A DNA stretch of 34,136 bases, from positions 1 through 34,136 of IMG/VR virus record IMGVR_UViG_3300050116_000025; one strand, given 5' to 3'. The notes under the pieces were generated by a model. That model ran no database searches and had not been told where the DNA came from. It saw only the letters and a program-made list of their open reading frames with translations. Shown here one piece after another: positions 1 to 34,136 of this stretch; within the stretch, counting starts at the first letter, position 1; every line of letters starts with the position of its first letter. The translations under genes were made by a program, and so were the position numbers. This stretch comes from a virus.

Positions 1-2
1 TC

Positions 3-1130
3 AACCTTGCGTCTGCCTCCAGCTTTACCGTCGCCGCCGCGCTCATCCAGACCGGCCTGCAGGCGGGCACCCCGACCACGACCGCGACCGTGACCTACGA
101 CGTGCTGCGCCAAGCCTTCCTCATTACCAGCGGCACGACCGGGAGCGCGAGCAGCGTCGGCTACGGCACCGACTCCTCGCTCTCCCCGGACTTCAACTTC
201 ACGGCCACGCTCGGCGCGGTGCTTTCGGCTGGCGCTGCAATCGCCACCCCGGCGGGCGTGATGGCGTCCATCATCGCGGCCACGCAGAACTGGGCGGCAT
301 TCACCACACTGTTCGACCCGGACGCCGGCGCCCCCGGCGGCCCGCTCAAGCTGCAGTTCTCCTTGTGGGCGAGCCAGCAGAACGGGCAGTACGCGTACGT
401 CCCGTGGGACTCGGACCCGACGCCTTCGACCTCAACCAACGACGCCGCTTGCTTCGGCGCACTGCTCACGGCCGCCCAGTACAACGGCACGATCCCGCTG
501 TGGGGGCTGGATCCCACCAAGGCAGCCTTCGTCTTAGGCGCGATCGCCTCGATCGACTTTACGCAGGAAGACGGGCGCATCGATTTCGCGTACTTGGGCC
601 AAGCCGGTCTCACGCCGGACGTGTCCAGCCTCACCGTCTACAACAACCTCGTCGGCAATGGCTACAACTGCTACTGCAATGTGGCCACGCGCACGGCGCA
701 GTTCCAATTCCTGCAGCCCGGGAGCATGCCGGGGGAGTGGGAGTGGATCGACCCGTACATCAACCAGCTCTACTTCAATTCGCAGATGCAGAACGATCTG
801 CTGGTCTACCGCACGTCGATCAAGTGGGTCCCCTACACGGAAGCCGGGTACAACGGCGTGCGCCAGGCGCTGCAGGGCGCCATCGACCAGATGGGGACCT
901 TTGGCGCGTGGACGAATAACGTGGACCTGTCGGGCGCGCAGGACGCGGAGATCACCGCTGCCCTGAGCGCCGGGGCGCTGGCGACGCTGGAGAACCAAGG
1001 GTGGTACCTGAGTGTGACGGACCCGGGGGCTACCGCGCGCAACGCCCGGGCGTCACCAAACATCTATTTCTACTACACCGACGGCGGCAACATCCAGCAG
1101 TTCACCGTCAACGCTGTGGACGTGGAGTAA
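3..1130 (+). CDS. Tail sheath protein, DUF3383-like (5' end outside window)
   Basis: The frame is open from the first bases of the window, so the true start lies upstream; 375 residues are visible. The GTG at 90 is an internal codon, not a convincing start. The protein is rich in short beta-prone segments and carries blocks such as WASQQNGQYAYVPW and the C-terminal YYTDGGNIQQFTVNAVDVE, which fit the DUF3383 family, the contractile tail sheath of AP22/Pam3-like phages. Position supports this: it directly precedes a DUF3277-like tube gene, as sheath precedes tube in these phages. Role inferred: polymerises around the tail tube and contracts on adsorption. Family recognised by pattern and context, not by a search. 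Confidence 0.8.
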   Translation, partial: NLASASSFTVAAALIQTGLQAGTPTTTATVTYDVLRQAFLITSGTTGSASSVGYGTDSSLSPDFNFTATLGAVLSAGAAIATPAGVMASIIAATQNWAAFTTLFDPDAGAPGGPLKLQFSLWASQQNGQYAYVPWDSDPTPSTSTNDAACFGALLTAAQYNGTIPLWGLDPTKAAFVLGAIASIDFTQEDGRIDFAYLGQAGLTPDVSSLTVYNNLVGNGYNCYCNVATRTAQFQFLQPGSMPGEWEWIDPYINQLYFNSQMQNDLLVYRTSIKWVPYTEAGYNGVRQALQGAIDQMGTFGAWTNNVDLSGAQDAEITAALSAGALATLENQGWYLSVTDPGATARNARASPNIYFYYTDGGNIQQFTVNAVDVE

Positions 1131-1133
1131 ATC

Positions 1134-1568
1134 ATGGCAACGCTGACAGTCGCAAACGCCGTCCTCACCCTCACCTGCACTGACCTGGACATCGGGCCCG
1201 TGCAGATCCAGGGCTTCGCTACCGACGACGCCTTCGGCGCGATCGCGGTCAAGCCGGTCGAGGTGATGGTGGGGGTGGACGCCAGGAAGTCCCAGGGCTA
1301 CGTCGCCTTCCTCGTGCCGTTCCCGTTCACCCTGCAAGCTGACTCCCCTTCCGTCGCGATCATGGACGCGATACAGGAGGCGCAGGAAGCCGCGCAGGAT
1401 GCTTACGGGATCGGCGTCAGCCTGTCCGCCCCGGGCTTAGGGAAGCTGTGGACCTTCAGCAGCGACGGCTCGCTCACGGAGTTCCCGAAAATCCCCGCGG
1501 GCAAGAAGCTCATGCAGCCAATGAAGTACGAGATCACCTTCGGCAAGATGATCTCCTCGGTGCTGTAG
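1134..1568 (+). CDS. Tail tube protein, DUF3277-like
   Basis: 144 residues, ATG start with GGAG eight bases upstream, beginning 3 nt after the sheath stop. The opening MATLTVANAVLTLTCTDLD, the central GAIAVKPVEVMVGVDARKS and the ending YEITFGKMISSVL fit DUF3277, the inner tube protein of small-baseplate myoviruses. Tube subunits form the hexameric rings of the DNA conduit inside the sheath. No signal peptide or membrane segment is visible. Sheath, tube, frameshifting chaperone, tape measure is the expected order. Confidence is high for a tail structural role and moderate for the exact family. Confidence 0.78.
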   Translation: MATLTVANAVLTLTCTDLDIGPVQIQGFATDDAFGAIAVKPVEVMVGVDARKSQGYVAFLVPFPFTLQADSPSVAIMDAIQEAQEAAQDAYGIGVSLSAPGLGKLWTFSSDGSLTEFPKIPAGKKLMQPMKYEITFGKMISSVL

Positions 1569-1570
1569 CC

Positions 1571-2086
1571 ATGCGTCGCACTCAAGAAGTAACAATCACC
1601 CAGCCCGGCCGGGACCAGGGCAAGGTGTTTCTGCTTACTGAGATGCCCGCCGAAGAGGGCGAGCTGTGGGCAACGTTGGCAATGGATCTGCTACAGAAGT
1701 CCGGCTTCCTCGTCTTAGAGACTGTCAAGGGCGGCGCAGAGCCCAAGGCAAGTGCGGAGGCACAGGACGAACCCGGCGAAGAGGCCAAAGTGAGCGGCAT
1801 GGCTGGGCTGGCTCTTAAAGTGCAGCCCTTCACGTTTGAGACTGGGCGCGCGCTGCAGGACCAGGCGCTTGATAACATGTGGCGATACGTGCAGTACCAA
1901 CCCAAGGCCAAGGGCCACGCCGCGAAGCCGCCACCGCAGCAGTTGTTCGAGGGCGACGCCTGCCAGATCGAGGAGTGGACGACGCGGCTCAGGCTGCGCG
2001 TGGAGTTCGTGCAACTGCACACAGGTTTTTTTTCAAACGCAAGGCGCTCGACCTCTCAGGACTCTCCGGTGGCGTCGCGCTCCTGA
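1571..2086 (+). CDS. Tail assembly chaperone, short form (gpG-like)
   Basis: 171 residues read in the zero frame from ATG 1571, 2 nt after the tube stop. An in-frame open stretch reaches further upstream into the tube gene but is a shadow. The protein begins MRRTQEVTITQPGRDQGKVF and has an acidic, low-complexity stretch around residues 55-75. After the run of eight T at 2026-2033 the zero frame adds only 18 residues (FFSNARRSTSQDSPVASRS) before TGA 2084-2086. By analogy with lambda gpG and the chaperones of other myoviruses, this short product binds the tape measure during tail assembly. A sequencing error in the homopolymer would make the long form the only product. Confidence 0.7.
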   Translation: MRRTQEVTITQPGRDQGKVFLLTEMPAEEGELWATLAMDLLQKSGFLVLETVKGGAEPKASAEAQDEPGEEAKVSGMAGLALKVQPFTFETGRALQDQALDNMWRYVQYQPKAKGHAAKPPPQQLFEGDACQIEEWTTRLRLRVEFVQLHTGFFSNARRSTSQDSPVASRS

Positions 2087-2256
2087 GGTACGCGAATGTG
2101 CCGCAGACCATCGCGGTAGTCATATCCGCCCGCGGCCTTGCGACTCGCTACGAGCTACAGACTATTTACGGCACTCGCGACCTTTACGACTTCATCGAGA
2201 TCATCGCGGTGGACCTGGAGAACGAGCGGAGGCTAGCGCGTGCCCGAGACAATTGA
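1571..2256 (+). CDS. Tail assembly chaperone, -1 frameshift fusion (gpGT-like)
   Basis: Ribosomes slipping back one base on T-TTT-TTT (2026-2032) would leave the short frame and read 74 further residues to TGA 2254-2256, giving about 228 residues. The extension (starting FKRKALDLSGLSGG and ending ENERRLARARDN) is a well-formed sequence with no start codon of its own near the junction; upstream in that frame the translation looks like a shadow. The fusion ends 17 nt inside the tape measure gene. A chaperone with a frameshift extension just before the tape measure is one of the best conserved arrangements in long-tailed phages. The sequence shows the slip site and overlapping frames; the slippage is inferred. 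Confidence 0.75.
2026..2087 (+). promoter_or_regulatory. Programmed -1 ribosomal frameshift signal
   Basis: A run of eight T at 2026-2033 holds the heptamer T TTT TTT in the zero frame, an allowed X_XXY_YYZ slip site. A perfect 7-bp inverted repeat follows, CTCAGGA at 2055-2061 with TCCTGAG at 2081-2087; its right arm contains the zero-frame stop. The 22-nt gap from slip site to stem is longer than is typical, so its stimulatory role is uncertain. Confidence 0.7.
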
Positions 2257-3718
2257 CAGCCTGACGCTTGACATCGGACTGAGCAGCGAGGAGTTCCAGT
2301 CCGGCGTCAACAAGATCCTCGGCTCGATGGAGCGGATGGGGAGCACCGCGACCGAGACCGGCGAGGGCATGGCGGCCTCCTTCGCGTCGCTTGGCTCATC
2401 GGTCGCGTCCCTCGTGTGGCGCTTCACCAGCCTGTTCCTGGCGTTCAAGAGCGTCGAGGGGCTGGTCGATTATTTCATCAACCTGCAGCACGAGCTCCGG
2501 GACCTGGGTTACGCCGCGGAGTACCTCGGGACGTCGGGCGCCGAGTTGCGGCGCTTCGGCGAGGTCGCGGAGCTTTCTGGCGGCAAGGCGCAGGACGCGA
2601 TCAGCGCGGTGCAGGGACTCAACGCCGCGATCTTCGGCCTGGAGTACCAGGGGCAGGTCTCGCAGAGCCTCGTCATGCTGAATCGCATGGGCGTGAAGTA
2701 CACGGACGAGCACGGGAACCCCTTACCAACGAAGGATACTTTGTTCAATGCCGCGAAGCGTTTGCATGAACGGTTTCCGGATGACAAAACCCAGACATCG
2801 AGGCGCGTGTGGTGGGCGCAGCAGATGTTCCCCGGGGCACCTGGAATTTCTAACGCGGTAGGCGGACCGCTCAAGGAGTTTGAAGACAATTACAAAAAGG
2901 CCACCGCAAGCAACAAAGACATCACCGACAAGCTCATCGATCAGCAGAAGGAACTCGGGCGGCACCTCACCGACGTGGGGTACGGGCTGGAGGATAATGC
3001 TGCGGTAATGCTGGGGACTCTTACCCCTGCGATTGACGACTTAGTAGGCGCCATCAAGGATCTCACCCCCGCGCTCAAGTCGATAGCCAAACTCTTTGAA
3101 TGGGCGCAGTCGATCTGGAATGCCGGGGATACAGGGAAGATGCTTGACGACGCGGACAAGTGGCTTGGCGATAAGGCGGCGGACGCGATGTCGTGGCTTG
3201 GCGGTAAGGCGGCGGACGTAATGTACGCGGGACGTAAGGACAGACTCGCCGCGATTCAGATCCCTCCAAAGGTTGCTGCGCGACTGCCTTCCGGCGTGAA
3301 TCTCGACGCGCTGAAGCTCCTGCACATGGAGGCCGGCGGGTCTGCAGGGGACTCTTCCTGGTCAAAAGCCCTCGTCGCTTACGACTCACTGAAAAATCCA
3401 GCCGGCTATGTTGCTCAAGGTATGTCTAGTGGCCAACTGACGCCTGAATTTATGGGCTCGCCGTGGTTCACAGGTGGTGGGAGGACGGGGTCTCCGTGGT
3501 TCTCAGGCGCTGAGTTGGGCACCCCGGGCGCGAAGAGGCCGCCAGCGGTAGGCGCAGCAGGCTCGAAGCCGACCAGCTCCACGCTCGGTCCGCGCCTCAA
3601 CATCGGCAGCATGACGATCAACACGCAGGCCACGGACGCGAACCGCATGGCCTCTGATGTGAACCGCGCGATCGAGCGCAAGTTCCTGGTCGCGCAGTCA
3701 GACCCGGGGCTGGCGTAG
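2240..3718 (+). CDS. Tail tape measure protein
   Basis: 492 residues from GTG 2240, overlapping the chaperone fusion by 17 nt. It is the longest gene of the tail core and lies between chaperone and baseplate genes, as tape measures do. The N-terminus (DSLTLDIGLSSEEFQSGV) is followed by an Ala/Gly-rich helical region with a hydrophobic segment near residues 45-80 (SLGSSVASLVWRFTSLFLAF). Long helices continue to about residue 330, with imperfect repeats of the type DKAADAMSWLGGKAADVM. The C-terminal IGSMTINTQATD followed by NRAIERKF resembles the end of many phage tape measures. The protein fixes tail length and helps DNA pass the inner membrane. At 492 residues it predicts a short tail. No lysozyme or peptidase motif was seen. 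Confidence 0.85.
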   Translation: MPETIDSLTLDIGLSSEEFQSGVNKILGSMERMGSTATETGEGMAASFASLGSSVASLVWRFTSLFLAFKSVEGLVDYFINLQHELRDLGYAAEYLGTSGAELRRFGEVAELSGGKAQDAISAVQGLNAAIFGLEYQGQVSQSLVMLNRMGVKYTDEHGNPLPTKDTLFNAAKRLHERFPDDKTQTSRRVWWAQQMFPGAPGISNAVGGPLKEFEDNYKKATASNKDITDKLIDQQKELGRHLTDVGYGLEDNAAVMLGTLTPAIDDLVGAIKDLTPALKSIAKLFEWAQSIWNAGDTGKMLDDADKWLGDKAADAMSWLGGKAADVMYAGRKDRLAAIQIPPKVAARLPSGVNLDALKLLHMEAGGSAGDSSWSKALVAYDSLKNPAGYVAQGMSSGQLTPEFMGSPWFTGGGRTGSPWFSGAELGTPGAKRPPAVGAAGSKPTSSTLGPRLNIGSMTINTQATDANRMASDVNRAIERKFLVAQSDPGLA

Positions 3719-4467
3719 TGAGCCTGCTGTTCCCCAACGTGCCGAACCTGCCGGGCGTCCCGCAGCTGGCGCGCACCACGCTGTCGAACGTACCTACGCC
3801 GACCCAGCTCGCGGGCGCGGCGCTGCCGAACGAGAGCTCCGTCATCACGTACGCGGCCGGGCTGGGGCTGTCGACGCTCTTCGGGATGATTTCCGTGTCG
3901 AGCCAGAACCAGTGGGGCATCTTCGACCAGTCTGGCAATGCCGTGTTCGTGCCGGACTCGATCCTGGAGTTCGAGCACCACCCGCGCTGGCGGATCAGCG
4001 ACTTCCCTATCCAGGGGACCGCCTCGTCGCCCACCGCCTACGCCACCTACAACAAGGTGAAACTGCCGTTCGACTGCCGCGTGCGTATGTCCAAGGGCAG
4101 CACGCTCGCGGAACGCAAGGAGTTTCTCAAGACCCTGGATGCGGCGGCTGACTCTATCGCGCTCTACACGATCATGACGCCGGAGTACAGCTACCAGAAC
4201 GTTGACATTGAGTACTACGACGTGGTGCGCACCACGCAGGGCGTGACGGCCGACGGAGCTTATTTCCTCACCGAGGTGGACGTCTACTTCAAAGGGATCA
4301 ACCCCGTGCAGGCGCAGTACTCTTCGACCGTGCTGCAGAATGCGGTGAACCGCTCGGCGCTGCCGTCGACGAACGCGGGCGCGGTGCTGCCGCAGCCGGT
4401 GCCGCTCTCTGTGGTTTCCGTGCTGCCCGACAGCGCCTCGCTCGCCAACTCGTTCGGGAGCCAGTGA
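3718..4467 (+). CDS. Baseplate/tail protein after the tape measure (Dit-like position)
   Basis: 249 residues from GTG 3718, whose G is also the last base of the TAG stop of the tape measure gene. It opens with a Pro/Leu-rich stretch (LLFPNVPNLPGVPQL) and contains a beta-rich core around residues 80-190 (FVPDSILEFEHHPRW, VKLPFDCRVRMSKGS, YQNVDIEYYDVVRT). The tail is low complexity. In AP22/Pam3-type phages the gene here encodes a tube-terminating or baseplate ring protein linking tube and hub, so such a role is likely. The family was not recognised with certainty. The 1-nt overlaps on both sides place it in the tail operon and suggest translational coupling. Confidence 0.6.
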   Translation: MSLLFPNVPNLPGVPQLARTTLSNVPTPTQLAGAALPNESSVITYAAGLGLSTLFGMISVSSQNQWGIFDQSGNAVFVPDSILEFEHHPRWRISDFPIQGTASSPTAYATYNKVKLPFDCRVRMSKGSTLAERKEFLKTLDAAADSIALYTIMTPEYSYQNVDIEYYDVVRTTQGVTADGAYFLTEVDVYFKGINPVQAQYSSTVLQNAVNRSALPSTNAGAVLPQPVPLSVVSVLPDSASLANSFGSQ

Positions 4468-4844
4468 TGCAGGTCGTTCCGCTCTCGCCAGTCCCTTCGC
4501 AGTCACTCTCAGTGAGCCTGGGCGGCCAGTCCGTGAGCCTCGCGATCTACCAACTGGGCCTGGCTCCGGTCGCCGACCTCTACTGCGACCTCGCTGCAGA
4601 CGGGGTGCCGATCGTGAACTGCCGGCGGTGTCGCGCGTACGCGGGGGGCGCTGATGAAGCCCCTCCGTTCCTGCTTCTTGACTCGCGCTACTTGGGATTT
4701 GAGGGCGACTTTCTGTTCGTCGACACCATAGGGGATGCCGACCCGCAGGCTGCGGGGCTCGGCACGCGTTGGCAGTTGCTGTACTTCGCGCCTTCCGACT
4801 TGGCTGCGATCGGGGACCCGACGCAGCAGGCGGTCGCCGCGTGA
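4467..4844 (+). CDS. Baseplate plug protein, Pam3 gp18-like
   Basis: 125 residues from ATG 4467, overlapping the previous TGA by one base; a GTG just before it would add one residue. A compact beta-rich sequence with the segment LGGQSVSLAIYQLG, a central FLFVDTIGDADP and a C-terminal GTRWQLLYFAPSDL. Size, order (directly before the gp27-like hub) and the pattern of a small beta protein ending in W-x-L-L-Y-F fit the cyanophage Pam3 baseplate plug family. Role inferred: closes the central channel of the baseplate until ejection. It contains three closely spaced cysteines (CRRCRAYAG and an upstream Cys), unusual for a cytoplasmically assembled tail protein, of unknown meaning. Confidence 0.65.
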   Translation: MQVVPLSPVPSQSLSVSLGGQSVSLAIYQLGLAPVADLYCDLAADGVPIVNCRRCRAYAGGADEAPPFLLLDSRYLGFEGDFLFVDTIGDADPQAAGLGTRWQLLYFAPSDLAAIGDPTQQAVAA

Positions 4845-5764
4845 GCAGTGGCAGCTACGGGCAGAAGTCCCTGCGGGCCACGCTGATATTGCCGCAGGCG
4901 AATTTCCCCGGTACCCCGAGCAACACGCTGACGCTGGTCGGTTACCGCATGCTCGCCCACATCACCGCTGCCGCTTGTTTCGCCTCTCAGTTGGACCTGT
5001 CTGTGTTCGGCATGACGCAGTCCGACATGAACCAGCTCACGGTCCTGTGGGGCGGACCGGCGGTGACGACGCCGGGCGCGGAAGCCCTCGTGCAGCTCGA
5101 GGCCAGCTCGGACGGCAACCCGCCGTGGACTCAGGTGTTCGAGGGCAACTTTATCGACGCGGCGCCGGACTATACGAACGCACCGAACGTCAAACTGCAC
5201 GTCCTCGCGGCGGTCGCCAATGGCGTGCAACTCGCGATTGCGGCGCCGACCTCCTACCCTGGGGTTGGCACTGACGCGCCGTCTGTCGTCTCGATCGCGC
5301 AGTACTTGGCCGGACAGATGGGCTTCACGCTCGAGCCCAACAACGTGAGCGGGAGCCTGCCGACCCCGTACTTCCCAGGCACACTCATGGACCAGTTCAA
5401 GGCGCTCTGCGAGCACGCCGACCTGGACTTCTACTTCGACGGTAACAACGTACTCGCGATCTGCCCGAAGAACCAGCCGCGCCAGGGAAAGCCGGTGCCG
5501 GTGTTCTCTCCGACTTCCGGCCTCGTGGGGTTCCCCACGGTGCAGCGGTTCGGGATTCACGCAGACGTAATCTTCACCCCGGCGCTCACAATCGGCTCTG
5601 AATTTCAGATACGAGATAGCATTGTGCCTGGCGCGAACGGGCCGTGGTTCGCGGTGGCGATGACGCACGACCTGGAGAGCCTGCAGCCCGACGGCGCATG
5701 GTTCAGCCACATCGACTGCTACTACGGCCCGGCACAGGCAGCCGCAGCCTTGGCGGCCGCATGA
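4841..5764 (+). CDS. Baseplate hub protein, gp27/gpD-like
   Basis: 307 residues from GTG 4841 in a GTGA overlap with the plug stop; the frame is open further upstream but that part is a shadow of the plug gene. The order of beta-rich and mixed segments fits phage hub proteins: an N-terminal barrel with LDLSVFGMTQSDMNQLTVLW, a middle portion with PSVVSIAQYLAGQMGFTLE and LMDQFKALCEHADLDFYFD, and a C-terminal barrel with FQIRDSIVPGANGPWFAV. The L-x-x-L-C-x-x-A-x-L-x-F-x-x-D block is typical of T4 gp27/P2 gpD-like hubs. It forms the trimeric hub carrying the spike encoded next. Confidence 0.75.
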   Translation: MSSGSYGQKSLRATLILPQANFPGTPSNTLTLVGYRMLAHITAAACFASQLDLSVFGMTQSDMNQLTVLWGGPAVTTPGAEALVQLEASSDGNPPWTQVFEGNFIDAAPDYTNAPNVKLHVLAAVANGVQLAIAAPTSYPGVGTDAPSVVSIAQYLAGQMGFTLEPNNVSGSLPTPYFPGTLMDQFKALCEHADLDFYFDGNNVLAICPKNQPRQGKPVPVFSPTSGLVGFPTVQRFGIHADVIFTPALTIGSEFQIRDSIVPGANGPWFAVAMTHDLESLQPDGAWFSHIDCYYGPAQAAAALAAA

Positions 5765-6429
5765 GCGCGAACCTCTCGTACCCGCTGCAGGACCTTTCGT
5801 CCGCAGCGACGGAGTACCAGGCGCTCAGCTTCCTCGTGAACTCTATCCTGGCGAACGTGCGCACGGCTCACCCGGTCAGGGTGCTGGCGGTCTACGACGG
5901 TGGCCTTGGGCCTATCGGTACGATGGACGTGCTGCCTCTGGTGTCGCAGGTCAACGGCATCGGCCAGGGACAAGTGCACAAGACGGTCTACGGGCGCCCA
6001 TACCTGCGTTATCAGGGCGGCACTTCCGCGGTCATTCTAGACCCGGCCGTTGGTGACCTCGGGTTGCTTGTGTGCTGCGACCGGGACATCTCCAACGTGA
6101 TCGCTACGCTCTCAGCCGCGCTCCCCGGATCGCTTCGGCGCTTCAACTTCGCCGATGGCATTTATGTGGGCTGTGCAATGTCTGCCGTAGCGCCAACCCA
6201 GTACGTGCAATTTCTTCCGGCTGCGGGGGGTATTAGGATCGTCTCCCCGGGCGTCATTACGTTCGATGGCTCGAGCATCAACCTCAACGGCGCCACCGTG
6301 AACGGCGCGGGAGAGATACAGGACGCGTTGGGCGTTGTGCTCGGGACGCACGATCACACGCCTGGGACCTACGTCGCGCCAAGCGGCGGCGGCCCGGTGG
6401 TGGGTCTTTCTGGAGAGCCCGTGCCATGA
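5761..6429 (+). CDS. Baseplate spike, Gp138/gpV-like with HxH tip motif
   Basis: 222 residues from ATG 5761 in an ATGA overlap with the hub gene; the open frame upstream is a shadow. The N-terminal half (residues 25-130) resembles the Gp138 N-terminal OB-like domain. It is followed by beta-repeat sequence (VISFDG-like turns, INLNGATVNG) and ends in GTHDHTPGTYVAPSGGG then GLSGEP. H-x-H followed by Gly/Pro-rich sequence at the C-terminus is the signature of membrane-piercing spike tips that bind an iron ion, as in P2 gpV and phi92 gp138. Function inferred: trimeric needle that pierces the outer membrane. Confidence 0.82.
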   Translation: MSANLSYPLQDLSSAATEYQALSFLVNSILANVRTAHPVRVLAVYDGGLGPIGTMDVLPLVSQVNGIGQGQVHKTVYGRPYLRYQGGTSAVILDPAVGDLGLLVCCDRDISNVIATLSAALPGSLRRFNFADGIYVGCAMSAVAPTQYVQFLPAAGGIRIVSPGVITFDGSSINLNGATVNGAGEIQDALGVVLGTHDHTPGTYVAPSGGGPVVGLSGEPVP

Positions 6430-6791
6430 GCGTGCCATACGACACCTTGCTGCTCGACATCGGGACTTGGGACCTGTGCCTGGATGCATTTGGCAACATG
6501 GCGGTCGCCGCTCCGCCCTACGCGATCGCACAGGACGTCTCGAGTGCGATACGCACGTTTCTCGGGGAGGTATTTTATGACACCACCATCGGTGTGCAGT
6601 ACAAGGGCAAGATCCTCGGCAAGAACCCCCCGCTGTCGTTCATCCGCTCGCAGATCGAGGCCGCGGCGCTGAGCGTCCCGGGGGTGGTGTCGGCCGTGTG
6701 CACGATCCAGTTGGTTAACGGGCGCCAGGTGACGGGGCAGGTGCAGTTCGTGGATGTCAACAACGTGACGCAGACGCTCTCACTCTCATGA
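6426..6791 (+). CDS. Baseplate wedge protein, gpW/gp25-like
   Basis: 121 residues, ATG in an ATGA overlap with the spike gene. The sequence contains the gp25-like core: AIAQDVSSAIRTFLGEVFYD at residues 31-50, then a helix (FIRSQIEAAALSVPGV) and strands VSAVCTIQLVNGR and TGQVQFVDVNN. In T4 and Mu-like phages this lysozyme-fold protein, which is not an enzyme, starts sheath polymerisation and sits in the baseplate wedge next to gpJ. The gene is coupled on both sides by 4-nt overlaps. Confidence is high because sequence pattern, size and position agree. Confidence 0.87.
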   Translation: MSVPYDTLLLDIGTWDLCLDAFGNMAVAAPPYAIAQDVSSAIRTFLGEVFYDTTIGVQYKGKILGKNPPLSFIRSQIEAAALSVPGVVSAVCTIQLVNGRQVTGQVQFVDVNNVTQTLSLS

Positions 6792-8230
6792 CGAACGTCC
6801 CACCCACCCTGTTCCTGCCCACCGGGCTGTCGGTGCCGGCCGAGGCGCAGGTCCTCGCGGGCGTCCAGGCGGACATGAACGCCGCGTATGGCGGCAACCT
6901 CAACCCCGCACTCAACACGCCGCAGGGCCTGTGGGCGACGGCGCAGTCTGCCGCTGTTGCGGCGGCCAACGCCATCTTCGCCGCGATCGTCAGCGGCATC
7001 GAACCCGGCACGGCGGTCGGGTTTATGCAGGACGCCATCGCGCGCATCTACTTCCTCAACCGCAATCCCGGCGTCGCGACCGTCGTGCAGTGCACCTGCA
7101 CCGGGGCGGTTGGCACGCCGATCCCCACCGGCGCGCAGGCGCAGGACACGAGCGGCAACCTCTATCAATGCACGGCGGGCGGCACGATTGGCTCGGGCGG
7201 CACGGTGAGCCTGACCTTCGCGAACGTCGTGGTGGGGGCGGTGGCCTGTCCCGCCAGCACGCTCACGATCATCTACCAGGGCATCAACGGCTGGGAGTCG
7301 ATCACCAATCCTGCCCCGGGGGTCGTGGGTGCCGCGATCGAGACGCCGACCGCGCTGGAGTTCCGCCGGCAGAACTCCGTCGCCGGTAACGCCCAGGGCT
7401 GGCAGGCGGCCGTGTACGGCGCAGTGTTCGCGGTGCCTGGCGTGATAGACGCATTCCTCTACGAGAACGACACCGCGAGCCCCATCACCTACGGCTCGAC
7501 TGGGCTTTCGCTCGCCGCCAATTCGATCTACGTGGGCGTGATCGGCGGGGCGCCCGCGGCCATCGAGCAGGCGATCTGGAGCAAGAAGTCCCCGGGGTGC
7601 AACTACAACGGCAACACCAGCGGGACGGTATACGACACGTCCGGAAACTACGTGAGCCCGCCCGCGTACACCGTCAAGTTCAACAACAACAGCGAGAACC
7701 CGGCCAACTGCTACTTCACGATCTCGATCACGAACCTCGCGAGCCTGCCAGCCAATATCGTGGCTCTCGTGCAGACGGCGATCGTGAACCAGTTCACCGG
7801 CCAGACGCAGGGCTTGCCGCGCGCACGCATCGGATCGCAGCTCGTGGCGCTCACCTACGCGGCGGCGGTGCAGGGCGCGGCGGGTGTGGGGATCGTGGTG
7901 CCCGTGCTCTCGATCGGCATCGGCACCGCCTTCACGGGCCTCGCCACGCTCGTCAATGGGTCGGACGTCCTCACCGTCACAACCGCAAGCACCGGGCTTT
8001 TGAGCTTCGGCACGGTCGTCGGCGGGACCGACATCCCGGCTGGAACCTACATCGTGCAGCAGCTCACAGGAACCGCCGGTGGAGTGGGCACCTACCAGAT
8101 GAGTGCGAACGCGACCGGCACCGTGTCGAGCGCCGAGGCAATTACTGGTACCCCTGGGGACGCCGCGACCTTCGGGATCGACCAGGCGCCGACTATTTCG
8201 GCGGCGAACGTCATCGTGAGCCTCGTCTAG
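6788..8230 (+). CDS. Baseplate assembly protein J (gpJ-like) with inserted beta module
   Basis: 480 residues, ATG in an ATGA overlap. It has the gpJ layout: helical N-terminus (TPQGLWATAQSAAVAAANAI), a beta domain around residues 100-170 (GTPIPTGAQAQDTSG), the conserved block ETPTALEFRRQNSVAG near 190, and AVYGAVFAVPGVIDAFLYEN. Residues about 380-455 hold an extra Gly/Thr-rich beta module (VNGSDVLTV, GGTDIPAGTYIVQQL, GTAGGVGTYQMS) before the normal C-terminal FGIDQAPTISAANV. Modules of this type recur in phage fibres and virion decorations but are not part of standard gpJ. The protein forms the outer wedge of the baseplate. Confidence 0.85.
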   Translation: MTNVPPTLFLPTGLSVPAEAQVLAGVQADMNAAYGGNLNPALNTPQGLWATAQSAAVAAANAIFAAIVSGIEPGTAVGFMQDAIARIYFLNRNPGVATVVQCTCTGAVGTPIPTGAQAQDTSGNLYQCTAGGTIGSGGTVSLTFANVVVGAVACPASTLTIIYQGINGWESITNPAPGVVGAAIETPTALEFRRQNSVAGNAQGWQAAVYGAVFAVPGVIDAFLYENDTASPITYGSTGLSLAANSIYVGVIGGAPAAIEQAIWSKKSPGCNYNGNTSGTVYDTSGNYVSPPAYTVKFNNNSENPANCYFTISITNLASLPANIVALVQTAIVNQFTGQTQGLPRARIGSQLVALTYAAAVQGAAGVGIVVPVLSIGIGTAFTGLATLVNGSDVLTVTTASTGLLSFGTVVGGTDIPAGTYIVQQLTGTAGGVGTYQMSANATGTVSSAEAITGTPGDAATFGIDQAPTISAANVIVSLV

Positions 8231-9102
8231 TGGCACTCGTCACCACACCGAACGTCGTCGGAATGACCGTTGCCGCGGCGACGGCTGCCATCGAGGCGGT
8301 CGGGCTCGTCCTCGGGACTGAGACCCCGGCGCTCAATCCGTATGTCGCGATCGGTGACATCGCATTCCAGACCCCCGCCGCCTACAAGCTGGTTCAGGCG
8401 ACGACGATCGTGCTGAACCCCGTGGTGGATGCCGACGGCAACCAGGTCGACGACAGCGACGGGAACCCGATCTATAACCGCGTCACGGTGCCCACGGCGG
8501 TGGACCTTGGCATCTCGGCGATCGCGATCTCTCCGAACATCGACCAGACGCTCATCAGTCAGTACGCGCAGAGCCCGGTGCTGACAGAGCTCATCGACAA
8601 CCTCGCGGAGTATTTCGACCAGAGTGCGAACTGGAATAACTTCTACCAGTACGTCTGGAACATCGACACCGCGCAGGCGTGGGGCCTGGACTTCTGGGGG
8701 AAGATTCTGGGGGTGAGCCGGTATCTGGAGATCCCGGTCACTGCGGAGTACCTGGGACTGGATGGCTCAGGCGCCACGGCGAGTGGCTACCCGTTCGACG
8801 TGGGTGTCTTTTACGATGGGGCGACCTCAACACAGACCTATGCGCTTTCAGACGCAGCCTACCGTACGCTGCTCTACGCCAAGGCGTTCGCGAACATCTG
8901 CCGCACTTCCATCCCGGTACTCAACCAGCTCATGCGGCTACTGTTCCCGGGCTTTGGAGATACGTACTGCCTGGACAGCGGCAACATGGCGATGACCTAT
9001 TACCTGGGATGGGCACCGACCGCGATCCAGTTGGCGATCGTGGAACAGTCCGGCGCCGTCCCGCATCCAACCGGCGTCGCCGTGACGGTCACACACCTTT
9101 AG
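8230..9102 (+). CDS. PASTA domain fused to DUF2612-like baseplate protein
   Basis: 290 residues from GTG 8230, which shares its G with the TAG of gpJ; the frame is open upstream but that is a gpJ shadow. Residues 4-65 form a PASTA domain: TPNVVGMTVAAATAAIEAVG followed by a beta hairpin and the strand YKLVQATTIVLNPVV. The rest (SANWNNFYQYVWNIDTAQAW, GLDFWGKILGVSRYLEIP, AYRTLLYAKAFANICRTSIP, LNQLMRLLFPG) fits DUF2612, the gpI-like baseplate protein that connects wedge and tail fibre. PASTA domains are known mainly from bacterial penicillin-binding proteins and Ser/Thr kinases, where they bind muropeptides. In this position it may contact peptidoglycan or simply be a structural spacer. Confidence 0.8.
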   Translation: MALVTTPNVVGMTVAAATAAIEAVGLVLGTETPALNPYVAIGDIAFQTPAAYKLVQATTIVLNPVVDADGNQVDDSDGNPIYNRVTVPTAVDLGISAIAISPNIDQTLISQYAQSPVLTELIDNLAEYFDQSANWNNFYQYVWNIDTAQAWGLDFWGKILGVSRYLEIPVTAEYLGLDGSGATASGYPFDVGVFYDGATSTQTYALSDAAYRTLLYAKAFANICRTSIPVLNQLMRLLFPGFGDTYCLDSGNMAMTYYLGWAPTAIQLAIVEQSGAVPHPTGVAVTVTHL

Positions 9103-9111
9103 GACAACTCT

Positions 9112-10167
9112 ATGCCAGGCGTACCCTCACCACCGGTCATTCTTGAAGGCTTCGGCACTGGTGCCGGCGGCAGTTACATCACGACCCCGATCCCGCTGGC
9201 CTCGCAGCAGCCCAACCCTCGCGCGTCGTACACCGACGGATTCCCCCCGCAGACGGTAGGGGCGACCGGGACCCCGCCTGATGTGCGGGATTTCAACGGC
9301 ATCCTGTTCGCGGTCAGCGCCAATATCGCCGCCTTCTCGGCCGGCCAGTTCCAGCAGTTCTCAGCCGCGATCTCCACGGCGGATGGAGGCTACCTCACTG
9401 GCGCCATTGTGCTCGCCGCAGACAACTCCGGCTTCTGGCTGAATGGGACGAATGGCAATACCGCAAATCCCGACACGGCGGCTGCGGGCTCGGGCTGGGC
9501 GCCGCTCGCGCAGTACGGACTGACGGCCCTCACGGGACTCACCAACGCGAACGTCACGCTCTCCGCGCCGCAGGCCGCGAAAGCAACCCTCACGCTCGCT
9601 GGCACACTGACCGGGAACATACAGATCATCCTCCCGCCGTGGACGAGCCGGTGGCTGGTCCAGAACGCCACCACCGGCGCCTTCACCGTCACCTGCAAGA
9701 CCGCCGCCGGCACCGGGGTGATCGTCCCGCAGGGCGTCACGACAATGATTTACGGGGACGGGACCAACATCGATCTCGTGGGCAACTCGTTGTCGGCGAA
9801 TGTTGGTGCCGTGGCGAACACCCTGGCGCTGCGGGACTCGGGAGGCGGGCTCACGGCTTCGTCCTTCAACGTGTCCTCGGATGCGCGCTTGAAGGACAAC
9901 ATCGAGCCGATCCCAGACGCCCTGGCGCGCCTTAATCTCCTCGATGGAGTGACGTTCACCTGGAAAGAGAGTGGGGTTCGGGCCGCCGGCATCATCGCGC
10001 AGCAGCTCCTCGAGGCATTGCCTGAGGCTGTGAGCAATAAAGACGGGGCACTGTTCGTCGACCCGATGGGCGTCATCGCACTGCTGGTCGAGGCGCTGAA
10101 CGAGGAGCGGCGCGCGCGCGGCGAGTTGGAAGCGCGCGTGGCGGCGCTTGAGCCAGGTAACAGGTAA
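9112..10167 (+). CDS. Tail fibre/spike protein with C-terminal peptidase S74 chaperone
   Basis: 351 residues, ATG 9 nt after the preceding stop. The N-terminal region (VPSPPVILEGFGTGAGGSYI, GFPPQTVGATGTPPDVRDFNG) resembles tail-fibre attachment domains. The middle is beta repeat (GYLTGAIVLAADNSGFWLNG). Residues 254-345 form an S74 intramolecular chaperone: SSDARLKDNIEPIPDAL with the Ser256/Lys261 spacing of the self-cleaving dyad, followed by GVTFTWKE and AAGIIAQQLLEALPEAV. A terminal coiled coil (ALNEERRARGELEARVAALE) completes it. The chaperone trimerises the fibre and then cuts itself off. It is probably the receptor-binding fibre attached to the baseplate. Confidence 0.85.
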   Translation: MPGVPSPPVILEGFGTGAGGSYITTPIPLASQQPNPRASYTDGFPPQTVGATGTPPDVRDFNGILFAVSANIAAFSAGQFQQFSAAISTADGGYLTGAIVLAADNSGFWLNGTNGNTANPDTAAAGSGWAPLAQYGLTALTGLTNANVTLSAPQAAKATLTLAGTLTGNIQIILPPWTSRWLVQNATTGAFTVTCKTAAGTGVIVPQGVTTMIYGDGTNIDLVGNSLSANVGAVANTLALRDSGGGLTASSFNVSSDARLKDNIEPIPDALARLNLLDGVTFTWKESGVRAAGIIAQQLLEALPEAVSNKDGALFVDPMGVIALLVEALNEERRARGELEARVAALEPGNR

Positions 10168-11102
10168 TGGCCTCTGGGTTTAAAGACGTGGCGGTCGACC
10201 TCGACAGCATCTTCGCCCCCTGGCAGACCGGGTGGTCACAAGCGGCGGCGACGGAATTTGAGATCGCGGGCGTTGACCTGAACGCCCGCTACGCGAAGCT
10301 CTCGGCGGGCGTGGCAGCGGCGGTCACCAACTTCAAGGAGAGTGGCGGGGCCGACCTCAACACGATTTTCGCAGCCTATGGGTCCACGGGCGTCGCTGTG
10401 CTCACGCAACCCAGTGCCGTGTCGGGTTCCGCCGCAGCCGGGAATCCATCGGGCACTGTTACGAGCAACACGACGACTTGTGCCGGCAGCAAAGGGGGAG
10501 GCACTTACACCTACGTCTGGCACATTGCCAATGGCTCGGGCTTTACGTTGACGGCACCGAACTCCGCCACGACGGCAATCACCGGCACGGTCCCCGCAGG
10601 CCAGTCCGTCAGCGGACAGATCTATTGCACGATCTCCGATGGCGTCACCAGCATCAACACCAACACGGTCAACTGCTCACTCCAGAACACGACTTCTGCG
10701 TATATCTACAACGGCACCGTGTCGGCGGGCGAGATCAGCACCGGGTCCGGTTCCGTCGAGATTAGACAGTTTGGCTGGTCACTCTCTGCATTTACGGGAG
10801 GCACTGTAATGGGTTCGATCTCTCCGGGATCAGATATCCACGGCAATGCTATCGGCGCTGTCTACGGAAGCGAGTCAGGGTCCCCAATACCTTATTCGTA
10901 CGGGACGCTCCTCGTAATTCACGGGAATTTGCCGCAGAATTATTTCGCTGTGATGGTAGTTGACGGCGACAATCCGTATGCGTCTTCGAGTGCTTCGTAC
11001 AGCCAATCGAGCGGATATACATTTTGGAGTTGGACTGGTTCAAGTAGCGGCTACGCAGCCATTCTTGCTTCTGGCGGAAATCACTCCGTGACTATCCAGT
11101 AA
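10167..11102 (+). CDS. Tail fibre-associated protein with DLN repeats and Ig-like domain
   Basis: 311 residues, ATG sharing its A with the TAA of the fibre gene. The N-terminus carries three copies of a short motif: [20 protein letters not shown] and [11 protein letters not shown], about 30 residues apart. Residues 85-170 form a beta-sandwich with paired cysteines ([20 protein letters not shown] and [20 protein letters not shown]), resembling Ig/PKD-like folds. The C-terminal third (from about nt 10790) is more AT-rich and Ser/Tyr/Gly-rich, ending [16 protein letters not shown]. This suggests a separately acquired receptor-binding tip. Exact function unknown; position between fibre genes implies adsorption. 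Confidence 0.65.
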
Positions 11103-11115
11103 GGAATTTATTTCC

Positions 11116-13026
11116 ATGAAGCGGTTAAGTTTAGCCATTTTGATTTGCCTGCTCTTGCCGGCAGTAGGTGCAGCTCAAGAGGTCGGCAGCTACCCGAATG
11201 CCGGCGTGCTCACGGGTACCGAGCGCATCCTCGCGGACCAGTCTGTGACCTTCCCCTGCACCGGCTGCACGGTGAACCTGACGCCGGATCAGATCTCAAC
11301 CTTCCTGCTGGGGTCTGGGAATTTCTTCCCCACCTACACGGTCGGCTTCCTTTACTGGAACGGGACGGCCCTGCAGTGGAGCGCGGTGGGCACCGGCACC
11401 GTCAACACCAGCGGCTTTCCGGCCAGCGGGAATCTCGCGGCGTTCACCGGCGCCACGACGATCAGTGTGGGGAATCTAAGCGGGGACTGCACGACCTCCG
11501 GCTCGCTCACGATCACCTGCAGTTCGACGCTCGGCACGCCCTTCGGTACGTTCGCCACGCAGAGCACCCCCACGGGCTCGACGCAGTGCCTGCAGGTCAA
11601 CTCCGCCGGGGTGGTCGCGGGCGCGGGCTTCGCCTGCGGCTCCGGCGGCGGCTCCGGGACCTTCAGTGGAATCACAAGCAGCACGAACACGACCGCTGCG
11701 ATGGTGGTGGGCTCTGGCGCTAGTCTCACGACGAGCGGCTCCGGGACCATCACGCCTTCGGTGATCTCGTTGACGGCTTCGGGTCCGGGAGGCGTGACCG
11801 GCAATCTACCCGTAGGCAACCTGAACGGGGGCACGAGCGCGAGCGCCTCGACCTTTTGGCGCGGGGATGGCACGTGGAACACGCTTACCGCGGCGGCCGT
11901 CTCGCTTACGTCTACCGGCAACGGCGGCGTAATCCCCAGCGGTACGTCAGGCCAGATCCTCGCCTCTGCCGGCACCGTCTCGCCGCCCACCTGGCAGTCC
12001 GTCAACACCCTCGCCGGTTTGACGGCCGACACGACGCCGGCGCTGGCGGACCTGTTCCTGATCTACTCGCAATCGGCGACCGCGACCGAAAGCGTCACGG
12101 GCACTGCACTCGCGACATTGTTCAGCAGCGGCGGGGGCGGGGCCTTCAGCGGACTCACCGGCGGCACGAACACGTCCGCCGCGATGCTCTGCGGCACGGG
12201 CTGCACCCTGGGTCCCACTGGCACGGGAACGGTGACGGCAAACGCGTTGAGCACAGGCACCGCCTACACCTTAAACAGCCTTTCGATCGCGGGCAACATT
12301 TCCACTGGCGCCACTCTCTCCAATGGCGTAGGGCTGGTGACCGCCTTCCCCACCTACACTGACTCGAGCGGCACGGGTGGAACGATAAGCACTTTCACTG
12401 GATTTGCTTTCCCGACCTTCACTGCGGCGGCGAGTACGGCGACAACGTACTCGAATGTCTTCGGCGTGACTTTTGGCATCCCTTCGTGCGGCACCAATGC
12501 TACGTGCTCCGCGAAATGGGCAATGGGTGTTCTGAGTGGGGAAGCGCTGTTTAACGGTGGGATGACCGTTACAGGCGGAGCGAGTATTGATGCGGATGGC
12601 GCCAGCGCTACAACCATCGGCACTGGCGCAGACACAGGTTCAGTGACCATCGGTGGCGGGTCTAACGAGATAGTTCTTGGGAGTTATCTGAACGTCACGA
12701 GCGCCATGAGGGCGGTGAACACCGGAACGACTTCCGATACCCTTGCGACCAAACTACAGACGGTCTACGAATCGGCCAACACCGCCTCAGGCGCATTCAC
12801 GGTCACGCTCGCGGCTCCACAGAGCGACGGTGAACGGCGCCGCATCTGTTTTAAGAACCTCACTGGCACGATCACGTGGACAGTGACGACGCCCGCGACA
12901 GCGACGTCGGGATTCCCGACAACCTTGGGGCCAGCAAGCGGGAATGGTCCCTGTTTCGAGATGGTCTACAACGCCGTCAGCGGCACCCCTGCCAACGCTC
13001 CGGCAACGACATGGCTTCCGTATTGA
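11116..13026 (+). CDS. Large fibre-like protein with Sec signal peptide
   Basis: 636 residues, ATG preceded by AAGGA. Residues 1-20 look like a Sec signal peptide: positive start MKRL, hydrophobic [11 protein letters not shown], then VGAAQ with an A-x-A type cleavage site. The mature part is Gly/Thr/Ser-rich beta repeat with tail-fibre signatures, notably [20 protein letters not shown] followed by RGDGTW around residues 235-260, and [14 protein letters not shown] repeats. It carries several cysteine pairs (PCTGC, LCGTGC, CGTNATC), which fits oxidation outside the cytoplasm. A signal peptide on a fibre-like protein is unusual because fibres normally assemble in the cytoplasm. Alternatives: a wrongly recruited hydrophobic N-terminus used as an anchor, or a truly secreted decoy/adhesin. 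Confidence 0.7.
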
Positions 13027-13038
13027 TTGGGGACAGCT

Positions 13039-16000
13039 ATGAATAAGATCACCCGCTTCTTCTCGCTCGCCCTGCTCGCACTCTCGGCGGCACTGGTTCC
13101 GGCGCCGCAGACCGCCGCGCAGGGCTGCATCGTGCTGTCCAACGGCTCGCTGCTGTCGACCGGCGCGGGGATCTTGTGCAGTGGCAATCCGCTGCCACCC
13201 GCTCCGCAAGCGATCTGGCCCGGGGTGGTCTCGAGCACCGCGGCGGAGGTCGGGGCGTGGCCGCCGAACGTCGCTACGCCGACCCCGCCGTACACCTACA
13301 ACCTGTACCGCAACGGCACGCAGCTCGCCACCGGCATCGTCCCTACGCCACCGGACACCGGCGCGCAGCCGCAGATCTTCTACCTTGATCAATCGCTGAC
13401 CTACAGCACCAACTACACCTATTACTACACGGCGGTCTTAGGCGGGGTGGAGAGCGCGCCGTCGCCTTCCTGGTCGTTCACGACACTCGCCGGCACCACA
13501 ACTGCGACCACGGCTCCCACAGCGCCCACTGACCCATCCTCATGGGTCGTCGCCTACTCGCTGCCCACAGGCGGCACGACGTGGAAGGCGACCAACACCA
13601 CCACCAATAGCCAAAGCTGCACGCCTTCAGGGGGCGTTGCCACCGGCTGCGGGCTGCAGTACGCACTGAGCGCGGCAAACATCGCTGGCGGGGATGTGAT
13701 CGTTGCGACTGCTGGGGCGACGTACTCCGGCAACTTCACCATGCCGGCGTTCACTGGAGCTAGTGGCTGGACCTACCTCGTCTCCAGCCAGGACCCCGGC
13801 TACAACGGTTCCGGAACTCTGCCTGCGTACACGACCAACAGCACGCCGCTGGATTACAGCCCCGCGCCGATCACTGGCACGCTGGCGGCTTCAGCGGTAA
13901 GTGCAACTCTCACGACCCCGTGGGCCGGGCGCTCGGGCAATTACCCGACACTCTTCAAGCCGACGACTGCCGGGGCGGTTCCAGACACCCGCTCGGTGAT
14001 CTACACCAACGGGCTGACCACGGTCTCGTGGTCTGTTGGACTCGTCAATGCGGCGAGCGCGACGATCTACCCGTGCGTCTTAAGCGGCGTGACGCCGTTC
14101 GACATTCCGTCGATGGCGACTATCAGCTTTCCCTACGGGAACCAGGGCGATGGTCTCATCATCCCCCCTGCTGCCACCAAGGTGCGCATCGTCGGGATCA
14201 ACATCACCCCGACGCCGAGCATCACCACGCAGATGTTTTACGCGGTGTACGCCGGCAACATTGCCTCCGCCGGCAATACGCCCACGCCTTGCGCCAGCAT
14301 CTACTTCGACCGCGACCTGATCGGGCCGGACACGGCCACCTACGGCAGCGGCATGAGCTTCGTAACTCATGGCATCGGCTCGGGGTGCAACAACCTTTTC
14401 GTACACCAAAGCTACATCCGCGGCATCACTAACGACTCCGGCAGCGGCGGGGCGGCGGGCGGGGACGCCAACGGCATCTTTACGTTCGGCGGTGGTCCGA
14501 TTGCTGTCGAGCAAACCTATCTTGAGGGCCAGAGCGAAGGGATGATGCTCGGTGGGACGTATATCGCGCAGGCGAACCAGTCCCACGATGTCGTCTATCG
14601 CTACAACTACAACACCAAGCCCACGCAGTGGCTGGCGAACGAGCTGGGCGAGAGCCCCAAGAATCACTTCGAGCTGAAGATGGGGCAGCGGGTCGCCGCC
14701 TACGGCAACCTGCATCAAGGCAACTGGTCAGGCGTGGCGTCCGAGGGCCAGCACGGCCGCTCGTTCGTGATTGGCGCGCGTGACCAGACCGCTTCCGTAG
14801 GCAGCGGTTATACGGTGAGCGGCATCACTAAGGCGTCGTCAGCCGTCGTCACCGTCAGCACCGTGCAGGGCACCAATCCCTTCAGCACCGTGAGTGGCTC
14901 GAACAGCATCATCGTGTCTGCCATTACCACCGGCATGACGCAGATCAACAACATCCAGGGGACCGTCACCGCGACCGGCGGCTCGTCCGGCGCCTGGACC
15001 GCGACCACCAATATCAACAGCTCTGCGTTCACCGCGTGGAGCGCAGGCGGCGTGGCATACAACACGACGATGACCACGCAGAATCCGTGGATCTACGTGT
15101 CTGATTTCAGCGCTCATGACAATAAAATCTATGGGGTGAACTCCTGCGCGTACTTCTTCAGCGCCGATCACAGCGCCGAGGGGTGGACCGGGCGCGTAAA
15201 CTTCTCGAACAACATTTGCCAGATACAGCCCGGCGTTCCGGTCTCCGGCACTGTCGATCAGGGTTATGGCATCTGGACGGACGGCATCGTTCCTGACGCA
15301 ACAATCGACCACAACACATTCATTATCGATACGGCCCACCTCCAGAACAGCGGTCTGTACACGGCCAGCATCTACGATGACAGCGCCGGCCCAAACACGC
15401 TGTACACCGACCGCTGGACAATCACCAACAACATCATGGACGGGACGGCGGCTGTGAGCGGCACCAGCGAGGCCGGCGCCAGCACCAACACCGCCCTTGC
15501 CGCGTACTTCAAGAACACCACATGGAACAAGAACCTCACGGTTCTGGACAACTCAGCAGCGCCCACCGGCACGTTCAGCCATGTGGCATACGGCTCCATT
15601 GGCTTCTGGGGCTTCAACGCCAACAGCTACCAGCCGCAGCCCGCCAACCAGTGGAACGTGGGCGCCGGTAGCTACTCCGCGGCCTCGACTACGGGCGGAG
15701 CGCTCGGCGCGGCGTTTGAGCAGGACGGCTATCCGCTGCTGGCGATGACGAGTTATGGAGGGACAGAGACAGAAACTACTGCTACGGCAGGCGTGACGTG
15801 GACGCAGATGGCCAGTCGCAGACATTATTCATTGACGAGTTGGTACCCAACTTGGAATGATTCATCTGGAGGTACAGCCGCCACTGTAACTGCGTCAGTC
15901 AAGTCTGCGAACGTAATGGCGGCTCCTGCGCGCGTTCTCAATTACTTCATCGCCACAACGGTTCCAGACGGCTCCACAGGCTCAGGTTCAGTCTATTACT

Positions 16001-17109
16001 CGTTCTATGAGTACCTGCTGGGCGCCAAGTGGCTGCTCTACAACGCCGCTGGAAGTACAGGCTCCGTGGTCACGAATGGTGGTGAGCCGGTAGTCAACGT
16101 TACCACCTACGCGCCAACCTACAGCAGTCAAACCTTTACTCAGTACTATGCCCCGTGGCTCTTGGGCTGGAACTTCAATGGCGTTGGACAGACCGCAAAT
16201 CCTCTCATGGACGGCCTGTTCTTTGATAACTACGAGCACGGTGCCGTTGCGACCGGGTACTGGAACCTGACAGCCTCATCCGCTCCCGGTGAACCTGACC
16301 CCAACCAGTGGGTGCGAACGGGCGAGGCCGGGATCGTGTCGGCGCTGCGCTCGGCTGCACCATCGACCTACATTCAAGGAGGCAATGTTGCTGCTGCTGT
16401 CGGGCCCGGTATTACGCTCACCGGACTTACTAACACGCTGGATGTCCCATATCTGGAGTCAATGTCAGGCCAGTCGTATTCGCAGGAGACCGTGAGCTGG
16501 GCGCGCGTCCTCTCAGTAGTCCAGCAGGCCCAGACAATGTGGACCGGCCTTCCCAATAGCGGCTGCATCTGGCACGCCGACAGCATGTCGGGGACCACCG
16601 GACAGGATTACGCATCCACGCTCCGAAGCGACCCCAACTGGCAAGCCGTGCGCTATACCATCGGGGCATCAATGGTGCTTGGATGTTATTACGCGGTCAC
16701 GGCAAACTCGACCTCGACCGGATACAACAGCGCCGCGCAGTTCAACCTCGACGTGATGAACGAGGGCGCGGGCCTCACCTCGACGCAAGGCTATGAGTAC
16801 TTGGGCCAGCCGCTCACCACCGCGCAAGGGGCTATTCAGACAGCGGCGTGGCAGACAATCTCCGGTCAGCAGATTTGGAGACGGGATTTCGCAAACGGCA
16901 TCGTGCTGGTGCGTATTCCGACGAACGCTCCGGTGACGACGGCCAACACGACCTCAGTGACCGTGACCGCGACGATGCTCGGGAACAAGACCTACCACCT
17001 CTACACGAGCTCGCAGGACTCTACCTACAGCGGCGCTTCCGAGACTTCGTGGACATTTCCGCGGGACCGGGACTCCATCGTTCTTTTGAACAGCGCGACG
17101 GTGTATTAA
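13039..17109 (+). CDS. Beta-helix plus TIM-barrel-like depolymerase candidate with signal peptide
   Basis: 1356 residues from ATG 13039, preceded by GGGGA; a TTG at 13027 is in frame but has no ribosome site. Residues 1-29 are a Sec-type signal (MNKITRFFSLALLALSAALV, then PQTAAQGC). Residues about 55-150 resemble a fibronectin III domain (YTYNLYRNGTQLATG, YTYYYTAVLGGVESAP). Residues 165-900 are a right-handed beta-helix of pectate-lyase type (YIRGITNDS, IDHNTFIIDTAHLQNSG, WTITNNIMDGT). Residues about 930-1356 resemble putative glycosidases with a TIM barrel: MDGLFFDNYEHG with Asp1058 and Asp1063, YLESMSG with Glu1140, and the C-terminal QQIWRRDFANGIVLVRIPTN. Likely role: degrading capsule or O-antigen. 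Two catalytic-looking modules in one chain are notable. Assignments are by pattern only. Confidence 0.65.
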   Translation: MNKITRFFSLALLALSAALVPAPQTAAQGCIVLSNGSLLSTGAGILCSGNPLPPAPQAIWPGVVSSTAAEVGAWPPNVATPTPPYTYNLYRNGTQLATGIVPTPPDTGAQPQIFYLDQSLTYSTNYTYYYTAVLGGVESAPSPSWSFTTLAGTTTATTAPTAPTDPSSWVVAYSLPTGGTTWKATNTTTNSQSCTPSGGVATGCGLQYALSAANIAGGDVIVATAGATYSGNFTMPAFTGASGWTYLVSSQDPGYNGSGTLPAYTTNSTPLDYSPAPITGTLAASAVSATLTTPWAGRSGNYPTLFKPTTAGAVPDTRSVIYTNGLTTVSWSVGLVNAASATIYPCVLSGVTPFDIPSMATISFPYGNQGDGLIIPPAATKVRIVGINITPTPSITTQMFYAVYAGNIASAGNTPTPCASIYFDRDLIGPDTATYGSGMSFVTHGIGSGCNNLFVHQSYIRGITNDSGSGGAAGGDANGIFTFGGGPIAVEQTYLEGQSEGMMLGGTYIAQANQSHDVVYRYNYNTKPTQWLANELGESPKNHFELKMGQRVAAYGNLHQGNWSGVASEGQHGRSFVIGARDQTASVGSGYTVSGITKASSAVVTVSTVQGTNPFSTVSGSNSIIVSAITTGMTQINNIQGTVTATGGSSGAWTATTNINSSAFTAWSAGGVAYNTTMTTQNPWIYVSDFSAHDNKIYGVNSCAYFFSADHSAEGWTGRVNFSNNICQIQPGVPVSGTVDQGYGIWTDGIVPDATIDHNTFIIDTAHLQNSGLYTASIYDDSAGPNTLYTDRWTITNNIMDGTAAVSGTSEAGASTNTALAAYFKNTTWNKNLTVLDNSAAPTGTFSHVAYGSIGFWGFNANSYQPQPANQWNVGAGSYSAASTTGGALGAAFEQDGYPLLAMTSYGGTETETTATAGVTWTQMASRRHYSLTSWYPTWNDSSGGTAATVTASVKSANVMAAPARVLNYFIATTVPDGSTGSGSVYYSFYEYLLGAKWLLYNAAGSTGSVVTNGGEPVVNVTTYAPTYSSQTFTQYYAPWLLGWNFNGVGQTANPLMDGLFFDNYEHGAVATGYWNLTASSAPGEPDPNQWVRTGEAGIVSALRSAAPSTYIQGGNVAAAVGPGITLTGLTNTLDVPYLESMSGQSYSQETVSWARVLSVVQQAQTMWTGLPNSGCIWHADSMSGTTGQDYASTLRSDPNWQAVRYTIGASMVLGCYYAVTANSTSTGYNSAAQFNLDVMNEGAGLTSTQGYEYLGQPLTTAQGAIQTAAWQTISGQQIWRRDFANGIVLVRIPTNAPVTTANTTSVTVTATMLGNKTYHLYTSSQDSTYSGASETSWTFPRDRDSIVLLNSATVY

Positions 17110-17113
17110 GGAT

Positions 17114-17476
17114 ATGAGCGAGCTGTCTTCCAATGAATACTCAGTGCGCATTGCGGTACTGGAGACTAGGCTTCACGCGGCTGATGAGGCGCGAAGGTTA
17201 CAGGCCGCAGAGTACGAACGGCGTCTTGACTTGCTGAACCACGCGCATCAAAAAGCCTTGGAGGAACGCACAGTAGTTGTGTCGCGTGAACTGTTCGACG
17301 CTGGAATGAGGGAGAGCAAGTTGCTTACTGAGACGGTACGCACCGAGTCTCGCAGAGACAGAGATGCGACGGAAACCAGGATCAATGGGTTGTCCGCCAA
17401 AATCTATACCGGCGTCGGGATCGTGATGGCGTTGCAGGTCGTGATCTATTTGGCGCTGGAGTTCTGGAAAAAATGA
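17114..17476 (+). CDS. Coiled-coil protein with C-terminal membrane segment
   Basis: 120 residues, ATG preceded by AAGGA. Residues 8-60 are a charged helix with heptads (IAVLETRLHAADEARRLQAA), the middle is Arg/Glu-rich, and residues 96-116 are hydrophobic (IYTGVGIVMALQVVIYLALE) followed by FWKK. This predicts a tail-anchored membrane protein with its coiled coil in the cytoplasm. It starts the lysis-side gene block and overlaps the next gene by 4 nt. The 17682-18386 gene has the same plan. Similar proteins in other phages are annotated as holin-associated or of unknown function; none could be confirmed here. Confidence 0.65.
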   Translation: MSELSSNEYSVRIAVLETRLHAADEARRLQAAEYERRLDLLNHAHQKALEERTVVVSRELFDAGMRESKLLTETVRTESRRDRDATETRINGLSAKIYTGVGIVMALQVVIYLALEFWKK

Positions 17477-17670
17477 GTGCCTTACAGGAAGAGTTCGCAC
17501 AGTCCGCCGCCAAGCTGATCCAGAAGGCGGCCGAACTCGGCTACACCGTGACGCTCGGCGGCGACGGCACGACCAACAGCGGAGCGGCGGTGGGGTCGTC
17601 GGTCAGCTTGCCGGAGAGCGGGTACGGCAACGCCGTCTTCCTCATCGGCACGCCGCCGAGCACATGCTGA
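17473..17670 (+). CDS. Small protein of unknown function
   Basis: 65 residues, ATG in an ATGA overlap with the upstream gene. It starts with an amphipathic helix (LQEEFAQSAAKLIQKAAELG), followed by a short Gly/Ser-rich beta segment (YTVTLGGDGTTNSG) and ends in PPSTC. No membrane segment or known motif was recognised. Translational coupling to both neighbours supports it being real. The function is unknown. Confidence 0.55.
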   Translation: MSALQEEFAQSAAKLIQKAAELGYTVTLGGDGTTNSGAAVGSSVSLPESGYGNAVFLIGTPPSTC

Positions 17671-17681
17671 GAAGTAAACAC

Positions 17682-18386
17682 ATGCAAGAGCAGCGCACTG
17701 TACGACCGGACCCGGACCCTACCTCCGCCACCACCGCGGCGCTGCAGCGGGAGATCAGTGCGCTGAAGGATGGGACGAACACCCAGATGAATGGGCTGGA
17801 AAAAGTGCTGACGTCGCGCATCGAGGGCATCGAGAAATCGATAGAGGTAGCGCACGCGGACGCGGTGCGTATCCCGACGATGCTCCAGGACGGGATCGCG
17901 AACCTCAAGGCCCTGATCTGGGGCAGGCTTGATACCGTGAAGGCGGAGTGTGACGGGACTAATAGCGCGAACGTCGAGAAGTTCAATGGCATCCAGACGC
18001 AGTTCGCTGAGCGCGACACTCGGGTCGAACTGGCAGCGAAGGAGGCGAAGGAGGCGCTGGGCGCTGCGCTCACTGGTCAGAAAGAAGCTGTGACGGAACA
18101 GAACAAAGCCAACAATCTGTCAATCGCGAAAAGCGAGGCGGCGACATTGAAGCAGATCGACGGGCTGATCAGCAGCATTGCCACGCTCAACACGACGCTA
18201 AGCGAGAAGATCGACGACGTTAAGCAACGGTTGACGGTCATCGAGGGCCGCGCCACCGGTCAGCTGGAGTCGCGCGTCGAGGTGCGCGAGAACAGCAACG
18301 ACGTGCAGAATCGATGGGGGCTCATCGTCGCGATAGTGGTTGGCGCAGCCAGCATCGCGTACTACGCCGGACACATGACGCACTGA
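17682..18386 (+). CDS. Long coiled-coil protein with C-terminal membrane anchor
   Basis: 234 residues from ATG 17682, which has GAGAAG at proper distance; an in-frame ATG at 17664 lacks a ribosome site but would give a stop overlap. Almost the whole protein is predicted coiled coil (AALQREISALKDGTNTQMNG, TLNTTLSEKIDDVKQRLTVI) and residues 208-226 are a hydrophobic segment (GLIVAIVVGAASIAYYAG). Architecture matches the 17114 gene on a larger scale. Tail-anchored coiled-coil proteins are common beside phage lysis genes, but their role is unknown. It could organise holin foci or bind the membrane during exclusion. No enzymatic motif is visible. Confidence 0.65.
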   Translation: MQEQRTVRPDPDPTSATTAALQREISALKDGTNTQMNGLEKVLTSRIEGIEKSIEVAHADAVRIPTMLQDGIANLKALIWGRLDTVKAECDGTNSANVEKFNGIQTQFAERDTRVELAAKEAKEALGAALTGQKEAVTEQNKANNLSIAKSEAATLKQIDGLISSIATLNTTLSEKIDDVKQRLTVIEGRATGQLESRVEVRENSNDVQNRWGLIVAIVVGAASIAYYAGHMTH

Positions 18387-18388
18387 AA

Positions 18389-18862
18389 ATGAAGCTCTTC
18401 CTCAACCGCGACCCGGGCCCACAGCCGCAGCGCACGTACGGGCGGCTGCTGCCCGGGGGCAACCTCGTGCTGCAGACGCTGGAGCGCCCGTGGGTGCCGG
18501 CGCCGGACGGCTCGCCTGGCGGGCACCCGGACACCTCCTGCGTGCCGCTGGGCACGTACGCGCTGGCGCGGCACAACACGCCCGACCACCCTTACACCTG
18601 GGCGCTGGTGAACCCGGCGCTGGGCATCTACCACGAGCCGGGCGACATCCCGGCGGGCGTCCCCGCCCGCTTCGGCTGCCTGCTGCACCCGGACAATATC
18701 GTCGAGACGCTGGCGGGCTGCGTGGGCGTGGGGCTCACGCGCTCGACGCTCAACGGCGAGCCCGACATCGCCGACTCGCGCGCGGCGTTCGCGGACCTTA
18801 AGGCCGCGGTGCCGTGGACCGACGGCCACACCCTGGTCATCACGCAGGGACCGGGCCCTTGA
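18389..18862 (+). CDS. DUF5675-like protein (possible murein-active protein)
   Basis: 157 residues from ATG 18389, 2 nt after the upstream stop; in-frame sequence further upstream is a shadow. The pattern TLERPWVPAPDGSPGG, then DTSCVPLGTYALARHN, then NPALGIYHEP and a final TLVITQGPGP fits the DUF5675 family. In that family a conserved Ser-Cys-[IV]-Pro-x-G-x-Y block and a following His-rich segment form a pocket reminiscent of L,D-transpeptidase-like folds. DUF5675 proteins occur beside lysis genes in many phages, where an endolysin would be expected. The biochemical activity is unproven. No other clear lysozyme or amidase was found in the window, so this is one endolysin candidate. Confidence 0.7.
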   Translation: MKLFLNRDPGPQPQRTYGRLLPGGNLVLQTLERPWVPAPDGSPGGHPDTSCVPLGTYALARHNTPDHPYTWALVNPALGIYHEPGDIPAGVPARFGCLLHPDNIVETLAGCVGVGLTRSTLNGEPDIADSRAAFADLKAAVPWTDGHTLVITQGPGP

Positions 18863-18863
18863 C

Positions 18864-19304
18864 GTGGACTACCTCCTGGGCCTGCTGCGTGCGCTGGTGC
18901 CGCCCCACGCCGGGGACCCGAAGCTCGACTACCGCTGGCGGCTCAACGTCGCCGCGGTGTGCGTGGCGGCGATCGTCTACATGGGGGTGAGCGCTGCGCT
19001 GTACGTCGGCAAGGTGCCGTTCCTCCCCGGGCTGGCGCGCACGGACCACCTGGCGGCCATCACCGCGCAGCTGCAGGCGGACGAGCACGAGCTGGCGCGC
19101 AACGGGGAGGACGACCGGCGGCAGCGGCTGGAGTACCTCGCCACCACGCTCGACAACCTGCGCGCGCTGCAGTGCGCGGTGAAGGGGGCGAAGGTGGCGC
19201 AGCTGAAGCAGGCGTACTGGGTGCGCATCGACGAGCTGATGCGCAAATACGACAAGCTGTCGAAGGTCGCGTTCGACCTGCCAGCGTGCAGCGACGTGCA
19301 GTGA
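18864..19304 (+). CDS. Single-pass membrane coiled-coil protein, i-spanin candidate
   Basis: 146 residues from GTG 18864, 1 nt after the DUF5675 stop. A short cytoplasmic N-terminus is followed by a membrane segment at residues 30-52 (LNVAAVCVAAIVYMGVSAAL) and then a charged helical region with heptads (LQADEHELARNGEDDRRQRL, AQLKQAYWVRIDELMRKYDK). Two cysteines lie in the C-terminal half. This N-in membrane anchor plus coiled coil of about 90 residues is the plan of inner-membrane spanins such as Rz. The small lipoprotein at 21585 could be the outer-membrane partner, though the genes are 2.3 kb apart. Inference from architecture only. Confidence 0.6.
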   Translation: MDYLLGLLRALVPPHAGDPKLDYRWRLNVAAVCVAAIVYMGVSAALYVGKVPFLPGLARTDHLAAITAQLQADEHELARNGEDDRRQRLEYLATTLDNLRALQCAVKGAKVAQLKQAYWVRIDELMRKYDKLSKVAFDLPACSDVQ

Positions 19305-19561
19305 ATAGGACTGAAGCTCTGGCGCTCGGGCGGCAGAAGTTTACGCACCGCCGCACGGGGGCGTTCGTCAGGCGCCAGGCACGCGAGTGGCTGGAGAAGT
19401 GCGGGGGGCTGAAGGGCGCGCAGCTGGAGCGCTGGCACGCGCGCCTCGAGGCGCGGCAGGCTGCGCGCGGCGCGGAGCCGAAACCGGTGCCGGAGCACAT
19501 TGCTGAATTTCGCCGCCTGCTTGAGAAGCGCAACACACTGACCAATAGGAGCAAGCCATGA
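19301..19561 (+). CDS. Small basic protein of unknown function
   Basis: 86 residues from GTG 19301 in a GTGA overlap with the upstream stop; the longer open frame upstream is a shadow. Highly basic and helical (ALGRQKFTHRRTGAFVRRQA, RWHARLEARQAARGAEPKPV), with one cysteine (EKCGGLKG). No membrane segment or recognised motif. Coupling to the preceding membrane protein and to the holin-like gene downstream (4-nt overlap) suggests co-translation with lysis genes. Confidence 0.5.
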   Translation: MNRTEALALGRQKFTHRRTGAFVRRQAREWLEKCGGLKGAQLERWHARLEARQAARGAEPKPVPEHIAEFRRLLEKRNTLTNRSKP

Positions 19562-19761
19562 ACTCGCCGAACCCCCTGCCACCCCCGGGCTGGGCGCCCA
19601 CCAACTCCACCTACGCTAGTGTCGTGGGCGGCGCCGCGGCTGTGTTCATCTCGCTGACGCTGGCGAGCTTCGGGCACGTGATGGGTGACGCCTGGACGGC
19701 AGCGCTCACCACGCTGCTCTCCGCCGGCGCTGGATTTTTATTCAGCGGCGGCAGAAAGTGA
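19558..19761 (+). CDS. Small two-segment membrane protein, holin candidate
   Basis: 67 residues, ATG in an ATGA overlap, with AGGAGC upstream. Two hydrophobic stretches at residues 21-42 (SVVGGAAAVFISLTLASFGH) and 46-63 (WTAALTTLLSAGAGFLFSGG) flank a short loop, and the chain ends in RK. Size and topology match class II-type holins, which open the inner membrane at lysis time. It is one of several small membrane proteins in this block, so the assignment among them is uncertain. Confidence 0.6.
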   Translation: MNSPNPLPPPGWAPTNSTYASVVGGAAAVFISLTLASFGHVMGDAWTAALTTLLSAGAGFLFSGGRK

Positions 19762-19838
19762 GGCTATTGCGCCGCTGGCGCGACTGGCTCTTTCGCGAAC
19801 CCGTAGGTTTTGATTTCACCACCAAGGAGACTCCTGTC

Positions 19839-20267
19839 ATGGCCCTTATTCCCACCCCTGTTATTCCGTCCATCGACCCCCTGCAGGCGCTCGCCTCCGG
19901 CCTCATCCAGTACATCACCGCCAAGGACATACTCGGCCAGTCCGGCGTCCCCGCGCAGCTCGCGCGCGCGAAGGCGATCGCGGGCTTCACGGAGGCACTG
20001 GAAGAGATCAACACCGGCTCGGCTTCCGGCGTCGCAGACCTGCAGACCGCGCTCGCGAACCTGGTCGCCACGATCAAGGACCCGGCCGCGCAGATCATCG
20101 TGAACGAGTTGCTGGCCACGTTCGCCGCGCAGTTGTCGGCGGTGGAGGGCACGCTCATCGGCAAGCTCGAGGGCGCCACCGGCGGCCTCATCCTGTCGCA
20201 GATCGACGCCGTGGCCACCTACTACGTGCAGCAGCTGAGTGCCGCGCCGGCAGCCGCCAGGAAGTAA
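19839..20267 (+). CDS. Ala-rich helical protein of unknown function
   Basis: 142 residues from ATG 19839, chosen because AAGGAG lies at good distance. An in-frame GTG at 19758 overlapping the holin-like stop would add 27 basic residues but has no ribosome site. The chain starts MALIPTPVIPSIDPLQALAS and is mostly helical (AKAIAGFTEALEEINTG, IIVNELLATFAAQLSAVEG). No cysteine, membrane segment or known motif was seen. It may be a virion or lysis accessory protein. Confidence 0.6.
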   Translation: MALIPTPVIPSIDPLQALASGLIQYITAKDILGQSGVPAQLARAKAIAGFTEALEEINTGSASGVADLQTALANLVATIKDPAAQIIVNELLATFAAQLSAVEGTLIGKLEGATGGLILSQIDAVATYYVQQLSAAPAAARK

Positions 20268-20274
20268 GCGTTCC

Positions 20275-20592
20275 GTGTCAAAAGCCCAACTCAACCGCAT
20301 CGAGCAGAAGCTCGACCTCATCATCGGGAGCCTTAACGCCATGTCCACGAACATCAACGCAGCCCTGCTCGAGCTGACGGCCGACGTCACCGCGGAGACC
20401 ACCGTCGACCAGTCCGTCATCACCTTCGTCAACGGCATCCCCGCGCTGATCGCCGCCGCCGTCGCGCAAGCTACCGCCGCGGGGGCAACCCCGGCGCAGC
20501 TCGCGGCCTTCGACGCGCTCAGCGCCACGATGACCGCGAACGCCTCCTCGGTGGCGGCGGCCGTAGCGGCGAACACACCGGCCGCGCCGTAA
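20275..20592 (+). CDS. Small coiled-coil Ala-rich protein
   Basis: 105 residues from GTG 20275, 7 nt after the preceding stop; further upstream the frame is a shadow. The N-terminal helix (QLNRIEQKLDLIIGSLNAMS) and the block LTADVTAETTVDQSVITFVN are followed by Ala-rich sequence ending VAAAVAANTPAAP. This pattern is frequent among small phage proteins encoded near tail or lysis genes, usually unannotated. It probably forms a short helical bundle. Function unknown. Confidence 0.6.
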   Translation: MSKAQLNRIEQKLDLIIGSLNAMSTNINAALLELTADVTAETTVDQSVITFVNGIPALIAAAVAQATAAGATPAQLAAFDALSATMTANASSVAAAVAANTPAAP

Positions 20593-20604
20593 GGAGAAAC
20601 TTCG

Positions 20605-21042
20605 ATGAGTACTTTTAGAAAACTGCGCGCAGCCGCGCTGCTCGCGTTCTGCGTGTTCACCCTGCCGCCCGCGATCCACGCGGCGCTGCCGGACACGGTG
20701 ACGGCCGCCACCTCGTGCATCGTGGGCACGGCTGGTGCCACGCCCACCATCACGCTGACGTTCACCCCGCCGACGCTGAACACGGACGGCACGGCGATCA
20801 CGCTGGCCCTGACCTACAGCGTGTTCCAGGGCACGAGTTCCGGGGGCGAAGTGCAGGTGGCGACGGGGCTCACCACCTCGCCCGTCGTGGTCAACACGGG
20901 GCTTGTGGCCGGCACCAGCTACTACGTGTACATCAAGGCGGTTGACTCAAATGGAGCCAGCGGGCCGAGCGTGGAGGTGTGCAAGACAATCCCCGCGGCG
21001 CCTGCGATCCCGAACCCGCCGACAGCTCTGACCGCCAGCTAG
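20605..21042 (+). CDS. Exported fibronectin III-like protein
   Basis: 145 residues, ATG with a strong AAGGAGAA site. Residues 1-27 form a Sec signal peptide (basic MSTFRKLR, hydrophobic AAALLAFCVFTLPPA, then IHA before the mature chain). The mature part is one beta-sandwich of fibronectin III type: TITLTFTPPTLNTDGTAITL, then a tyrosine-containing TSYYVYIKAVDSNGASGPSV. Two cysteines (ATSCIVG and VEVCKTI) may pair after export. It is the third protein of this phage with an N-terminal Sec-like signal. It could modify the envelope of the infected cell or bind exported virion parts; unknown. Confidence 0.68.
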   Translation: MSTFRKLRAAALLAFCVFTLPPAIHAALPDTVTAATSCIVGTAGATPTITLTFTPPTLNTDGTAITLALTYSVFQGTSSGGEVQVATGLTTSPVVVNTGLVAGTSYYVYIKAVDSNGASGPSVEVCKTIPAAPAIPNPPTALTAS

Positions 21043-21052
21043 GAGAATCATC

Positions 21053-21223
21053 ATGGGCCTAATCCTACTCATCCTCGTGGTCCTGTTCCTGTGCGGTGGC
21101 ATCGGCGGTCGCTTCTACGGCGACGGCAGCTCGTACGGCTACGGGTACGGTCACGCGCCGATCGGCATCGGGGCGATCATCCTTATCGTGGTCGTTCTGC
21201 TCCTCCTTAGTGGCAGACTCTGA
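21053..21223 (+). CDS. DUF3309-like small membrane protein
   Basis: 56 residues, ATG with AGGAG ahead. A hydrophobic stretch at residues 2-16 (GLILLILVVLFLCGG), a central Gly/Tyr-rich loop (GDGSSYGYGYGHAPIG) and a second hydrophobic stretch (AIILIVVVLLLLSG) ending RL. This is the DUF3309 plan, found as tiny membrane proteins in many proteobacteria and their phages. Function unknown; a lysis or membrane role is possible from the neighbours. Confidence 0.7.
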   Translation: MGLILLILVVLFLCGGIGGRFYGDGSSYGYGYGHAPIGIGAIILIVVVLLLLSGRL

Positions 21224-21224
21224 G

Positions 21225-21398
21225 ATGGCGCGCAAACCAGGTCGGCCATTAACTGTGCGTCCTGCTGAGCCGTGCGTCTGTGAGCACGGCAAGCGTGACC
21301 ACGAAGGCCAGACTGGCGCCTGCACCCTCTGTGACTGCAGGGAGTACATCGCGCCGGATGATTCACCGAACGAGCCGCAACGCGGCGATGAGGAGTGA
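21225..21398 (+). CDS. Small zinc-ribbon-like protein
   Basis: 57 residues from ATG 21225, 1 nt after the previous stop; the longer open frame upstream is a shadow. Metal-ligand pattern: Cys17, Cys19, His21, His26, Cys33, Cys36 and Cys38 within CVCEHGKRDHEG and CTLCDCREY. Such C-x-C-x-H ... C-x2-C-x-C knuckles are frequent in small phage proteins and probably bind one zinc. The ends are basic (MARKPGRP) and acidic (EPQRGDEE). Role unknown, possibly nucleic acid or protein binding. Confidence 0.65.
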   Translation: MARKPGRPLTVRPAEPCVCEHGKRDHEGQTGACTLCDCREYIAPDDSPNEPQRGDEE

Positions 21399-21401
21399 CC
21401 C

Positions 21402-21572
21402 GTGAAGAAATCCACTGTGCGCCGCGGTAAGCCAAAGCGCCACATTCAGCGAGCGGAACCAGTGCGCGAGCCACCACCTCCGCCGCCGCTGGAGATCATC
21501 CCGGACCCGGAGGTGCGGGCGAAGGTGGCGACGTGGTGGGAGAACGTGAAGAGTGCCCTTGGTTTTGAGTAA
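21402..21572 (+). CDS. Small basic Pro-rich protein
   Basis: 56 residues from GTG 21402, with GAGGAG 6-11 bases upstream. A basic N-terminus (KKSTVRRGKPKRHIQRAEP), a run of six prolines, and a short acidic helix ending WWENVKSALGFE. No known motif. The good ribosome site and the tight spacing to neighbours support it. Function unknown. Confidence 0.55.
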   Translation: MKKSTVRRGKPKRHIQRAEPVREPPPPPPLEIIPDPEVRAKVATWWENVKSALGFE

Positions 21573-21584
21573 AAGGAGAGTCCC

Positions 21585-21716
21585 ATGTTGAAGAAACTGT
21601 CACCGCTGGCGGTGTTGGCGGCGCTCGCCGCGCTGCTGGCCGGGTGCCCGATCCTGCCGCACCACGACGGCAACCACGGGGATCACGGCGACCACCAGGA
21701 CCACGGAGGGCACTAG
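21585..21716 (+). CDS. Small His-rich lipoprotein, o-spanin candidate
   Basis: 43 residues, ATG with AAGGAGAG ahead. A lipoprotein signal: MLKKLSPLAVLAALAALLAG followed by Cys21, so the mature protein would be about 23 residues anchored by lipid. The mature part is very rich in histidine, aspartate and glycine (HHDGNHGDHGDHQDHGGH), a likely metal-binding tail. Tiny lipoproteins near phage lysis genes are often outer-membrane spanins such as Rz1, but those are Pro-rich rather than His-rich. It is entirely contained between two clear genes and is missed by simple length cut-offs. Confidence 0.65.
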   Translation: MLKKLSPLAVLAALAALLAGCPILPHHDGNHGDHGDHQDHGGH

Positions 21717-21718
21717 CC

Positions 21719-21910
21719 GTGCACAACAACGTCAACTTCAGTCTCAGCTTCACGTCCGTCAGCTGGATCATCGCGCTGGTGTGCTTCGCCATCGCGGGGC
21801 TGCAGCTGGTGGTGCCCAGGCCGCCGAGCAGGGCGTGGAACTGGACCTCGTGGGGGTTCTTCTTCGTGCTGCTGCCGTTCGTGTTCGGCGGCGGGAGGGC
21901 AGCGCCATGA
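21719..21910 (+). CDS. Small membrane protein, second holin candidate
   Basis: 63 residues from GTG 21719, 2 nt after the lipoprotein stop. Hydrophobic segments at residues 12-32 (TSVSWIIALVCFAIAGLQLV) and 41-57 (WNWTSWGFFFVLLPFVFGGG) separated by a basic loop (PRPPSRA). Two-segment topology fits a holin or pinholin-like protein. It overlaps the peptidase-like gene by 4 nt, giving a holin-then-lysin order that supports this gene being the partner of the downstream enzyme. Confidence 0.58.
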   Translation: MHNNVNFSLSFTSVSWIIALVCFAIAGLQLVVPRPPSRAWNWTSWGFFFVLLPFVFGGGRAAP

Positions 21911-22695
21911 AACTGGGGCGCAGACCCGCTCGACACACGCGATGCACGATGCGCAGCGCGATCGCGATGGACCGCGCGCTCGCGGGGCTCGGCACCCCGC
22001 CCGCGGTCAGCGACGACTACGTGACGCCGCTGATAACCGCCATTAAGGCGCTTACCCCGCCCATGGGCGATCTCGGCATGTTCTTGAACGATTCGTTGGG
22101 GGATTGCGTTTGCGCCGACTCCTGCCACCAGATCATGCTGCATTCTGCAAACGGCTCCGGCCTCGTCGTGCCGACCGATGCGGACTGCCTGGCGCTGTAT
22201 GAAGCGGTGGGCGGATACGTCCCGGGCAACCCCTCAACCGATCAGGGGTGCGACGAGGTCTCGATGTGCGAGTACCTCATGGCCACTGGGTTGTGCGGGG
22301 AGAAGATCGCGGGCAGCGGCAGCATCGATCCCGCGAACCTCACCAACCTGCGCTGGGGCGTGCAGATCTTCGGCACCGTGCGCCTGGGGATCGTGGTCGG
22401 GCAGGACTTCATCCAGCAGTTTACCGCCGGGCAGCCGTGGGTCGCGCCAACCACCGACCCAAACGCTGGCGGGCACGACGTGCCGGTGGTCAAGTACGAC
22501 GCGGACTACGCGTACGTGATCACCTGGGGCGGCCTGCAGGCGGTCTCCTGGTCGCTCATGGCCAACACCGCGTTCCTCGACGAAGTGCACGCCGAGGTGT
22601 GGCCGGACTTCATCGCCTCGACCGGCAGCGCGCCCAACGGCTTCAACCTCGCGCAGCTGCTGGCAGACCTGCCGGCGGTGGAGCAGGCGGCGTAG
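21907..22695 (+). CDS. Papain/C39-like cysteine peptidase
   Basis: 262 residues from ATG 21907 in an ATGA overlap; sequence upstream in frame is a shadow. The block NDSLGDCVCADSCHQIM places a likely nucleophile at Cys67 at the start of a helix. GGHDVPVV supplies His190, followed by YVITWGG (a Trp/Gly turn typical of these folds) and a C-terminal FLDEVHAEVWPDFI. Family knowledge: papain-fold peptidases of phages and bacteria share the G-D-C-x-C-A, G-G-H-x-V and T-W-G blocks. It could cleave peptidoglycan peptides (lysin), process virion proteins or act on host proteins. Placement after a holin-like gene favours lysis. No signal peptide. Confidence 0.68.
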   Translation: MKLGRRPARHTRCTMRSAIAMDRALAGLGTPPAVSDDYVTPLITAIKALTPPMGDLGMFLNDSLGDCVCADSCHQIMLHSANGSGLVVPTDADCLALYEAVGGYVPGNPSTDQGCDEVSMCEYLMATGLCGEKIAGSGSIDPANLTNLRWGVQIFGTVRLGIVVGQDFIQQFTAGQPWVAPTTDPNAGGHDVPVVKYDADYAYVITWGGLQAVSWSLMANTAFLDEVHAEVWPDFIASTGSAPNGFNLAQLLADLPAVEQAA

Positions 22696-22988
22696 TGCAA
22701 GGCAAGCGCGTCGAGCTGGTGGCGCAGCAGGGAGGCTTCCAGAGCCTGAAGCCGGGCGAGTACGGCCGGTGGACCGACGGCACGTGGTACGGGTGCACGC
22801 CGGACGGGGACGGTTGCTGGCTGCGCTCGCACCAGATCACCGAGCACGCGGACGGCACCATCACCGTGTCGCCGTCGATCGAGGTGAGCGTCCTCGAGGG
22901 GCCGCCGCCCGCAACCCCGCCCGATACGCGCCCTAAGAAAATACTGTGGCACGGGCACCTCGCGAAGGGCGTGTGGACGGAGTGCTGA
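22695..22988 (+). CDS. Small conserved phage protein (first of a related pair)
   Basis: 97 residues from GTG 22695, sharing its G with the upstream TAG; a longer frame upstream is a shadow. Segments WYGCTPDGDGCWLRSHQITE, HADGTITVSPSI and the ending WHGHLAKGVW are also present in altered form in the next gene. Small beta-rich proteins with E-H-x-D-G-T-I-T-V-x-P-S-I and W-H-G-x-L-x-x-G-x-W recur in phages; function is not known. The paired blocks could form a compact beta domain binding a ligand. Confidence 0.6.
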   Translation: MQGKRVELVAQQGGFQSLKPGEYGRWTDGTWYGCTPDGDGCWLRSHQITEHADGTITVSPSIEVSVLEGPPPATPPDTRPKKILWHGHLAKGVWTEC

Positions 22989-22989
22989 T

Positions 22990-23340
22990 GTGAAAGGGCG
23001 TCGCCTTCCGGTTGACCCTGCTTACAACGCACGGTATGTTAGCGAGGCGAACGGCTCAATTCCGTTCATGGGCATTGAGAAGCCGGGCGATTACTGCGGG
23101 CCGGTGAAGGGATGGACTGGTGACTTCCCTGCGGTCTTTTTCCTCAAGCCAAATGCCTTCGACCCAGGCGCGCCGCCCGTTGCAAGGGACATACACCATG
23201 TCGTGTCGCCGCCGCACACCTTCATCGAGGAGCCAGACGGCACCCTTACGATCACAGCCTCAATAGGCGATACGCGCGGTGCGGGCACGATTAGCGACGG
23301 CTGGCACGGCTGGCTCACGAAAGGTGAGTGGCATCTGTGA
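22990..23340 (+). CDS. Small conserved phage protein (second of a related pair)
   Basis: 116 residues from GTG 22990, 1 nt after its relative. It shares with the preceding gene the blocks EEPDGTLTITASI and GWHGWLTKGEW at the C-terminus, on an N-terminal part of different sequence (GDFPAVFFLKPNAFDPG). The pair probably arose by tandem duplication followed by divergence. It overlaps the lipase by 4 nt. Function unknown. Confidence 0.6.
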   Translation: MKGRRLPVDPAYNARYVSEANGSIPFMGIEKPGDYCGPVKGWTGDFPAVFFLKPNAFDPGAPPVARDIHHVVSPPHTFIEEPDGTLTITASIGDTRGAGTISDGWHGWLTKGEWHL

Positions 23341-24134
23341 CCGCGCAGCAGGAGGACGCCCGCCTCGCGTTGCTGGCTGCGTTCTCCGAGAACGCGTACT
23401 CGAAAGCCCCGCAGGTGCAGCGGCCGCCGGTCGAGGCCGGCCTCGCCGCGCTCGGCTGGGACCTGCGCGGGTACCTCACCGCGGTCGACGACGTGCGCGA
23501 CATCTTCGCGCGGCGCCTGTACTACGGCATCGTGGCCGAGTCGATCGCCGCCCCGGGCACGGCTGTGGTCGTGGTGCGGGGGACGGAGAACTTCGTCGAG
23601 TGGATCATCGACGCTGAGTTCTTCCTGCAGCCTCACCCCTCCGGCGGCCACGTGGAGGACGGGTTCTACGGCGTCTACAGGAGCATCCGGTTCCTGCCGC
23701 CCGCAGCGGACGCCCCGAGCCAGGCGTTGTGGATCGCGGACGCGCTGGGGACTGCTACCGCGGTCACCGTGGTCGGGCACAGCCTTGGGGCGGCCATCGC
23801 CACGTACCTGGCGCTGACGGTCGCCGCCGCGCTCCCCCAGGCGCACGTCGCGCTGCGCGCCGTCGCCTCGCCCCGCCCTGGGGACACCGCCTTCGCGCGG
23901 ATGCTCCTCGCCGCGGTCCCCGATTCCGTCGCCTACGACTATGAGCCGGACCTCGTGCCGCAGCTTCCCGCGGAACTGCTCGGCTACGCCTCGCTCCCTA
24001 GCCTGGTGACGCTGCCCAAGGACGCGGCGATCCCGGACAACCCCCTCAGCAACCACCACGCCCTCACCTACGCCCGCCTGCTCGACCCGACGGTCGCTAA
24101 GGTTGCGGGATGGAACCTACCTAGGACCGTTTAG
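23337..24134 (+). CDS. Class 3 lipase-like serine hydrolase
   Basis: 265 residues from GTG 23337 in a GTGA overlap, with AAGGTGAG upstream; a GTG at 23328 is the alternative. Alpha/beta hydrolase of the Lipase_3 type: VVVVRGTENFVEWIIDAEFF near residues 80-100 (oxyanion-side strand), nucleophile elbow VVGHSLGAAIATYLAL with Ser149, AVASPRPGDTAFA, YEPDLVPQLP with Asp205, and SNHHALTY with His240/241. All triad positions are present. No signal peptide, so it would act in the cytoplasm, from the virion, or after holin action. Class 3 lipases hydrolyse acylglycerols; a phage role could be membrane lipid cleavage at lysis or entry. It is the last gene of the + strand unit. Confidence 0.83.
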   Translation: MTAQQEDARLALLAAFSENAYSKAPQVQRPPVEAGLAALGWDLRGYLTAVDDVRDIFARRLYYGIVAESIAAPGTAVVVVRGTENFVEWIIDAEFFLQPHPSGGHVEDGFYGVYRSIRFLPPAADAPSQALWIADALGTATAVTVVGHSLGAAIATYLALTVAAALPQAHVALRAVASPRPGDTAFARMLLAAVPDSVAYDYEPDLVPQLPAELLGYASLPSLVTLPKDAAIPDNPLSNHHALTYARLLDPTVAKVAGWNLPRTV

Positions 24135-24220
24135 GCTCGATCGACCCCCACCCCCCGTCTCCTTCCTGCGCTTTGGCGCAATCGACCCGTACCGCACGCC
24201 TGCTTTCGCCTAGCAAGCAC

Positions 24221-24270
24221 AAAAAAGGGTCCTTCAGGGTCGTAATTTTCGACCTCGAGGACCCTTTTGA
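24221..24270. terminator. Bidirectional hairpin terminator between converging units
   Basis: Perfect 11-bp inverted repeat AAAAGGGTCCT (24223-24233) and AGGACCCTTTT (24258-24268). A further inner stem (GGTCG 24238-24242 with CGACC 24250-24254) closes a loop TAATTTT. On the - strand the hairpin is followed by six T, on the + strand by four T, so both directions could stop here. It lies between the lipase end and the last - strand gene. Confidence 0.8.
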
Positions 24271-24302
24271 GTGCCAAGTTATGCTGCAGTGCAGAATTAC
24301 TT

Positions 24303-24491
24303 CTATCGATGCAACTCGCCCCTCTTCGGTGGTAGCCTCTCTGCGAGACGCACTGTGTGCCCAGTCTTCTGCAACTCCCGACTGCGACGCTTGGCAGCGT
24401 TGATGCTGCTGAGGGTCTCTGGCTCGGCCACCTGAGTTCCGCCCTCCGCAATCTCCACCAGGTGTCTCCTAACTCTAAGATACTTGCTCAT
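24303..24491 (-). CDS. Small basic phage protein
   Basis: 62 residues, ATG at 24491 with GGGGA upstream, just after the stop of the preceding gene. The sequence MSKYLRVRRHLVEIAEGG continues to SSINAAKRRSRELQKTGHTV, a basic helix. No motif was recognised. It is the last gene before the terminator. Two larger overlapping frames on the opposite strand look like noise, whereas this frame has good composition and a start. Confidence 0.6.
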   Translation of the reverse strand: MSKYLRVRRHLVEIAEGGTQVAEPETLSSINAAKRRSRELQKTGHTVRLAERLPPKRGELHR

Positions 24492-24494
24492 TGC

Positions 24495-24692
24495 TCATCC
24501 CCTTCGGTGTATGTTGTAGAACCGACGCAACGAATCGCGATCGTCTACACGACTCCGACCGGCGTCATCGATCAAGGAGCGGCGACGCGGGCGCGGATTG
24601 GGGCTAAGCGCGATTGCCAACACGAGACACCCCGCCGATCCGAGCCCGCATGTCCACGCTAGCACTGCGCTCCATCCCAGGTGCTCAAGCAT
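24495..24692 (-). CDS. Small single-pass membrane protein
   Basis: 65 residues, ATG 24692 with a very strong AGGAGGAG site. Residues 4-29 are hydrophobic (HLGWSAVLAWTCGLGSAGCL, then VLAIAL), followed by a basic, Arg/Asp-rich tail (RPRRRSLIDDAGRSRVDDRD). Its ATG overlaps the inferred stop of the upstream reading frame (ATGCTTGA). Function unknown; expressed with the early genes, so a superinfection or host-membrane role is possible. Confidence 0.62.
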   Translation of the reverse strand: MLEHLGWSAVLAWTCGLGSAGCLVLAIALSPNPRPRRRSLIDDAGRSRVDDRDSLRRFYNIHRRG

Positions 24693-25027
24693 AATGGCTC
24701 TCCTCCTGCTTGTACCAACCTCGAAACAACGCCGTCACCTGGTCCAAGTCCTCCAGCTCCAACGACCGGAGCAAGAGCTCCCCCCCACCGAGCGTGCTTA
24801 ACCGGTACCAAGACTTTCCCCGGCATCAGCGGGTGCTCCTCGTGAGCCAACCGTCCGAACCGCACCTGGAGTGCTTGCGCCTGCGCCACGGTGTCCACCG
24901 AGAACACCGGCAGCGCTATGCCGTTGAACACGTGCTCCCTGGTCGAGGTGTCGCGGTAAGTAATGGTGCCGTCCTTGCAGACGTGAATCATGAATCGCCG
25001 CGAGAGGTGATTTGGTGTAGTGTTCAT
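24685..25027 (-). CDS. Early protein apparently split by a +1 frameshift
   Basis: Starts at ATG 25027 in an ATGA overlap with the upstream gene. The zero frame reads well to about residue 75 (FMIHVCKDGTITYRDTSTRE, LPVFSVDTVAQAQALQVRFG, HEEHPLMPGK), then becomes implausible (GGALAPVVGAGGLGPGDGVV) and ends at 24659. In the +1 frame the same stretch reads GKSWYRLSTLGGGELLLRSL then ELEDLDQVTALFRGWYKQEE, ending at TGA 24685-24687, which overlaps the next ATG by 8 nt. The +1 frame has no usable start of its own in front. A single base too many in G4A3 (24814-24822) or G7 (24780-24786) explains this: sequencing error, mutation, or programmed +1 shift. Joined product about 115 residues; function unknown. 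Confidence 0.6.
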
Positions 25028-25461
25028 CCGTACATCCCGGGGAACTCGCATCCCTCGGCCTCGTCGATCGCACCCTGACACTCGTCGCGCAGGGTCTCGA
25101 TCTCCTCGAGGTCCCCGTTCTCCGATTTGTTCTCCAGTCGTTCCTCACAGGCCCCAACCACGGCCTGTAGGGCGCTGACTGCGTTGCTGCATCGAACAGC
25201 GCGCGATACCCCGCGTGACTTAGTTGCCCAGTCGTACTTCACCTGAATCTCGACGAACTTCTCAGGGACGCTTGGCTCACTCAGGTTTTCCAGGCTTGAT
25301 GCGGTCTGCTCGAGCGTCTGGATACGCTGAGTCTGAGCCAGTCCTTCTGAGGCGTTATCGACAATCTCGCGGCATTCGCTCGCGAGCTCCTCTAACATAC
25401 CAAACGCAGTCGAAACTGCGTCAGCGATGCTGCACTCTTGTGCGGCCTGTCTGTAACCCAT
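25024..25461 (-). CDS. Acidic helical early protein of unknown function
   Basis: 145 residues from ATG 25461, seven bases after AAGGAG; an ATG one codon earlier (25464) is too close to it. The longer open frame upstream runs through the DUF932 gene and is a shadow. Mostly helical and acidic: SIADAVSTAFGMLEELASEC, REIVDNASEGLAQTQ, RLENKSENGDLEEIETLRDE, ending CEFPGMYG. Similar small acidic proteins accompany DUF932 genes in other phages. No catalytic motif. It follows DUF932 by 28 nt and overlaps the next gene by 4 nt. Confidence 0.65.
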   Translation of the reverse strand: MGYRQAAQECSIADAVSTAFGMLEELASECREIVDNASEGLAQTQRIQTLEQTASSLENLSEPSVPEKFVEIQVKYDWATKSRGVSRAVRCSNAVSALQAVVGACEERLENKSENGDLEEIETLRDECQGAIDEAEGCEFPGMYG

Positions 25462-25489
25462 CATCCTTCTCCTTAGAGTTGTGTGTGCG

Positions 25490-26305
25490 TCAGGCTGCCA
25501 CTCGCGAGGCGAGCTGCCAGAGGGCCAGGTTGGTATCGAGCTCACGACGGATGTGCGTGATGCCACGCGTCGTCGCTGCTCGCTGCTGACCGGTCGTGTG
25601 CTGAATCTGAACCCCGCCTCGGACGAGATTCTCCTGGACGACGTTATAAGTGGTCCAGAGATCGTTCGTCTTGTCCTGCTCACGACGCGGGACCAACAGC
25701 AACTTCGCATCGAAGTCGACATTGTCGAAAACGATTTCAGCGGCCTTCTGCGCGAAGCGCAGCTGTGCCGCCGGGGTCAGCTTCTTCGCTGCCATCTTCT
25801 CGACGAACTGCGCCGCGGATGCGGCCTGCGTGACCGCCTCGCGAATCTGCTTCAGCATCTCCTCAAGGTTGCCGCGGTGGATCAGCGCAATACCCTTGAA
25901 CGCCATTGTCGAGATGGCCATGCCGTTTAAGCAGGCGAGACGCAGGAGTCCCCCGAACAGGCGGTGGCGCGACTGGCCGTCGTGGCTGTTCTCGAGGTGC
26001 ACCTCCGGGAAGACGTCGCCGACGATCGGCTTGTCCTTAAGGCGGCGCATGCGAACCAAGTGACGCGTGAAGCGAGGATCGCGATGGCCAAAGCGAGTCG
26101 CACGCTGCGCAACATGCGTGATGGCGTAGCCGTCCTTCAGAAGCGGCTCGATCACGTCAGCCGTCGAGAGGAAGGTGTAACGCTCAGACATCTTCGGGTG
26201 GGGGGCCGTTGCGAACAGCGACGGGAATTTCTTAAGCTCGTCCATCGAGAGACCCTTCGGGTCCGTGATCGACGGGAAACGAGCCATGGTTGTGGATCGG
26301 GTCAT
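25490..26305 (-). CDS. DUF932-like protein
   Basis: 271 residues from ATG 26305 with AGGAG seven bases ahead; an inner ATG at 26287 lacks a site. The order fits DUF932: PHPKMSERYTFLSTADVIEP near residue 36, VFPEVHLENSHDGQSRHRLF around 98, GGLLRLACLNGMAISTMAFK, then IRRELDTNLALWQLASRVAA. In this family the N-S-H-D-G-x-S block followed by R-L-x-C-x-N-G is the hallmark. DUF932 proteins are widespread in plasmids and phages and often highly expressed early; the biochemical role is unsettled. A type II hammerhead ribozyme occupies the leader directly upstream (26328-26384). Confidence 0.85.
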   Translation of the reverse strand: MTRSTTMARFPSITDPKGLSMDELKKFPSLFATAPHPKMSERYTFLSTADVIEPLLKDGYAITHVAQRATRFGHRDPRFTRHLVRMRRLKDKPIVGDVFPEVHLENSHDGQSRHRLFGGLLRLACLNGMAISTMAFKGIALIHRGNLEEMLKQIREAVTQAASAAQFVEKMAAKKLTPAAQLRFAQKAAEIVFDNVDFDAKLLLVPRREQDKTNDLWTTYNVVQENLVRGGVQIQHTTGQQRAATTRGITHIRRELDTNLALWQLASRVAA

Positions 26306-26327
26306 TTCAATCTCCTACTTTGTGTGT

Positions 26328-26384
26328 GGTCTCATCAGTGGGGCGAATCACGCCCAGACGCAGCGTCCCTGCCGCGTTTCGACC
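26328..26384 (-). ncRNA. Type II hammerhead ribozyme, copy 1
   Basis: On the - strand, 5' to 3': stem II GGTC (26384-26381), core GAA (26380-26378), stem III ACGCGGC with GCTGCGT (26377-26371 and 26364-26358; one G-U pair) closing loop AGGGAC, cleavage base C (26357) after U of the A-U pair, stem I TGGGCG with CGCCCCA (one bulged C) closing loop TGATT, core CTGATGA (26338-26332), stem II GACC (26331-26328). All invariant hammerhead bases are present and the A15.1-U16.1 pair is in place; predicted cut between 26357 and 26356. With stem II open it is type II. Its first base is shared with the TAG stop of the upstream gene. Confidence 0.93.
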
Positions 26385-26710
26385 TACTCAGCTTGTTTCT
26401 TCAGAAGTGATACCGAGGATCGTCCCAACAGTCGCGCAGCAGCTTCGAGTGAGGCCTTGCGACGAACTTCCATCGCCTGCTTGTAGGGCCGCGTCTTCCC
26501 TGAGTAACTCACCCAGCATTCAGGATCGAGCTTGTAGGCCTGATCCTTCACGCTCTGAGACCACCGCTCAGGTTTCTCCTCGAAGTGATTCCATCGACGT
26601 ACCAGCTCATCGGCCTCTTCTCTACTGAGGGACGACTCGACGTGCCCGAAGAGCGGGGTCACCATCCACTTAGCGCAGCCGCAGGGACACGGGATAGCCT
26701 GGACGATCAT
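26384..26710 (-). CDS. Small early protein with Cys cluster
   Basis: 108 residues from ATG 26710 in an ATGA overlap, with GGGGAG eight bases ahead; a longer in-frame start upstream falls inside the preceding gene. The N-terminus has CPCGCAKW (Cys8, Cys10, Cys12), a possible metal knuckle, followed by a helix (SLSREEADELVRRWNHFEEK), an acidic-aromatic WVSYSGKTRPY and a basic helical end (SLEAAARLLGRSSVSLLKKQ). Function unknown. Its stop codon is immediately followed by hammerhead copy 1. Confidence 0.65.
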   Translation of the reverse strand: MIVQAIPCPCGCAKWMVTPLFGHVESSLSREEADELVRRWNHFEEKPERWSQSVKDQAYKLDPECWVSYSGKTRPYKQAMEVRRKASLEAAARLLGRSSVSLLKKQAE

Positions 26711-27381
26711 GGTGACTGCTCCCCAGATTTGCCCCAAGGCAGACCGAACTTGCCAGCGCAGATTCGTCCATATCCGACGACAGTCGAGCGCTCATCGGTT
26801 AGCTGCAACGAGCAGAAGCAGCAGTGGCCGGTCAAGTGCCCGAACTCAGCAGCAACGCGCGCCGGATCCTGACCAAGCCGCATCAGCAGTTCGACGAGGT
26901 TGGTCTCGCAGACGTGGCCATCCTTGCCAATCGTCAGCTGCCCGTCCGGCGAGATGCGACCGTAGTAGCGGTTGCTCCCGAACGCTTCGCCGTCTGTCAG
27001 GACGAGGAAGCCGGGGGTCTTCGAGCGTTCGCCCGCGATTGTGATCCGCAGATCGTCGCCGAGGGGGAGCTTCAGCCAGAGCTTCGGGAACTTCAGGCCG
27101 TTCTCACGTGCCTTCGTCAGCAGCGCGACGACGCCCGACATACCTGAGAGCTGAACCGGCGTCTGCGCCGACGCAGGGGGACGCGTGAATCGATCGACGA
27201 GCTTGTCTACCCAAGCAGCCTGCTTGATCGACAGGCCACGGTTATCGGCAGCTCTCAGGAGAGAGTTGATGAAGTTCTTGTCAGACTCGGGGATGCGTCC
27301 GTTGGCGTACAGCTGACGCAGGGATGATACCATTTCGGCGGTCTTGCGCGCTCCCTGGAACTCTTCTAATGGCGTGGACAT
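26707..27381 (-). CDS. DUF6011-like zinc-binding early protein
   Basis: 224 residues, ATG 27381 with GAGGAG ahead. An N-terminal helical part (MVSSLRQLYANGRIPESDKN, KQAAWVDKLVDRF), a central beta region (LKLPLGDDLRITIAGERSKT, YYGRISPDGQLTIGKDG), and a C-terminal zinc-binding part: GHCCFCSLQLTDERSTVVGY then GRICAGKFGLPW, with Cys187/188, Cys190 and Cys208. This C-terminus is the DUF6011 pattern, found at the end of many phage early proteins of unknown role, often with a DNA-related domain. The leader contains hammerhead copy 2. Confidence 0.75.
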   Translation of the reverse strand: MSTPLEEFQGARKTAEMVSSLRQLYANGRIPESDKNFINSLLRAADNRGLSIKQAAWVDKLVDRFTRPPASAQTPVQLSGMSGVVALLTKARENGLKFPKLWLKLPLGDDLRITIAGERSKTPGFLVLTDGEAFGSNRYYGRISPDGQLTIGKDGHVCETNLVELLMRLGQDPARVAAEFGHLTGHCCFCSLQLTDERSTVVGYGRICAGKFGLPWGKSGEQSP

Positions 27382-27404
27382 TTTGGATTCTCCTCGGTTA
27401 ATTT

Positions 27405-27461
27405 GGTCTCATCAGCGCCAGCATCACTAGCGGACGTCGCCATCCCTGCGACGTTTCGACC
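27405..27461 (-). ncRNA. Type II hammerhead ribozyme, copy 2
   Basis: On the - strand, 5' to 3': stem II GGTC (27461-27458), GAA (27457-27455), stem III ACGTCGC with GCGACGT (27454-27448 and 27440-27434), seven perfect pairs closing loop AGGGATG, cleavage base C (27433), stem I CGCTAG with CTGGCG (27432-27427 and 27421-27416) closing loop TGATG, CTGATGA (27415-27409), GACC (27408-27405). Compared with copy 1, stems I and III carry several paired changes that keep pairing, while cores and loops stay the same. It begins directly after the TAA stop (27464-27462) of the upstream gene; predicted cut between 27433 and 27432. Confidence 0.94.
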
Positions 27462-27992
27462 TTACTTCAGGGCTCCTCGGATCGCAGCTTCGTTATCGTA
27501 GGGTGCGTGAAGGCCGGCCTTGCGTAGCTTGCGGCGTGCAGCTGTTGGCTCGATCTTCAGCTCGTTGCAGATTGCCCCCAGGATCGTCGAGTGCGACGCA
27601 GACGCGCCGTTCGCCTTCTCCTCGGGGGGCGTCTCAGAATGGACTGGCGTTTCGATGAACTCGATGTCCTCGGTCGGTACGTTCCCGTCGAGGACTCGCT
27701 TGATCAACTCGATCGCGCCTTGCGTCGCCGTACGGCGTATCTGCTCGCGATCGAGCAAGGACATGAAGTACTTCGCGCAGGCCTTCGGTTCGTACGCTTT
27801 GCCTTTGTGGGGGACCACGCGCATCTTGTCGTAGTGTCTGAGCTCGACGCGCAGGATGCGGATCGTCCCTTCGTCATTGATCACGCAGGAGGCGAACTTG
27901 CGCCCCCGTAGGCAGAGCGCAGGTTTGAGCCCAGAGTTGGTCAGGTCAGTTACGGGATCGACTGTCTGGATGTACTTAACGCTTGCTTCCAT
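27462..27992 (-). CDS. Early protein with C-terminal ARRKLR helix-turn-helix-like module
   Basis: 176 residues, ATG 27992 with GGGAG ahead, overlapping the preceding small gene by 17 nt. The N-terminal part (MEASVKYIQTVDPVTDLTNS, KFASCVINDEGTIRILRVEL, YFMSLLDREQ) is unassigned. Residues about 132-176 (STILGAICNELKIEPTAARR, then KLRKAGLHAPYDNEAA) form a three-helix-like module also seen at the end of the 29989-30306 product. The module could bind nucleic acid or a protein partner. Directly followed by hammerhead copy 2. Confidence 0.65.
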   Translation of the reverse strand: MEASVKYIQTVDPVTDLTNSGLKPALCLRGRKFASCVINDEGTIRILRVELRHYDKMRVVPHKGKAYEPKACAKYFMSLLDREQIRRTATQGAIELIKRVLDGNVPTEDIEFIETPVHSETPPEEKANGASASHSTILGAICNELKIEPTAARRKLRKAGLHAPYDNEAAIRGALK

Positions 27993-28113
27993 CGGAGTTC
28001 ACTCCCAGGGTTTGCAGGTGGGCCCGCAGCGAATTGATGAAGTTCACCAGCTCGTTGCGGGTCTGCCGTTCCGCTTGTGCGGTTTGTTCGCCGTGAGCGT
28101 CTTCGTCAATCAT
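27976..28113 (-). CDS. Very small early protein
   Basis: 45 residues, ATG 28113 in an ATGA overlap with the upstream stop. Sequence MIDEDAHGEQTAQAERQTRN continues through a helix (ELVNFINSLRAHLQTLG) to DGSKR. The chained overlaps (4 nt upstream, 17 nt downstream) support translation. Function unknown; too short for most gene callers. Confidence 0.55.
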   Translation of the reverse strand: MIDEDAHGEQTAQAERQTRNELVNFINSLRAHLQTLGVNSDGSKR

Positions 28114-28298
28114 GCTGTTTTGTCCTTCTGTTTCAGAGTGCAACGGTTTTGCGTTCTATGAATTTCAATCCTTCGGGCCACATCCTCAATGGCCATGCGT
28201 TGGCCGTCCAACGTGGCCCACCCGTAAAGCGGATAAACTGGCCCGGTCTTTTGGTAATCAACGCGGTCGGCTTCCGTGGCTTTGATTACGAGGCTCAT
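28110..28298 (-). CDS. Small early protein of unknown function
   Basis: 62 residues, ATG 28298 in an ATGA overlap. Sequence begins MSLVIKATEADRVDYQKTGP, then VYPLYGWATLDGQRMAIED, and ends in a basic region (RRIEIHRTQNRCTLKQKDKT). No recognised motif. Part of the coupled block behind the leader with hammerhead copy 3. Confidence 0.6.
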   Translation of the reverse strand: MSLVIKATEADRVDYQKTGPVYPLYGWATLDGQRMAIEDVARRIEIHRTQNRCTLKQKDKTA

Positions 28299-28657
28299 GA
28301 CACAAACTCCGCGCCGTCAACGCCATGCTGAATGGCGAGCGCCTTGCCTGCGTCGGTGAACTGCAGCCATTGGCAACCTTCGCCGTCGTCAAATGACGTG
28401 ACCAAACCGGCGCGCTTCAACTGCGTCAAGTTGCCACGGTCCTCTTTGCTGCCGCCCACGTTCCCACCGATCAGCGGTGTGCCGCGCCAGTTTCCGGCGT
28501 CGCGTGCGTAAGCGAGGAAAAGTTCGAGTGACCGGGGTGTGATCTGTTTGCTCATCTTCAATTCTCCTAGGCTCATCAGTACTGGCATGTCAGACTGCTG
28601 AGAGAGGGTGTACTTCGTGCCATTAGGCATCGTGAACTCTTTTTTGAACGTGGTCAT
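28295..28657 (-). CDS. Winged-helix-like early protein, possible internal start
   Basis: 120 residues from ATG 28657 with GGAGG at good distance. The C-terminal 86 residues (KQITPRSLELFLAYARDAGN, RGNLTQLKRAGLVTS, CQWLQFTDAGKALAIQHGV) have the look of a winged helix: helices followed by an L-x-F-T-x-x-G wing. A second start, ATG 28555, has its own AGGAG site and would make only this domain. The first 34 residues are therefore either an N-terminal extension or a separate regulatory peptide. It is the first gene after the ribozyme-containing leader, so autoregulation is conceivable. Confidence 0.65.
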   Translation of the reverse strand: MTTFKKEFTMPNGTKYTLSQQSDMPVLMSLGELKMSKQITPRSLELFLAYARDAGNWRGTPLIGGNVGGSKEDRGNLTQLKRAGLVTSFDDGEGCQWLQFTDAGKALAIQHGVDGAEFVS

Positions 28658-28688
28658 TTCGGATTCCTCCAGTTTTGGGATTGGGCTT

Positions 28689-28777
28689 GACTCGTCAGTA
28701 CGGCGGGAGCCACCCGCGCGTATACGATCGACGACAGCCTGAAGCTGTTACGCGCAACGCGCATCGATCGTTTCGTC
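28689..28777 (-). ncRNA. Type II hammerhead ribozyme, copy 3 (long stem III)
   Basis: On the - strand: GAC (28777-28775), GAA (28774-28772), stem III ACGATCGA with TCGATCGT (28771-28764 and 28731-28724), eight perfect pairs. The 32-nt interior carries two small hairpins (GCGC-GTT-GCGC and ACAGC-TTCAG-GCTGT). The cleavage base is A (28723), the NUA type. Stem I TACG/CGTA plus GCGGG/CCCGC with one bulged C (28722-28713 and 28707-28699) closes loop TGGCT. Then CTGACGA (28698-28692) and GTC (28691-28689). The core is complete with N7 = C. Stem II has only 3 clear pairs, the weakest point. It lies 31 nt before the start codon at 28657. Confidence 0.85.
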
Positions 28778-29058
28778 TTTACCGGGATTGGATGCCGCTG
28801 CTATTTTTGTTTTGGAGACGGCCAGCCCGGGACCTGAATCGTGGTCAGTCGAGGTAGTTGAAGGTTCGTTTTCTGATCGTGACCCGAGCTCGTTTCCCCG
28901 GGAGAGTGTTCGTCAGAAAGTCCTGGGCCTACCCTGCCTTGTCTTCCTTGACGTGTACATAGTAAGCTCTTCCCATTGACATGTAAATAGGTAAATAGGG
29001 AATTAAATCAACGTGTTGCGCGAGGCGAATTGCGTATTTGCCGGCAAAAACGAGGATT
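28778..29058 (-). promoter_or_regulatory. Non-coding leader with candidate promoter
   Basis: No convincing gene on either strand. An AT-rich patch at 28976-29011 stands out from the GC-rich surroundings. On the - strand it holds TTGATT (29011-29006) and TATTTA (28989-28984) separated by 16 bases, a fair sigma-70-type promoter that would give a leader of about 310 nt containing hammerhead copy 3. The repeat GTAAATAG-GTAAATAG (28983-28998, + strand) overlaps the -10 box and could be an operator. Confidence 0.45.
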
Positions 29059-29580
29059 TTATTCGACGTGCTTCCAGTTCTTGCGTCGGATGATTCCACG
29101 GACGGCCGCGTAGGTCATTCCGTAGTCCCGACTCAATTGAGTGATTGTCCGTTGATTCGTGGCGTGGAGTCCCCTGATCTGGGCCACGTCTACCTCGGTG
29201 AGTTTCGATGATTTTACCTGGGAGCCCACGGGGCGTCGATTCCTTCGGTTACACTCAGCGGCATTCTGAGTCGCAGTTCCTAAGTGAAGATGTCCCGGTC
29301 GAACGCAATTCCGAATATCACACCCGTGGAGGACGAGGAGTCCCCGTGGAATAGGGCCATGAGTCAGCTCATACGAGAGTCTATGGACCAAAGTTGGTAT
29401 CTGGTGGCCAGAGGGCTTCAATAGACCAGTACCGATCACTCCTGATCCTGCGATTCCTCTTCGCTTATTCCTTGCTCCTTTCCAAAGCCAGCAGGTTGAG
29501 GTCTTTTCAACTCGAGTCCAAAGTTTCTTCTCGAGAAGCTCACGTTGTATCGAGGTCAATCGGTTGATGGAAAAGGTCAT
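29059..29580 (-). CDS. HNH endonuclease with C-terminal HTH-like domain
   Basis: 173 residues, ATG 29580 in an ATGA overlap. WLWKGARNKRRG near residue 31, then VHRLSYELTHGPIPRGLLVL with His66, HGCDIRNCVRPGHLHLG with His85, Asn91 and His97, followed by NAAECNRR: the HNH_3 pattern of phage homing-type nucleases. The C-terminal part (SKLTEVDVAQIRGLHATNQR, ITQLSRDYGMTYAAVRGIIR) is a helix-turn-helix that would give DNA specificity. The region is less GC-rich than its neighbours, as often for mobile nuclease genes. It could be a free-standing homing endonuclease or a packaging-linked HNH; early position favours the first. Confidence 0.83.
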   Translation of the reverse strand: MTFSINRLTSIQRELLEKKLWTRVEKTSTCWLWKGARNKRRGIAGSGVIGTGLLKPSGHQIPTLVHRLSYELTHGPIPRGLLVLHGCDIRNCVRPGHLHLGTATQNAAECNRRNRRPVGSQVKSSKLTEVDVAQIRGLHATNQRTITQLSRDYGMTYAAVRGIIRRKNWKHVE

Positions 29581-29999
29581 CGATAAACCGCCTGGCGGAG
29601 GGCCTTCCTGACCTGACTCGGATCGCGTCGTTGCGCTGTAGGAATCTCAGACCTTAGGAAGTCGAGAAGTGTCCAGTCGTTGATTACAGCGGCGTATCGA
29701 CCCGGGACGAGGTAAACGTAGTCGCCGATGCCGACGACGATCAACACCAGACCACCGACCTTTGTGCGCCGGCGAATCCAAAGTTTCTGCGCAGGGCGCA
29801 GTCCATGCTTGTCGGTCAGAACGATCGTGGATGGGCGCGTTGGCTTCCGACGGAACTTCAATTCCATCCATCCCTCACGCCCCTGAGCATGGAAATTGAC
29901 GTCTGGAGTCCCAGGGTCGCAGGGGTTCTCGACCCGGACGAAGTCGCCCGGGCCGAGCTTCCCCTTCAATCTCGACCAGAATCGAGCCTCAGTCGTCAC
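29577..29999 (-). CDS. PD-(D/E)XK resolvase-like nuclease
   Basis: 140 residues from GTG 29999, overlapping the previous gene by 11 nt. The active-site motif is visible: CDPGTPDVNF with Asp33, and GWMELKFRRKP with Glu46 and Lys48, fitting VRR-NUC or Holliday-junction-resolvase-like folds. A preceding FWSRLKGKLG supplies the N-terminal helix. A second half (LVLIVVGIGDYVYLVPGRYA) forms beta strands typical of small phage nucleases of this group. Probable role: resolving branched phage DNA during replication or recombination. Neighbours (helicase, ATPase, Fe-S nuclease) support a recombination function. Confidence 0.75.
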   Translation of the reverse strand: MTTEARFWSRLKGKLGPGDFVRVENPCDPGTPDVNFHAQGREGWMELKFRRKPTRPSTIVLTDKHGLRPAQKLWIRRRTKVGGLVLIVVGIGDYVYLVPGRYAAVINDWTLLDFLRSEIPTAQRRDPSQVRKALRQAVYR

Positions 30000-30306
30000 T
30001 GGCTGCCAGCGCAGTCTCGGCCTTCCTCAACGCGGGGGTACCTTTCCCCCAGGACCAACGACCCTCAGGCTTCAGACCAGCTGCACGGAGCTTGCGTCGC
30101 GCGATGCGAGGCTCCATCTTATGGTCCTTGCAGAGCTGCTTCAGGGTGACCTGATTTGGATCTGCGCCGTTGCTCTTCGCTGCCGTCGTCTTCGCCTTCA
30201 CCTTACGGACGGGTTTCTTTTTTGTTGCCACTGGATCTTTCTCCTCTGTTTTCAAATCAGACATGTCTTTCTTCAAATCGTCAGGGTTGGTCTCTTCGGC
30301 TTCCAT
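29989..30306 (-). CDS. Small Lys-rich protein with ARRKLR module
   Basis: 105 residues from ATG 30306, six bases after AGGAG; ATG 30309 one codon earlier overlaps the helicase stop. The N-terminal half is charged and probably disordered (KKKPVRKVKAKTTAAK). The C-terminal half (TLKQLCKDHKMEPRIARRKL, then RAAGLKPEGRWSWGKG) matches the module at the end of the 27462-27992 product: L-x-x-[IL]-C-x-[ED]-x-K-[IM]-[ED]-P-x-x-ARRKLR-x-AGL. Likely DNA or protein binding. Coupled to the helicase and the nuclease. Confidence 0.65.
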   Translation of the reverse strand: MEAEETNPDDLKKDMSDLKTEEKDPVATKKKPVRKVKAKTTAAKSNGADPNQVTLKQLCKDHKMEPRIARRKLRAAGLKPEGRWSWGKGTPALRKAETALAASDD

Positions 30307-31649
30307 CATCGTCTCCTGTAGTGATCGCAGACAAGATCTGCGAGTCTCTTCTTTCTCAGGACCGCCTCGAGAATCAGTTCGTCGATGGTCCCCTTCATAA
30401 CGAGGTAATAATATGACACCCTCGTTGAGATGTACTGCAAAATCCGAAAGCGGCTCTGCTCATGGTTGATATAGCTGAAATCCCAGGAGTAGAAGATCGC
30501 GACGTTCGCTATGGCTAGATCGATCGCTACTCCCGATTGGATTTGTAGTACGATCGCGGTCTCCTTGATCTTCTCGTTTGGATCGAAGTCGATGCCTCCC
30601 TGAATGCGCTTGACTGAGTAGCCTGCGAAGTCTAGGACTCGCGCGATCGCTTCGAGCTCGTGCAGGAAGCGACAGATCACGAGGGGTCGGTCTTTCTTCG
30701 TCAGGCGCCCCAGCGCCAGCAGAAGGAGTCTGAGTTTCGTGTTGCCGAGCTCGTGGACTACTCCGTCCTCGTCGATAACGAAGCCTCCACAGATCTGCTG
30801 GAGCTTCATCGTCAGGGTCATAGCAAGGGGGGTCTCAATGCGCCGCCGATTAACGACGGTCACGAGCTCCTTCTCGAGCTCTATGTACGAGCGCCGCTCA
30901 GCGTCACTAAGAGGCTCAGTCAGGACTACTCGACGGATACGCGCGGGTTTCAGTCCAGCGCGTCTGCGCACCTCAGCTAGCGTGTGGCGAATCGAATGGG
31001 CGTGGAAGACCTGATAGAACTCCTCCTCGTTTTGCGTGCCAATCACCTTCGACCGCCAGAAGGGGTCCATCAGCAGGTAGCGATGCTGAAAACCACTCAC
31101 CACCTGAATGATCGGCCGCTGCCCGGGTCGGAGTTTCTTTTGGGTGATCGCCCACTTACCGAAGATGCTCGGGCCGAGGTAGTCGAAGATCGCCCAGGCG
31201 TCCCAGATCCCCTGAGCAATCGGGGTCCCAGTCAGGGCGAGTCGATGATCCGCCTTGCGCCCGATCAGGCGACAACGCCTGGACCACTTCGATCCTCGAC
31301 GCTTGATGTGCTGCGCCTCATCGACGATCATAAAGGAAGTGTCGCCCGCGAGCCAGAGCTTCAACTTGCGGAAGGTCGACTTACGCTCGACCTGGTTGAA
31401 GTTGATGATCTGGATTTCACATGGCCAGTCGAGCGCTAAGCTCTCGGCGATCTCCTTCTGCCAGACTTTGATCCCTTTCTTGAGAGTGATAATCAGTAGG
31501 CGGGCGGGTTTCTCGTGATCGACAATCGCGAGGGCGGGAAGGTTCTTCCCGACGCGCTGCTCATCGAAAAGGCCGAAGCCGTCAGCGAGTCGATCTTTCC
31601 ACCGCTGGACGGCTTCGGCCTGGTTCGGCCGAAGTTGCTTTCGGATCAC
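30306..31649 (-). CDS. SNF2-like helicase with unusual Walker A
   Basis: 447 residues from GTG 31649 in a GTGA overlap. Superfamily 2 motifs in order: LRPNQAEAVQRW (Q-type region), Walker A-like LFDEQRVGKN with Lys35 but Asn36 in place of Thr/Ser, motif Ia LLIITLKKGIKVWQKE, motif II DEAQ at 110-113, motif III LTGTPI at 139-144, LVICRFLHELEAIARVL in the second RecA-like half, and HEQSRFRILQ as a degenerate motif VI. It is shorter than bacterial SNF2 proteins, as usual in phages. Likely role: remodelling or unwinding DNA in phage replication or recombination. The Thr-to-Asn change in Walker A may alter ATP hydrolysis. Confidence 0.82.
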   Translation of the reverse strand: MIRKQLRPNQAEAVQRWKDRLADGFGLFDEQRVGKNLPALAIVDHEKPARLLIITLKKGIKVWQKEIAESLALDWPCEIQIINFNQVERKSTFRKLKLWLAGDTSFMIVDEAQHIKRRGSKWSRRCRLIGRKADHRLALTGTPIAQGIWDAWAIFDYLGPSIFGKWAITQKKLRPGQRPIIQVVSGFQHRYLLMDPFWRSKVIGTQNEEEFYQVFHAHSIRHTLAEVRRRAGLKPARIRRVVLTEPLSDAERRSYIELEKELVTVVNRRRIETPLAMTLTMKLQQICGGFVIDEDGVVHELGNTKLRLLLLALGRLTKKDRPLVICRFLHELEAIARVLDFAGYSVKRIQGGIDFDPNEKIKETAIVLQIQSGVAIDLAIANVAIFYSWDFSYINHEQSRFRILQYISTRVSYYYLVMKGTIDELILEAVLRKKRLADLVCDHYRRR

Positions 31650-32275
31650 AACTTCTTCAGGTCACTCGCTTCGATTTCCCACTCTTCCCCGTCGCTCGTT
31701 TCGACGGTCGCGGTATCCCCGTCGACCGAGACGACCTTGCCCTTCAGTTTCTTGCCCTCGTCCTCGAACTGAACGAGGTCGCCTTTCTTAAATTCGTCGT
31801 CGTCGTCGTCGTCGTCGTCATCATCCTTGGTGGGCGTCTTCTTCTTAGTCGTCTTACCACTGCGAGACGACTTATCGGCATCGCCGCCGTAGGAATCCAC
31901 CTTCGGACGGTCGCGCCCCTGGAACTCCTCGTTCACTACGGTGACGGTCAGCGTCTGGCCCGTGTACTCGGCGAGGTCCAACTCCATCGAGCTATCGGGA
32001 ACCTCGACACCCAGGACCTCGAGGAGTCCCTTCAACCGCCAGAGGGCCTGCGGCTGCAACGAGGTGTTGTCGTACAGGGCGGCGCCCTTCGAGTCCCCCT
32101 CGGTAATACGGAACTTCCACTTCAGATAGGGGTTGCCGCTATCGGCACCTTCCTCCTCAGTGACCTCGACGACCTCGACCTCGTAGGCGCCGTCGGGTAC
32201 GGCCTTCCCCCCGGACTCGACGCCAGAGAAGTCGACAGACAGTCCCTTCTTCTTTCCACCTTTTCTAATCGCCAT
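31646..32275 (-). CDS. DUF669-like protein with poly-Asp linker and small beta-barrel tail
   Basis: 209 residues, ATG 32275 with AAGGAG. Residues 1-125 fit the DUF669 pattern of phage ssDNA-binding-like proteins: SVDFSGVESGGKAVPDGAYE, PYLKWKFRITEGDSKGAALY, LWRLKGLLEVLGVEVP, and TVTVVNEEFQGRDRPKVDSY. A Lys/Thr-rich stretch and ten consecutive Asp residues (about 149-158) form a linker to a C-terminal barrel (KKGDLVQFEDEGKKLKGKVV, then DGDTATVETSDGEEWE) of KOW/Tudor appearance. The neighbouring ATPase and nuclease suggest recombination. The acidic linker may mimic DNA or keep partners off, as acidic tails do in SSB. Confidence 0.75.
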   Translation of the reverse strand: MAIRKGGKKKGLSVDFSGVESGGKAVPDGAYEVEVVEVTEEEGADSGNPYLKWKFRITEGDSKGAALYDNTSLQPQALWRLKGLLEVLGVEVPDSSMELDLAEYTGQTLTVTVVNEEFQGRDRPKVDSYGGDADKSSRSGKTTKKKTPTKDDDDDDDDDDEFKKGDLVQFEDEGKKLKGKVVSVDGDTATVETSDGEEWEIEASDLKKL

Positions 32276-32287
32276 TGATCTACTCCT

Positions 32288-33103
32288 TCACTTATGAACT
32301 TTTCGTTTTGGCTCGGATCTCTCACCACGAATGATCTTGGTGATCTTGTCAAACGTCGGATTGACGATAAACTCAGGGGCGACGAAGTCAATTGGACGTC
32401 GGATCTTCGTCGTGTAGTACGCGTGTGGCCCGATGCGCATGCAGTACTTCACTGCGCGCTCCTTGTCCTTCCCCTGACCTGTGTACTCCTCACGGATGAA
32501 AGTGTTGCCGATCACTGAGACCGCACCGTTGACCGCCGAGGCAAGCGACGGCATCAGGCGAGCTCCGATCGACGGATCGATCTGGTCCTCTACGCTCTCG
32601 TCGGCGCTGTTCGTGCGTTCGTGAGCGATGAAGACCACGTAGATCCCGGAGTTCGTCAGGTCTCGATAATTGTAGAGCCAGGTTTTCATCAGACCGGCGA
32701 TCTGACCCCAGTCGCGTCGCGAGAGAATGTCGCTCTCCTCTTTACCGGTCCCCTTGATCTCAGCCATCGCCAGGTCTTGCATCTGGGAAATCTGATCGAT
32801 CGAGACCGTTTTGTACTTTGACTCGTTCGACTTCAAGTACCAGTAGACCTGCTCTATCTCGGCCCATTCTTCGATCGAGATGACATCGATGCCAGGAACC
32901 TTCGCGATGGTGTCGGTACCTTTTTCACGGATGTCGACGAGCAGCATTGGCTTCGGCCAACTCGACGACACCGCAGTCTTGCCAGTTCCACTGCGCCCGT
33001 AAATCAAACTCGAGAACTCACTCGCCAGTTCACTGACGGGCGCGATCTTCGACTTGATGTCCCCGAATTGAGTCGGGTTACTCTTCCTCTTCTTGATCGC
33101 CAT
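32288..33103 (-). CDS. AAA_24/Sak4-like recombination ATPase
   Basis: 271 residues from ATG 33103, seven bases after AGGAG; a TTG one codon earlier is less likely. Walker A SLIYGRSGTGKTAVSSS (Lys42), Walker B-like YKTVSIDQISQMQD, an Arg-rich RRDWGQIAGLMKTWLYNYRD, and VVFIAHERTNSADES as sensor region; IGARLMPSLASAVNGAVSVI continues the core. This is the RecA-like fold of the phage AAA_24 family, related to Sak4 single-strand annealing proteins. With the DUF669 protein downstream and the Fe-S nuclease upstream it resembles a phage recombination module: resect, anneal, resolve. It overlaps the nuclease gene by 26 nt. Confidence 0.83.
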   Translation of the reverse strand: MAIKKRKSNPTQFGDIKSKIAPVSELASEFSSLIYGRSGTGKTAVSSSWPKPMLLVDIREKGTDTIAKVPGIDVISIEEWAEIEQVYWYLKSNESKYKTVSIDQISQMQDLAMAEIKGTGKEESDILSRRDWGQIAGLMKTWLYNYRDLTNSGIYVVFIAHERTNSADESVEDQIDPSIGARLMPSLASAVNGAVSVIGNTFIREEYTGQGKDKERAVKYCMRIGPHAYYTTKIRRPIDFVAPEFIVNPTFDKITKIIRGERSEPKRKVHK

Positions 33104-34058
33104 CAAGCATCTCCTGGTTGACTACGTATTCGGTCTTGCGGATGAAGTCGGAGTCCTGACCTCGGAGCTCGGCGTGGCACAGATTGTAGAACGAGCACCA
33201 CGAGCAGTCCTTCGTCATATTGCGGGTCGTATCGTCGTGCGATCGTAAGATCTCCTGAGAGGTCGTTACCATCTCGCTAACGATTTGATCAACCATTACT
33301 CTCGGCGGACTCGGGAGGTACACTCGCCTCAGGAACTTCTCCTCGCGCCCTTTCAGTCCTTCGAGCCATTCAGTATAGTGCTGCTGGTCCTCGCCAGTTC
33401 GCTTGCAGTGGGCCTGTACAGCCGCTAAGGCGACGTCATACGTAGTGTCGATGTTCGCCCGCTGCGAGAGCTGCCCCGACTTCAGGACTTCGGGCTCGAC
33501 CGGCAGCTTGGTGCGGATGTAGTCCCAGATGATGCCGTCAACTGGGCGGCGTGGATTTAACTTGTTCCACGCCCATGTGTAGAACACCGTCTGCAGATCG
33601 GAGAATCGCGCTTCCTCTCCTGGGATGTTCTTGTGGCTCTTATGATCCTTGATCCAACGGCGCTTCTGCGGATCCAGGACGACCTTGTCGATGTGCCCCT
33701 GGAAGGTCACCTCTTTCAGAAGTGGGACCTGTACCTCGTACTCAGACTCGAGGATCTTGTAGCCGTCGTCAGCGTAGTGTCGCTGGTAGTTGTCGAAGAG
33801 CTTTTTGCAATCGCCAATTAAATCTCCATACTCATCGCGCTCCTCACGGAAGAGCTTACCGTATTCCTTGGCGTACTGACGCAGCACCGAGGCTGGGTTT
33901 TTGCCCTTAGCCTTCGCGTCGAGCATCGCGTGGAGGATCGTCCCGCGGATTAACTGGACCTTCGGGCGCTTTCGCTCCAAGCACAGGATGTATCGGTACC
34001 AGTAGAGTCTGTGGCATCGACGCCAAGCTCGGATGCGAGAGAAACCGACGATGAGCAT
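33078..34058 (-). CDS. Fe-S cluster PD-(D/E)XK nuclease (Cas4/AddB-like)
   Basis: 326 residues, ATG 34058. RecB-family nuclease motifs: SRIRAWRRCHRLYWYRY at the N-terminus, GTILHAMLD with His43, FQGHIDKVVLD with Asp124 and WIKDHKSHK with Asp138 and Lys140, then DLQTVFYTWAW. Cys15 together with Cys285, Cys288 and Cys294 (CSWCSFYNLC) forms the four-cysteine Fe-S staple of Cas4, AddB and related exonucleases. The C-terminus is acidic (DGDQEEEE). Probable role: 5' to 3' or 3' to 5' resection feeding the ATPase/annealing partner encoded next. No CRISPR array is in the window. Confidence 0.87.
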   Translation of the reverse strand: MLIVGFSRIRAWRRCHRLYWYRYILCLERKRPKVQLIRGTILHAMLDAKAKGKNPASVLRQYAKEYGKLFREERDEYGDLIGDCKKLFDNYQRHYADDGYKILESEYEVQVPLLKEVTFQGHIDKVVLDPQKRRWIKDHKSHKNIPGEEARFSDLQTVFYTWAWNKLNPRRPVDGIIWDYIRTKLPVEPEVLKSGQLSQRANIDTTYDVALAAVQAHCKRTGEDQQHYTEWLEGLKGREEKFLRRVYLPSPPRVMVDQIVSEMVTTSQEILRSHDDTTRNMTKDCSWCSFYNLCHAELRGQDSDFIRKTEYVVNQEMLDGDQEEEE

Positions 34059-34059
34059 T

Positions 34060-34136
34060 CTACTTCTCCCAGTCTCGAGTGAATCGACACCTCGTGAGCA
34101 TCAGGTCGAGGTCTGCAGCTAACGCAGGGTACTCAG
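34060..34136 (-). CDS. C-terminal end of an early gene (5' part outside window)
   Basis: Open frame entering from the right edge: EYPALAADLDLMLTRCRFTR then DWEK and TAG at 34060-34062, one base before the nuclease start codon. The composition is protein-like and the GGGAGAAG in its last codons serves as the ribosome site of the nuclease gene. Too short to assign. Confidence 0.5.
   Translation of the reverse strand, partial: EYPALAADLDLMLTRCRFTRDWEK

Follow-up and report, generated by a model that had tools for sequence, protein, structure and literature searches.

Three type II hammerhead ribozymes sit at the borders of gene blocks in the window analysed here, the IMG/VR virus record IMGVR_UViG_3300050116_000025 of an uncultured phage at its full length of 34,136 bases. 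Judged by core and stems, they are genuine members of this class, with predicted cis-cleavage, and the locus is one case of an arrangement of phage hammerheads that is widespread and remarkably regular. We propose, with a probability of about two in three, that the hammerheads cut polycistronic RNA at the block borders, which would give messages with protected ends and a standard leader.

Table 1. Hammerheads, promoter-like site and neighbouring genes in the window.
Feature	Position	Strand	Remarks
Promoter-like match TTTACA-17-TACTAT	28959..28987	-	upstream of copy 1; weak, 9/12
Hammerhead copy 1	28689..28777	-	leader type; RF02276 28.7 bits; descriptor; minimum-free-energy fold
First gene block, copies 1-2	27462..28657	-	four overlapping small genes
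120-aa gene	28295-28657	-	first block
62-aa gene	28110-28298	-	first block
45-aa gene	27976-28113	-	first block
176-aa gene	27462-27992	-	first block
Hammerhead copy 2	27405..27461	-	RF02276 24.6 bits; descriptor; R1 62.4 bits
Second gene block, copies 2-3	26384..27381	-	DUF6011 gene and 107-aa gene, overlapping
DUF6011 gene	26707-27381	-	second block
107-aa gene	26384-26707	-	second block
Hammerhead copy 3	26328..26384	-	RF02276 23.8 bits; descriptor; R1 54.7 bits
DUF932 gene, after copy 3	25490..26305	-	phrog_12094 E 1.2e-45; Pfam DUF932 E 5.5e-25

As the earlier note had claimed, the copies lie sense to the genes and ahead of the next ribosome site, following a stop codon or, in the case of copy 1, lying in a leader. 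Each is an exact match, with perfect core and stems, to a descriptor composed of GAAA, stem III, U-H, stem I, CUGANGA and closing stem II, in which the whole core and all three stems are required. This descriptor gave only the three copies in the window and no match in 200 dinucleotide shuffles of it, and it places the predicted cuts exactly where the note had put them. The catalytic core is intact in all three copies (C3 U4 G5 A6 N7 G8 A9, G12 A13 A14, A15.1-U16.1, H17 not G), H17 being A in copy 1 and C in copies 2 and 3. All three stems are formed in every copy, stem II being open and the other two ending in loops; between copies 2 and 3 the sequences of stems I and III differ with pairing kept, and stem II is identical. 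The hammerhead is also the minimum-free-energy fold of each of the three excised segments. The folding z-scores, between -1.5 and -1.9, are modest; the call rests on core and stems, together with the covariance model R1, and not on folding energy. Covariation counts look overwhelming but are circular, since the descriptor required paired stems, and were not used as evidence.

The Rfam models gave no match in the window at gathering thresholds. When the E-value limit was relaxed, Rfam gave four matches in 25800-29400, of which three are RF02276 (Hammerhead_II) at the places and on the strand of the three copies, and no other Rfam family matched the window convincingly. The earlier note had expected a covariance match above threshold; RF02276 stays under its gathering score of 37 bits for all three copies, which is a weak test. 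Failing this score says little, because Rfam misses nearly all of the subclass, calling 3 of about 60 core-perfect hammerheads in 12 other array loci and rejecting about 57; the gathering score is a database cut-off and not a feature of the ribozyme. The independent model R1, built from 58 hammerheads of other contigs and none from the window, finds copy 2 with an E-value of 2.5e-17 and copy 3 with 6e-15. The R1 search does not find copy 1, which matches the Rfam model only and differs from R1 by a long branched stem III and a different loop I.

In copy 1, stem II has three pairs (gac/guc) and stem III is long, with nine pairs, and is closed by two further hairpins; pairing of loop I with the 3' tail is possible as GGCU/AGCC or GGGU/GCCC. 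Its predicted cut at 28723/28722 would leave 65 nt of leader ahead of the ATG at 28657, and no stop codon adjoins this copy. Copy 1 may be of a different kind, given its leader position, its two additional stem III hairpins and the promoter-like site upstream, one of four such sites found in the region where about two are expected by chance. Copy 2 (stem II GGUC/GACC, stem III CGUCGC/GCGACG, loop I motif GUGAUGC) begins immediately 3' of the TAA stop codon at 27462-27464 and has its predicted cut at 27433/27432. Copy 3, with the same stem II GGUC/GACC, has the final base of the upstream TAG stop codon as its first G and would be cut at 26357/26356. Both cuts leave 51-nt leaders, and recomputation returned the three leader lengths given in the earlier note. 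That note had also described stem III hairpins 27 and 29 nt past the stop codon and ascribed them to copies 1 and 2; the hairpins exist, but they belong to copies 3 and 2, respectively. Possible pairs between loop I and the 3' tail number 4, 4 and 3 in copies 1, 2 and 3. For the subclass, a pseudoknot between these elements gains no support from complementarity, which in 194 relatives (2.92) is not enriched above that with shuffled tails (2.86).

In the run of minus-strand genes between 34058 and 25490, borders free of a ribozyme overlap or almost touch, including the overlapping borders within the first gene block, and each of the three real gaps holds a hammerhead. The predicted excised RNA of the first block spans 28722-27433 (1290 nt), and that of the second 27432-26357 (1076 nt). 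Judging from this layout, the genes would form one early operon transcribed across all three sites. The label 'winged-helix' given earlier to the first gene finds no support in Pfam or PHROG.

The note had further proposed to check whether related phages keep the ribozymes where they lie here. No close relatives of the phage turned up in viral contigs when these were scanned with its DUF6011, DUF932 and helicase-like proteins, and MW202455, the nearest named phage by its exonuclease (43.5%), has no hammerhead in the examined stretch. An R1 match lies nearby in 4 of 80 DUF6011 contigs and is absent from the other 76, the three closest (53-63% identity) included. The absence from related phages that the note had named as a refutation is thus largely borne out, and the ribozymes are no constant feature of these borders. 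Retention at one border is not a defining trait of clustered phage hammerheads, whose flanking genes vary (PMC3088659). Hammerheads do adjoin DUF6011 genes in the more distant phages L122, L028, L248 and L259, and one precedes a DUF932 gene in L006; in L122 and L028, which were fetched by the ribozyme pattern, the DUF6011 gene is bracketed by hammerheads. DUF6011- and DUF932-type genes therefore recur beside hammerheads, and the ribozymes come and go.

The wider pattern was assessed with stretches fetched by the exact pattern GGTCGAAAC, 26-50 bases, CTGATGAGACC, which yielded at least 120 stretches from viral contigs; contigs of bacterial genomes gave 64. The descriptor identified 197 hammerheads among the 120 viral stretches listed, including 52 hammerheads that the fetching pattern itself does not match. 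Some contigs of the viral set are nearly identical and some contributed two stretches, and its counts are for this reason not fully independent. Among the viral matches listed, the hammerhead starts a median of 2 nt after a stop codon (between -1 and +6 nt in 146 of 187), and the distance from cut to start codon has a median of 50 nt (interquartile range 45-57). The usual layout is a stop codon, a 57-nt ribozyme, about 21 nt and a start codon, and both the stop and the start geometry hold for 66% on the sense strand versus 0% on the antisense strand among the matches listed. Copies can be numerous: L122 has 12 on the same strand within 5.6 kb, L075 has nine that bracket eight single genes, and L112 has six. 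Among the matches listed that have strong stems, the core is perfect in 168 and altered at a single position in 3, with stems and loops diverged. Also among these matches, 27 of 36 first-in-array copies lie at a stop codon, compared with 72 of 80 later ones, and large-stem copies (core span above 65 nt) account for 3 of 41 first copies versus 1 of 80 others, which are small numbers. The genes that follow hammerheads encode mostly unknown small proteins and a few regulators.

In 16 loci of bacterial metagenome-assembled genomes (MAGs), mostly Gastranaerophilales, which we assume to be prophages, a gene of about 90 aa lies between two hammerheads, and this holds in many species. The leaders there measure 45-52 nt and the distance from stop codon to ribozyme is 0-7 nt, while the median identity of the bracketed proteins is only 26%. 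Across Gastranaerophilales loci the hammerheads are conserved at the gene border; these loci were fetched by the hammerhead pattern, which under-counts losses.

Hammerhead cleavage leaves a 2',3'-cyclic phosphate on the upstream product and a 5'-hydroxyl on the downstream product, and from this known chemistry the same cleavage and end types are expected of the window copies. We propose the following hypothetical course of events, in which (i) the growing polycistronic RNA would be cut co-transcriptionally at the borders of gene blocks; (ii) the stem III hairpin, bearing the cyclic phosphate, would form the 3' end of the upstream message about 28 nt past the stop codon; (iii) the downstream message would open with the stem I hairpin, its 5'-hydroxyl placed right at that hairpin, and would retain a leader of about 50 nt carrying the ribosome site; (iv) with both ends capped by hairpins and no 5'-monophosphate offered to decay enzymes, the mRNAs would be protected and insulated, and the gene blocks thereby expressed independently, as with RiboJ insulators in E. 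coli. Insulation and mRNA protection are the likely benefit, we infer, and it is made plausible by the gain that RiboJ brings in E. coli, where it raises mRNA roughly twofold and protein by a factor of 2 to 10 (PMC6206723). Unmasking of the ribosome site through cleavage was rejected, as its predicted exposure is hardly altered between uncut and cut RNA (0.51 to 0.59, 0.54 to 0.48 and 0.42 to 0.48). Any gain must therefore come from stability or insulation, and protection and insulation are favoured over a translational switch. The earlier note's punctuation of an operon by serial ribozymes is plausible in that the recurring geometry in many unrelated phage loci supports it; it presupposes cleavage and one continuous transcript, and would perhaps affect stability or protein ratios. 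Copy 1 speaks against this reading, with A at H17, a three-pair stem II and no R1 match. The sporadic occurrence of the ribozymes, in 4 of 80 DUF6011 contigs, also means that they are not required for expressing the window's genes.

This same sporadic occurrence would suit active passengers, that is, small elements that have settled in the non-overlapping gaps of compact phage genomes, places where cutting does no harm, and that bring the phage no benefit. The window copies occupy exactly the three non-overlapping gaps, and among the matches listed copies are somewhat more alike within a contig (0.48) than between contigs (0.40), as expected from duplication. However, passengers would not readily explain, among the matches listed, near-perfect cores beside diverged stems (168 to 3), uniform 50-nt leaders, ribozymes abutting stop codons, and a strictly sense orientation, nor the fact that Gastranaerophilales loci retain hammerheads on both sides of one gene family, a persistence at the same border over long divergence that is partly evident; we consider passengers an unlikely alternative. 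Chance or dead look-alikes, inactive as ribozymes, could account for scores below the Rfam gathering score and for the modest z-scores, but hardly for the empty shuffles, the strong R1 scores of copies 2 and 3 and a geometry that is the same as in many other hammerheads among the matches listed; this explanation is very improbable.

Cleavage could also be regulated, gated by the terminating upstream ribosome or, in copy 1, by a binder of the stem III insertion. Among the matches listed, the 5' strand of the ribozyme falls inside the footprint of the terminating ribosome in most of 187 cases (-1 to +6), and large-stem copies are mainly first in their arrays (3 of 41 versus 1 of 80); the two additional hairpins in stem III of copy 1 point the same way. 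Yet genome compactness by itself would yield the abutment to stop codons, large-stem cases are few and no ligand or protein is known, which makes regulation rather improbable. The more sweeping idea that stop-codon-abutting hammerheads constitute a widespread phage system, turning polycistronic transcripts into end-protected messages with leaders of about 50 nt, at up to 12 copies per operon and gated by the terminating ribosome, is doubtful in this full form. Circular mRNAs of gene length would arise if hammerhead-bracketed fragments were joined by RtcB or by reversal of the ribozyme reaction. Two sense cuts would indeed free RNAs of 1290 and 1076 nt with, by the chemistry assumed above, a 5'-hydroxyl and a 2',3'-cyclic phosphate, and gene-bracketing hammerhead pairs are common among the matches listed, but Perreault et al. 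sought spliced or circular array products and found none (PMC3088659); circles are the most improbable of these explanations. We retain transcript cutting with end protection as the preferred reading.

The earlier note had presented serial punctuation as a distinctive system. Perreault et al. (2011) had already described type II hammerheads in clusters that flank phage genes and proposed that they process long phage transcripts into single-gene mRNAs; they also reported three arrays active in vitro, the triple array of A. tumefaciens also in E. coli, and activity for 14 of 18 consensus hammerheads tested (PMC3088659). Both the interpretation and activity data were hence published in 2011, while papers of 2017 and 2023 called the role of phage hammerheads unknown (PMC6155905, PMC10085705). 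We found no passage in the consulted part of PMC3088659 that compares the spacing of stop codons or leaders, and a literature search that was thin in subscription journals found no description of the stop-codon spacing or of 9-12-copy arrays; we do not claim a first report. The window locus joins the known clustered phage hammerheads, and the regularity of the layout is what our analysis adds. This layout, the 9-12-copy arrays and the bracketed gene of Gastranaerophilales offer specific and simple tests of the role of hammerheads, the extent of which in phages is probably underestimated, because standard Rfam annotation misses most of them.

With the type II hammerhead of RF02276 (PMC3088659), the window copies share the core, three stems, an open stem II and the phage setting. 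They differ in scoring under the gathering threshold, and copies 2 and 3 represent a subclass whose loop I is GUNANGC-like and which shows no sign of the pseudoknot between loop I and 3' tail that typifies the published consensus; copy 1 is closer to the Rfam consensus, yet has a large stem III insertion. Like the prophage clusters of Agrobacterium tumefaciens (ardA), Azorhizobium caulinodans and Clostridium scindens (PMC3088659), the window has several same-strand hammerheads, three in number, at the borders of phage genes or short gene blocks, with the same proposed role of cutting transcripts. The genes are different, and activity is demonstrated for those clusters and predicted for the window copies. 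RiboJ (PMC6206723) is the same in outline, a hammerhead upstream of a ribosome site that trims the leader and leaves it a hairpin; in contrast to the serial copies of the window, it is an engineered element, made from a plant satellite RNA hammerhead and an added hairpin, and is placed once after a promoter.

Among the viral matches listed, hammerheads bracket almost all genes or gene pairs in the arrays of L122, L075 and L112, three loci retrieved by hammerhead sequence pattern. DUF6011 and DUF932 genes recur, as individual cases, as hammerhead neighbours in distant phages; a covariance-model search found no hammerheads near the gene in 76 of the 80 DUF6011 contigs searched. In MAG contigs (L131-L188, mostly Candidatus Gastranaerophilales), two hammerheads spaced 350-390 bases apart flank a gene of about 90 aa in many species, with a leader of about 50 nt.

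Hammerhead arrays, adjoining genes and the small reading frame
Feature	Locus	Position	Strand	Detail
Array	L122	1651-7239		12 type II hammerheads
Array	L075		minus	9 type II hammerheads
Array	L112		minus	6 type II hammerheads
DUF6011	L122	5858-6564		adjoins hammerheads
DUF6011	L028	1522-2366		adjoins hammerheads
DUF6011	L248	4618		hammerhead-adjacent
DUF6011	L259	4705		hammerhead-adjacent
DUF6011	window			adjoins hammerheads
DUF932	L006	2676		adjoins hammerhead
DUF932	window			adjoins hammerhead
Reading frame	window	28846-28982	minus	between HNH gene and copy 1; MSMGRAYYVHVKEDKAG(amber)AQDFLTNTLPGKRARVTIRKRTFNYLD

The small reading frame upstream of copy 1, the leader-type hammerhead, overlaps the promoter-like site, is interrupted by one in-frame TAG and found no relative in the phage collection searched; it may be a pseudogene, a sequencing error or no gene at all.

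Across 12 array loci, phage hammerheads whose loop I is a short GUNANGC mostly fell below the threshold of RF02276 (Rfam Hammerhead_II); they look like a subclass lacking the published pseudoknot between loop I and the 3' tail.
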